A stretch of DNA of 46,562 nt from contig JAQWOT010000149.1 of NCBI GenBank assembly GCA_029245725.1, positions 1 through 46,562 on the forward strand, written 5' to 3'. Made by a program: the position numbers and the translations under genes. The notes beneath the pieces were generated by a model. That model made no database searches, had not been told where the DNA came from, and was given only the letters and a program-made list of their open reading frames with translations. The stretch's first letter is position 1. Each line of letters opens with the position of its first letter. The stretch is from SAR324 cluster bacterium (GTDB lineage: Bacteria; SAR324; NAC60-12). Shown in pieces: positions 1-46,562 of this stretch.

Positions 1-19
1 TCCTTTCTCAATTTCCATA

Positions 20-487
20 TTATAGCGTCGCATAACGGCTCCGATAGTAAAGTAGAGGTTGACCCTCAAACGCTTGACAATCCAATACTTCTGCCAGCAA
101 CAGGACGTGATCGCCTCCACCGTATTCCTGCCAAAGTCGACATGTGAGCACTGCCAGGCAGCCTGACAAAAGCGGTTGACTCGCAGGCTCAGGTAACAAA
201 GGCCAATCCATGAACGGCTGCCGATGCTCGTCACTGGCAAAGTGATTTGATAACTCCTGTTGATCCACTGACAAGATGTTAACAGCGTATCCACCAGCTC
301 GCCGGATGTGCTCTCCCATTAGCGAACTCCGCTGAAGCGCAAAGGAGACCAGAGGAGGCTCCAGCGAAACCGAGGCGAAGGAGTTGATCGTTACCCCGTA
401 TTGCTCTCCCTCTGGTGTGCGAGTCGTGATCACCGTGATTCCTGTGGCGAACCGACCGAAGACCTGGCGCAGGTCCTTGGAATCCAT
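20..487 (-). CDS. Flavin reductase-like FMN-binding protein
   Basis: This is a small flavin reductase of the split-barrel FMN-binding family (HpaC/flavin reductase-like). Members use NAD(P)H to reduce a flavin that is passed to a partner monooxygenase, or they simply bind FMN. The N-terminal GRFATGITVITT segment and the following GVTINSFASVSLEPPLVSF stretch are the family's flavin-contact motifs. At about 155 residues it has family length. I chose the ATG at 487; the frame extends three codons to a TTG at 496, and neither has a clear ribosome site. No partner oxygenase is visible. One base after its stop an ATG at 18 opens a frame that leaves the window, perhaps a following gene. The substrate cannot be told. 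Confidence 0.85.
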   Translation of the reverse strand: MDSKDLRQVFGRFATGITVITTRTPEGEQYGVTINSFASVSLEPPLVSFALQRSSLMGEHIRRAGGYAVNILSVDQQELSNHFASDEHRQPFMDWPLLPEPASQPLLSGCLAVLTCRLWQEYGGGDHVLLLAEVLDCQAFEGQPLLYYRSRYATL

Positions 488-632
488 GAATGTCAAACAG
501 TTTGGCAGAAGGGGATAAAACCAGCCTAGCGGAAAATAAAGCGCTTGGCTAGTCCGAGTTCAACGAGACACAGCTATCTTAGATCACTCGCTGCAACAGG
601 TGGGCAAATTTGTGGAAATCTGTTCAAAAGGC

Positions 633-677
633 AAAAAAAAACGGGATCGTCCGCCGAAACGAACAATCCCGTTTTCT
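633..677 (-). terminator. Rho-independent terminator of the porin gene
   Basis: On the minus strand a ten-base arm AAAACGGGAT and its complement ATCCCGTTTT enclose a loop of about 17 bases that itself pairs partly. A run of nine T follows. It lies about 30 bases past the porin stop codon, as expected for a strong terminator of an abundant transcript. Confidence 0.85.
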
Positions 678-705
678 AGGATACCAAATTCAGCTTAACT
701 GAATC

Positions 706-1857
706 TTAGAAACCGTAGTTCCACGAAGCGCCAAGCGCTGTACCAGAACCACCTTTGCCATCAACGTCAGATGAAGCAGTTGAAGTACCAGCACCCAGTT
801 TCAATGTGACATTCTCAACGAAGAATGGCGTGTTGTAGGATGCATTGATTCGGGTAACCTTGGTTTCGTCTGTCTCTGCACCATCTCCAAGGATGTTGAA
901 TGATGCTCCAACTGAGCTTCCACCACCCAGTGCAACTTCTACGTACCCGTTCAGAGTGCTTGGTGTTGTTTCCGTATCGCCGTCTTTGGTGGTCTTACTT
1001 GTGTAGCCAAGACCAACTGTAGCAGCACCAGCAGCCACATTACCCATCAACTGGAAACCAGCATCTGACTTATCAAGTGTATCGGTTCCACTTTTTTGTG
1101 GGCTGAAACTCAATGTGTAGAAAGTAGCAGATATGTTCACACTGCCCAAGCCAGCTTTGATCACTGGGCGAATACCAGTCACGTTAGTATCTACTTTGTT
1201 ACCGCCTGTCTGGGTCACGGCATAAGCATTTCCATCAGGCGTTCCCGCCGCAATCGATTCTGCAGAATCACCGTTCACCTTCATCCAAGGCACTGCCGCC
1301 TCGAGTTTAATATCTCCTGCATCCACGTTAGCTTGAATTCCCTGAAAGCCAGCGATCGTGATGTGCTCAATATTCCCCACTGCAAAATCACTAGCTTGGA
1401 AATTGCCCATACCACCAGCGTAGTTCTCAGAGCTTCCAAACTGGCCAACCTTCACTGTCAGAGTTTTGTTGGCACCCTGAATGTAAACATCTCCGTAACC
1501 CATTGTTCCAGTGATGTCAGAAAGGTCTGCGAAGGCCTTGATGGAGTTGTCTCCTGAGGTGGCAGTTCCTGTCATCTCAAAACTGACTTTTCCAGCTTTT
1601 TCATCATCTTTCAGGAATTCGAAAGCATAGCTTGCACCATCACTAACTGCGCTTGTCAACTTTGCGTTGACATCACCAATGTAGGTATCCTGATTAGTGG
1701 TCGTGTCACCACCATCTGGGGTTGAACTCTCCATCTTCATACCAACAACGACTTCACCGGTCATCGCTAAATTGCTGCCATGACCTCCAGCAAAACTAGG
1801 GGCTGCCAATGCGGCGGAAGCGAGTGCGGCCAACATCAGGCTTTTAAACTTTTTCAT
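706..1857 (-). CDS. Outer-membrane porin-like beta-barrel protein
   Basis: This is a 383-residue exported protein, probably a general porin of the outer membrane. A typical signal peptide (MKKFKSLMLAALASAALAAPSFA) ends at an AxA site near residue 23. The rest is rich in Gly, Thr, Ser and Asp in alternating hydrophobic and polar strands. The C terminus reads SWNYGF with a final Phe, the usual signal for outer-membrane barrel insertion. A strong ribosome site (AAGGAG) stands just upstream of the ATG, and a strong terminator follows. The well-made expression signals suggest high expression. The leader is long: a candidate sigma-54 promoter lies about 200 bases upstream. The sequence is not close to a named porin I can recall, so the solute is unknown. 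Barrel nature is well supported; the term porin is inference. Confidence 0.8.
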   Translation of the reverse strand: MKKFKSLMLAALASAALAAPSFAGGHGSNLAMTGEVVVGMKMESSTPDGGDTTTNQDTYIGDVNAKLTSAVSDGASYAFEFLKDDEKAGKVSFEMTGTATSGDNSIKAFADLSDITGTMGYGDVYIQGANKTLTVKVGQFGSSENYAGGMGNFQASDFAVGNIEHITIAGFQGIQANVDAGDIKLEAAVPWMKVNGDSAESIAAGTPDGNAYAVTQTGGNKVDTNVTGIRPVIKAGLGSVNISATFYTLSFSPQKSGTDTLDKSDAGFQLMGNVAAGAATVGLGYTSKTTKDGDTETTPSTLNGYVEVALGGGSSVGASFNILGDGAETDETKVTRINASYNTPFFVENVTLKLGAGTSTASSDVDGKGGSGTALGASWNYGF

Positions 1858-2063
1858 ACTACTCCTTACAAAGTTAGGAATCGGTTGGTTGCCCGCCCCG
1901 ATCGCCTGGCAGCAGGGGACAAGCAGTCAACTTTCGTCGACATCTTTAAAAACAGGTGCTTTGGGCCGGCCTTGCAACTGTAAGTGAATGCCGAAAAAGG
2001 AGAAGCGAAATCAGCCTCTTGCCAATGTGGCTTTCCGTTTTCCGGGCTCCTTGACTTACATGC

Positions 2064-2079
2064 TACAATGTTCGTGCCA
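2064..2079 (-). promoter_or_regulatory. Candidate sigma-54 (-24/-12) promoter for the porin
   Basis: The minus strand reads TGGCACGAACATTGTA. The sigma-54 consensus is TGGCACG, four bases, then TTGCW. The -24 half is perfect and the spacing of ten bases between GG and the -12 dinucleotide is right. The -12 GC is GT here, one mismatch. It would start RNA near position 2053 and give a leader of about 195 bases before the porin ATG. An A/T-rich stretch lies just upstream. Such a match is expected by chance about once in three windows of this size, so the intergenic location and orientation carry much of the weight. Confidence 0.45.
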
Positions 2080-2081
2080 AG

Positions 2082-2442
2082 CACATGTTTTTTCTTTTAA
2101 AACCAGAAAATCGGTCGAAAGACGAAGCCAACGCAAGGGGGCCAAGGAATCTGGCGCTTGGACAGGCTGTCCAAGGCGTCTGTCATCTTTCCGAGCTTGC
2201 CCACATCCCACGGGCTCGTCCCGCCTGATCGATTCTGCTGGCAGCGACCTCGCTGGAACTGCGCGAACAGAACGCGCCCAATCCCTTTCGTCCGTGCTCC
2301 TCGCAAGCGTACGACAAGGATTAGACCACAAAGATGGAAGGTATCTTGGATTCAAGAGAAAGGTCAAGAGGTATTCAGACAAGCTGATTTCTGACAAAAT
2401 CATTTTTCTGAATTACCGCCAAACTTTTTATCAGAACACAAG
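2082..2442. other. Gene-free stretch upstream of the porin promoter
   Basis: I see no convincing gene here. The frames that cross it on both strands have a residue composition unlike the neighbours (runs of Arg, Ser, Pro, Cys) and no ribosome sites. The part from 2110 to 2340 is richer in G+C and holds several short inverted repeats, including CAGCGA-cc-TCGCTG at 2242-2255 and GCGCG-n7-CGCGC at 2261-2277. A weak A/T-rich hairpin followed by five T lies at 2385-2407 on the plus strand. It could hold enhancer sites for the porin promoter or an unrecognised structured RNA. It does not show the hallmarks of tmRNA, RNase P RNA or SRP RNA. Confidence 0.3.
2157..2175. promoter_or_regulatory. Perfect palindrome, possible enhancer-binding site
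   Basis: CTTGGACAG and its exact complement CTGTCCAAG flank a single G. The centre lies about 110 bases upstream of the expected start from the candidate sigma-54 promoter, in the range where activators of that class usually bind. A palindrome of this size may occur once or twice by chance in a window this long. Confidence 0.3.
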
Positions 2443-2461
2443 AAAAACCTGCGGGTGCAGG
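2443..2461 (-). terminator. Rho-independent terminator after ndk and the small membrane gene
   Basis: On the minus strand CCTGC-ACCC-GCAGG forms a five-pair hairpin with a four-base loop, followed at once by TTTTTCTT. It lies about 70 bases past the stop of the 50-residue membrane-protein gene. That supports one transcript covering ndk and that small gene. Confidence 0.65.
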
Positions 2462-2528
2462 CGGACACTCTCCATCTTTTTCAAATTCCCAGAACGACAG
2501 CATCCCTCCATGGGATTCAACCAAGGAA

Positions 2529-2681
2529 TCAGTTACCCTGCTGCTGCAGGTTCTTTGGGTACCGGTCTCGATCAATGTCGGGCAGAATCGGCAGCAATAC
2601 CGCAACGGAGAAGACTCCTACGGCAATGCTGACGACTACTCCAACAAAGAGGAGGCGGAATGCTTTTTTCGTTTCGGTCAT
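2529..2681 (-). CDS. Small single-span membrane protein (50 aa)
   Basis: This frame encodes 50 residues: a short charged start (MTETKKAFR), one hydrophobic helix from about residue 9 to 32 (LLFVGVVVSIAVGVFSVAVL), then a polar tail PDIDRDRYPKNLQQQGN. The helix is clean and the charge pattern (basic inside, acidic after) fits an N-in, C-out single-span protein. It starts 121 bases after the ndk stop on the same strand and is followed by a terminator, so it is probably cotranscribed with ndk. The ribosome site before the ATG is weak. I do not recognise the family. The organised sequence and the terminator argue for a real gene. Confidence 0.6.
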   Translation of the reverse strand: MTETKKAFRLLFVGVVVSIAVGVFSVAVLLPILPDIDRDRYPKNLQQQGN

Positions 2682-2802
2682 ATGGTTCTGAAACAAATAT
2701 GATTAATGAAATTCAAATTCTGAGCCGGCAACCTAGCGAAATCTGGATGAGAAAACCAGTCCTTTTCCATCAGAATTGGGAAAAAATCTCACCGGAGAAA
2801 CA

Positions 2803-3234
2803 TCAATCTGCACTGTTGACAATCTCTGTTTCCGCAAAGAAGTAGGCAATCTCTGTCGCTGCTGTCTCTGGGGCATCAGAACCATGGACTGTGTTCTCTC
2901 CAATGCTCAGGGCGAAGTCCTTGCGAATCGTTCCCTCTGCAGCTTGGGCTGGGTTGGTGGCACCCATCACATCACGATGACGATTGATGGCGTTGCCACC
3001 TTCCAACACACTGACCACAACAGGCCCCGAGCTCATGTACTCGGTCAACTCTCCGTAGAAGGGGCGTCCTCGGTGCACTGTGTAGAAGCCTTCGGCTTCA
3101 CGCAGAGAGAGGTGCAGCATCTTGGTTGCGACAATCCGCAGGTCGTTGGCTTCAAAGCGAGAAAAAATCTGGCCAATCAAGTTACGCTTGACGCCATCGG
3201 GCTTGATGATCGAGAGAGTTCGTTCCAGTGCCAT
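2803..3234 (-). CDS. ndk: Nucleoside diphosphate kinase
   Basis: Ndk moves the terminal phosphate of ATP to nucleoside diphosphates through a phosphohistidine and keeps the cytoplasmic NTP and dNTP pools in balance. The protein has the usual bacterial length of 143 residues. It begins [14 protein letters not shown] with the family Lys and carries NTVHGSD near the end; the His of that motif, residue 117, is the phosphorylated one. RGRPFYGEL and [11 protein letters not shown] complete the nucleotide pocket. AAAGG precedes the ATG. It is separated from hisH by a terminator, so it has its own promoter. Confidence 0.97.
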
Positions 3235-3263
3235 GCTGCCTTTCGGGTTGGCCGTTATAATGG

Positions 3264-3289
3264 AAAAGACTGCCCAGATGGGCGGTCTT
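3264..3289 (-). terminator. Terminator at the end of the hisB-hisH operon
   Basis: On the minus strand AAGACCGCCC and GGGCAGTCTT pair over ten positions (one G-T pair) around the loop ATCT. The arm runs into TCTTTTCC. It sits 66 bases past the hisH stop and before ndk. The T-run is short, so it may be only moderately strong. Confidence 0.65.
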
Positions 3290-3354
3290 GTGAGTAATTT
3301 TTAGTAGGTTGGTTGTCCAAGCAACTTCTGTCGAAGCTACTGGAGAAGCTGCGC

Positions 3355-3963
3355 TTAAGTCAAGGTGCAGAAATTTTGCAGTAGCTGCAGACCTGCCTGC
3401 TGGCTCTTCTCCGGGTGAAACTGCACCCCCCAGACGTTATCTTTGCGTACAACCGAGGCAAAAAGATAGCCGTACTCCGTCTCACCCAGCACCACCTCTG
3501 GATCATTTGGTCGCAGGTGGTAGGAGTGCACGAAGTAGAAGTGACCGCGGTCACACAATCCCTGAAATAATGGATCTGGCTTGCGGAACTCGACCTCGTT
3601 CCAGCCAATCTGTGGAATCTTGAGTTGGTGCTGAAAGCGCTGGACTTCTCCAGCAATCCATCCCAGACCCTTGTGCGGACCGTCTTCTTGACCCAACTCC
3701 ATCAGCAACTGAGCGCCAACACAGATCCCCAATAGCGGAGTGCCAGACTGGACCTTCTCCTCCATCACCTCCAGCAGTCCAGAATCACGAAGATGCTGCA
3801 TCGCTGGGCCAAAGGCACCCACTCCAGGGAAGAGAATTCGATCTGCTTGACGGACAGCTTCCGGCTCTTCCACGATCGCAACTGGCAACTTCAGGTAATC
3901 CAGGGCGTTTTTGAGGTTGTGCAGATTACCGACTTTGTAGTCGATGATCACACTCAGGCTCAC
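3355..3963 (-). CDS. hisH: Imidazole glycerol phosphate synthase, glutaminase subunit
   Basis: HisH frees ammonia from glutamine and feeds it to HisF, which makes imidazole glycerol phosphate and AICAR in histidine synthesis. The 202-residue protein is a class I glutamine amidotransferase. It starts with IIDYKVGNLHNLKNAL, has the oxyanion segment FPGVGAFGPAM, the nucleophile Cys81 in GICVGAQLL (usually GICLGMQ) and the His-Glu pair in GVQFHPEKSQ. Its start overlaps the hisB stop by four bases (ATGA), so the two are translationally coupled. hisF and hisA are not in the window, so the pathway is split over several loci. Confidence 0.96.
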   Translation of the reverse strand: MSLSVIIDYKVGNLHNLKNALDYLKLPVAIVEEPEAVRQADRILFPGVGAFGPAMQHLRDSGLLEVMEEKVQSGTPLLGICVGAQLLMELGQEDGPHKGLGWIAGEVQRFQHQLKIPQIGWNEVEFRKPDPLFQGLCDRGHFYFVHSYHLRPNDPEVVLGETEYGYLFASVVRKDNVWGVQFHPEKSQQAGLQLLQNFCTLT

Positions 3964-4544
3964 AGCACGCCCTTCGTTGAAGTGACACCAGCGCGTCTTG
4001 GGTCCAGCTCCGTGGCTTGCCGTAAGGCCCTGGCGAAGGACTTGAACAGCCCCTCACATTTGTGGTGGTCATTCTCACCGTACAGGATTGCCATGTGGAG
4101 AGTGGTCTTCGAGGCGATCGCAAAGGACTTGAAGAAGTGTGGAATCATCTGGGTGTCCAGTGCACCGATTGCTGGCTGACGAAATTCCCCCTGGAATACA
4201 AAATCTGGCCGACCACTCAAGTCCAGCACAGTGCGCACCAAGGCCTCGTCCATCGGCACATACATCTGACCGTAGCGAACGATGCCCTGCTTGTCTCCCA
4301 GCGCTTCAAGAACGGCAGCACCCAAGGCCAGAGAGATGTCCTCGACCGTGTGGTGACAATCTACCTCCAGATCTCCCTCGCACTGAAGCTCCAGATCAAA
4401 CAAACCATGGAATGCCAACTGCTCCAGCATGTGATCCAGGTAGCCGATACCGGAGCGCACAGCGACCCTACCGCTGCCATCCAGGTTGATCGTCAATTGG
4501 ATTTTGGTTTCGCGCGTATTTCGTTGTTTGCTGACTTGTCGCAT
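3960..4544 (-). CDS. hisB: Imidazoleglycerol-phosphate dehydratase
   Basis: This enzyme removes water from imidazole glycerol phosphate to give imidazole acetol phosphate, the step after HisH/HisF. It is the single-domain form without the phosphatase half found in enteric bacteria. Metal-binding motifs are plain: DCHHTVEDISLALG near residue 70 and GENDHHKCEGLFKSFARAL near residue 165. The frame is open up to 4631, but homologues start close to RQVSKQRNTRETKIQ, so I take the ATG at 4544, giving 194 residues and a 13-base gap after the barrel gene. The longer form would overlap that gene by 74 bases. Placing his genes behind an outer-membrane operon is unusual. Confidence 0.95.
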   Translation of the reverse strand: MRQVSKQRNTRETKIQLTINLDGSGRVAVRSGIGYLDHMLEQLAFHGLFDLELQCEGDLEVDCHHTVEDISLALGAAVLEALGDKQGIVRYGQMYVPMDEALVRTVLDLSGRPDFVFQGEFRQPAIGALDTQMIPHFFKSFAIASKTTLHMAILYGENDHHKCEGLFKSFARALRQATELDPRRAGVTSTKGVL

Positions 4545-4557
4545 TGTCGGCTTTGAT

Positions 4558-6213
4558 TCAGAAGGAATAGTAGACTCGACTGGCGAAGTGCGTGGCAGAA
4601 CCAGTCCCACCTGTGGAAGGCTGGTAGTCATCGTAGCGAAATGCCTTTCCTTGGCGGAAGAAATTCAACTCTAGGTCCCAGGTTACAAAGTCCCGCAACT
4701 TCCAGGAGAAAGTGTTGTCCCATTCGATACCGATGTGGGTCGCTTTCCCACCTGATGATGTCATCACCGGATTCACGTGGTCCAGGTAGTAGAGCCCAGC
4801 CTCATAGAATGTCTCCGAGGCCTCGACAGTGAATCGATAGCGAGCACCAAGCATTTGGGTGTTAGCGATCGTATGGCCCAATCCAGTTCCACTCTTCCAA
4901 TCTGGACTACCACCGTTGAAGTAGAAGTTTGTTCCTCGATATGTACCCGGAACGATTTCGTGGAAGGCACGGATGCTTCGCTGGTAGTTCTGACCCGTGT
5001 TGTCGATGGCTCCACTATCTTCCAGTTGTTCATCACCACTGACATAAAGAAACAGCCCCGTTACCTGATGATTATCCCAGAGATAGGACAGTTCATGCTC
5101 CGTTGCCACTCCAGCTACAGCGTAACTTCCCAGTGACTGCCCATAATCGTTGTTGGCACCCAAGCTGTAGTAGGTACGATTCCCTTGGTTGCCAAGCAAG
5201 TCGGAGTACCAACGCCAGCTCGGAGTGTTCCACGTGAAACGCACCCCATAATAGTCCTGGCTGGTCGCATCGAAATGGACTGGAGTACAATCCTGTCCTC
5301 CCACGACTGCCTGACGTTTCAACTCTGATGAGCAGCTATTAGTATTCGCAAAGCTGGTACCCCGCAAGCGATCCAAATCTCCGTTACTGAGTCGAAATCC
5401 GGGGGCGTTGTTGCGCCCAAGTGGAATATTCCGCTCTGTGTAGATGATCCGGAAAACCTCGACACGCATCACGTTCTCAGGTTGTCCAGCTGCATCAAGT
5501 TCATAAAAAAGTGGATAGTCCAAGGAGAGGGTGTACAGCCAGTCTGCTGTATCATCCTGCAGCTTCAGAGCACCGGCTTCATAACAGAAACTACCTGCTG
5601 TGCACTGCTGAGCGATACCGGTCAACAGTCCGCTGAAGACTTTGCCACGACGATCACCGAGACGAAGTTCCTGCTTCCCGACACGTAACTGATCACGAGG
5701 GTTGGCACGAAACTCCAGGTAGGCCTGGCGAGCCACCAGATCAACGTCCTGCGAGTCAGGCGCATTTGGGCGATCTGCTGGTGGACGCAAGTCAGCATTG
5801 TTGAAAGGAGCCTGGGCTGTTGCCAACTCAAGCTGAATCGAAGCTGAGCGGTGTGCGGTTGAGCGCAGAAAGACCCTCAGATCTTGCTCAAAGGAGAGCG
5901 TGCCTGCATTTGGGAAACCTGGTGGAGTTTCCGGCTCTGAGCTCGCATCAATCCATCGATTACGGAGTCGGTAGGAGCCACCGACTTCAAGGACTGGGGT
6001 GTAAGTGGGGCGCTCTTCAAGCTCTTTATAGTCTCCCTTCTCGAGGGGAATAAAGTTGCTCTGGGCCCAGAGGGGGGTGTTCAGTGAGAGCAGGCAACCA
6101 CTGGCAAGCAGCAAGCGGCGAAGAAAAAGAGAGATATACACGTTGAATTCAGAGATAGCGAAAAGCGGAATGGTAGGTTTCTGGTCGGTAGGAAACCGAC
6201 CGGAATACGTCAT
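4558..6213 (-). CDS. Outer-membrane beta-barrel protein, alginate-export-like
   Basis: This 551-residue exported protein looks like a large monomeric outer-membrane channel of the alginate-export (AlgE-like) type. A hydrophobic signal segment LFLRRLLLASGCLLSLNTPLWAQ ends near residue 51. Then come repeated amphipathic strands with many aromatic residues, the pattern RVGKQELRLGDRRG at about residue 180, which is common in that family, and the C-terminal RVYYSF. The ATG at 6213 overlaps the stop of the lipoprotein gene (ATGA), but the signal peptide would then have a long leader; a GTG near residue 25 is an alternative start. The coupled TPR lipoprotein may be a partner in export or assembly. 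The transported substrate is not known. Confidence 0.75.
   Translation of the reverse strand: MTYSGRFPTDQKPTIPLFAISEFNVYISLFLRRLLLASGCLLSLNTPLWAQSNFIPLEKGDYKELEERPTYTPVLEVGGSYRLRNRWIDASSEPETPPGFPNAGTLSFEQDLRVFLRSTAHRSASIQLELATAQAPFNNADLRPPADRPNAPDSQDVDLVARQAYLEFRANPRDQLRVGKQELRLGDRRGKVFSGLLTGIAQQCTAGSFCYEAGALKLQDDTADWLYTLSLDYPLFYELDAAGQPENVMRVEVFRIIYTERNIPLGRNNAPGFRLSNGDLDRLRGTSFANTNSCSSELKRQAVVGGQDCTPVHFDATSQDYYGVRFTWNTPSWRWYSDLLGNQGNRTYYSLGANNDYGQSLGSYAVAGVATEHELSYLWDNHQVTGLFLYVSGDEQLEDSGAIDNTGQNYQRSIRAFHEIVPGTYRGTNFYFNGGSPDWKSGTGLGHTIANTQMLGARYRFTVEASETFYEAGLYYLDHVNPVMTSSGGKATHIGIEWDNTFSWKLRDFVTWDLELNFFRQGKAFRYDDYQPSTGGTGSATHFASRVYYSF
5226..5241. promoter_or_regulatory. parS-like site inside the barrel gene
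   Basis: The sequence TGTTCCACGTGAAACG differs from the canonical 16-base parS by T to C at position 5 and A to G at position 16. It matches the second intergenic parS site near 12.36 kb in 15 of 16 positions. ParB sites inside coding sequence are common in bacteria. Whether ParB binds this variant is unknown. Confidence 0.45.
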
Positions 6214-6911
6214 TGTAGGCTGAGCTTGAGATTGGCGACCAACTTGATCGCTTCAGCCCGAGTGGTTGGTTCAGCAGCGAATTGCTCGAAATTCTGCACC
6301 ATCTCTTCCAGCATCTGCTGGCGGACGGTGCGTGAGGTTTCTCCTTCCATTGTCTCACGGAACCAGGCAAGCCAAGCTCGTTGCTCAGCTGGCATTGAAC
6401 CCATCATTTCTTTGCGACCACGTTCCAACAGTTCATCTAAGCGCTTGGCATCTGAGTTTTCACGAGACTTCTGTACCAACTGACTGAGCAATTCACGTCT
6501 GCGATCTCCACGGGAATCACGATATTGCTGTTCGATACGGATCATCTCAATTTCACGCAAGTAATTCTGTGCTGAATCATACTCAGCTGCTGAAACCGGA
6601 ACTGCCCGAAATTGGCGGCTGGCATCCGCATAGCGTTGCTCTTCGTAGGCGTCTCGCCCTCGTTGGTAAGGAACACGACGGATCATGGCCAGTGAGCGAT
6701 TGTACAGCGCAGACTCTGGAGGAACTTGTCGGAAGGATTCAACTGCGCCTGTGTATTCTTTCTGCTCAAATAGGCGCATACCCTGCTCGAAGTGTTGGGC
6801 TAGGCGCTGTTGGCGTTCAGCTTCACTTTCGAACAGACCACTGCAATTGCTGAGTAGCAGGGCCAGCAGCAGAGTTCCCAACAGGCGTCGCATTGGAACG
6901 ATCCAATTCAT
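6210..6911 (-). CDS. TPR-type lipoprotein
   Basis: This gene encodes an exported lipoprotein of about 230 residues. The segment RRLLGTLLLALLLSNC is a lipoprotein signal with the acylated Cys after LLSN. After it come helical repeats (QHFEQGMRLFEQKEYTGAVE, then QRGRDAYEEQRYADASRQF) that look like two tetratricopeptide units near residues 40-110, and a charged helical tail. Three in-frame ATGs are possible (6971, 6911, 6893); 6893 gives the tidiest signal peptide, while 6971 stands one base after the hemJ stop. Its last base pairs overlap the barrel gene start, so the lipoprotein and barrel are made together. This resembles an assembly or channel-gating partner, but that role is inferred. Confidence 0.75.
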   Translation of the reverse strand: MNWIVPMRRLLGTLLLALLLSNCSGLFESEAERQQRLAQHFEQGMRLFEQKEYTGAVESFRQVPPESALYNRSLAMIRRVPYQRGRDAYEEQRYADASRQFRAVPVSAAEYDSAQNYLREIEMIRIEQQYRDSRGDRRRELLSQLVQKSRENSDAKRLDELLERGRKEMMGSMPAEQRAWLAWFRETMEGETSRTVRQQMLEEMVQNFEQFAAEPTTRAEAIKLVANLKLSLQ

Positions 6912-6972
6912 GATCAGATTGTGTTTTAGGGTTTGCGGTAGGGAGAGAACAACGGTATTTCGCTGAAGCATC

Positions 6973-7653
6973 TCAAAGGGCTACGCTCTTTCGATGGCGC
7001 GCATACCATCGGATCGTCACCAAGATGGAGATTGCTAACAATACTAGGACTATCAGCAGGACCGTCCAAGATAAGAGATCTTTGAGTACAACGACGAAAA
7101 CGATCGCTACCAGCAACAGCGCAGGCACCTCATTGAACATACGCAGCAGGCGTCCGTTCCAGTGGCAAGTGCCTTCCTCCAGTTGTCTTCTTAGTCGCCC
7201 ACAGTAGAAGTGATAACCAACAAGCAAAACCACCAAGCCCAGCTTGGTATGGATCCATGGCGGCAGGCCAATGTAGAGCAACATCAGCGTACCAAAAATC
7301 ATTGTGATGCACAGCCCAGGCCACGTAATTGCGTACCAAAGACGGCGTTCCATGATCGTAAATTGCTCTTCTAGAATCTTTCGTTCCTGCTCTGGGCGAC
7401 GGGAAGCTTCCTTGTGATAGATGAACAGCCTTCCAATATAAAACAGCCCCGCAAACCAGACTACCACACCGATGATGTGGATGGCCTGAATGTACAAATA
7501 ACTCGACTGGCCAAATTGATCAATGCTCTGGCTGATTGCATCATACTCATCCTGAAACCAGAGCCATTCTCCCAGGCCTGCAAAATCGCGATAGAACGCT
7601 CGGATAACCAGCAGTCCGACAATTGGGATCGCCAGCATAAAGAGGTACACCAT
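6973..7653 (-). CDS. hemJ: HemJ-type protoporphyrinogen IX oxidase
   Basis: HemJ is an inner-membrane heme protein that oxidises protoporphyrinogen IX to protoporphyrin IX in heme synthesis. The core is clear: YIQAIHIIGVVVWFAGLFYI (with His59), GRLFIYH, the MERRLWYAITWPG segment, PPWIHTKLGLVVLLVGYH and RMFNEVPALLLVAIVFVVVLKDLL; the usual KPL is KDL here. The protein has 226 residues where most HemJ have about 140-150. The excess is an extra N-terminal helix with a 30-residue periplasmic-looking stretch and an extra C-terminal helix. It is the first gene of the run toward hisH. TTGACT about 100 bases upstream could be its -35 box. Confidence 0.85.
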   Translation of the reverse strand: MVYLFMLAIPIVGLLVIRAFYRDFAGLGEWLWFQDEYDAISQSIDQFGQSSYLYIQAIHIIGVVVWFAGLFYIGRLFIYHKEASRRPEQERKILEEQFTIMERRLWYAITWPGLCITMIFGTLMLLYIGLPPWIHTKLGLVVLLVGYHFYCGRLRRQLEEGTCHWNGRLLRMFNEVPALLLVAIVFVVVLKDLLSWTVLLIVLVLLAISILVTIRWYARHRKSVAL

Positions 7654-8127
7654 ATGAAACTCATGACGGTGATGAAAGAAACAGTTTATTGCGTGAGGTT
7701 GCGCTCAAGCAAAATCGCTTTCAAGCGGAAAATCAGTCAAGATTTTGTAACTTTTCTATGCAGCCTCCTTTGGAACCAGCCTTGCAGCCTCCTGTGTACA
7801 TTCTAGAGGTATTCAGAATTCGGTCGCTACTGGGCTTTGCGGCCTAGCCAACACACAATTTCTGTCTGTCACATGTCAGCTTCTTGCCCTGTAGCCACTG
7901 CCTTTAATCTTCTCGAAAAAACAACCTCTTCTGTAAATCTTGCAAGTTGGGAGGGGGATCGTTAGAGAAGATGTGCTTTGTACATTAATCATACGGTCCG
8001 TGGAAGGCGTAAAACGATTCTTCTACGGAAAACCATCTTTGCATACAATCATGTCTCTCCTCTCTTGTAAATTTTCCAGAGGGGAACGGACCCCAGCCCA
8101 ATAGTGGTGATGCACGGGGAAGAAAAC
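7654..8127. other. Gene-free divergent control region
   Basis: This 474-base stretch separates hemJ (minus) from the unknown gene at 8128 (plus) and should hold both promoters. I found no coding frame with support. It holds a sigma-54-like sequence at 7770-7786, a directly repeated GCAGCCTCCT at about 7760 and 7784, and the small inverted repeat GGGG-AACGGA-CCCC at 8081-8094 just ahead of the downstream gene. No tRNA or known riboswitch pattern is visible. Confidence 0.35.
7770..7786 (+). promoter_or_regulatory. Sigma-54-like -24/-12 sequence
   Basis: The plus strand reads TTGGAACCAGCCTTGCA. The GG and GC dinucleotides are exactly ten bases apart and the -12 half (TTGCA) is perfect. The -24 half has A for the usual C (TGGAAC) and C for the usual G. 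It points toward the unknown gene at 8128, leaving a leader of about 330 bases. A chance match is quite possible. Confidence 0.3.
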
Positions 8128-8715
8128 ATGCCCCATCTGGACGCTGCCAAACCTCCGGATAATTCTTCTTCAACTTACCAGGTAAGCCCCTACACACGTG
8201 GACTCGCAGAGTGTCTGCAGATGCTGGAGCGATCCAACCTGACTAGTGGACGTGACGAACAAACGCTGAGACATCTCCTCTGCAACCTGTTGCAGGGACG
8301 AATTCTAGAGCATTTGCGACAGCGACTGATTGAGCATTTCGAGTTGGATCAGAACGATTCAGGGGAGCGGATTTCTTTGCTGCTGATTGATGTTTTCAAA
8401 GAGGAAATTTTTGGCACCTTCCGACGTCGGATCGAGGAACAGCCTGAATTGCTGACACAGATTGCTCAGGAAATTGTCGCCACAGAGACACAAAGTGGTC
8501 AAGAGTTACCAGAACAGACCAAGCAACTCTACGAACACATTCTCCAAAAGCATCTGGGCTACTCTGATCTTAGCGCAATCCTGCGAATTTTGCAGGCAGA
8601 TGAACGCCTGGAAAATCTAATTTTAACCTCTATGCTACACAAGAATGGGATGCACTCCCCCAAGAGTTCCTGCCCAGACAAGTCTAATTTCTTGAAGTTC
8701 CCCCGCCAGAATTGA
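8128..8715 (+). CDS. Hypothetical alpha-helical cytoplasmic protein
   Basis: I do not recognise this 195-residue protein. It has no signal peptide and no membrane segment. From about residue 25 to 170 it is predicted all-helical, with heptad-like stretches rich in Leu, Glu and Arg (LRHLLCNLLQGRILEHLRQRLIEHFEL, EEIFGTFRRRIEEQPELLTQIAQEIV). I chose the ATG at 8128 because GGGGAA stands six bases before it; the frame stays open to a GTG at 8104. The last 27 codons overlap a small membrane-protein gene on the other strand, and the tail is low in pattern, so the natural end may have drifted. Confidence 0.65.
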   Translation: MPHLDAAKPPDNSSSTYQVSPYTRGLAECLQMLERSNLTSGRDEQTLRHLLCNLLQGRILEHLRQRLIEHFELDQNDSGERISLLLIDVFKEEIFGTFRRRIEEQPELLTQIAQEIVATETQSGQELPEQTKQLYEHILQKHLGYSDLSAILRILQADERLENLILTSMLHKNGMHSPKSSCPDKSNFLKFPRQN

Positions 8716-8811
8716 TAAAAGAGATTGCCAGATCACCATTCGCCACAGGAAGCAGGCGAACAGCGATAGCAAAAATACGGAAGTGCAGCTTAAAACCAGC
8801 CTTGCAATCAT
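8635..8811 (-). CDS. Small membrane protein (58 aa)
   Basis: From the ATG at 8811 this frame encodes 58 residues: a hydrophobic helix at residues 4-22 (RLVLSCTSVFLLSLFACFL) and a mostly nonpolar remainder ending GTLGGVHPILV. A perfect ribosome site, AGGAGGT, ends nine bases before the ATG, which fixes the start and is the main reason to believe the gene; the frame extends upstream to 8898 but without such a site. It runs convergently into the 3' end of the unknown gene and overlaps it by 81 bases. The family is unknown. Confidence 0.55.
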   Translation of the reverse strand: MIARLVLSCTSVFLLSLFACFLWRMVIWQSLLSILAGELQEIRLVWAGTLGGVHPILV

Positions 8812-9020
8812 CAAGGTCACACCTCCTAAAAGTTCAAAGCTTGGCGATCTACGATGGCATCTGGATGGAGTTGGATCTTCTATCCCAAATGGATTCAATG
8901 TACTAAATCAGCCCTCTGGTCGCCGTGTACCATTCCTGCCTTCGACAAAACCTGACAACTTTCTGTTCTCAGTCGTAAACTACCTAATTTTTGACTGCAG
9001 CAAACTTTAGCAACAAGCCC

Positions 9021-10454
9021 ATGTCCCTTCGCCTAACCAACAGTCTGAGTAGACAAAAAGAAGACTTTGAAACCGTGCTGCCAGGTCATGTTGGTCTCTA
9101 CGTCTGCGGTCCCACAGTTTATGGTGATCCTCACCTAGGCCATGCCAAGACCTATGTCAGTTTCGATGTGATCGTACGCTACCTACGGTTTTGTGGCTAC
9201 ACGGTAACCTACATCCAAAATATCACGGATGTAGGTCATCTAGTTGGAGATGAAGACGATGGTGCTGACAAGGTGCTGCAAAAAGCCCGGGAAATCAACC
9301 GTCAGCCGATGGCGATTGTAGAGCACTACACCTGTCGGCACTTTGCGATGATGGACCGTTTGCAGGTTCAGAGACCTGATATCTCACCGCGGGCAACAGG
9401 GCATATTCCGGAGCAACTACAGTTGATCGAAACACTACTTGCTCAGGGGAAAGCCTACGAACGGAATGGGTCGATCTACTTTGACGTTTCTCAGGACTCT
9501 GAATATGGTATTCTCTCCGGTCGCAAGGGAGAAGATATGCTGGGTGGTACTCGGGTGGCTGTGCGTAGTGAGAAAAAAGATCCTCGGGACTTTGCGCTCT
9601 GGAAGCATGCGGAACCTGATCATCTGATGCGTTGGCGAGACTGTCTGGGCCAAGAAGGATTTCCTGGATGGCATACAGAATGTGTTGCGATGAGCACACG
9701 CTACTTGGGCAATGCCTTTGACATTCATGGTGGAGGCATGGATCTCAAGTTTCCCCATCATGAATGTGAGCTAGCCCAGGCAAGAGTACTTGGCCATGAC
9801 TACGCACGCTACTGGCTGCATGCCAACCTCCTGACGATCAACGGGCAGAAGATGGCCAAATCTCTAGGAAATTTCATTACACTGGAAGACGCGTTTCAGA
9901 CAAACAATCCATTGGTGGTCCGCTACTTCATTGTTGCTGGACACTATGGTTCTGTGCTGGACTTCAGTGATTCTGCCCTGCAAGGCGCAGAGACTTCCCT
10001 ACAGCGCCTGCAACAAACCGTTAGAGCCCTACAGCGCGAGGTTCCCACAGATTTTTCTGCCCCTGGCCAGCATCTTCAGCAGTACCGCGAGCGATTCTGT
10101 GAGGCAATGGACGATGACTTCTCCACACCACAAGCCCTTGCCATACTCTTCGAATTGATCCATGAAGTCCACCGCCTGCTTCAGCAAGAAAATACTGCAA
10201 CAGAAGTGTTCGCTGATGCACTGAACCTGTTCCAACAATTAGCTGGGGATGTCTTGGGACTGCTCCCAGAGACTGAGTCAATCACTCACAGTCCAGAATT
10301 GCTTGAGCAGACCATCAATTTACTTCTAGAACTACGTCGTGACTTCCGTCAGCAGAAAGACTTTGTTCGAGCAGATCTGATCCGCCAACGACTCCAGGAA
10401 CTAGGAATTGAGCTACAGGATAGCAAGGACGGCACTACCTGGGAAATTCCCTAA
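9021..10454 (+). CDS. cysS: Cysteinyl-tRNA synthetase
   Basis: CysRS attaches cysteine to tRNA-Cys. It is a class I enzyme of 477 residues, the usual length. The N-terminal [20 protein letters not shown] holds a zinc Cys and the HIGH-type [13 protein letters not shown] and [14 protein letters not shown] supply the other zinc ligands, and KMAKSLGNF is the KMSKS loop. The C-terminal helical region reads [24 protein letters not shown], typical of the family. The frame opens at a TTG at 8991, but the ATG at 9021 begins where homologues do. It ends 18 bases before the ABC exporter gene. Confidence 0.97.
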
Positions 10455-10472
10455 ATCTTTAAATAAAGCTGC

Positions 10473-12269
10473 ATGAGTTCCTGGACCCCCTCACACAAAA
10501 ACATCTATCTTCGCTTGTGGCGTCTGATCTCTCCCTTCAAGGGATGGGTTCTTTTCAGCATCATCTGCATGGGTGGCTACAACATTTTCTCTGCAGCCCC
10601 GGCCTACTACGCCAAGGATATTGTTGATGCACTGGCCTACGGTGACAAACCAGAGCTCAGTCAATTTTTTCTAGTGGGATTTGGCCTAATCCTGATTTTC
10701 TTCTTCAAAGGTGCCTTCCACTTTGGAAACAACTACGGGTTGGGTCACCTAATCCAAAAATTGTTAACCAGGCTGCGGCAGGATCTCTTCGATCACCTAC
10801 TCACACTCAGTTTTTCCTTCTACTCTCGCTCCAAAACTGGCGACTTGATGTCGCGCTTCACCAATGACCTCAACACCTTCCAGAATACGTTGCATGTTGG
10901 AGTGACCGGACCTTTTCGTGATTTCCCACAGATATTCTTACTACTCGGTCTAATGCTCTACCGTAGCTGGGAATTGTCACTCACCACGCTGGTCATCATT
11001 CCGATCGCGCTTTACTTCATTCAAATATTTGGCAAGCGCAACAGCGAGGCTGTCAATGACCGTCAACTTAGTTTCAGTGACCTAAGTACTCTGTTGATGG
11101 AGACAATCTCAGGGATTCGTGTTGTCAAGGCCTTCGGGATGGAAAAATACGAATCACAGCGTTTTGATAGAGCCAATGAGCGACTCTATGACAACCAAAT
11201 GCGATCCATTCTGATTAGCTCTTATTCCACGCCCGTCATCGAAGTGATTGGAGCTGCCGCTGGAGCAACTATCGTTGCGCATGGTGGTTACCTGATCATT
11301 CACGGACAGATCACAGCAGGTGACTTTACTTCGTTTATTCTCAGTTTCTTCATGCTCAATGATCCGATCAAAAAATTAAATGGTTTCAATTTGCGACTTC
11401 AAGAGGGTGCTGCCTCGATCAGGCGCATTTTTGAAATTATGGACACTGAAGCAGAGATTGTCTCTCCTCCCAACGCCGTCAAGTTGCAGCGCTTTGAAAA
11501 AGGTATCGATCTGAAAATCGACCGCTTTCAGTACCCACTGGCCGAAGAGCCAACACTGCAAAACATTAATTTATACGTTGACCGTGGAGAAGTTGTTGCC
11601 CTGGTTGGCAGCAGTGGTTCTGGCAAAACCACAATGGTCAATCTACTGCCACGTTTCCATGACATTGATGAAGGCACCATTCGTATCGACGGCCATGATC
11701 TGCGAGAACTGGATTTGCACAGCCTACGCTCCCAAATCGCAGTAGTGACCCAAGAAACGATTCTATTCAACGACAGCATTGCCAACAATATCACCTATGG
11801 TCACCCTGAGTGTTCCCAAGATCGGATGATCGATGCAGCTATCGCTGCCAACGCTCACCAGTTCATCCTCCAACAACCCCACGGCTACGACACAATGATC
11901 GGAGAAAAAGGTGTCAAGCTGTCCGGAGGACAGCGCCAGCGTCTCTCGATTGCCCGTGCCTTGGTCAAGGACGCTCCTATTCTGATTCTTGATGAGGCTA
12001 CTTCGGCTTTGGATTCTGAATCGGAAATTGAGGTCCAGCAGGCTATCGAACGCCTGATGCAGAATCGTACTACAATCGTGATTGCTCATCGCCTCTCAAC
12101 TATCCGACATGCCCATCGTATTTGCGTGATGGAGAAAGGTCAGATCATTGAAATGGGCTCTCACGATGAATTACTTGCTCTAGGTGGACGCTACGAACAA
12201 CTACATCAAATGCAGTTTCGGGCTCATTTTGCCGACTACGCTGGTGCAGCCAAGATCACTACTTCCTGA
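10473..12269 (+). CDS. msbA: ABC exporter of the MsbA/lipid flippase type
   Basis: This 598-residue half-transporter joins a six-helix membrane domain (about residues 20-320) and an ATPase domain. Walker A is GSSGSGKTT near residue 380, the signature LSGGQRQR, Walker B ILILDEATSALDSE and the switch His in IVIAHRLSTIRHAHRI. The layout and length fit MsbA, which flips lipid A-core across the inner membrane and works as a homodimer. Other homodimeric exporters look alike, so the substrate is inferred; KdsD in the same window supports LPS work. Gene order after cysS with an 18-base gap suggests cotranscription. Confidence 0.85.
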   Translation: MSSWTPSHKNIYLRLWRLISPFKGWVLFSIICMGGYNIFSAAPAYYAKDIVDALAYGDKPELSQFFLVGFGLILIFFFKGAFHFGNNYGLGHLIQKLLTRLRQDLFDHLLTLSFSFYSRSKTGDLMSRFTNDLNTFQNTLHVGVTGPFRDFPQIFLLLGLMLYRSWELSLTTLVIIPIALYFIQIFGKRNSEAVNDRQLSFSDLSTLLMETISGIRVVKAFGMEKYESQRFDRANERLYDNQMRSILISSYSTPVIEVIGAAAGATIVAHGGYLIIHGQITAGDFTSFILSFFMLNDPIKKLNGFNLRLQEGAASIRRIFEIMDTEAEIVSPPNAVKLQRFEKGIDLKIDRFQYPLAEEPTLQNINLYVDRGEVVALVGSSGSGKTTMVNLLPRFHDIDEGTIRIDGHDLRELDLHSLRSQIAVVTQETILFNDSIANNITYGHPECSQDRMIDAAIAANAHQFILQQPHGYDTMIGEKGVKLSGGQRQRLSIARALVKDAPILILDEATSALDSESEIEVQQAIERLMQNRTTIVIAHRLSTIRHAHRICVMEKGQIIEMGSHDELLALGGRYEQLHQMQFRAHFADYAGAAKITTS

Positions 12270-12281
12270 TTTCCAACCACT

Positions 12282-12305
12282 ATGTTCAAAAAATATACTG
12301 AACAT
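12282..12305. repeat. Inverted repeat next to the parS sites
   Basis: ATGTTCA and its exact complement TGAACAT flank an A/T-rich ten-base spacer, 13 bases after the msbA stop. No T-run follows, so it is not a typical terminator. It may be a protein-binding site or a weak RNA hairpin. Confidence 0.35.
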
Positions 12306-12311
12306 CGAGGA

Positions 12312-12331
12312 GATGTTTCACGTGAAACATC
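12312..12331. promoter_or_regulatory. parS: parS centromere site 1
   Basis: Positions 12314-12329 read TGTTTCACGTGAAACA, identical to the canonical bacterial parS bound by ParB/Spo0J. The symmetry extends further on each side (GA and TC), making a perfect palindrome of at least 20 bases. A perfect 16-base match cannot be expected by chance. ParB loads here as a CTP clamp and directs origin segregation and SMC loading. parA and parB are not in this window. Confidence 0.92.
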
Positions 12332-12358
12332 TCGCTGGTTTTCCTTCATTTAGCCTAG

Positions 12359-12374
12359 TGTTCCACGTGAAACA
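12359..12374. promoter_or_regulatory. parS: parS centromere site 2
   Basis: TGTTCCACGTGAAACA differs from the perfect site by one base (T to C at position 5), a change seen in functional parS of other bacteria. It begins 45 bases after site 1, in the same intergenic region. Two neighbouring sites make a ParB nucleation centre very likely. Confidence 0.85.
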
Positions 12375-12401
12375 TTCGGCTGCCAGGTGATCTTTTCCAG
12401 C

Positions 12402-12426
12402 AATTCGTACCAGATCAATACGAATT
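12402..12426. promoter_or_regulatory. Inverted repeat upstream of iscR, possible operator
   Basis: AATTCGTA and TACGAATT are exact complements eight bases long with nine bases between them. The repeat ends five bases before the -35 box of the likely iscR promoter. It does not match the enteric IscR type 1 or 2 sites that I know, so the binder could be this IscR with another specificity or a different protein. Confidence 0.4.
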
Positions 12427-12431
12427 CTTAC

Positions 12432-12461
12432 TTGAAAAGCGTACCAAGCCAGTGCTATTTT
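12432..12461 (+). promoter_or_regulatory. Sigma-70 promoter of the isc operon
   Basis: TTGAAA and TATTTT stand 18 bases apart, 29 bases before the iscR ATG. An A/T-rich initially transcribed region follows. This is the best promoter match between msbA and iscR. Confidence 0.5.
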
Positions 12462-12489
12462 AGAAAAAACTAATTTTTTCGGATACCCT

Positions 12490-12906
12490 ATGCTTCGACT
12501 CTCGAAAAAAGTAGATTACGCCATCATTCTGCTAAGCCACCTAGGCGAGGCCTCTGGGCCGATTAGCGCTCAAGAGGTGTCTTCTCACTATCACCTACCG
12601 CAACCAATGATTGCTAATATATTGAAGCAGTTAGCAGCATCACAATTGGTAGAAAGTACACGTGGAGTACAAGGCGGCTACGTGCTACAGCGTCAAGCTG
12701 ACCAAATTTCCCTCGCAGAAATTGTTAGGGTTATTGATGGCCCCTTCAACTTTGTCGAGTGTGCTCACAAAGCCTCAGAATGTCGAGTCTCCGCTACCTG
12801 TCCAACCCAGACTCCCTTGCAAGCGCTGCATGGTCGCTTGTATGAGTTTATGGAGTCAGTCACCTTAGAAAACTTGATCCAGCATCATGAATTGCAACCT
12901 GTTTGA
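12490..12906 (+). CDS. iscR: Rrf2-family iron-sulfur regulator
   Basis: This 138-residue protein is a winged-helix regulator of the Rrf2 family that senses Fe-S status and controls the genes behind it. It begins LRLSKKVDYAIILLSHL, has the recognition region LPQPMIANILKQLAASQLVES and the wing GVQGGYVLQR. Three Cys in VECAHKASECRVSATC (near residues 94, 101, 107) can hold a [2Fe-2S] cluster; the spacing is one residue wider between the first two than in E. coli IscR. The opening resembles SUF-type regulators, so IscR or SufR-like both fit. It lies 15 bases ahead of iscS and probably represses its own operon. Confidence 0.9.
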   Translation: MLRLSKKVDYAIILLSHLGEASGPISAQEVSSHYHLPQPMIANILKQLAASQLVESTRGVQGGYVLQRQADQISLAEIVRVIDGPFNFVECAHKASECRVSATCPTQTPLQALHGRLYEFMESVTLENLIQHHELQPV

Positions 12907-12921
12907 TAATGAGAAAGACTC

Positions 12922-14136
12922 ATGAAATTCCCCATCTATCTTGATTACAATGCTACCGCTCCTACTGATCCACATGTAGTAGAAGCCATGATGCCATATT
13001 TCACTCAAACGTATGGCAACGCAGCGAGCCGGAATCATCAATTCGGCTGGGAAGCTGAACAAGCAGTAGAGAAAGCGCGTGATCTGCTTGGTGAAACCAT
13101 TGGAGGTGGCGGGCGAGAGATTGTTCTTACCAGCGGCGCAACGGAGTCCAACAATCTGGCTATTCTAGGTGTAGCAGATTTCTACAGTGAGAAAGGCCGA
13201 CACATCATCACCAGTCCTATTGAACACAAGGCCGTGATTGACCCCTGCCAAGCGTTGGAACAGCGTGGTTATGATGTGACCTTTCTAGATGTCGATGATG
13301 ATGGCTGTATTTCTCTAGAGCAACTAGAAAAGTCGATTCGTCCCGATACGATTTTGGTGTCCTTGATGGCCGGCAATAACGAAATTGGCACACTCAACCC
13401 TTTGGAAGAAATTGGCAAGATCACTAGAAAGCATGGAGTACTCTTTCACACAGATGCTACCCAGGCGGTTGGGAAGATTCCATTAAACGTCGAGCAGATG
13501 AATATCGACCTGCTTTCCTTCACCGCACATAAGATGTACGGTCCCAAGGGTGTGGGTGCACTCTATGTTCGCCGCAAGAGACCAAGAGTGCGCTTGTCTC
13601 CTATCATGTTCGGTGGTGGACATGAGCGCGGGATGCGCTCTGGCACTCTGAACGTACCTGGTATTGTTGGTTTTGCCAAAGCACTCGAACTCTGCCGTGA
13701 TGAAATGGAATCTGAAGCAGAACGACAGACCGCCCTGCGTGAGCGTTTACATCAGCGACTGCAAGCCGAGCTGGATCACATCAAGCTCAATGGCCACCCA
13801 ACCCAACGACTGCCCAACAATCTCAACGTCAGTTTTGGCTACGTTGAGGGTGAGAGCCTAATCATGGGAATCAGCGATATTGCAGTTTCTTCCGGCTCAG
13901 CTTGTACCTCTGCTAGCCTTGAACCTTCCTATGTGCTCAGAGCGCTTGGTGTGGGAGATGACCTAGCACACTCTTCCATTCGCTTTGGGGTGGGCCGCTT
14001 CACCACCGAAGAAGAGATCGACTACACAGCGGACAAAATGATCTTCGCTGTCAAGCGGCTACGAGACATGTCCCCACTTTATGAAATGGTTCAGGAAGGT
14101 ATTGACCTCTCGACCGTCAACTGGACACCACATTGA
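12922..14136 (+). CDS. iscS: Cysteine desulfurase IscS
   Basis: IscS takes sulfur from cysteine as a persulfide and hands it to IscU; it may also supply tRNA thiolation and, through other proteins, selenium chemistry. The PLP lysine is in [12 protein letters not shown] (about residue 194). The catalytic Cys is in [21 protein letters not shown] (about 318) on the long mobile loop typical of group I enzymes. [10 protein letters not shown] carries the cofactor Asp. Length is 404, the family norm. It follows iscR closely and precedes iscU by 65 bases. Confidence 0.97.
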
Positions 14137-14201
14137 TCAAAATAGACAATGAACCCATAAATTTTCTGAACTAGCCTTCCCACTTAACAAGGAGACGCAA
14201 G

Positions 14202-14606
14202 ATGGCATACAGTGAAAAAGTAATTGACCACTACAATGATCCACGCAACGTAGGTAGTTTCATGAAGAGTGATAACCAAGTTGGTACTGGGCTAGTCGGA
14301 GCACCTGAGTGTGGAGATGTGATGAAACTGCAGATCAAGGTGGAAAACGAAAAGATTGTCGATGCGAAATTCAAGACCTTCGGCTGCGGTTCTGCAATTG
14401 CCAGCTCTAGCCTGGCTACTGAATGGGTCAAAGGCAAAACATTGGATGAAGCACTAGCGATTCAGAACACCGAGATCGTGGAAGAACTTTCCCTACCTCC
14501 CGTCAAAATCCACTGTTCTGTACTGGCCGAAGATGCCATCAAGGCCGCTATTCAGGATTATCGAAAGCGACAAGAGAACTCCTCAGAATCTTCTGCTTCT
14601 GCCTGA
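14202..14606 (+). CDS. iscU: Fe-S cluster scaffold IscU
   Basis: IscU is the scaffold on which [2Fe-2S] clusters are built from IscS sulfur. The ligands are Cys37 with Asp39 (PECGDVM), Cys62 (FGCGSAIASSS) and Cys105 after His104. The chaperone-recognition motif LPPVK is complete at residues 98-102, so release by HscA/HscB is expected, and both genes follow. A good ribosome site (AAGGAGA) precedes the ATG. The protein has 134 residues; the Ser-rich tail SSESSASA is a small extension. Confidence 0.97.
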   Translation: MAYSEKVIDHYNDPRNVGSFMKSDNQVGTGLVGAPECGDVMKLQIKVENEKIVDAKFKTFGCGSAIASSSLATEWVKGKTLDEALAIQNTEIVEELSLPPVKIHCSVLAEDAIKAAIQDYRKRQENSSESSASA

Positions 14607-14616
14607 TTGTATCTGA

Positions 14617-14640
14617 AGGAGACTCACCGATGAGTCTCCT
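14617..14640 (+). other. Strong hairpin between iscU and hscB
   Basis: AGGAGACTCA and TGAGTCTCCT pair perfectly over ten bases around the loop CCGA, 11 bases after the iscU stop. No T-run follows, so it is unlikely to be a full intrinsic terminator. It could protect the 3' end of an iscRSU message or set different amounts of scaffold and chaperone. Confidence 0.5.
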
Positions 14641-14673
14641 CACCCACACTAGCTTTCTTACCTGATCTACTCC

Positions 14674-15294
14674 ATGCCCTTTTGTTCTCACTGTCAGAAT
14701 TCTTTGCAGAGTGCGCTCTGGTGTGGTGCCTGTCAGCAGCTACAGTCCAGCGGGTTACAGGCTGATTATTTTTCGGTTTTCGGTCTACCACCGCGCTATG
14801 ATGTGGACTTAAAATCTTTGGAACAGATTTACCACGAGCTTGCTGCCGAGTTGCACCCTGATTTCTTCGCGGTGGCACCAGCTGCCGAGCACCGACTCAG
14901 TGAGGGCTTATCTGCTCGGCTCAATCAGGCATGGCAGACCTTACAAGACTCAACAGCACGCGCCCAGTACATCATGGGGGTCTGGAAATCAAAGACACCC
15001 ACTCATGAGCGCGACCTCCCGACTGGATTTTTGCAGGAGATGTTTGCGTTGCAAGAAGAACTAGAGGAATTGCTGGAAGCCAAAGATCAGCAAGCACTGG
15101 CAACGAAACATGCAGATTTTCTGCAGCGCCTGAATGACCTGCAACATAACTATCAACAGCAACTGATAGAACTGAAAGGAAATACACCTGACACCACGTT
15201 CTGCAAACAAATCCAGCAACAACTGAATGCTGAGCGTTACCTACTACGACTGCTGGAACGCTGTTCATCCACATCCTCAGAAACGGATCTATGA
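14674..15294 (+). CDS. hscB: Co-chaperone HscB with N-terminal zinc-finger motif
   Basis: HscB is the J-domain partner that brings IscU to HscA and stimulates its ATPase. The J domain spans about residues 30-100 with HPD at 61-63 and [13 protein letters not shown] at its start. The C-terminal helical domain (about 120-195) binds IscU. Unlike the enteric protein, this one starts with two CxxC pairs (Cys4, Cys7, Cys17, Cys20), as in eukaryotic HSC20 and some bacterial HscB, and probably binds zinc. Length is 206 against about 171 in E. coli. Its stop overlaps the hscA start by four bases. Confidence 0.92.
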
Positions 15295-17123
15295 CAGAAC
15301 GTATCATCGGCATTGACCTCGGCACGACCAACAGTCTTGCCGCAACCGTCTTCGATCAGGTGGGACCGGAGGTCATTACTGAACCTGGACAGACCCCGAT
15401 CATTCCCTCTGTACTGACGATGCGTGAGGGAAAATGGCTTGTGGGCCAAGAGGCGCTGATCAGGAGTCTACAAAATCCTACGCAAACACTGCACTCGATC
15501 AAGCGCTTGATGGGGCGTAGCCTTGAGGAAATTCCTGTCGAAGAACAGGCTCAACTTCCCTACCAACTACGATCTGGTGAACGTGGGCAAGTTCTGGTCT
15601 GTTTAGGCGAACAGGCTTTCACACCACAAGAAATTTCTGCTGAGATTCTCAAGGCAGTTAAGTATCGAGCAGAAGCAATCCTTGGTGAGAATTTACAGAA
15701 AGCGGTAATCACCGTTCCAGCCTACTTCGACGATGTTCAACGACAAGCTACTAGAGATGCAGCTCGCCTTGCCGGACTGGAAGCTTTGCGGATTCTCAAT
15801 GAACCTACTGCGGCAGCGATTGCCTATGGCTTGGATGAGCGTAAGGATGGGAAAATTGCCGTCTATGATCTGGGTGGTGGCACCTTTGACATCTCACTCC
15901 TCCAGTTGACCGGAAAAATCTTCAAAGTGATTGCTACCAATGGCGATACTCGTCTGGGAGGAGACGATTTCGACCAAGCTATCGTTGGTGAACTTATGCT
16001 TCGGATTCTGCAGGAATTTACTGATGCAGAGCTTCACTCTCCCTTGGCTCGCCAGGTTTTACGACAAACTGCGGAGACAATCAAAATTAGCCTCAGCCAG
16101 AGTAATGAAATAGAGTATGCTATTTCAATTGAAGACCAATCCTGGTCTCATCAGGGTTCATTCACAACGATTGAGCTTCAACCACTCTTGGCACCAGTGA
16201 TCCAACGAACACTACAACGCTGTCAGCAAGCTTTGGATCAGGCAGGATGGAAGGTCGAAGAGCTAGATGAGGTGGTTTTGGTCGGTGGTTCCACAGTCGT
16301 CCCAGAAGTACGTCGGCAAGTGCAACAGTTTTTTGGCCGAGCCCCACAAGTGGCAATTGACCCCTACAAGGTGGTTGCACTGGGAGCAGGAATTCAGGGG
16401 CACTTACTCGCAGGCGGGAGAAGAGACTTCCTACTGCTGGATGTGATTCCTCTGGCGTTGGGCATCGAAACGGTTGGAGGGACCTTCAGCAAATTGATCA
16501 CAGCTAACACCACCGTGCCAACGGAGGCTAAGGAACTCTACACGACCCACGCTGACAACCAGACTGCCATTGAGATCAACATCCATCAGGGTGAACGAGA
16601 GCTAGTTCATGATTGTCGTTGTCTCGGGCGCTTCAAATTGAGAGGCATTCCTGCAATGAAAGCAGGTCTACCTTTGGTTGAAGTAACTTTCCGGGTAGAC
16701 GCCAACGGAATCCTAACCGTTTCTGCCCTGGAAAAACGTAGCCAGACTGATGCCTCTATTGAAGTGATTCCTTTCCATGGGCTCACCCAGCAAGAGATCG
16801 ATGACTTACTGGAAGCATCTTATGACCATGCGGTTGAGGACTTTACTGCCCGTCAGTTGATCGAATTTCGCCAAACTGCAGAGCGGGTTCTACAGGGTAT
16901 CGAGATGCACTGGACTATTGCGGAAAAAGCACTGGCTCAGACAGACTGCACTGCAATTCGCCAGCAAATGGAGATTGTACGCCAGCGGATGGAAGGACAA
17001 GATCCTCAGGTACTTAAATCAGAAATGGATCGACTTGGAGATTTGACTCGATCCCTGGCAGATACAGTGATGGGACAGGCTGTTCTTTCAGCCTTGCAGG
17101 AAAAAGAAACAACTCCTGTCTGA
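15291..17123 (+). CDS. hscA: Hsp70-type chaperone HscA
   Basis: HscA is the specialised Hsp70 that uses ATP to release clusters from IscU. The 610-residue protein opens with the Hsp70 motif [13 protein letters not shown], carries [14 protein letters not shown] and the [13 protein letters not shown] motif near residue 335, then a substrate domain from about 390 on and a short C-terminal lid. It lacks the acidic EEVD-like tail of DnaK. Coupling to hscB (ATGA) confirms identity. A ferredoxin gene normally follows; here the next gene is on the other strand 15 bases away. Confidence 0.95.
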
Positions 17124-17138
17124 AAAAAAGACAGATCA

Positions 17139-18593
17139 TCACTCTGCAGATCGCTCAGCGTTGGTATCAACAACTAGTGAAGCCTCACACATTCTCGCCA
17201 GATGTCGCTCAAAAGCATTCATCACAAACAGATGAACGACCGCTTGTGTTGTGTTGTAGATGTACCACGGCAGGCTTGGGCAAAAGTCGTGAATCGCGGC
17301 AATAACATACTTGCCATCAAACACCTCTCTAAACTCTAGACGTCCTTCCGGACTTTCTCGGGTGTCAGCAAGCAATCCTCCAATGATGTCAAGCACTGTA
17401 CGATGCTCATCACCACCTTGACACAAACGCAAGTCCAGTAGTGGAGTTGAGAGAAACCGCAAACAGAAGAGCACCCTTCTATCCTCCAAAACATCACAGC
17501 GTAGAAACGGCTTAAGAAATTGAGGCAGCCAGCGTACATATTCCTCCAAAGCCCAATGGGCATCTTTACCCGGAGGTAACGGCAGTCGCTGAACGGAGCG
17601 CACTCGACGCTGCTCACGGATCATCTGCTGGTCCTCTCGCCTCAATTCCTGACGTGGATTTTGTAGCGGAAAGCCATGCTCGTCCATTGACGCAGCCACC
17701 GATTCCCGAAATGTTACCGCAGAACTGACGAGCTGATCCTGTAATCGATTCGATTTGGCTCGCAGATCATGGCGCAGACTATCGACTAGTGGGCTGACCA
17801 GCGCCTGTGAACTGTTGCTGATAGTAGAGACCCAGCGCTTAGAGATCCCCAAAGTCACAAAGGGGAATGGGAACATCCAACGATTTTTTCCCATCTCTTC
17901 AGCAGTGATCTGCATCATGTCTTTGTAGGTCATCAAGTCAGGGCCACCAATATCGAAGGACCCTGAGTACTCTCCTGGCTCCCCCAAACACAGTTTGACC
18001 GCCTTCAACACATCCTGAATCGCAACTGGCTGGGTTTGGGACCAGGTCCAGGTTGGCAATCCCATTATGGGTAATCTGCGAACAAGATTGATCAGAATTC
18101 GCAAAGAAGAACCTCCTGGCCCAACGATCACTCCACAGCGCAATGCAGTGACTGGTAATCCAGACGCCTGCAAAACCTGCTCGACTTCATAGCGACTGGA
18201 AAGATGCTGTGATGCCTCTTCACGCTCATCATCTGGCATCAACCCCCCCACATAGAGAATCTGTTTCAGTCCAGCAGCTTTGGCTCCCTGAGCAAAGTTG
18301 TCTGCTAAGAGCAGATCCAAGTCCTGAAAGGATGCCTGAGTCAGCCGAGAGGAGGGTACCATCGAGTGAATCAAGTAGATCAGGTAATCCGTGCCCTGCA
18401 GGGCCTGCTCGACAGAGGAAGCCGAGTAAGCATTACAATGAACCCACTGCACAGGATCATTCCGATCAGGATGAGAGAGTTTATAGGCGGATCGTGTCAA
18501 TCCTCGAACAGTGAACTGTTCAAGCAGACTATTGCAGATTGCAGTTCCGACGAAGCCAGTAGCACCGGCAATCGCTACCACGGCCTGGGACAT
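17139..18593 (-). CDS. NAD(P)-binding epimerase-like protein with extra C-terminal domain
   Basis: The first 300 residues are an atypical short-chain dehydrogenase fold: GATGFVGTAI binds the dinucleotide at the N terminus, and YLIYLIHSM, ILYVGGLMP and SSRYEVEQVLQASGLPVTALRCG follow the order of the YbjT-like family. Tyr-x3-Lys is replaced by YEVEQ, so it is an atypical member. Residues about 330-484 form a second region seen in longer relatives, with WYIYNTTQAVVH near the end, which may bind a lipid or small ligand. A good ribosome site (AAAGGAG) precedes the ATG. Family members act on quinone, carotenoid or sugar chemistry; I cannot say which applies. Confidence 0.7.
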   Translation of the reverse strand: MSQAVVAIAGATGFVGTAICNSLLEQFTVRGLTRSAYKLSHPDRNDPVQWVHCNAYSASSVEQALQGTDYLIYLIHSMVPSSRLTQASFQDLDLLLADNFAQGAKAAGLKQILYVGGLMPDDEREEASQHLSSRYEVEQVLQASGLPVTALRCGVIVGPGGSSLRILINLVRRLPIMGLPTWTWSQTQPVAIQDVLKAVKLCLGEPGEYSGSFDIGGPDLMTYKDMMQITAEEMGKNRWMFPFPFVTLGISKRWVSTISNSSQALVSPLVDSLRHDLRAKSNRLQDQLVSSAVTFRESVAASMDEHGFPLQNPRQELRREDQQMIREQRRVRSVQRLPLPPGKDAHWALEEYVRWLPQFLKPFLRCDVLEDRRVLFCLRFLSTPLLDLRLCQGGDEHRTVLDIIGGLLADTRESPEGRLEFREVFDGKYVIAAIHDFCPSLPWYIYNTTQAVVHLFVMNAFERHLARMCEASLVVDTNAERSAE

Positions 18594-18692
18594 GACAAAC
18601 TCCTTTACAAAGACAGATTGGTAGGCTAGACAAAATTTAGGACTTCATGCTAACAGTAAGCTCCACAATCTGTCTAATCGAAAGCAGGAGAA

Positions 18693-19691
18693 TCAGATGC
18701 CCACACGGAGAATATCGTAGAGTTGTACAGCACCACAAACACGGTTGTCCAAATCGGTGACCACTAGCGTCAAAACTGAGTTTTCCTGCATCAACTCCTT
18801 GGCGGCCAAGGCCATGCTATCGTGGTCAACTGTCAGAGGATCTGTGCGCATCCAGTCAGCAATAGGCCGGGGCCAATCTACATTTGGATCGTGTGTCGGA
18901 TCTTCCAGTAATCGCGAGAGGTCTCCATTGCTGAAGACTCCCAACAAATTTTGGTCTTCATCAACAATGATCAATAACCCCAAACGCTTGTGGGCCAATT
19001 CAACCACTCCCTGACGTAAGGAGAGATCTGGAGCCGCCAAAGGTAGGCGATCCTTGGGAAGCATGACGTCCTCTACTCGAGTCAGCAGACGACGACCCAG
19101 CGCACCCTGTGGGTGATAGAGTGCGAATTGTTCTGGTGTGAATCGCCTCCGCTCCATCACACACAGTGCAAGGGTATCTCCTAGGGCCAGCAGCGCCGTT
19201 GTGCTAGTAGTTGGGGCCAGGGACAAGGGGCAAGCCTCTTTCGGTACCTGACAGCTGATGTGCAAAGCCACCTGCGTTGCCAATGGTGAGCTCGGATCGC
19301 GAGTAATTGAAACTGTTTGACAACCAATCGACCGCAAGGAAGGAAGTAGCTGAAGCATCTCCTCGGTCGTGCCACTGTTGCTCAGCAGAATTACCACATC
19401 TTGACGAGCAACTACCCCCAGATCTCCATGAACTCCCTCACCAGGGTGTAAGAACAGAGAAGGCGTTCCTGTACTTGATAAGGTAGCAGACAACTTCCTT
19501 CCGATATGTCCACTTTTGCCCATACCGGTGACGACGACCTTCCCTCGACAGGCCAGCAACCACTCCACTGCTGTAACAAAATGCTCATCCAACTGGGCTT
19601 CCAGAGCTCTCAGTCCATCCTGCTCAATTCTAAGAAAACCCCGTGCTGAATTGAGTATATTTTGGGATGTTTCTATCTTACTGTTTGTCAT
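18693..19691 (-). CDS. kdsD: D-arabinose 5-phosphate isomerase
   Basis: KdsD turns ribulose 5-phosphate into arabinose 5-phosphate, the first committed step to Kdo for lipopolysaccharide. The SIS domain (about residues 40-180) has GMGKSGHIGRKLSATLSSTG, HPGEGVHGDLG and LLSNSGTTEE with the catalytic and metal His residues. HPQGALGRRLL links it to two CBS repeats (about 205-330). Length 332 is standard. A GTG one codon upstream at 19694 is an alternative start. It diverges from the first antiporter gene. Capsule-specific KpsF would look the same, but no capsule genes are near. Confidence 0.93.
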   Translation of the reverse strand: MTNSKIETSQNILNSARGFLRIEQDGLRALEAQLDEHFVTAVEWLLACRGKVVVTGMGKSGHIGRKLSATLSSTGTPSLFLHPGEGVHGDLGVVARQDVVILLSNSGTTEEMLQLLPSLRSIGCQTVSITRDPSSPLATQVALHISCQVPKEACPLSLAPTTSTTALLALGDTLALCVMERRRFTPEQFALYHPQGALGRRLLTRVEDVMLPKDRLPLAAPDLSLRQGVVELAHKRLGLLIIVDEDQNLLGVFSNGDLSRLLEDPTHDPNVDWPRPIADWMRTDPLTVDHDSMALAAKELMQENSVLTLVVTDLDNRVCGAVQLYDILRVGI

Positions 19692-19738
19692 CACCAGAAT
19701 GTTGTCAGAAAAAATTATTGATTTATTTGCAAGAAAAC

Positions 19739-19768
19739 TTGAATGGACCAGAAACTTATCAGTATAGT
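19739..19768 (+). promoter_or_regulatory. Candidate promoter of the antiporter pair
   Basis: TTGAAT and TATAGT stand 18 bases apart in the region between kdsD and the first antiporter, 52 bases before the chosen ATG. Only two mismatches to consensus are seen overall. Confidence 0.45.
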
Positions 19769-19819
19769 GTTGCCCGTTATAGAATTTTACAAACCCTCAA
19801 CCTTTCGCTGGAGATTCGC

Positions 19820-21709
19820 ATGCTGGAAAGAGGATTCACGCGGACCCTGGCCGCCCTTGTGATGATTGCCTTACCGGCAGTCACCTGGGCTGCTGGCAGT
19901 GGAGAAAGCTCCGGGCCGGGCAGCCTGGTAGTACCTCTAGGAATGATGCTCTTGGGAGCAACCGTACTCGCCATTCTGCTGAGCTATGTCAAGCAGTCAA
20001 GCCTACTCGCCTTCATTGGTGTAGGTGCCATCGGTGGATTTTATGCCAAGTCTATTGGTGCTGGAGATGAATTGATCTCCAGGGAACTGATGAGCGCCTT
20101 CATCGATATTGGGATCATCCTGCTGCTCTTCATGGCTGGAATGGAGGTTGACATCAAAGGCATGATCAAGCGTTGGCAATTGGTACTGATCAATGGTGCT
20201 GGCCAGATCTCCCTTCTACTAATCGTCAGTATGGGACTGGGTGTCGCTTATATTGGGATTGGTGCGGACACCTTCGGTGATGGTTGGTTTGCCACTCTCA
20301 TCTACTTTGGCCTCTGTTTGACTCTCTCTTCGACCATTCTCGTAATTGGTACGCTGAAGAAAACAGGGCAGATGGAAACTCTGCATGGCCAAATCGCGTT
20401 AGGACTGATGGTGCTCCAGGATGTTGTAGCAGTTGTCGCCTTGGCAATTCTGCTGAGCCTAGATCCGAGCCGTGAAGGTGGGGGTTCTTTGGGCCTTGAA
20501 GTTGCCATGATTTTCTTAAAGATGGCGATCCTAATTGTCATTCTGTACTTCTTCACCAAGTACGTCCTCAATGCGATGTTCAAGTACTTGGCTCGCTCTT
20601 CAGAATTGCTCTTTATTGGAGCCCTCGGCTACGGCATGGGTGTTGGTGGACTTTGTGAGGTTGTTAGCTTCTCTTCTGGAATCGGCGCCTTCTTCGCTGG
20701 AGCCACACTGGCAGCGCTACCCTACCGCCACGAGATTGAGGACAAGGTGGAACCTTTAAAGGCATTCGGGGTTATTCTGTTCTTCATCGCCCTCGGCTTT
20801 GACCTGCCTTTCCTTGATGGTGCAGCCATCGTTAGCGGGCTCTCTACTGGTGTTGTGTTGACCCTATATCTGGTGATCCTGACGATTCCACTGATGCTGT
20901 TCCTGGGTTATGTTTCGAAAATGAAAGGAAGAGCAGCGTTCATGATTGGAGCTATTATTAATCAAAGCTCTGAATTTTCCTTGATGCTTGCTGTCCTTTG
21001 TCGACAGTTCGGTATTTTCAATGATGAACTGTTTATCATTGTCACACTAGTAGTATTGCTGACCTTCTTCCTCTCCTCACTTGGACACCAGTTCTTGGAT
21101 CCAATGTATCAGGCCGCCCGTAGTCGCTTACTCTTCATGGATAAGCGAAGTATGGAAGAAGAAGAGGAACATGAAGAATTGGAGATGGAAGACCATGTTG
21201 TCATTCTCTCCTTCAATGAACTCTCGATGGAGATTGCTGACTTCTACAGTCAAAATAATCAGAAGGTTCTGCTACTGGATCTTGATCCGGACATTACCGA
21301 CTACTTCAAGAAAAACCACTCTAACTCCAATATTGTAGCCAAGTACGCAGACATGCAGGATCCTGATGTTTGGGAGCACTTCGCCTTCGAAAAAGCTCAC
21401 ATTGTCATTTCCTGTCTGGACGAGGGGCAAGAAGCTGAGATCGGCATTTGCCATTACCTGCATGAGAAAAGTGACCATGTGCCCTTCCTGGCAGCGACTA
21501 GCTCACACGAAGAAGCACTGGAGTTGTATGAGGCAGGTGTCCGCTACGCAATCCAGACTGAATACCTGGCTTCGAAAAGCTTCCGAGACATCTTTGCTCA
21601 GGAAATGGCTAAAGATCCGAAAGACGCCTTCCGAGATCTTGGGAAGGAACATTTCGAACAAACCAAGCAGATCCAAGAAGGCATGGGCAATATCTTCAGT
21701 TTGGTCTGA
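19820..21709 (+). CDS. CPA2 cation:proton antiporter with degenerate RCK domain (first of pair)
   Basis: This is a KefB/KefC-like transporter of the CPA2 family. After a signal-like segment (ALVMIALPAVTWA, residues 13-25) about 12-13 membrane helices fill residues 35-430. The ion site carries Gln-Asp (Q200, D201) in LMVLQDVVAVVALAIL, as in Kef proteins rather than the Asp-Asp of electrogenic antiporters. From about 455 a TrkA-N-like domain follows, but its GxGxxG is replaced by LSFNELSMEI, so usual NAD binding should be lost; the acidic LDLDPD is kept. The tail is charged. I chose the ATG at 19820 with GGAG upstream; the frame is open to 19667. It is a close paralogue of the next gene. Confidence 0.85.
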   Translation: MLERGFTRTLAALVMIALPAVTWAAGSGESSGPGSLVVPLGMMLLGATVLAILLSYVKQSSLLAFIGVGAIGGFYAKSIGAGDELISRELMSAFIDIGIILLLFMAGMEVDIKGMIKRWQLVLINGAGQISLLLIVSMGLGVAYIGIGADTFGDGWFATLIYFGLCLTLSSTILVIGTLKKTGQMETLHGQIALGLMVLQDVVAVVALAILLSLDPSREGGGSLGLEVAMIFLKMAILIVILYFFTKYVLNAMFKYLARSSELLFIGALGYGMGVGGLCEVVSFSSGIGAFFAGATLAALPYRHEIEDKVEPLKAFGVILFFIALGFDLPFLDGAAIVSGLSTGVVLTLYLVILTIPLMLFLGYVSKMKGRAAFMIGAIINQSSEFSLMLAVLCRQFGIFNDELFIIVTLVVLLTFFLSSLGHQFLDPMYQAARSRLLFMDKRSMEEEEEHEELEMEDHVVILSFNELSMEIADFYSQNNQKVLLLDLDPDITDYFKKNHSNSNIVAKYADMQDPDVWEHFAFEKAHIVISCLDEGQEAEIGICHYLHEKSDHVPFLAATSSHEEALELYEAGVRYAIQTEYLASKSFRDIFAQEMAKDPKDAFRDLGKEHFEQTKQIQEGMGNIFSLV

Positions 21710-21735
21710 TTTCTTCTACCCCTCTAGCAGAGAGA

Positions 21736-23580
21736 ATGACTATGAACCTTTGGCAAAAACTACGCACTTCCTTGGGAGTGCTCTTCATCACACTCTTCGT
21801 GATGGCCACGCCTGTCTACGCGGCAGGTGGTGGAGCCCTGATTATGTCCCTTGGCTTGCTGCTTGGTAGCGCAATGCTGATCTCGATGGTCCTGACTCGC
21901 TTCAATCAGCCAATTCTTCTCGCTTTTGTAGTGGCGGGTGCTGTGGGTGGATTGGTAGCTGGTAGTGAAGCAGCAATGGCAATCGCCAACGGCCCTCTGA
22001 TCGAAGGCTTTGCTGAAATTGGTATCGTTCTACTACTCTTCATGGCGGGAATGAGTGTCAACCTGCGAGAGATCACGAACCGCAGCAAATTGGTACTCTA
22101 CAACGGTATCGGCCAGTTGGTAGTTGTGATGGTCGTGATGCTATTATTGGCTGGGGGCATCATCAATGGTATTGGTACCGAAGGTCTCTTCTTCGTTGCT
22201 ATTTGCCTCTCCCTATCATCAACTCTGGTGGCCCAGAGCGCCCTAAGCTACTCTGGCTCAGAAGGATCGCTGCACGGTCAGTTGGCTGGTGGAATCATGC
22301 TGCTGCAGGACTTGGTAGCTGTGGTTGCGATTGTCCTGCTGGAAGGCCAGATGCGTGATGCTGGTGGTATTACAGGCATGGGGATGGCGTTCATCAAGAT
22401 GCTAGTTCTGATGGCAGTCTTATCTTCGCTATCCCGCTACGTTCTGGAGAAAGTTTTCAAATTCCTCAGTGAGTCACCGGAACTGATGTTTGTCACCGCG
22501 CTGGGCTACTGTATGGGGGTAGCAGCTGTGTGTGATACTATGGGCTTCTCCCAGGAAGGTGGTGCGTTCTTCGCCGGTGTCTTCCTCGGAATCATTCCGC
22601 AGAAACTGGAAATTGAGGATAAGGTCAATCCACTGAAAACCTTTGGGGTGATTCTCTTCTTCCTTACCTTGGGTTTCCGTATGGTCACACTGGAACCTGG
22701 AGCAATGGGTAGTGCCTTCAGCATGGCGGTTGTGCTTGCGGTCATCGTATTGGTTATCAAACCAGTTGCCATGTTGATCACAGGTTGGGCCACTCGTCTT
22801 AAGGGACGTCCCGCATTTTTACTGGGTGGTACAATCAATCACTGCTCGGAATTCTCCTTGATCATTGCATTGATCTGTCGTGAAACTGGTTTGTTCAGTG
22901 ACTATGTCTTCGCGCTAGTTACCTTGACAGTTCTGTTCTCAATGTTCTTTGCAGCGATCAGTCATCTCTACCTAGGTACTCTCTACAACATGCTGCGTGG
23001 CTCATTGCGCTTCATTGACAAGCGAAGTTCCAACTACGAACTGGAAGGAGATTTTGCACTTGAAAATCATGTAGTGGTTCTCTCTTACAATGAGTTAGCT
23101 GCTGAGATCGCAGGGCACTACGCAGAGAAAGGTGAGAAGGTTCTGATGATGGACTTGGATCCAGAGATCACGGAGTTCTTCCAAAAAAAAGAGGGATCAA
23201 ATATCGTCCCACTTTATGCAGATATGGAAGATCCAGATGTCTGGAAGCAGTTTGCTTTTGAGAAAGCGAAAGTTGTCGTCTCCTGCCTTGTTGAGGGACA
23301 GGAAATGGAGTTGGGCATTGCGGCTTACTTGGCTGAGCATGCTCCGGACACACCATTTATCGCAACTACTTCCTCTCACGATGAAGCACTGGAGCTTTAC
23401 GAAGCAGGTGTACGCTACGTGATTCAGACGGATTTCCTCGCTTCGAAGAGCTTCCGCAAAGTCTTCGAGGAAGAGATGGGCAAGAGTACCAAGGAGGCCT
23501 TCCTGCAAAAGGGCAAGGATCACTGGGATGCTACCCGCCAGATCCAAGAAGAACTCGGAGCCATCTTCAAGTTCGTTTAA
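21736..23580 (+). CDS. CPA2 cation:proton antiporter with degenerate RCK domain (second of pair)
   Basis: This 614-residue protein is the tandem paralogue of the preceding gene, 26 bases away. It repeats the same order: signal-like start ending VYAAGG near residue 32, about 12 helices, Gln191-Asp192 in MLLQDLVAVVAIVLL, and a TrkA-N-like domain from residue 443 whose glycine motif reads LSYNELAAEI. Both share RYxIQTxxLASKSFR and a C-terminal IQEexG-IF end. An ATG two codons in (21742) is better spaced from AGAGAGA and may be the true start. Two tandem copies with the same altered domain suggest a heteromeric transporter. K+ or Na+ as substrate is inferred from family only. Confidence 0.85.
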   Translation: MTMNLWQKLRTSLGVLFITLFVMATPVYAAGGGALIMSLGLLLGSAMLISMVLTRFNQPILLAFVVAGAVGGLVAGSEAAMAIANGPLIEGFAEIGIVLLLFMAGMSVNLREITNRSKLVLYNGIGQLVVVMVVMLLLAGGIINGIGTEGLFFVAICLSLSSTLVAQSALSYSGSEGSLHGQLAGGIMLLQDLVAVVAIVLLEGQMRDAGGITGMGMAFIKMLVLMAVLSSLSRYVLEKVFKFLSESPELMFVTALGYCMGVAAVCDTMGFSQEGGAFFAGVFLGIIPQKLEIEDKVNPLKTFGVILFFLTLGFRMVTLEPGAMGSAFSMAVVLAVIVLVIKPVAMLITGWATRLKGRPAFLLGGTINHCSEFSLIIALICRETGLFSDYVFALVTLTVLFSMFFAAISHLYLGTLYNMLRGSLRFIDKRSSNYELEGDFALENHVVVLSYNELAAEIAGHYAEKGEKVLMMDLDPEITEFFQKKEGSNIVPLYADMEDPDVWKQFAFEKAKVVVSCLVEGQEMELGIAAYLAEHAPDTPFIATTSSHDEALELYEAGVRYVIQTDFLASKSFRKVFEEEMGKSTKEAFLQKGKDHWDATRQIQEELGAIFKFV

Positions 23581-23589
23581 TCCCTCCAC

Positions 23590-23613
23590 CGGGTGTTGCT
23601 CCAGCAGCACCCG
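23590..23613 (+). terminator. Hairpin after the antiporters, weak terminator or attenuator
   Basis: CGGGTGTTGCT and AGCAGCACCCG pair over 11 positions (one G-T pair) across a two-base turn, nine bases after the second antiporter stop. Only TCTTCT follows, so termination would be partial and the receiver gene 15 bases later may be read through. Confidence 0.45.
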
Positions 23614-23628
23614 TCTTCTAAGCACCGT

Positions 23629-24015
23629 ATGCACTACGATGCCTCTATACTCCTAGTGGATGACTACAAGTTCATCCGGACCATTCTTGAAAGAATGCTG
23701 CATCAGCTTGGCTATCAAAATCTCTGCACGGCCGTTGATGGCGTGGAAGCGCTGAAATTATTGCGATCCCAACCCGTTGATCTAGTCATCACTGACTATC
23801 ATATGCCAGAAATGGATGGCATCAGCCTCTTCCAATCAATGAAGCAGGAACCTGTCCTAGCTAAGATTCCCGTCCTACTTATCTCTGGTGTTCCTACCGA
23901 AAAATTTGCGACACAGGCACTGGCGATGGGAATCCAAAGCACCCTGACCAAACCCTTCCGTGCAGAGCAACTGGATCAGGAGATCCAATCTCTGCTGATC
24001 CAATCTCTCTGTTAA
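23629..24015 (+). CDS. Stand-alone response-regulator receiver (CheY-like)
   Basis: This 128-residue protein is a single receiver domain with no output domain. Acidic residues D11 and D12 (LLVDDYKF), phosphate acceptor D56 (VITDYHMPEMDG), S86 (LLISG) and K108 (LTKPF) are all present, so it should accept phosphate from a histidine kinase. Such proteins act by binding partners, as CheY does, or as relay parts. The frame is open to a GTG at 23593, but homologues start near HYDASILLVDD, so I take the ATG at 23629. No kinase gene is near. The position behind the antiporters hints that it may report on or control them. Confidence 0.88.
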   Translation: MHYDASILLVDDYKFIRTILERMLHQLGYQNLCTAVDGVEALKLLRSQPVDLVITDYHMPEMDGISLFQSMKQEPVLAKIPVLLISGVPTEKFATQALAMGIQSTLTKPFRAEQLDQEIQSLLIQSLC

Positions 24016-24017
24016 AA

Positions 24018-24170
24018 ATGCTACGGATCATTCTGCTGCTGGTAATTCTGCCAATGATCCTAGGCTTTCTATTCTCTCGGCTATCTCAGCCTATCCTGTG
24101 CTGGGTTGGATATTCTCTCCTTATCATTCCTCCTTCCATCGCCATGACATTGTTGCTCGATCTAATTTGA
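24018..24170 (+). CDS. Small two-helix membrane protein (50 aa)
   Basis: Two bases after the receiver stop an ATG opens a 50-residue frame that is almost wholly hydrophobic: helix one about residues 3-20 (RIILLLVILPMILGFLF), a short turn SRLSQ, helix two about 26-48 ending TLLLDLI. The composition and the immediate spacing suggest a real gene coupled to the receiver. Its stop overlaps the convergent thioredoxin-like gene by nine bases. No family is recognised. It could anchor the receiver or assist the antiporters, but nothing in the sequence shows that. Confidence 0.5.
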   Translation: MLRIILLLVILPMILGFLFSRLSQPILCWVGYSLLIIPPSIAMTLLLDLI

Positions 24171-24590
24171 AGGGCGCAGTTCACCGAACAAATTTCGTAA
24201 AAATTCTGGTTCCTGTAGACCCTCCAGAGCCCCCAAGCGTTGCCCATCCTGCGCGAAGAAGACCAGCGTAATTCTCCCAACTTGCTGCTGATTCGCAAAA
24301 GCCTGCCCCTCTGGACGACTCAGATCCGCAATCAAAAAATCCAAATCGGCCTGAAACTCCTCCTCCAAACTGGCAACTGTGCGTTGGAGTTGGCGACAAA
24401 CAACACATGTTGGATCATGCACCTGGACTACAACTGGTCGTCCGTTACCAATTCGTGAAAGATCATACTCCTCATCTTTGGAATGCTGTTGCCACCACCA
24501 GACTCCTCCTGCACTTATCAGCAAGAAGAGCGTGAGTAATGTGGAACCCCAGGCCCCAAAGTAACCCACAAACTTTTGAGGTGTTTTCAA
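24162..24590 (-). CDS. Membrane-anchored thioredoxin-like protein
   Basis: A single N-terminal helix (about residues 10-30, TLLTLFLLISAGGVWWW) anchors a thioredoxin fold. The active site is CVVC in VHDPTCVVCRQLQR, with an acidic ADLSRPEGQ and the usual GRITLVFF strand, where the cis-Pro before the strand is changed to Ile-Thr. Positive residues before the helix place the fold in the periplasm. The likely start is the TTG at 24590, which shares TTGA with the HNH gene stop and has AGGA six bases upstream; a GTG at 24614 is the other choice. It is a probable disulfide or heme-ligand reductase, partner unknown. Confidence 0.7.
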   Translation of the reverse strand: MKTPQKFVGYFGAWGSTLLTLFLLISAGGVWWWQQHSKDEEYDLSRIGNGRPVVVQVHDPTCVVCRQLQRTVASLEEEFQADLDFLIADLSRPEGQAFANQQQVGRITLVFFAQDGQRLGALEGLQEPEFLRNLFGELRPSN

Positions 24591-24976
24591 TGATTTTCCT
24601 GCTCCCACTCCCACTCCTCTTGTTCGAAGTCTTCAGAGGTCTTTGTGTTTTGTTGAGATTGTTGAGCAAGAGCTTTGCTGCGAAGCTCACCTAGAGCCTT
24701 AGAATATGAAGAATCTTCAAACAGTTCTGTCTGCTGATGCTGGTAGGGTGCGTGCTGACGAGCCTCCTTTTCAATCTGCAAATGGCAACGACTGCAAAGA
24801 GGAATTAAATTTTCTAGGGCATTATTGCCTGGATTCTCGTCAATATGATGAACTTGGAGGGCAATAGCATCCTCATCGCCAGATAATTTGCAGCGTGCGC
24901 AGCGATTACCAAACTCTTGACGAACCCACCTTGACATCACTGGCCAGTCAGGATGATAGCGTTCATCTAGAGACAT
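24587..24976 (-). CDS. HNH endonuclease-domain protein
   Basis: This 129-residue protein has a compact HNH nuclease domain in residues 14-72: CARC, then LQVHHIDENPGNNALENLIPLC with the catalytic His pair and Asn, then CSRCH. The two CxxC pairs bind a structural zinc ion. A Gln/Glu-rich tail follows (EDFEQEEWEWEQENH). Such single-domain proteins are common in bacterial chromosomes and may act in repair, restriction or mobile introns. No intron or toxin is nearby. It is translationally coupled to the thioredoxin-like gene. Confidence 0.85.
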   Translation of the reverse strand: MSLDERYHPDWPVMSRWVRQEFGNRCARCKLSGDEDAIALQVHHIDENPGNNALENLIPLCSRCHLQIEKEARQHAPYQHQQTELFEDSSYSKALGELRSKALAQQSQQNTKTSEDFEQEEWEWEQENH

Positions 24977-25075
24977 TCCACTCCTGTTGGCGGAATTCCT
25001 GCTTTACGACATAGTTCAAATTCGATATAAACATTTCCCTCTATCTAAGAATTTCCCTACAGACAGTGAGGTCAA

Positions 25076-25492
25076 ATGAGTGTCAATCGTCAAGAGTATT
25101 TGGACATCATCTCCATCGTCAGCCATCTCGCCCGCTCTGACGGAGATATTGCGGATTCGGAGAAAAAAGTATTGATGACCCTGTTCAAGGCGATCGGGGT
25201 CACGAAGGAAGAGCAGGCTGCGATGAAAGCCAAGACCTCAATTGGGTCGTTATTGGAGGAAATTCAGTCTGATGAGGCCAAAAGTGTTTTGGTGGACACT
25301 CTCGCTCTGGTGGCCGGTGCTGATGGAGTGTTTGAAGACGAAGAACGCGCCTTCATTACCAAGGTTATGAAGCGGATTGGTATGGAGCCCAGTGAACACC
25401 CTTACTTTCAGGATGGCGGGGACCTGGACATCAAGACCGTTCGGGCCAACGTCAAACAGATTTTGGAATCACTGAAGAGCGCAACCGCTTAG
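25076..25492 (+). CDS. TerB-family protein
   Basis: This 138-residue protein is a TerB-like helical domain. Two repeats carry acidic loops: LARSDGDIADSEKKVL near residue 20 and AGADGVFEDEERAFI near residue 80, matching the metal-binding Asp/Glu pattern of the family. Other members of this fold act in tellurite resistance and in envelope stress responses, often at membranes. Here it stands alone with no ter genes. Its stop overlaps the convergent methyltransferase-like gene by four bases. Confidence 0.8.
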   Translation: MSVNRQEYLDIISIVSHLARSDGDIADSEKKVLMTLFKAIGVTKEEQAAMKAKTSIGSLLEEIQSDEAKSVLVDTLALVAGADGVFEDEERAFITKVMKRIGMEPSEHPYFQDGGDLDIKTVRANVKQILESLKSATA

Positions 25493-26346
25493 GTCGATTC
25501 ACTTCCATCCCGGAAATCACGCAACCAGCGCAAATGCTCCAGGGTGGTGTTTGCCCCTAATCCAAGGATTGCTACTTCCTGCTCCAGTAGCTGCTCTGCC
25601 TTACGCTGAAACCAGGAACTTGGCTGTTGCTCCGTCTGTGGTAACTCATCCAGCACTACACTGACCACCCCACACTCACCCACCAACTGTTCGATATCTT
25701 CGGCTAAGCCAGGTTGCAGAGCAGAAGCGTGCAACCCGACAATGGTACGTCCCAACTGAACCATTTCGAGCAGTCCCTCTAGTTGCTCACCCAACCGAAT
25801 ATCAGGTGCCAGGCGTAGATGGAGCAAGCAATCTCGCTGAAAGCTCCGCCGTGCCAAGCGAGCGACTTGCTGCAGTTCCTCCAGGCGGGTAAAGCCTTCT
25901 GCCCAGAGTAAATCTGCCCCTGTATCTGAAAGATACACGATTGGAGGTCCATAGACCCGCTCTACCAAATGCTCACCCAACTCTGACTGACTCTCAGCCT
26001 GTTGTAACAAACCAGCGCTGACAACTCGTCCCAAGGCTTCACGGAGAAGAGCCATGCCGTTGTTATTGATAGCTTCCTCTCGATCTTCAATGCCTTGCTG
26101 AGTTAGCTCAAGGACATTGGCACCAGCGGTGTTCGTACGAAAAAAATCTGCACCCGCTCGCTGGTAGCTCTTGTAGGCGGCACGAACCCAATCCATTTGC
26201 TCCAGATTGGCCAGGTACAACGGCTGGTTTTCTGGCAAACCAAACTTTTGTAGAATTGGGACTAGGCTACCCTCACTAAACACTGGAGCATGCTCTTGCA
26301 GCCAATCCAGGAGAGAAAAAGTAGGAGGAGTGCTTTCAGTGCTCAT
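25489..26346 (-). CDS. Homocysteine S-methyltransferase-like protein lacking zinc ligands
   Basis: The 285-residue sequence follows the homocysteine-binding barrel of BHMT and MetH: EGSLVPILQKFG at the N terminus, ADFFRTNTAGAN at 66-77 (family: DIIETNTFGAN), and AILGLGANTTLEHLRWL at 259-275 (family: GGCCGTTPEHI). The first zinc Cys (GINC in relatives) is GLHAS at 204-208, and the adjacent Cys pair is GLGAN at 262-266. All three zinc thiolates are therefore missing, so normal homocysteine activation is not expected. Its start overlaps the glmS stop by four bases. It may be a binding or regulatory protein or use another acceptor. Confidence 0.65.
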   Translation of the reverse strand: MSTESTPPTFSLLDWLQEHAPVFSEGSLVPILQKFGLPENQPLYLANLEQMDWVRAAYKSYQRAGADFFRTNTAGANVLELTQQGIEDREEAINNNGMALLREALGRVVSAGLLQQAESQSELGEHLVERVYGPPIVYLSDTGADLLWAEGFTRLEELQQVARLARRSFQRDCLLHLRLAPDIRLGEQLEGLLEMVQLGRTIVGLHASALQPGLAEDIEQLVGECGVVSVVLDELPQTEQQPSSWFQRKAEQLLEQEVAILGLGANTTLEHLRWLRDFRDGSEST

Positions 26347-28163
26347 CCAACCGTCACTGACTTGGCCAGATTGCGAGGTTTGTCAATATTACGCCCCAGA
26401 TCAAGCGCTGCGTAGTAGGAAAGCAATTGAGCCATAGTCATCTGGAGTAGCGGCGCTAACCAGGGATGAACTGTAGGCAGTTCTACTGCGTAGTCGAGAA
26501 CCTCACGGGCATGCCGATCTCCTTCAAAAACAAAACCGGCCAAAGTTCCTCCTCGGGTTCGGATCTCCTCCATCGCAATCAGTGTTCTACGATGCAAGTC
26601 TTGCTGATCCGGGAGTGGTACAAAAAACAGCGAATGAACTGACTTCTCAATCATTGAAAGAGTACCATGTTTGAGGAATCCTGCCGGCATCCCTTCCGCA
26701 TGCTGGTAGGTTACTTCCTTCATCTTCAAGGCCGACTCCATCGCTACCGGATAGTACTGTCCACATCCCAGAAACAACCAGTTTGGAACCCAACTGGTGG
26801 AGCGAGCAACGTTCCTCAAAAAGCCAGATTGTTCGTTCAAAGTATCCTGAATCAGGTCTGGCAGACGATCCGCAGCAACGAGGAAGGAATCGACCTGCTG
26901 GTTATCCAAAGTACCTTGTTGGCGACCAGTTTCCACAGCGGTTCGGAGTAAAATCAGGGTCTGTGCCATCGCGGCCTTGGTGGAGACCACACAAATTTCT
27001 GGTCCAGACCCCTGCATAATGACCTGGCCGACCTGCATCCCAATCGAGGACCCCATCACATTAACGATTGCTGCTGTCTTGGCACCACGCTGGCGAGCAA
27101 AATTAAGCGCCATCTTGGTATCGTAGGTTTCTCCAGACTGAGAGACTGCCAGTACCAAATCTTGTGCCTGCACACCAGCAATATCGATAAATTCATCAGA
27201 ACTGATGGCTGGGAAGTAGCGCCCAGTCAGTTGTGAGAAAAAATACTGTCCCAGCTGTGCCACATAGAAAGTTGTTCCCACACCAACGAGATACACCTGT
27301 GGTGCTTCTACAAATTTTTGAGCTAGTTTTCGAATCTCCTCATCTGGAATCTTCAGCGCCTGACGCAGGGTCTGAGGTTCATCAAAGATTTCTTTGAGCA
27401 TGTAGTGGGCAAACCCACCCTTGCGGGTTGTCTCTGCATCCCAGTCAATATGCAGGATATCTTCCTCGACCTGCTGACCGTCACGCAGGCTACGAATCTG
27501 ATAGCTCTCTTGCGTCAGAATGACATATTCGTCATCATCCAGAATTACCGCCCGTCGGGTATACTCTAGAAAGGCATTGATATCCGAGCCAACGTAGTTG
27601 CTGTCTTCGCCCAACCCTAAAATCAGAGGAGAATCACGCTTAGCACAGAAGAGTCGATCCGGCTCATGTACTGAGATCATCACAATTGCAAAAGAGCCTT
27701 CCATTTGTTCCAGGGCCGCCACAAATGCATGCTCAGTATTTTGTAATCGCTCATAGTGACGGGCCAACAGTTGTACAAATACCTCTGTATCCGTCTGCGA
27801 ACAGAACGGTACTCCTTCCACTTCCAGTTCCTCCCGCAAGTCTTGATAGTTTGAAAAGATACCGTTGTGCACAACCGCAAAAGCCTCGTTAGTTGAGAGA
27901 TGCGGGTGGGCATTCGCCCGACTGACCACTCCGTGAGTAGCCCAACGCGTATGGGCAATGCCAAGGCGCCCACTGAGTTGGGTGAGACGTTCCCGTTGAT
28001 TGACCTCTTCCACCCCTCCGGTGTTCTTGCGAGTCTGGATCTTGCCCACATCCAGCAGTGCCATTCCACACGAATCATATCCTCGGTACTCTAGATTGCG
28101 AATTGAGGCATAGAGAGGATGAGCCACATTCTTTGCGTTGATCATTCCACTGATTCCGCACAT
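26343..28163 (-). CDS. glmS: Glutamine:fructose-6-phosphate amidotransferase
   Basis: GlmS makes glucosamine 6-phosphate from fructose 6-phosphate and glutamine, the entry to peptidoglycan and lipid A. The catalytic Cys is residue 2 after the start (MCGISGMI), which fixes the ATG at 28163; AAGGAG stands seven bases before it. The N-terminal glutaminase domain shows RNLEYRGYDSCG and HTRWATHG. Two SIS domains fill residues 280-600, with SQSGETYDT and the C-terminal DLGRNIDKPRNLAKSVTV. Length 606 is normal. One base separates it from the GlmU-like gene. No glmS ribozyme is present; the gene is internal to an operon. Confidence 0.97.
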   Translation of the reverse strand: MCGISGMINAKNVAHPLYASIRNLEYRGYDSCGMALLDVGKIQTRKNTGGVEEVNQRERLTQLSGRLGIAHTRWATHGVVSRANAHPHLSTNEAFAVVHNGIFSNYQDLREELEVEGVPFCSQTDTEVFVQLLARHYERLQNTEHAFVAALEQMEGSFAIVMISVHEPDRLFCAKRDSPLILGLGEDSNYVGSDINAFLEYTRRAVILDDDEYVILTQESYQIRSLRDGQQVEEDILHIDWDAETTRKGGFAHYMLKEIFDEPQTLRQALKIPDEEIRKLAQKFVEAPQVYLVGVGTTFYVAQLGQYFFSQLTGRYFPAISSDEFIDIAGVQAQDLVLAVSQSGETYDTKMALNFARQRGAKTAAIVNVMGSSIGMQVGQVIMQGSGPEICVVSTKAAMAQTLILLRTAVETGRQQGTLDNQQVDSFLVAADRLPDLIQDTLNEQSGFLRNVARSTSWVPNWLFLGCGQYYPVAMESALKMKEVTYQHAEGMPAGFLKHGTLSMIEKSVHSLFFVPLPDQQDLHRRTLIAMEEIRTRGGTLAGFVFEGDRHAREVLDYAVELPTVHPWLAPLLQMTMAQLLSYYAALDLGRNIDKPRNLAKSVTVG

Positions 28164-28164
28164 T

Positions 28165-29391
28165 TCAGGACTCCTTCTGATTATCAGGAACCCAGCCACG
28201 TAGGGAAATATTATCTTCGATGAAGCTACCTGCTGGAACTATCGTTGCGGGCGCCAGTGTTTGTCGGGCACCAATGCGTACTCCATCTCCAATGAACGCT
28301 CCAAGTTTGGGCAAGCCAGAATCAACGGATTCGTTGGCAGTAGAGACCACGATATTTTTTCCATCTGAAAAATGATTCACCGTGGTCAGCGCTGTACCAA
28401 GCGAAACCCCCTCCCCGATCACGCTATCCCCAATGAAAGAAAGGCGTCCCAGGTCAGACTTTCCAAAAAGTACGCAGTTCTTGAGCTCTGAGCCATAACC
28501 GACTACTGAGTTTGGGCCGATGGCGCTGAAGGTTCGTACCAACGAATTATTTCCAATGTAAGAGCCTTCTCCAATGAAGCACGGACCCTTGAGTACTGCA
28601 CCACTCTCAATCACAACATTTCGCTCGATCACCACCGGCCCTTCCAACTGAACGTTACCAGCCACTCTGGCACTCTGGTGAATATGCGCTGTGCGCCAGG
28701 CACTCATCATCATCTGATTTGCTTCCAAGATGTGCCACGGGTAGATCACATCAATCCAGGTGCCCTCCCAGAGATCCGCCTGCAAGCCATCATTCTGAAC
28801 CAGATATTGGTAACACGCTTCAATGCTTTGATCATGCTGGCGCAGCAGGTCAAAGATTCTCGGTTTTAGAACAAATCCACCGGCAAAGACATAATTACTT
28901 TGCATGCGTCCCTGGGGCTTCTCAATGAAGCGGCGGATCTTCATCTCATTGTCTAGATAGACGTTACCGTATTCATTAGAATTGCGAGGCAGGGTCACCA
29001 ACGCAACCTCTCGGCCTGTTTCAGCGAAAGCTCGCAGTAGTTGGGGAACAGGATTTCCATCCGCCAGCACATCTCCATAGACCAGTAGAAAAGGCTGTCG
29101 CTTCAGGTAAGATTCACAGCAGGAGAGCGCATGACCAATACCTAGTAGTTCTGGCTGTTCCACGTATTCGAGACCCATTCCGAAGTCACTTCCATCCCCA
29201 AAATGATCTCGTAGAGCCTGCTGTTCATGGTGTACTACGACTAAGGCCTCATGAACTCCAGCGTTATGCAGCCCATCAAGAATACTCTCCAAGATGTGGC
29301 GGCCTGCAATCCGAATCATTGGCTTGGCACGAGTCGCTGTAAACGGCAGCAACCGTGGACTGTAGTTCGCAGCCAGAATCACCGCTTTCAT
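28165..29391 (-). CDS. GlmU-like sugar-1-phosphate nucleotidylyltransferase/acyltransferase
   Basis: The 408-residue protein joins a nucleotidylyltransferase domain (1-235) to a left-handed beta-helix (about 240-395) with hexapeptide repeats such as IERNVVIESGAVLKGPCFIG. It resembles the bifunctional enzymes of archaea and some bacteria that make UDP-GlcNAc, and its place next to glmS supports that. The opening signature is odd: LAANYSPRLLPF where relatives have LAAGxGTRLxPL, so both loop glycines are lost. VYGDVL and EKPQGRM, which bind metal and sugar, remain. It might be a weak or specialised enzyme. Its start overlaps the cmk stop by four bases. Confidence 0.75.
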   Translation of the reverse strand: MKAVILAANYSPRLLPFTATRAKPMIRIAGRHILESILDGLHNAGVHEALVVVHHEQQALRDHFGDGSDFGMGLEYVEQPELLGIGHALSCCESYLKRQPFLLVYGDVLADGNPVPQLLRAFAETGREVALVTLPRNSNEYGNVYLDNEMKIRRFIEKPQGRMQSNYVFAGGFVLKPRIFDLLRQHDQSIEACYQYLVQNDGLQADLWEGTWIDVIYPWHILEANQMMMSAWRTAHIHQSARVAGNVQLEGPVVIERNVVIESGAVLKGPCFIGEGSYIGNNSLVRTFSAIGPNSVVGYGSELKNCVLFGKSDLGRLSFIGDSVIGEGVSLGTALTTVNHFSDGKNIVVSTANESVDSGLPKLGAFIGDGVRIGARQTLAPATIVPAGSFIEDNISLRGWVPDNQKES

Positions 29392-30080
29392 GAAGACTCC
29401 GCAAGAAGGAAAGGTAGCAGATGCTGCTCCAGCACAGACAACACCTGCTCAACATTCAAATTACTCGTATCCACCAAGATTGCATCAGCTGCTTTACACA
29501 GAGGGGCTTCACTACGATTACGATCCTGCTCATCTCGTTGCTTCAGGGCCTCCAAGACCTCCTCGAAACGAACACTGGGATCCTTGGCCTGCAATTCGGC
29601 AAAGCGTCGACGTGCTCGGGTCTCTGGACTGGCTTCAACGAAAAACTTACAATCGGCCTGTGGCAAAACGACGGTACCAATGTCACGTCCTTCTAGCACA
29701 GCCCCTCGGTAGACACCTCCAATTTTTGCTTGCTCTACCAGCTGACGCTGCTGAAACTTGAGTGCGTGCCGAATCGGTACAAAGCGGCTCACCTGAGAGG
29801 CTAGTGCTGAAACCTCCTCGGTACGAATCGCAGAGCTAATCTCTTCACCATCACAAAACACTCGTCCATCTGCTTCCAGCACAATCTGCGTTTGTTCACC
29901 AAGCTCCTGCAATGCCTCCTCGTTTTCTGGCTTGTCTAGACGGTTCCACTTCCAAGCCAAGCAACGAAACATTGAACCGGTGTTGACATAGAGCAACTGA
30001 TTGCGTTCAGCCAATTGACGCGCCAGCGTACTCTTACCAACTCCTGTGGGACCATCTAGCACCACAATCACAAAAGCCAT
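29388..30080 (-). CDS. cmk: Cytidylate kinase
   Basis: Cmk phosphorylates CMP and dCMP with ATP. The P-loop is DGPTGVGKST at residues 9-18 (often DGPAGxGKS). VNTGSMFRCLAWK forms the first nucleotide contact, EGRDIGTVVLPQADCKFFVEAS carries the Asp-Arg pair of the CMP site, and RRRFAEL the lid. 230 residues is the family length. It lies 11 bases after the TPR gene and is coupled to the next gene. Confidence 0.95.
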   Translation of the reverse strand: MAFVIVVLDGPTGVGKSTLARQLAERNQLLYVNTGSMFRCLAWKWNRLDKPENEEALQELGEQTQIVLEADGRVFCDGEEISSAIRTEEVSALASQVSRFVPIRHALKFQQRQLVEQAKIGGVYRGAVLEGRDIGTVVLPQADCKFFVEASPETRARRRFAELQAKDPSVRFEEVLEALKQRDEQDRNRSEAPLCKAADAILVDTSNLNVEQVLSVLEQHLLPFLLAESS

Positions 30081-30091
30081 GCAATCCCTTC

Positions 30092-32746
30092 CTACTTACT
30101 TTCCAATCGCTGCAGAGCATTGGCTGCAGCCTGCTTCATCTGCGGATCGCTTAGCTCTTTGCTGATCTTGCTGTAGATCGCCTTCGCGTCATTGATCCGC
30201 CCCAAGGCCTCGTAGCTAAGTCCCATTTGCTGCCAGGCAGTGAACTTTTGATTTTCGTTCAGCCCTTCCGCATGGAAGTAGGTTAATTGTAAGTAAGCAG
30301 CAACCGAACGTTCATGAGCTTTCAGCGCAGCCGCAGCTTCTCCACCTAACAATAGCGCTTCTCGCTGGATCAATGGATTTTCACTGCGACGCAACTGAGC
30401 AGACCAGCTCTCTGCTTGTTCCCAGGCTCCAGACGCACCGAGTCGTCCAAGATTCAAATATTCCTTGCCAATGCGGAGCATCCGCTGTTCACGCGCAGCC
30501 TGATCCGGCTCAAGATTATTGCGTAACCGATCCTCCCATAGTCGAATCAAGCCCTGCCGATGTGGAATTGTTCTCGCTGGTTCTCCCACGTACTCGTAGC
30601 GCTCAACCAACCAGTTCCGAATCTGCTCTTCTTGTTCTGGTTTGAAACGAGTATCCTTCAAATAGATTTCTGAACGCTCTGTAAAACGCACATCCTTCAA
30701 TCCGTAGTACAGGCGCAAAATCGCTAGTTTGGCCTCAATTCCCCAAGTAGGATTCAGAACATTTTGCAGTGAACGTTCATACGCTGGTAGGGCTTTCAGT
30801 GGGTCCTTGATCTGTTCGTATGCCTGACCACGCCGGAAGTATAACTCAGCCTGGTCCTTGGGATCTTTCATTTGAGGCAGCATCTGCAGGGCTTTTTCCA
30901 AAAAGCCTTCCCAAAGCTCCAACTCCCACAACAAGCTCAATTGTAGTTGCTGCATCTCCAGATCAAGGATTTCCGGATGGCTGAGCATAACTTGCAGGGC
31001 CTCTTCACGACGATTCAAATCCCGTAGCAACAGCACCTGCTCAATCAACAGATCCTTGTTCAAAGCCTCTGGATGAGCCTTAAGTAGCGCATCCAGTTCT
31101 CTCAACGCTTCTTCCGGAAGCTCCAAGCCACGATAAATCGCAACCAACCACTGCCAGGCACGAACCTGGTAGCGTGATGGTGGCTCCGCATCTACCAGAG
31201 TCTTTGCTTCTTTCTGGGCCTCCAGCCACTCTTCATTCAGCATGGACAAACCGATCCGGATCAGCGCTTTCTCTTCCTCACGGCCTGCCTCTACTGGAAC
31301 TTGCCGGAGTGTCAGGCCGATTGCACGACGCTGATTCTCATTACGCTTCGGATCCTCCAGAGCTGCTTGCCAAAAATAGCAATCACCTAACCGAGCTGAC
31401 TCCACAAACTCCTGAGTCACCCGCTGACAGCGTTCAAAACCTTGTTTTGTCTGACCTTCTGATAAATCCAGATATGCGAGACGATAAATAACCTCTCCCT
31501 TCAGAGAGGTCGCCAAATCAGGGGAAACCAGCAGTTCCTCAAAGATTTGACGGGCCTGTTCTGGCTTCCCCGTTTCCTGAAGCGCCTGGGCTCTTAATAA
31601 GCGAAATTCCTCTACCCTGGAGTGTAGCGCAAACTCTTCAACAGGCAGCGGAAAATCTAACAAAAACTCCCACCATCCCCAGGATGCGGCATGCCACATC
31701 GCTCGATAGGCTCCTTCACGACGTAGCTCTCGCTGGCGCAGAGAGCGCATGGTTCGACGAACTTCTTTCTCGTCTTGTTTTCGTAGTGCTAATTCCAGTT
31801 GGAGCAGAGACAATTGATCTTCATCGCGCAACCCTCGCTTTGCCAGGGCCTGAACTTCTTGACCTAAGGTTTCCCAATCCTGCTGCTGCCAGCGACACCA
31901 GGCTGACATGGCAGCAAGCTCCTCTATTTCAGAATAGTTATAGTATTTTTCAAAATACTCTTCCCGTAATCGTAGGACAGGATTACAGTTCGCCCGTTCG
32001 TACTGATAAGAGGCTTCCTCTGCAACAAAACGAACCAGATTTTGTGCGTTGCCAGGATCCTGACGCAGTTGTGTAAAAATTGCTGGGACCTGGGCGGGCT
32101 TCGTCTGGGCTGCACAGTAGAGTTCGATACGGGTCCCTTCCCGCAAGTACTCTCGACTAGCTTGTCCGACATCCCGCAATCGACCCAACCACACCTCACT
32201 CTCCGCACAATCTCCACGCCTTGCCATCAACCAGGTCAATGTTAGGTAAGCTGCAGATCTCAATCCGGGTACTTGTTCTGAGTCAGTTTGTAGCCAACCC
32301 TGCAGGTCATCTACAGCAGCCTTGAATTCTCCAAGCTGAGTTCTGGACAAGCCCAGCCAGAATCCTGATGGTTTAGCCCAACGACTGTTCATCTTCTTAT
32401 CGATGATTTCGTAGAACCGATCTCGTGCTAGTGCAAAGTCCCCATTCTGGAAACTCTCCAGTGTGGTCTCGAAGTATCGACCGATCTGATCGAAGAAGCT
32501 GACCTGCAAGGGCTCTCGACTGAGTGGATTGAAGTCGGGCAATGGGGGAAGAGAGACCGAACGACCCAGCTTGGGTGTGTTCGAAGAAAGATCTGGTTGG
32601 AAGGGAGCTATCTCGCCCAGCGGGAAAGACCCGTAAGGGGTCTGTACTTGATCTGAAGGAGTGGCCAAGGCGCTTAGAGTGGTCAAACAGAATCCACACC
32701 CTAGTATAGCTCCTTGGAGCCAGCGTACAAGAACTGCCATGTTCAT
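30092..32746 (-). CDS. Large periplasmic TPR-repeat protein
   Basis: This 884-residue protein has a signal peptide (residues 1-29, ending SALATP) and then almost only helical repeats of about 34 residues. Clear tetratricopeptide units are seen at LARDRFYEIIDKKMNSRW (near 105), ALRELDALLKAHPEALNKD (near 550) and QAELYFRRGQAYEQIKDPLKALPAYERSL (near 640-670), with more near 840. Such proteins serve as scaffolds in the periplasm for envelope assembly, motility or lipoprotein transport. No enzymatic motif is visible. The start overlaps the mnmH stop by four bases; a second ATG two codons in is possible. The place between mnmH and cmk gives no clue to its job. Confidence 0.75.
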   Translation of the reverse strand: MNMAVLVRWLQGAILGCGFCLTTLSALATPSDQVQTPYGSFPLGEIAPFQPDLSSNTPKLGRSVSLPPLPDFNPLSREPLQVSFFDQIGRYFETTLESFQNGDFALARDRFYEIIDKKMNSRWAKPSGFWLGLSRTQLGEFKAAVDDLQGWLQTDSEQVPGLRSAAYLTLTWLMARRGDCAESEVWLGRLRDVGQASREYLREGTRIELYCAAQTKPAQVPAIFTQLRQDPGNAQNLVRFVAEEASYQYERANCNPVLRLREEYFEKYYNYSEIEELAAMSAWCRWQQQDWETLGQEVQALAKRGLRDEDQLSLLQLELALRKQDEKEVRRTMRSLRQRELRREGAYRAMWHAASWGWWEFLLDFPLPVEEFALHSRVEEFRLLRAQALQETGKPEQARQIFEELLVSPDLATSLKGEVIYRLAYLDLSEGQTKQGFERCQRVTQEFVESARLGDCYFWQAALEDPKRNENQRRAIGLTLRQVPVEAGREEEKALIRIGLSMLNEEWLEAQKEAKTLVDAEPPSRYQVRAWQWLVAIYRGLELPEEALRELDALLKAHPEALNKDLLIEQVLLLRDLNRREEALQVMLSHPEILDLEMQQLQLSLLWELELWEGFLEKALQMLPQMKDPKDQAELYFRRGQAYEQIKDPLKALPAYERSLQNVLNPTWGIEAKLAILRLYYGLKDVRFTERSEIYLKDTRFKPEQEEQIRNWLVERYEYVGEPARTIPHRQGLIRLWEDRLRNNLEPDQAAREQRMLRIGKEYLNLGRLGASGAWEQAESWSAQLRRSENPLIQREALLLGGEAAAALKAHERSVAAYLQLTYFHAEGLNENQKFTAWQQMGLSYEALGRINDAKAIYSKISKELSDPQMKQAAANALQRLESK

Positions 32747-33840
32747 CCGGACGCTGCCGCGACGTCATCTCGAAATTTCCGTAGATCGTCTACGGTTTGA
32801 TCCAGATTTTCTGCCGAGAACTCAGCCGCGTAGTGATAGTTTTTCATTGAATTATAGTAACGCGGGTCATAGTAGTCGTTCAATAAGATCGCTACCAACT
32901 CACGCAACCGATTTTGCCGCAAACAGTCGCGCAGATGATCCACCAGCTGCCGACCTAATGCCATGCGCAGGGACTGCAAGATCTGGTCAACTTCTGCAAC
33001 CGTTGCCTCATCTTCAACAAGGTAATCCGCTAGAGTCCTATCGATTCGTGTTTCTAGCGAAGCATGCAGCAGGACTTTCTGACCTTTCTGCATTGCCTTG
33101 GCCAGCGGTGTTGGGATGAACACCGGACCGACCTTGCGGCTCTCTCCTTCGATGAAAAATGAGCGATCCGTTGGGAGAGCAAGCTTTGCCTGGTGCAGTA
33201 GTCCCTCAAATTGCCGCTGAGTTCGTGGATGCCGGTGGATGCCACCAAACAACGAACTCCGGTGCTGTGCCAAGTCTTCCAGGTCCAGATGATCTGGCAG
33301 CTGTTTCAACAATAGCGTCTTGCCCACCCCGGTGGGACCGTGTAGCACGATCAGGGATGGCGACCACTGTTCAAGAGCTTGCAGAACATGTTGGCGATAG
33401 TGTTTGTAGCCACCTCGCAATTGTTGCGCAGTGAAACCTTTGCTGTTGAGCAGACGCACTACAGAAACTGACCGCATTCCACCACGAGCACAGTAAACGA
33501 TCAGTGGTTGTTTCTGCCAGGGCTGAAAACTTTCCACCAATTGCTGCACACGCGGCTCGACATAGCGCAGCCCTGCAGCCATCGCAGACTCTGGACTGAC
33601 TTGCTTGTAAAGTGTCCCGATCGTAGATCGTTCAAAATGGTCAAACAGCGCTTGATTGAGAGCCCCAGGGATGTGTCCCTGGGTGTATTCTTCAGCGGTA
33701 CGAACATCAAACAGAGGCGGAGGAGTGAGAAACGGCAGTTCCGACAGGGCAAGAGATGGACATGGTCCCTGCAGAAACTGCCCTGGAGAAACCTCAGTCA
33801 CTGGCAGCCTTTGCCTCCTCCTCTGTTGGCTTCTCTGCAT
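32743..33840 (-). CDS. mnmH: tRNA 2-selenouridine synthase
   Basis: MnmH (SelU, YbbB) replaces the sulfur of 2-thiouridine in the wobble position of some tRNAs with selenium from selenophosphate, through a geranylated intermediate. The rhodanese domain has the catalytic Cys117 in [20 protein letters not shown] links it to a P-loop domain with HGPTGVGKT at 167-175 and the [10 protein letters not shown] and NDYYDPRYY segments typical of the family. Length 365 is right. The ATG at 33840 overlaps recA by 47 bases; a GTG at 33801 with GGAGG upstream is the alternative. SelD must be elsewhere if the enzyme is active on selenium. Confidence 0.92.
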
Positions 33841-34837
33841 CAGGTGGAATTAACCCATGTAACTGACGAACCCGACTCTCGATCACCTGGGCGATCTCTG
33901 TGTGCTCTGCCAGAAAACGAATTGCGTTGTCTCGGCCCTGTCCCAGACGTTCCTTGTCAAAGGAGAACCAAGTTCCACTCTTCTGTACGATGTTGCCTTC
34001 TGTCGCATAGTCGAGAATCGTACCCAAGTGGGAGATCCCTTCTCCATAGATGAGGTCGACTTCCGTATTGCGGAAAGGAGGAGCTACTTTATTTTTAACA
34101 ACCTTGATCTTGATCCGATGACCACGAACTTCGTCGCCCTGCTTGATCTTAGTGGTGCTTCGGACGTCCAAGCGAACACTTGCATAGAATTTGAGCGCAT
34201 TGCCCCCAGTAGTTGTCTCTGGGTTGCCAAACATCACTCCGATCTTGGAGCGCAACTGATTGATGAAAATGAAGATCGTGTGCGACTTTGAAACCGAGCC
34301 TGTCAGCTTACGCAGAGCTTGTGACATGAGACGAGCATGGAGTCCCATATGAGAATCTCCCATGTCTCCATCAAGTTCACTTTTTGGAACCAGCGCAGCC
34401 ACCGAATCTACCACGACAATATCCACCTTACCCACACGGACTAATTGCTCAGCAATCTCCAAGGCCTGCTCTCCGTAGTCTGGCTGAGCCACCAGCAATT
34501 CCTCCACATTGACCCCCAGCAGTCGAGCATTACTGATATCAAGTGCGTGCTCTGCATCAATGAAAGCAGCCATACCACCAGCCCGCTGTACCTCTGCAAC
34601 CGCACAGAGTGCCATGGTCGTTTTACCTGATGATTCAGGGCCATAGATCTCAATGATCCGTCCACGGGGGTAGCCCCCAACTCCTAGCGCAATATCCAAG
34701 CCCAGATTACCAGAGCCAATCACGGACACTTTGTTTAGTGCTTGGTCTCCAAGTTTCATGATGGAGCCCTTACCAAACTGTCTTTCGATCTGGCTCATTG
34801 CCGATTCCAGGTCTTTGCGCTTTTCCTCGTTTATCAT
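33794..34837 (-). CDS. recA: Recombinase RecA
   Basis: RecA forms filaments on single-stranded DNA, performs strand exchange and triggers LexA cleavage. Walker A is GPESSGKTT, followed by [19 protein letters not shown], the L1 and L2 loops ([42 protein letters not shown]) and a short acidic tail. Homologues start near [23 protein letters not shown], so I take the ATG at 34837 with GGA upstream (347 residues). An open extension of 21 codons reaches an ATG at 34900 that has no ribosome site. In the 250 bases before it I found no LexA box of the enteric, Gram-positive or Geobacter/Myxococcus type. It heads the long minus-strand operon. Confidence 0.97.
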
Positions 34838-35090
34838 GGTTTGTTCCGCAAGCAGGTGGTCGAAATGAAGCTGGTCGGTCGACACGGACGCCTCAGCCAT
34901 CAGAAGGGGGAGAATTAAATCGCAGTATAAAATATGCTAGAGATTGAAGCGTACGAAAAGCAGGGCTAAGGTGCAATGAAAATCCAGTGGCTACAGCAGC
35001 ACTTGGAGTTTGATCAGCACTGTGTTACCTTTTCAAGATTTTTGGTAAACCCTTCATGAAATTTCCCAAGACACTCTATTACCCAACTTC

Positions 35091-36032
35091 ATGTCTCAAC
35101 GTGTTTTAGTCACTGGTGGCGCGGGTTTTCTCGGCTCCTTCCTCTGTGAGCAACTAATCCAGCAGGGCCATGACGTGCTGGCTCTGGACAATCTTTTCAC
35201 TGGCAACAAGCGCAATATCGCTCATCTGCTGGACCATCGGAACTTCGAATTCATTCGCCATGACGTGGTTGAACCAATTCTGTTGGAAGTCGATTGGATC
35301 TTCAACCTAGCCTGCCCAGCCTCACCTGTACATTACCAGTACAATCCAGTGAAAACCACCAAGACAAGCATTCTCGGTGCGATCAACATGCTCGGACTGG
35401 CAAAGCGAGTCCAGGCGCGTATCCTACAGGCGTCCACCTCTGAGATTTATGGAGATCCAGAGGTCCATCCTCAAACCGAAGACTACTGGGGATCTGTCAA
35501 TCCTATTGGTCCCCGCAGTTGCTACGACGAAGGCAAACGAGTCGCTGAAACCCTAATGAGTGACTATCGTCGTCAAAATGGAGTAGATACTCGGATCATT
35601 CGAATCTTTAACACCTACGGCCCTCGCATGCATCCGGAAGACGGGCGAGTGGTCAGTAACTTTATAGTTGCAGCCTTGTGCAACAAACCGCTGGTGCTCT
35701 ACAGTGATGGACAGCAGACTCGCTCCTTCTGCTATGTCAGTGACCTGATTGAAGGAATCCTACGAATGATGCAGCAGGAGAACTGTCCCGGACCCATCAA
35801 TCTGGGGAATCCTGGAGAATTCACGATTCGGGAGTTGGCTGAACAAGTCATGGAATTGACCAATTCTCGCTCCCAAATTACTTATCAGCCTGCCCGTGAA
35901 GATGATCCTGGTCGCCGCCGACCAGACATTCGACTAGCCAAGGATCAACTTGGCTGGGAACCCACGGTGCCTCTGAAGGAAGGTCTCCGTCACACGATTC
36001 ACTACTTTGACGAGCTGCTTCGCAATTCCTGA
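35091..36032 (+). CDS. uxs: UDP-glucuronate decarboxylase (UDP-xylose synthase)
   Basis: This enzyme oxidises and decarboxylates UDP-glucuronate to UDP-xylose with bound NAD+. The extended SDR fold opens with [12 protein letters not shown]. The family motif [22 protein letters not shown] at 72-93 marks UXS proper. Catalytic residues lie in [10 protein letters not shown] and Y145-x3-K149 (SCYDEGKR). The C terminus [23 protein letters not shown] binds the nucleotide sugar. Its 313 residues match bacterial UXS. It likely feeds pentose into surface glycans; no glycosyltransferases are nearby. The next gene starts 10 bases later. Confidence 0.93.
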
Positions 36033-36042
36033 TGGATCTCGC

Positions 36043-38403
36043 ATGCCGCCCTCTCGTCTACTGATCGCCCTTGCCTTACTGTTTGGACTGATCCTGCCTC
36101 CGCTTGCTCTGGGGAATCAGGATTTTCTACAACTGCGGCAGGAGATCCGCTCCGAGCGTCCTGTGCGTCAATTGGCAATCAGTGCCGACGAAGCAATCCT
36201 TGCCATGGGAATGCAAGATGGTGATGATACTGTTGTAGAATTCCGTGACCGACGTAGCGGTCGGATTCTAGGCAACCTGCGCTCTGCTAGCAATGAGTTA
36301 ACTCATCTCAGCTTTCATCCGACTCGACGACAACTGTTCGTAGGTGGAGATAAGCGACTCGAACTCTGGCAAGTCGATGATCTGCCTGGTCGTGATGCAG
36401 AATTGCCTGCCTTGCAACAACGCATTTGGGAACGAACTGTTCAGCAACCGGTAGGACAGGCCGACTTTAGCCAACAGAAAGATCTGCTGCGCTGGAGTGA
36501 GGGACAGCAACTCTACGAACTAGATGCACAACCACCCTACTCCTCGCGCTTACTCTGGACAGGTGAAAAGACCGACCAACCTCTAAAGCACTTTGCTTTC
36601 AGCCCCAACGAGCAACGCATTGCAGTTAGCCATGCCAATCAAACTGGAATTCGTTTGGTAGATTCTCAGCGCCAACAGGTATTGCCACCGCTTGATTACC
36701 ATTTGTTGCCTCCAGTGGATTTCCACTTCTCAACAGACCAACAACTAGTTTCCATCGACGAAGAGCGTAACCTGCTCTGGGGTAATTCGGAGTCCCGCCT
36801 GCAAGAGCATCGTCCTGAATTGGAACTTTCCAACCAGTCCAAGCCAGAGCGATTGCTACCGCTACCAGGTGACAAACTAGCGGTCATCTCAACAGAGGGA
36901 GACACTACCAAGGCGCACATCTTTAATCGAGAGGGCGCAGAACAACAACAATTGCTGCTTTACGGCGCTGGCAGCATTGCAAGGAGTCCCACCGGAGCCT
37001 ACCTGGCCAGTGCGGATTATGACAGCGTTCAATTGTTTGAGACCAAGGAACACCAGAGCCCGGAAGAATACATCCATCAATTGCAGGATCGTGGCGCCAA
37101 CGAAACCGCTCGACGCTATCGCAACCAACTAGACACTCCGGTTGCCCTAGCAACTTCAAAAGCAGCTGAAACCAGCACGGGACCATCTTCGCTTGAATTG
37201 CAAGTGGAGCAGTTGCGCAATGCGGAACGGGAAAAGGATTGGCTGCGAGCTGAAAGACTGCTGGGGGAAATCCTACGTATCGACCCTCAAAATGCAGAAG
37301 CCCTCGCCGTGCGGGAAAGGATGCAGCAACAAGAGCAGGAAATTCAACTTGGTAAGGGAGAGCAGCTACTCAAAAAAGGAGAGTACGATGCTGCCATTTC
37401 CCAATTCAAGCGGGTCCCCAAGGACAGTCCACTCTATACGGAAGCACGACGCCAACTGGCTCTGGCCGAACAACAAATCCGAGTACAGTTGCGGGTTCAG
37501 AGTGCTGAGCAGGAAATGCGTTCCCAAAACTGGGAAGGTGCTCGAACTTTTCTGCTGATGGCGCTTGAACAAGATCCAAACAACTCACAAGTTCAGTCAC
37601 TACTCGAAGAAATTGAGGCCAAGCAAACCAACGCACGCCTGGTTCTGCTGGTAGTCCTGCTGATGCTGTTGCTTGCTGGAGGATTGCTAGGCTGGTTTGG
37701 TTGGAAATACAGGGAACGCATCGCAGACTGGATGTCTCAGGAAGATCCACGACAGCAAGCTCGTGCACGAGCCTATGCAGAAGCACAAGCTGCTGCGCAA
37801 GCGGAAGAACAACGCAAGGCTGCCGAACAACAAGCACTGGATGAGCAACACTTTCAGGAGACCCTACGGAAGACCCGAGAGTTGTTGCGGCTGGCGCAGC
37901 GCAAGGATACAGAACGCCAGCACGCTATGCGGCTGGTGGACTTTGAAGCTGAGATCAATCTGATCGAACGACAGGCACTGGAAAAACAGGCTCCCTTGCG
38001 ACAACTTGTGGGCAAACTACTGTTCATTCAGCAAACCCTGCGCAGCCTGCGCTTCTACGTGCGGGCCCGCACAAGCCAGCGTGCAGAAGAGCAACAACAA
38101 CGCCGGCAACAACAATCAAAGCAACAGGAACGGCAACAGCCTGGTTCTTCACGAACCTCTGCCGTCGGACAAAATTATTACGAACTCCTGGGCATTTCTC
38201 CGAAGGCAACGGCCAGTGAAATTCGGAAGGCTTATCATGAGAAGCTGAAGGAATACCATCCAGACCGACATCAAAATGCTGAGTTCGATTGGATCCGCCA
38301 GCAAGCCGAGTCCATGACTCGACTGCTTGGTGAAGCCTATGAAGTGCTGGTTCACGAAGAACAACGCAAGCGTTACGATCAGCAACAACAGGCACGCTCA
38401 TGA
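36043..38403 (+). CDS. Transmembrane J-domain protein with periplasmic beta-propeller and TPR
   Basis: The 786-residue protein has four parts. A signal segment (LLIALALLFGLILPPLALG) leads into residues 30-345, which look like a WD40-type propeller (repeats such as LAISADEAILAMGMQDG, LSFHPTRRQLFVGGDKRLELW and FAFSPNEQRIAVS). Residues 395-525 hold TPR-like helices. A single helix at 529-553 crosses the membrane. Then come a Gln/Glu/Arg-rich coiled coil and a C-terminal J domain (NYYELLGISPKATASEIRKAYHEKL, HPD at 739-741). The J domain should stimulate a cytoplasmic Hsp70 (DnaK or HscA). The ATG at 36043 fits the signal peptide; the frame opens at a TTG at 36007. I know no named protein with this layout. 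Confidence 0.8.
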   Translation: MPPSRLLIALALLFGLILPPLALGNQDFLQLRQEIRSERPVRQLAISADEAILAMGMQDGDDTVVEFRDRRSGRILGNLRSASNELTHLSFHPTRRQLFVGGDKRLELWQVDDLPGRDAELPALQQRIWERTVQQPVGQADFSQQKDLLRWSEGQQLYELDAQPPYSSRLLWTGEKTDQPLKHFAFSPNEQRIAVSHANQTGIRLVDSQRQQVLPPLDYHLLPPVDFHFSTDQQLVSIDEERNLLWGNSESRLQEHRPELELSNQSKPERLLPLPGDKLAVISTEGDTTKAHIFNREGAEQQQLLLYGAGSIARSPTGAYLASADYDSVQLFETKEHQSPEEYIHQLQDRGANETARRYRNQLDTPVALATSKAAETSTGPSSLELQVEQLRNAEREKDWLRAERLLGEILRIDPQNAEALAVRERMQQQEQEIQLGKGEQLLKKGEYDAAISQFKRVPKDSPLYTEARRQLALAEQQIRVQLRVQSAEQEMRSQNWEGARTFLLMALEQDPNNSQVQSLLEEIEAKQTNARLVLLVVLLMLLLAGGLLGWFGWKYRERIADWMSQEDPRQQARARAYAEAQAAAQAEEQRKAAEQQALDEQHFQETLRKTRELLRLAQRKDTERQHAMRLVDFEAEINLIERQALEKQAPLRQLVGKLLFIQQTLRSLRFYVRARTSQRAEEQQQRRQQQSKQQERQQPGSSRTSAVGQNYYELLGISPKATASEIRKAYHEKLKEYHPDRHQNAEFDWIRQQAESMTRLLGEAYEVLVHEEQRKRYDQQQQARS

Positions 38404-38582
38404 TTGAACAATTCTTCGATTGCCCCTATTGTTGGCAACGTATCTCCATCTTGCTGGATCCTTCGGAAGTAGAGTTGGACACAATCGAAGACTGTGAGGT
38501 CTGCTGTCGACCGATCCGCTTCAAAGTTCATCTCAATCTCGAGGGCCAGGTCCTCGATTTCTCTGTTCTCCCTCCGCACTGA
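38400..38582 (+). CDS. CPXCG-motif cysteine-rich protein
   Basis: This 60-residue protein belongs to the CPXCG cysteine-rich family of unknown function. It has FFDCPYCWQRI at the start and EDCEVCCRPIRF in the middle; the Cys pairs make a likely zinc ribbon. The conserved Gly after the second Cys is Trp here. Its start overlaps the stop of the J-domain gene (ATGA), so it is made together with that protein. Confidence 0.85.
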   Translation: MIEQFFDCPYCWQRISILLDPSEVELDTIEDCEVCCRPIRFKVHLNLEGQVLDFSVLPPH

Positions 38583-38589
38583 GACAACA

Positions 38590-38847
38590 ATGCAACGAAT
38601 TTGGGCCATCGTTTACCTGCTCTTTCAGAATAACTATGTACGCATTAGTGCCGTCCTTGGTGCAGCAGCCGGCTATTGGGGATATTCATGGATCCCAGGA
38701 GGAGACCCAGTTCTGACTCCTGTAGTTGGGGCCTTTCTTGGCTGGGGAATTGGAGTCTACTGGAGTGAAATCTTTCCAGCACTGCAAGCCCCTCGCTCCC
38801 GATCTAAGCCAAGGTTTCAGGTTCATCAGGGCGGTAAGCGACGCTGA
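38590..38847 (+). CDS. Small membrane protein, unknown
   Basis: This 85-residue protein has a first helix near residues 5-30 (VYLLFQNNYVRISAVLGAAAGYWGY) and a glycine-rich second helix near 40-62 (DPVLTPVVGAFLGWGIGVYW), followed by a basic tail PRSRSKPRFQVHQGGKRR that should lie in the cytoplasm. The ATG at 38590 is seven bases after the previous stop. The frame is open upstream to 38494 inside the CPXCG gene, but the chosen start fits the spacing. I do not recognise a family; location in a tight run suggests a part in the same process as its neighbours. Confidence 0.65.
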   Translation: MQRIWAIVYLLFQNNYVRISAVLGAAAGYWGYSWIPGGDPVLTPVVGAFLGWGIGVYWSEIFPALQAPRSRSKPRFQVHQGGKRR

Positions 38848-38853
38848 GGGGGT

Positions 38854-39714
38854 GTGAACGAATCAGGTCTCGGCAAGTACGTTGCGCCCACGGCTCTAGG
38901 AGCTGCCTACGCCCTGTCACGGATGGGGCTACTGCTTTTATTTTTGCCGGAACAAGCTGCTCTCTTCGATTTCAACCTGCTCTTTCTCGCAGGGGTGCTG
39001 CTCGGCTTCACCCTGCGTCCTATTGTCAAACCAATCTTCTGGACTCGTAGCGTTGGTACCGTAGTCATCCTGCTACTGTTATTAGGAATTGGACCAACTG
39101 GAAAGTTGCTGGAGGGAATGGTCCTGGGCACTCCAATGGATGAGGTGGCGCAAGGGCTCTTGTTAGGAGAATTTGGTGCTGCCCTGTTGGTAGCACTGGT
39201 CGCTCCCTGGCTGCTACCTCCCACACAACGCTTGCTCGACTGGAATCGGCTGGGTCGCAGACTGCGTCAAGGAGTCCTTGATCGGCAACGTCTGCTCGAA
39301 ATGCTATGGCTGGGAGTTGTCTACGTTCTGCTCTTCCTGGGTACACAAGCACTGATTCAGGCCAACTGGGAGTTGTCTTCCTGGTGGACCCAACTGCAGA
39401 ACTTCCTGCAACTTCCTCCGACCTCCATCGAAGCCAAGCTGGTCTTCCTGCTGCTGAGAGGCTGGTTGTTGCTGCTGGTGCTGCTGCCTGTCTGCCTGAC
39501 CCTGACCCGTCAACCGCTGGAACTCTGGATTGTGCTCACCTCACTCCTCTTTGTTGTGGCTGAATTCACCCCCGCCTTTGTCTACTTCCAACAAGTTCCA
39601 CCAACCCTTCTGTTTGACCAGGTCAGTGGCGGTTTGATTCGTCAGGCGATTTTCGCTGCACTGATTGCCTGGCGCTGGCACTTGGAACCTCTATCTGAAG
39701 AAATCCCAAAGTAA
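38854..39714 (+). CDS. Polytopic membrane protein, unknown
   Basis: This 286-residue protein has seven or eight predicted membrane helices, rich in Leu, for example ALSRMGLLLLFLPEQA, LLFLAGVLLGF, VVILLLLLGIG, AALLVALVAPWLLP, VVYVLLFLGTQ, LLLRGWLLLLVLLPVCL and LWIVLTSLLFVVAEF. The loops are short and basic. The frame starts with a GTG at 38854, six bases after the preceding gene, with GGGGGT immediately before it; the ribosome site is too close, so a start at the ATG 38923 remains possible. No transport or enzyme signature is seen. It closes the run that starts with UXS. Confidence 0.65.
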   Translation: MNESGLGKYVAPTALGAAYALSRMGLLLLFLPEQAALFDFNLLFLAGVLLGFTLRPIVKPIFWTRSVGTVVILLLLLGIGPTGKLLEGMVLGTPMDEVAQGLLLGEFGAALLVALVAPWLLPPTQRLLDWNRLGRRLRQGVLDRQRLLEMLWLGVVYVLLFLGTQALIQANWELSSWWTQLQNFLQLPPTSIEAKLVFLLLRGWLLLLVLLPVCLTLTRQPLELWIVLTSLLFVVAEFTPAFVYFQQVPPTLLFDQVSGGLIRQAIFAALIAWRWHLEPLSEEIPK

Positions 39715-39718
39715 GACC

Positions 39719-39746
39719 TTGCAACCCAGCAACAGATCGTTATAAT
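39719..39746 (+). promoter_or_regulatory. Sigma-70 promoter of era
   Basis: TTGCAA and a perfect TATAAT stand 16 bases apart, 48 bases before the era ATG. A run of eight T lies just after the expected start site. This is the best consensus promoter in the window. Confidence 0.6.
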
Positions 39747-39794
39747 TCTATTTTTTTTACAATTTTGCACTGAAACAATTTTCGTTTCCTGCAC

Positions 39795-40733
39795 ATGATC
39801 ACCTTTGCTCCTCCTGCAGCCCCTTCGGCTGATGGTCAGGACTCCCTGACCCGTGCTGGCTTCATTGGCCTGATTGGTCGTCCGAACGTAGGCAAGTCGA
39901 CCCTGCTCAATCGCCTAATCGGACAGAAACTGGCGATCACAGCAAACAAGCCACAGACTACACGCAATAGACTACTGGGCATCCGCACCATCGGTTCCTC
40001 ACAGTTGATCTTCATCGACACTCCCGGCATCCATGCCTCCAGTCACATCATGAATCAAAAGATGGTGAGTTACGCTGTTGAGACTCTGCAGGAGACCGAC
40101 TTCAACCTGATGCTTGTTGAACCTCTGCGTCCCGGACAAGATGTCCCTGCAGAAGACCAACTGGTCCTACAGCACCTGCAAGGCCGAGCTAGCAACACGA
40201 TCCTGGCGATCAACAAGGTTGATGGCCTTCCCTATGAGGCGATTCTGCAAAGCTTGGAACGCTATCGTCAACTCGCAGAATTCGCAGAATTGATTCCGAT
40301 CTCTGCGCTCAAGTCGCACAACTTGGAACGTCTCTGGGAATTGCTGCTGAAGTGCCTGCCAGAAAATCCATTTTTCTTTGCGGAAGACCAACTGACGGAC
40401 GCCTCGGAGCGGTTCCTCTGCGGAGAATTGGTGCGCGAACAGCTCTTCCGCCACCTGCAACAGGAACTTCCCTACTCTGTGGCCGTTCAGGTGGAATCTT
40501 TCGAAGAGACTCCCAAGCGACTGCACATTGTCGCCAACATCATCGTTGAGCGTGAATCGCAAAAAGGGATCATCATCGGTCACAAGGGCCAACAACTAAA
40601 AAAAATTGGGACTGCTGCCCGACAACGTATTGAGACTCTACTGGGACAGTCAGTTTATTTGTCGCTACAAGTCCGAGTACTCAAGCAGTGGAGTCGCCAT
40701 GAACACTATCTGCAGGCTTTCGGGATGAAATAA
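39795..40733 (+). CDS. era: GTPase Era
   Basis: Era is an essential GTPase that binds the 3' end of 16S rRNA and helps mature the small ribosomal subunit. G1 is GRPNVGKST near residue 30, G2 region NKPQTTRNR, G3 DTPGI, and G4 NKVD. The C-terminal KH domain has IIVERESQKGIIIGHKGQQLKKIGTAAR. The length, 312, is slightly above the norm because of a 20-residue N-terminal extension rich in Pro and Ala (PPAAPSADGQ), which may be natural or a start upstream of the real one. Confidence 0.95.
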   Translation: MITFAPPAAPSADGQDSLTRAGFIGLIGRPNVGKSTLLNRLIGQKLAITANKPQTTRNRLLGIRTIGSSQLIFIDTPGIHASSHIMNQKMVSYAVETLQETDFNLMLVEPLRPGQDVPAEDQLVLQHLQGRASNTILAINKVDGLPYEAILQSLERYRQLAEFAELIPISALKSHNLERLWELLLKCLPENPFFFAEDQLTDASERFLCGELVREQLFRHLQQELPYSVAVQVESFEETPKRLHIVANIIVERESQKGIIIGHKGQQLKKIGTAARQRIETLLGQSVYLSLQVRVLKQWSRHEHYLQAFGMK

Positions 40734-40779
40734 GCCCGAAACTGCCTTGAAATCTGCCGTTCCTTTCAACTGAGCAACG

Positions 40780-42108
40780 ATGAAGGCTTACCTAATCATC
40801 ACTACCCTTGCCGCCGTTGCAATCGTGGTTGCTACCCAACATTCCATGGAATTGACTCTCGCAGCCGCTGCTCTCTGGATCCTGCTCATGCTGCTGCTCT
40901 GGATCCTGCGACGAAACATGGAAGTTGTCTCCACTAGTTTTTCACAAACGGTCTCCTTTGCGGATGAATCACCCAGAGTGGCCCCGAAATCAGCTTCTTC
41001 TGGAAGTGCCGAAACCTTTACAAGCTTGGACAGCTCTGTCTTTGCACGCTTTCGTGAGAATCTGGAACAAAACGAACGCAAACAAGGAAACTTTGTTCCT
41101 GTACCAGAAGACGAACCCATAAAAGTCGTTAATCTGAAGCACCAACCTGTGCAAACTGAGCCGGAGCCTGTGGACGCAGATGGCTTTGAACAGGCACTGG
41201 CGACAGCAGAGCAACAGCCTCCGCCTCCCAAGGATCGAGTCACTATCCGACGTCGCAACAATACTGCGATAGAACGACCACGAGCCCAAACCCTACGACG
41301 TCACTCAGATATTGGTTCGCTTTACAGCCTCTCTAAACAACGTCTCTCCCGGCAGCCAGAGATTCCCGACAGCACCGAAGATCTTTTTTCAGATGCCTAC
41401 ATTCCTTTGCCACATCAGCTACAAGCTCCAACTCCTGCCAGGGAAGATCTCTATGATGAAGGCCTTGGGAAGACTCTAGGGCACTCGGCTTCACCAGATG
41501 AAACTCGTGACGAGGCCGAAGCTCTGCTGCAGATGGCTCGCTCTTTCGCTCGTGCCCGTAACTGGCAGGAAGCCAAGGTTAGCCTGGATAATCATCTTCA
41601 GCTGCTTCAGGAGTTGAAAAGAACGCCGCAGGCCGAGGATCTACAGCTATACGTGAAGGCCTTGATTGAACTTGGAGAGATTCAGCAGGCTGCCCACCAT
41701 CTCGATGGGGTACGTCGGCAAAAGGATGGCTTGGAGGGAGAAGATCTTGCCCGCATGGTTCGTGATGTTGTTGAAGGACTAGAGAAAGAACAGGCTTGGG
41801 AAACTATGATCCCCCTGCTGCAGGATCTGCTGAACTACGCTCGACAGCAACTGGATCGCAATGAGATGGATCGGCTCTATGACAAGTTGGAACAGGCACT
41901 GGAGACAACCAAGGAAGAAGATCGGCTGGTGCGGACCTGCCACAGCCATCTTGAAATCAAGCGAGCAATTGGAGATGTAGAAGGAGAGGAGCGATTACTG
42001 AGCAAGTTGGGTCGCCTCCATCACCGACGAGGCGATAAGGAGATGGCGAACCAACTTTACCAGGACACTCTGCGGCTGCGGAACAGCATGGAACGCGCCG
42101 CTTACTGA
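40780..42108 (+). CDS. Inner-membrane protein with TPR-like C-terminal domain
   Basis: The 442-residue protein begins with two close hydrophobic stretches (about residues 3-19 and 26-44, ending LLLWILRRN). A long low-complexity acidic and proline-rich linker follows to about residue 240. Residues 245-435 are helical repeats (LLQMARSFARARNWQEAKVSLDNHL; LQLYVKALIELGEIQQAAHHLDG; HRRGDKEMANQLYQDTLRLR), like TPRs. The outline recalls FimV-type scaffolds, but no LysM domain is present. It follows era after 46 bases. Function unknown. Confidence 0.7.
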   Translation: MKAYLIITTLAAVAIVVATQHSMELTLAAAALWILLMLLLWILRRNMEVVSTSFSQTVSFADESPRVAPKSASSGSAETFTSLDSSVFARFRENLEQNERKQGNFVPVPEDEPIKVVNLKHQPVQTEPEPVDADGFEQALATAEQQPPPPKDRVTIRRRNNTAIERPRAQTLRRHSDIGSLYSLSKQRLSRQPEIPDSTEDLFSDAYIPLPHQLQAPTPAREDLYDEGLGKTLGHSASPDETRDEAEALLQMARSFARARNWQEAKVSLDNHLQLLQELKRTPQAEDLQLYVKALIELGEIQQAAHHLDGVRRQKDGLEGEDLARMVRDVVEGLEKEQAWETMIPLLQDLLNYARQQLDRNEMDRLYDKLEQALETTKEEDRLVRTCHSHLEIKRAIGDVEGEERLLSKLGRLHHRRGDKEMANQLYQDTLRLRNSMERAAY

Positions 42109-42118
42109 GCCTTTTGGG

Positions 42119-42505
42119 TCAGTAGGTACAACCAGATGGGGTCATACCACGGAGGGCCTGACCGTGATTGATGGCTTCAAATTGCAGTTCTGCCAACAAT
42201 CGACATCCCCGAGTTCGACGCTCCCGAGCTACATAATATTCGTTGATGCGTGGCGACGTATCTGACTCCAACTGGGAAAAAGCATCAATCGCATTAACAG
42301 TGTGATCTTCTGCCAGCAGCAGGTATTGGGGTTGACGCTCCCGGCGCCAACTGTTGAAATAATTCAGGCTCCAACCCAAGTGACGATCTCCATCCTGGAG
42401 ACGGGTGCTGAAAGAAGCGATGGGGAAGCGATCATAGCTGCTGCAGCTGACAGCAAATCCGAGCAACAATAGTCCGGCAGCGATCTTTCGACAAAGGCGG
42501 TACAT
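42119..42505 (-). CDS. Small lipoprotein, unknown
   Basis: From the ATG at 42505 the protein has 128 residues: a signal peptide with lipobox FAVSC (Cys21), then a globular part with GWSLNYFNSWRRERQ and NEYYVARERRTRGCRL. AGGAAGAG before the ATG fixes this start; the open frame reaches 42562. It is the only minus-strand gene in this region and converges with the TPR gene, ten bases apart; an imperfect hairpin at 42103-42124 covers both stop codons. A later Cys pair (C115 and C126 roughly) may form a disulfide. The family is not recognised. Confidence 0.7.
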   Translation of the reverse strand: MYRLCRKIAAGLLLLGFAVSCSSYDRFPIASFSTRLQDGDRHLGWSLNYFNSWRRERQPQYLLLAEDHTVNAIDAFSQLESDTSPRINEYYVARERRTRGCRLLAELQFEAINHGQALRGMTPSGCTY

Positions 42506-42582
42506 AAATTTCTCTTCCTTGTAGGGATGATCAGTTTCTTCTGCTATCGGCAGTTGCCCCAAAAACTTTAGCTGGAATTGAT

Positions 42583-43407
42583 GTGGAATTGCCGCTGGTT
42601 GTTGAAAATCGCCTACACGATCTCGCCGAATGGCTCATCGCTTGGACAACCCCATCCGAGCCGACTCCAGAGCAGTGGAACGCCTGCTGCGTCTTCGCCC
42701 ACCGAGGTCTGCACGATGATCCCCGTATCCCTGAAAACACAATGGCCTCGCTGGCAGCAGTCTTGCGCTTCGAGGACATTCACGGGGTAGAATTCGATAT
42801 TCGCTGGACCAAAGACCTGGTACCGATGGTCTTTCACGACCCAGATCTTCAACGGGTTTTTGGTAACTCTGAGCGACTGGCAGACCTGACTTCAACAGAA
42901 CTGCGCCAGCGCTTTCCGTTGATACCAACCCTCTCCGAAGTTGTGCAGCACTTGGGAGAGCGTAAGCATCTGATGATTGAAATCAAGGAAGAACACTATC
43001 CGGAACCGGAGCATCAACTTGAGATCTTACAAGAGACTCTGGCAGGCCTCGTGCCAGGAGAGCACTTCCATTTCCTGCTACTGGATCCAGCAACCTATGA
43101 AAAATTGTCTGCGTTCCCCAAAGCTTCAGTACTACTAGTTGGTGGCTTCAATGTGGCAGAAATCAGTGAGGCGGTGAGCAGTCAGAATTTTGGTGGAATT
43201 GGTGGACAGTATCTGTTGATGCCCGACACCGAAGTGCAGCGTCACCTGGAGCAGGGAAAGATCGTTGGCACTGGCTATCCTCGAAGCTGGCCAGCTTTCT
43301 GTCGTGAACTCTCTCGAGGCGTGAACTATCTGTTTTCCAATCAGGCCCAAGCCCTGGCCAAGATCCTGGCCCAGGAACGCCTGCGTCTTTCCCTTGATCC
43401 CCATTGA
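42583..43407 (+). CDS. Glycerophosphodiester phosphodiesterase family protein
   Basis: Members hydrolyse glycerophosphodiesters to an alcohol and glycerol 3-phosphate. The TIM-barrel motifs are clear: AHRGLHDD (His40, Arg41), PENT at 50-53, GVEFDIRWTKD (Glu70, Asp72) and VFHDPDLQRVFG (His85), then LMIEIKEE at about 130. The 274-residue length fits. It starts with GTG at 42583, behind the sequence TGGAATTGAT. No signal peptide is seen, so it acts in the cytoplasm and salvages lipid headgroups, unless exported otherwise. It diverges from the lipoprotein gene. Confidence 0.9.
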   Translation: MELPLVVENRLHDLAEWLIAWTTPSEPTPEQWNACCVFAHRGLHDDPRIPENTMASLAAVLRFEDIHGVEFDIRWTKDLVPMVFHDPDLQRVFGNSERLADLTSTELRQRFPLIPTLSEVVQHLGERKHLMIEIKEEHYPEPEHQLEILQETLAGLVPGEHFHFLLLDPATYEKLSAFPKASVLLVGGFNVAEISEAVSSQNFGGIGGQYLLMPDTEVQRHLEQGKIVGTGYPRSWPAFCRELSRGVNYLFSNQAQALAKILAQERLRLSLDPH

Positions 43408-43417
43408 GTAAGAGACC

Positions 43418-43711
43418 ATGGCCCGACAGGATGACGAACTGGATTTGGAAAAACTTCGCCGTGAAGTCGATACCCTGACCCAGCAGGTTGGTGGCAAGCC
43501 TGCGCCGGGAACGACCACCCGACTTCCCGCTCAGGAGAAGCCTAAGAAAAAGAAGAAGGGCAACCCCATCATGTACGGTCTGATCGGTGTTGCCGCCATC
43601 CTAGTTGGTGGCAAACTGATCTTCTCGTTAATGAACTTCCTGGTGCTCGCTGTGATCGCAGGCATTGGCGCCTGGTGGTATTTCTTCAAATTCCGCAAGG
43701 ATGAGGACTGA
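43418..43711 (+). CDS. Small membrane protein upstream of the F0 genes
   Basis: This 97-residue protein has a short acidic/basic helix (DDELDLEKLRREVDTLTQQVG), a Lys-rich stretch (EKPKKKKKGNP at 40-50) and two membrane helices (MYGLIGVAAILVGGKLIF and MNFLVLAVIAGIGAWWYFF). It is ten bases after the GDPD gene and five bases before atpZ, so it is likely expressed with the ATP synthase genes. I do not recognise a family. The polylysine stretch would lie in the cytoplasm near lipid headgroups or RNA. Confidence 0.7.
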   Translation: MARQDDELDLEKLRREVDTLTQQVGGKPAPGTTTRLPAQEKPKKKKKGNPIMYGLIGVAAILVGGKLIFSLMNFLVLAVIAGIGAWWYFFKFRKDED

Positions 43712-43716
43712 CAAAC

Positions 43717-43965
43717 ATGCCGCGCTTCAATCCCCGCTTGGTGATGTTCAGTTCGATGGGCCTGGAGTTGGGTCTCTCTGTGATTGTTGGACTCCTGCTT
43801 GGCAGCTCTCTGGATCGTTTCTTCGGCACTGGACCCTGGATGCTGATTATTTTCACGGCCAGTGGCATCGCTGCTGGTTACCGCAGTGTCTATCGCCTGC
43901 TCAAGCGCTTGCAGCAAGAAGACGCCGCGACTCCCTTGACTCATGACTTTGACTCCAAGACCTGA
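43717..43965 (+). CDS. atpZ: AtpZ-type F0 accessory protein
   Basis: AtpZ and AtpI together act in assembly of the c-ring and possibly in Mg2+ or Ca2+ supply. This 82-residue protein has the family pattern: SMGLELGLSVIVGLLLGSSLDRFFGTGPW, a first helix with the conserved Gly-Leu-Glu and the Asp-Arg after it, and then a second helix with GIAAGYRSVYRLLKRL. It directly precedes atpI with no gap. Confidence 0.85.
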   Translation: MPRFNPRLVMFSSMGLELGLSVIVGLLLGSSLDRFFGTGPWMLIIFTASGIAAGYRSVYRLLKRLQQEDAATPLTHDFDSKT

Positions 43966-44388
43966 ATGTCCAATTCACCTTTCCCCGAAATCTCTGACGA
44001 GGCCCTACAGGTTGGCTTCCGCAAAGCCACAGAATTCCGAAATTTGCTGATCCTGGCATCCGTCGTCCTGGCAATTGTCTCGCTCTTGTTCGGCCTTGAC
44101 TTTCTCTTGGGATCCTTGCTAGGTTCAGCAATTGTTGGTTTGAACTTCCACTGGACTGTGCGCTTCGTCCTAAATATGTTGGAGGAGCGAAAACTACGGC
44201 CACTATATTTGCTGATCTATGGTGCGAAGTTCATCGTCTCGATGATGGTTCTCTACGTGGCGATCGTCCAATTGGACATCAATGCAGTTGGGATAATGCT
44301 AGGTCTCTCCAACATTTTGTTGGCCGCCACCGCTTACGCACTCATCCAGCGACCAAGATCCTCTGACTCTTCCGACGTCCTTTCCTAG
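43966..44388 (+). CDS. atpI: ATP synthase subunit I
   Basis: AtpI helps assemble the c-ring of the F0 sector and is dispensable in many bacteria. The 140-residue protein has four helices: NLLILASVVLAIVSLLFGLDFL, GSLLGSAIVGLNFHWTVRFVL, LYLLIYGAKFIVSMMVLYV and AVGIMLGLSNILLAATAY. The pair of conserved features, Gly-rich helix two and Lys in helix three, matches the subunit I family. The ATG follows the atpZ stop at once. Confidence 0.85.
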   Translation: MSNSPFPEISDEALQVGFRKATEFRNLLILASVVLAIVSLLFGLDFLLGSLLGSAIVGLNFHWTVRFVLNMLEERKLRPLYLLIYGAKFIVSMMVLYVAIVQLDINAVGIMLGLSNILLAATAYALIQRPRSSDSSDVLS

Positions 44389-44396
44389 GGATACTG

Positions 44397-45179
44397 ATGT
44401 TTCGACGACTGAACCTAGCGGGATTGTTCCTGCTGACCCTAACATCCTCGGCTTTTGCTGCAGAGGGTGGTTTCACTTGGGCCAACTTCCTATTCGGAGG
44501 ATTGGCAGAACCATTGGCTTCAATCGGGATTGACCCACGCCCGATCCTCGACATGATTATCGTTGCCGCGGCACTGATCGGTCTGGCTTGGTGGCTTGGC
44601 AAACCTTTCCGCGAAACCCAGATGCTGGAACCCTCCGGGAGACTAGACAAAGATCATTTTGCTGTCACCGTTGTCGAGGGTATCCTCAATTTTCTCTCGG
44701 GCATTATTCAGCACGGTATCGGACCACGACCCCTGCTTCCCTTGCTCGGAACCTACGGGCTCTTCATCCTGTTCCTGAACCTCGCCGGACTGGTCCCTGG
44801 ATTCAATCCACCAACCGACCAGTTCAACATCACCTTTGCCTTTGCGATCGTCGTCTTCCTGCTGACTCACACTCTTGGAATCCGTCAGCACGGCACCAGC
44901 TACATTAAGCAGTTCATTGGCCCTATGCCCTTGATGGCTCCCTTGATGTTCCCAGTTGAATTAATCAGCCACCTCGTGCGGCCGATGTCCCTCTCCATCC
45001 GCCTCTTGGGGAATATGACCGGTGACCACAAAGTGGTCTTGATCTTCTCCTCAATTCTGGCGCTTGGGTTGCCCGTTCCCTTCATGGGATTGGGTATTCT
45101 CATTAGTGTTTTGCAGGCCTTTGTCTTCGTATTGCTGTCTGCAATTTATTTTGAAGTTGCCATGAGTGAAGCTCACTGA
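44397..45179 (+). CDS. atpB: ATP synthase subunit a
   Basis: Subunit a carries ions to and from the c-ring. The key Arg lies in [11 protein letters not shown] near residue 205. Helices match the family: [27 protein letters not shown] and the C-terminal [20 protein letters not shown]. The 260-residue protein begins with a signal-like segment [19 protein letters not shown], as in several deltaproteobacteria. It is eight bases after atpI. The beta, alpha, gamma, delta, epsilon and b genes are not here, so the F1 and stalk genes form another locus. Confidence 0.96.
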
Positions 45180-45237
45180 TCGGCTCTTCGTTCTGTTCCG
45201 TACACGCTCTTACTGTTCTAAACCAAAAGGAAGTTCC

Positions 45238-45540
45238 ATGAACAAAAGACTCATGCTGATCCTGTTTCTGATGCTGCTGGCAGCCCCACTGTACGCCCAA
45301 GAATATGGTGAACTGGCCACCTTCGGCTTTGCCATGGGTGCTGGTGTGGCGATCTCCTTCGCTGCTCTCGGTGGTGGAATCGGTCAAGGCATTTGTATGC
45401 GCGGCGCCCTCGAAGGGATCGCCCGCAACCCGAATGCCTCTGGCAAGATCTTCACTCCGATGATTATCGGTTTGGCGTTGATCGAATCCCTCGTGATTTA
45501 TGCGCTCGTGATTGCCTTCATTCTGCAAGGTAAGGTCTAA
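45238..45540 (+). CDS. atpE: ATP synthase subunit c
   Basis: This 100-residue proteolipid forms the rotor ring. It has a cleavable-looking N terminus ([16 protein letters not shown]), then helix one with [16 protein letters not shown], the loop ARNPNAS and helix two [18 protein letters not shown]. The carboxylate is Glu83. Gln50, Ser84 and Tyr88 sit at the spacings of the sodium-binding c subunit of Ilyobacter (Gln32, Glu65, Ser66, Tyr70), while the Thr67 position is Leu. The ATG at 45238 has AAGGAAG upstream. A strong terminator follows. Confidence 0.95.
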
Positions 45541-45546
45541 ATTGTC

Positions 45547-45580
45547 ACTGAGCAGGTTTCGCAGGAAGCCTGCTCAGTTT
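45547..45580 (+). terminator. Terminator after atpE
   Basis: ACTGAGCAGGTTTC and GAAGCCTGCTCAGT pair over 14 positions (one G-T) around the loop GCAG, followed by TTTCTGCT. It begins six bases after the atpE stop. The T-run is short, but the stem is the strongest in the region. Confidence 0.65.
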
Positions 45581-45633
45581 CTGCTCCCCGTATTCCACCC
45601 TCGCTGACACAACCTCCTCACAAACACTGACCC

Positions 45634-45933
45634 ATGCCTGATATTGCCTGGGGTTCCTACACGATGCTGGCGACTGGTTCCCTGATTGGACTCTTTGCGG
45701 CCTATCGAATTTTGTTGCAAGGCTTCAGCCTGCTCTTCTGGGTACTGCTGCTGACCGGTGGCGCAATCACCTTCGGACTCGGTGCTCAGTCACTGGGCGA
45801 GGATAATTTCCTGAGTGAGTACTTACCGCTTGAAACTCTCGAGAACCTGGAGGGCCAAGACTTCACAGAGCAGCTCCAACGACTGCCTCAAGAAGCCCGC
45901 GGCCAGATCCGAGCTCTCTGCGAACAGCTCTGA
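45634..45933 (+). CDS. Small two-helix membrane protein, unknown
   Basis: The 99-residue protein has two helices (MLATGSLIGLFAAYRILLQGFS and LLFWVLLLTGGAITFGLGAQSLG) and then a soluble acidic tail (DNFLSEYLPLETLENLEGQDFTEQLQRLPQ). It begins after the atpE terminator and runs to the gluQ start. No family is known to me. The coding pattern agrees with its neighbours. Confidence 0.6.
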   Translation: MPDIAWGSYTMLATGSLIGLFAAYRILLQGFSLLFWVLLLTGGAITFGLGAQSLGEDNFLSEYLPLETLENLEGQDFTEQLQRLPQEARGQIRALCEQL

Positions 45934-45937
45934 GCCC

Positions 45938-46562
45938 ATTCACTGGTGTAGCCGCTTAGCTCCAACTCCTAGTGGCTACTTGCACCTCGGCAACGCCTGC
46001 AACTTCCTGCTGACCTGGCTCTGGATTCGTTATCTGGGTGGAGAACTGTGGCTGCGAATCGATGACCTGGATCAAGCTCGGGTACGTCCTGAATACATCG
46101 AAGACATCTTCCAGCAACTGGACTGGCTTGGACTGGATACTGACCAGGGTCCTCGCAGTGTCGCTGCACTCCAACAAAGCTGGTCCCAGCAGCTGCGTAC
46201 AGAGCGCTACCTATCAGGTTTAACACAACTTAACGATGCTGGAGCACTCTATCGCTGCACCTGTAGTCGTCGCCAGTGGAAGGTCCTTGTTGGCGAGGAA
46301 GGTTGCTATCCAGGAACCTGCCGCCAGCAGCAACACTCTGCCGAACAACCCGGCAGTTGGAGGATTCGGCTACCAGCAGCAGCCATGGTACGTTGGCAGA
46401 ATTGGCCGAGCGGCCAGGAAGAACTGGATCTCGCTGACGAGATGGGCGATTTTGTGATCCAACGTCGTGACGGACAAGTCGCCTACCAGCTGGTGTCATG
46501 CTTGGATGACCTCGACTGGCAGATGAACCTGCTGATTCGAGGTGTAGACCTGCGGCCCTCCA
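45938..46562 (+). CDS. gluQ: Glutamyl-Q tRNA(Asp) synthetase, partial at the window end
   Basis: GluQ attaches glutamate to the queuosine base of tRNA-Asp. The frame shows RLAPTPSGYLHLGNACNFLL, in which HLGN replaces the HIGH motif, then LWLRIDDLDQARVRPEY and the zinc-binding region YRCTCSRRQW...GCYPGTCR typical of GluQ and absent from GltX, then QLVSCLDDLDWQMNLLIRGVDL. The gene is cut by the window end; the KMSKS region is missing. The start is unclear: upstream of RLAPTPSG the frame has no ATG, GTG or TTG near the expected place. ATT at 45938 is a guess; a TTG at 45830 inside the previous gene is the nearest in-frame standard start. Confidence 0.85.
   Translation, partial: MHWCSRLAPTPSGYLHLGNACNFLLTWLWIRYLGGELWLRIDDLDQARVRPEYIEDIFQQLDWLGLDTDQGPRSVAALQQSWSQQLRTERYLSGLTQLNDAGALYRCTCSRRQWKVLVGEEGCYPGTCRQQQHSAEQPGSWRIRLPAAAMVRWQNWPSGQEELDLADEMGDFVIQRRDGQVAYQLVSCLDDLDWQMNLLIRGVDLRPS

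Follow-up and report, generated by a model that had tools for sequence, protein, structure and literature searches.

A predicted membrane-spanning J-domain protein with an exported WD40-type propeller in the SAR324 class

Overview

The window, the whole stretch of 46,562 nucleotides analysed here from a SAR324 cluster bacterium, harbours a gene for a membrane-spanning J-domain protein at positions 36043..38403 on the forward strand (ATG start, 786 aa plus stop), hereafter the J-protein. From the N-terminus, it carries a signal sequence, a WD40-type propeller, TPR helices, one membrane helix, and a J domain with an HPD motif, and this order, proposed originally from the letters alone, was supported by Pfam, profile searches and hydropathy. 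The sequence itself shows which domains are present, in what order, how well each is conserved, and that there is a charge bias across the helix. We consider that the J-protein is probably a single-pass class C inner-membrane J-protein, which would dock an envelope partner outside and recruit DnaK inside.

The architecture is real and conserved, and an earlier mention of the same architecture is possible. The original prediction could match the proposed signalling route to no named system, and searches of Pfam, NCBIfam, PHROGs, and the literature covered here likewise gave no named family or system with this arrangement of domains. Barriot and others (2020), cited in PMC8215388, reportedly surveyed bacterial J-protein architectures, a work outside that scope. 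The J-protein thus adds an exported-propeller form, unnamed in the libraries and literature searched, to the known membrane-anchored class C J-proteins.

Gene and domain organisation

The ATG at 36043 is separated by 10 nt from the stop codon of the upstream gene, and an in-frame TTG at 36007 falls within that gene. Comparison with a 97% identical relative gave a dN/dS of 0.049 for residues 1-680, with 0.028 for the propeller and 0.013 for the J domain. The reading frame is therefore not a chance one and, judged by these ratios, the protein is under purifying selection over its whole length. Two resources were used for the family, namely A1, an alignment and profile of 28 J-protein homologues, and A2, a C-terminal profile. 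The full-length AF2 model, made from three near-identical sequences, was uninformative (pLDDT 49).

The signal sequence, recognised by hydropathy, covers residues 1-24 (36043..36114, forward strand). Its hydrophobic N-terminus is followed by a possible SPase-I-like cleavage site, ALALG/NQ, which was located by eye and not predicted.

Residues about 30-345 form a WD40-type beta-propeller, predicted to be periplasmic (36130..37077, forward strand). WD40-type families of Pfam matched residues 31-242, the lone PF00400 match being slightly below its cut-off. Among the WD-40 chains of the PDB, the A1 profile matched 2ymu (E 8.6e-34) at profile positions 178-338, and PkwA (E 6.4e-23) at positions 33-116, which is the opposite end of the propeller domain. 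Residues 26-352 modelled alone with AF2 (327 aa) gave a model of moderate confidence (pLDDT 56, pTM 0.52), the best of five, with the remaining four scoring 30-39. This model yielded 1012 structural matches at E <= 0.001, and the top rows were propeller chains such as Pwp2, G-beta, WDR5, and YncE. The best solved structural match was the WD40 domain of PkwA (5yzv; E 1.9e-9, TM 0.56/0.62), a domain carried there by a Ser/Thr kinase and here by a J-protein.

A WD40 beta-propeller fold was hence found by both sequence and structure comparison, and on profiles and model together we take the predicted propeller as established. The original prediction had been staked beforehand on a propeller in residues 30-345, and the profiles and the domain-only model both placed one there. 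The domain length makes seven blades probable, although the number is not fixed because the model is only moderately confident. Conservation of the propeller across the class is only moderate, and no ligand pocket was identified in it.

The propeller is followed by TPR helices at residues about 383-523, also predicted to be periplasmic (37189..37611, forward strand). The TPR_19 family matched residues 442-523 over its cut-off (Pfam, E 5e-7), and residues 383-435 are helical in the low-confidence full-length model. Hydropathy and the homologues place the membrane helix at residues about 530-553 (37630..37701, forward strand), with a hydropathy peak of 2.75 around residues 533-551. Beyond the helix, alignment A1 revealed a conserved charged helical segment at residues 605-672, predicted to be cytoplasmic (37855..38058, forward strand).

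Topology

Nearly all homologues with a complete N-terminus in the set of 28 possess a hydrophobic start, and nearly all of them carry one further strong hydrophobic helix ahead of the J domain. The net charge of the 15 residues after this helix exceeds that of the 15 before it in 22 of the 28 homologues, with four ties (Wilcoxon p 5.7e-5, a value overstated because related rows are not independent). The mean number of charges per 100 residues is -1.0 for the outer part and +4.4 for the inner part. Furthermore, DnaK, which begins MGKVIGIDLG in the genome of the window, and HscA both lack a signal peptide; a J domain outside would hence find no Hsp70 to work with. The N-terminus, the single helix, the charge bias, and the non-exported Hsp70s together make a propeller and TPR part outside and a J domain inside the most likely arrangement.

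The reversed topology, with a periplasmic J domain, was the result that the original prediction had named as fatal to it. The orientation is deduced from sequence features, and several homologues also carry some K/R near the membrane on the outer segment, as a reversed protein might. Nevertheless, the same hydrophobic N-terminus with one helix, the charge bias, and a genome encoding no exported Hsp70 point to the inside placement and render the reversal highly improbable.

The outer part is nearly devoid of cysteine, with one in about 14,000 residues in 28 proteins (P0001 residues 26-530 and homologues), compared with 0.86% in the ORFs of the same loci. This scarcity suits a periplasmic location, but is weak evidence because an exported TPR neighbour has 0.9%.

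J domain and Hsp70 partner

The J domain covers residues 709-781 (38167..38385, forward strand) according to PF00226 and the DnaJ alignment, and is predicted to be cytoplasmic. PF00226 matched residues 711-779 over its cut-off (E 6.7e-17) and was found in all 28 members. The HPD motif, residues 739-741 (38257..38265, forward strand), is kept in 28/28 homologues, and H743 behind it is likewise invariant (28/28). No other DnaJ domains were found in the J-protein by the Pfam search. A J domain with HPD, lacking the G/F region, zinc finger, and client-binding domains, assigns the protein to class C.

In DnaJ, the residues contacting DnaK are R22, K26, R27, K48, K51, and the HPD motif (PMC8215388). 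The equivalent of R22 is K/R in 28/28 homologues and that of K48 in 25/28. The position of K26 is mostly H, that of R27 varies (Q/E/R/K), and K51 is not kept. There is also a 6-residue insertion relative to DnaJ, the surroundings of which hold the invariant W750 and the near-invariant F748. With K26/R27 not kept and K51 lost, the J domain departs from the canonical fit to DnaK; judged from the alignment, it looks usable by DnaK.

The genome of the window encodes two Hsp70s, DnaK adjoining DnaJ and HscA adjoining HscB, the latter pair being located in the window; a dedicated third Hsp70 was not found in this genome. We infer DnaK as the partner, which is well supported by these sequence data. 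With no Hsp70 but DnaK and HscA in the genome, and with HscA encoded on the same contig, HscA might instead work with the J domain, or the J domain might serve iron-sulphur assembly, and the changed K26/R27 contacts would suit a partner other than DnaK. However, HscA has its own adjoining HscB and lies about 19 kb off in the window with no operon link, which makes such a partnership improbable. In another genome (G025, a 5-contig assembly), the DnaK frame at G025:C2:455929-457703 contains many stop codons, probably due to an assembly error.

Comparison with known J-proteins

The model of DjlA, the E. coli membrane co-chaperone of DnaK, gives a weak match to the J region of the J-protein (NF006948, E 4.5e-7), at 29.8 bits and restricted to that region, compared with a DjlA-family cut-off of 162 bits. 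In DjlA, the periplasmic stretch is only short and a TerB-like domain is present (PMC11709261), whereas about 505 residues of the J-protein are predicted to lie outside, and Pfam gave no match to a TerB-like domain between its helix and J domain. DjlB and DjlC are membrane-anchored J-proteins too, and are partners of HscC. They are tail-anchored with no exported domain described (PMC8215388), and the genome of the window has only DnaK and HscA.

The cyanobacterial and plastid division proteins ZipN/Ftn2/ARC6 are likewise about 800 aa long, with one membrane helix and a J-type domain inside. However, their J-like domain is N-terminal, its use of Hsp70 is doubted, and no propeller has been described there (PMC6391411). 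The order is reversed in the J-protein, in which the non-J end precedes the helix and the J domain is C-terminal. Four long soluble proteins of other phyla (L103, L104, L111, L112) also combine a J domain with TPR-like helices, but their J domain is internal, and they are not arranged as a signal sequence followed by one helix and a J domain at the C-terminus. They also carry an N-terminal domain of no assigned family.

Proposed function

The signal sequence would export the N-terminal ~505 residues, so that the propeller and TPR helices would be periplasmic, and the helix at residues 530-553 would cross the membrane, with the J domain, the linkers, and the helical segment remaining cytoplasmic. 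We infer a binding target for the periplasmic part, and docking of the propeller and TPR helices on an envelope partner would then fix the location of the protein. There, as in DjlA, the J domain may recruit DnaK and trigger its ATPase on clients at the inner face of the membrane. DjlA brings DnaK to a signalling complex at the membrane: activation of Rcs by DjlA depends on its membrane helix, on its J domain, and on DnaK/GrpE, and it is by means of the J domain that DjlA weakens the interaction of IgaA with RcsD (PMC11709261). By this analogy, DnaK should be led by the J-protein to a place on the membrane that the propeller and TPR helices select.

The J-protein could also be a true receptor, in which a ligand or damaged envelope component on the propeller and TPR helices changes the conformation or oligomeric state and thereby gates DnaK recruitment. 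A single helix with folded domains to either side resembles the layout of a receptor, and the helical segment 605-672, with a mean conservation of 0.44 in the 28 homologues, could pass on such a change. Nonetheless, conservation is poor in the two linkers flanking this segment (0.26 and 0.20), a pattern more in keeping with a flexible tether than with gating, no conserved regulator adjoins the gene, and the ligand and the response are both putative. Gating is therefore unlikely, although it overlaps with the favoured docking of an envelope partner, and with the assembly role considered below, and none of the three excludes another.

If the receptor reading were true, one polypeptide would signal across the envelope without phosphotransfer or proteolysis, and envelope events could call an Hsp70 chaperone to the membrane. 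Signalling through the J-protein is plausible. To our knowledge, little has been established about how membrane-anchored bacterial J-proteins such as DjlA and DjlB/C are directed to their clients. A specific substrate-binding domain is reportedly lacking in DjlA (PMC11709261). The J-protein joins a large folded outer part to a J domain with an intact motif, which makes the direction of an Hsp70 by the envelope state directly testable.

Distribution in the SAR324 class

The J-protein is present in 31 of the 52 genomes and 24 of the 26 genera of the SAR324 class. The A2 profile matched 30 class genomes at 8.5e-44 or below, and a fragment in one more at 9.5e-39. By the same profile, the J-protein is lacking from all 331 genomes sampled in 240 families outside the class, where the best match (1e-25) was a plain J-protein, and 195 genomes of another phylum gave no match at 1e-26. 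Viral relatives were generic J domains only. Long J-domain ORFs outside the class were inspected as possible homologues and are unlike the J-protein. As far as sampled, the family is confined to SAR324; the survey is wide but thin relative to 97,973 species, and therefore rare relatives may exist.

Gene context and loss

In family f1, to which the following order applies in most genera seen, the J-protein gene lies behind a divergent RecA gene and a gene for a UXS-like sugar-nucleotide epimerase/decarboxylase, identified by Pfam (35091..36032, forward strand, in the window) and kept within the family. Downstream in f1 there are a CCA/polyA-polymerase-like gene, SmpB, and DprA, or a PilZ gene and SmpB. 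In families f2 and f3, a TrmB-like methyltransferase gene precedes the J-protein gene and YicC follows it, with guanylate kinase next after YicC in several f2 genomes. A link to UXS and UDP-sugars was rejected, since this operon-like neighbour in f1 is not a neighbour in f2 or f3, and the gene context therefore gives no function. No neighbour is conserved across the whole class.

A CPXCG zinc-ribbon gene identified by Pfam (38400..38582, forward strand) overlaps the J-protein stop by 4 nt, and is followed by two small membrane proteins (38584-38847 and 38854-39714) with no Pfam family over cut-off and no PHROG match. The suggestion that these three genes belong to the same apparatus as the J-protein fails, because CPXCG adjoins the J-protein gene only in the genus of the window (4/6 genomes). 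The neighbourhood expected to be conserved across genomes was thus limited to that genus; the membrane proteins are beside the J-protein only there as well, and other neighbours occupy these places elsewhere in the class. Within the class, CPXCG scored well in the genus of the window only; the other matches were two weak ones in g7, a genus without the J-protein, and one in G049 that fell below cut-off.

The J-protein was not found in the 17 genomes of genus g7. Four g7 loci retain UXS, the CCA-type gene, SmpB, and DprA in order, with nothing between, indicating a clean loss. It is also absent from G002, G003, G014, and G044, all of which are <90% complete. Deletion from a whole genus with unchanged flanking genes implies that what the J-protein serves is dispensable. 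Presence across the class, differing neighbours, and the loss in g7 mark the gene as old in the class and of varied context. In the receptor reading, this form of signalling would date back to the ancestor of SAR324. The trait belongs to an abundant, uncultured ocean lineage, and its loss from one genus provides a natural knock-out with which the others can be compared.

Both WD40 and TPR modules commonly serve as scaffolds. The J-protein may accordingly tether an envelope machine structurally or help to assemble it, with DnaK only assembling or dismantling the cytoplasmic subunits of that machine. ZipN provides a precedent for a single-pass J-type protein as the membrane tether of a machine (PMC6391411), and retention of the J-protein in most of the class, not all, would suit such a role. 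However, flagellum, MreB, and secretin markers are present with or without the J-protein gene, so that a link to any of these was rejected, and an assembly role is possible but somewhat doubtful.

Two MreB genes (G000:C186:28850-29836 and G000:C151:5678-6664) occur in most f1 genera bearing the J-protein, and one in g7. A link to MreB copy number fails because a single copy accompanies the J-protein in G012 and in most of f3. In four f1 genomes, a PilZ-domain gene, possibly for c-di-GMP binding, is located next to or near the J-protein gene (L075:11806-12258, L076:7503-7832, L077:10342-10701, and L078:10563-10940). The window also encodes an 884-residue TPR protein with a hydrophobic N-terminus (30092-32746), which keeps its place next to MnmH-RecA across several f1 genera, with identity as low as 20-25%.
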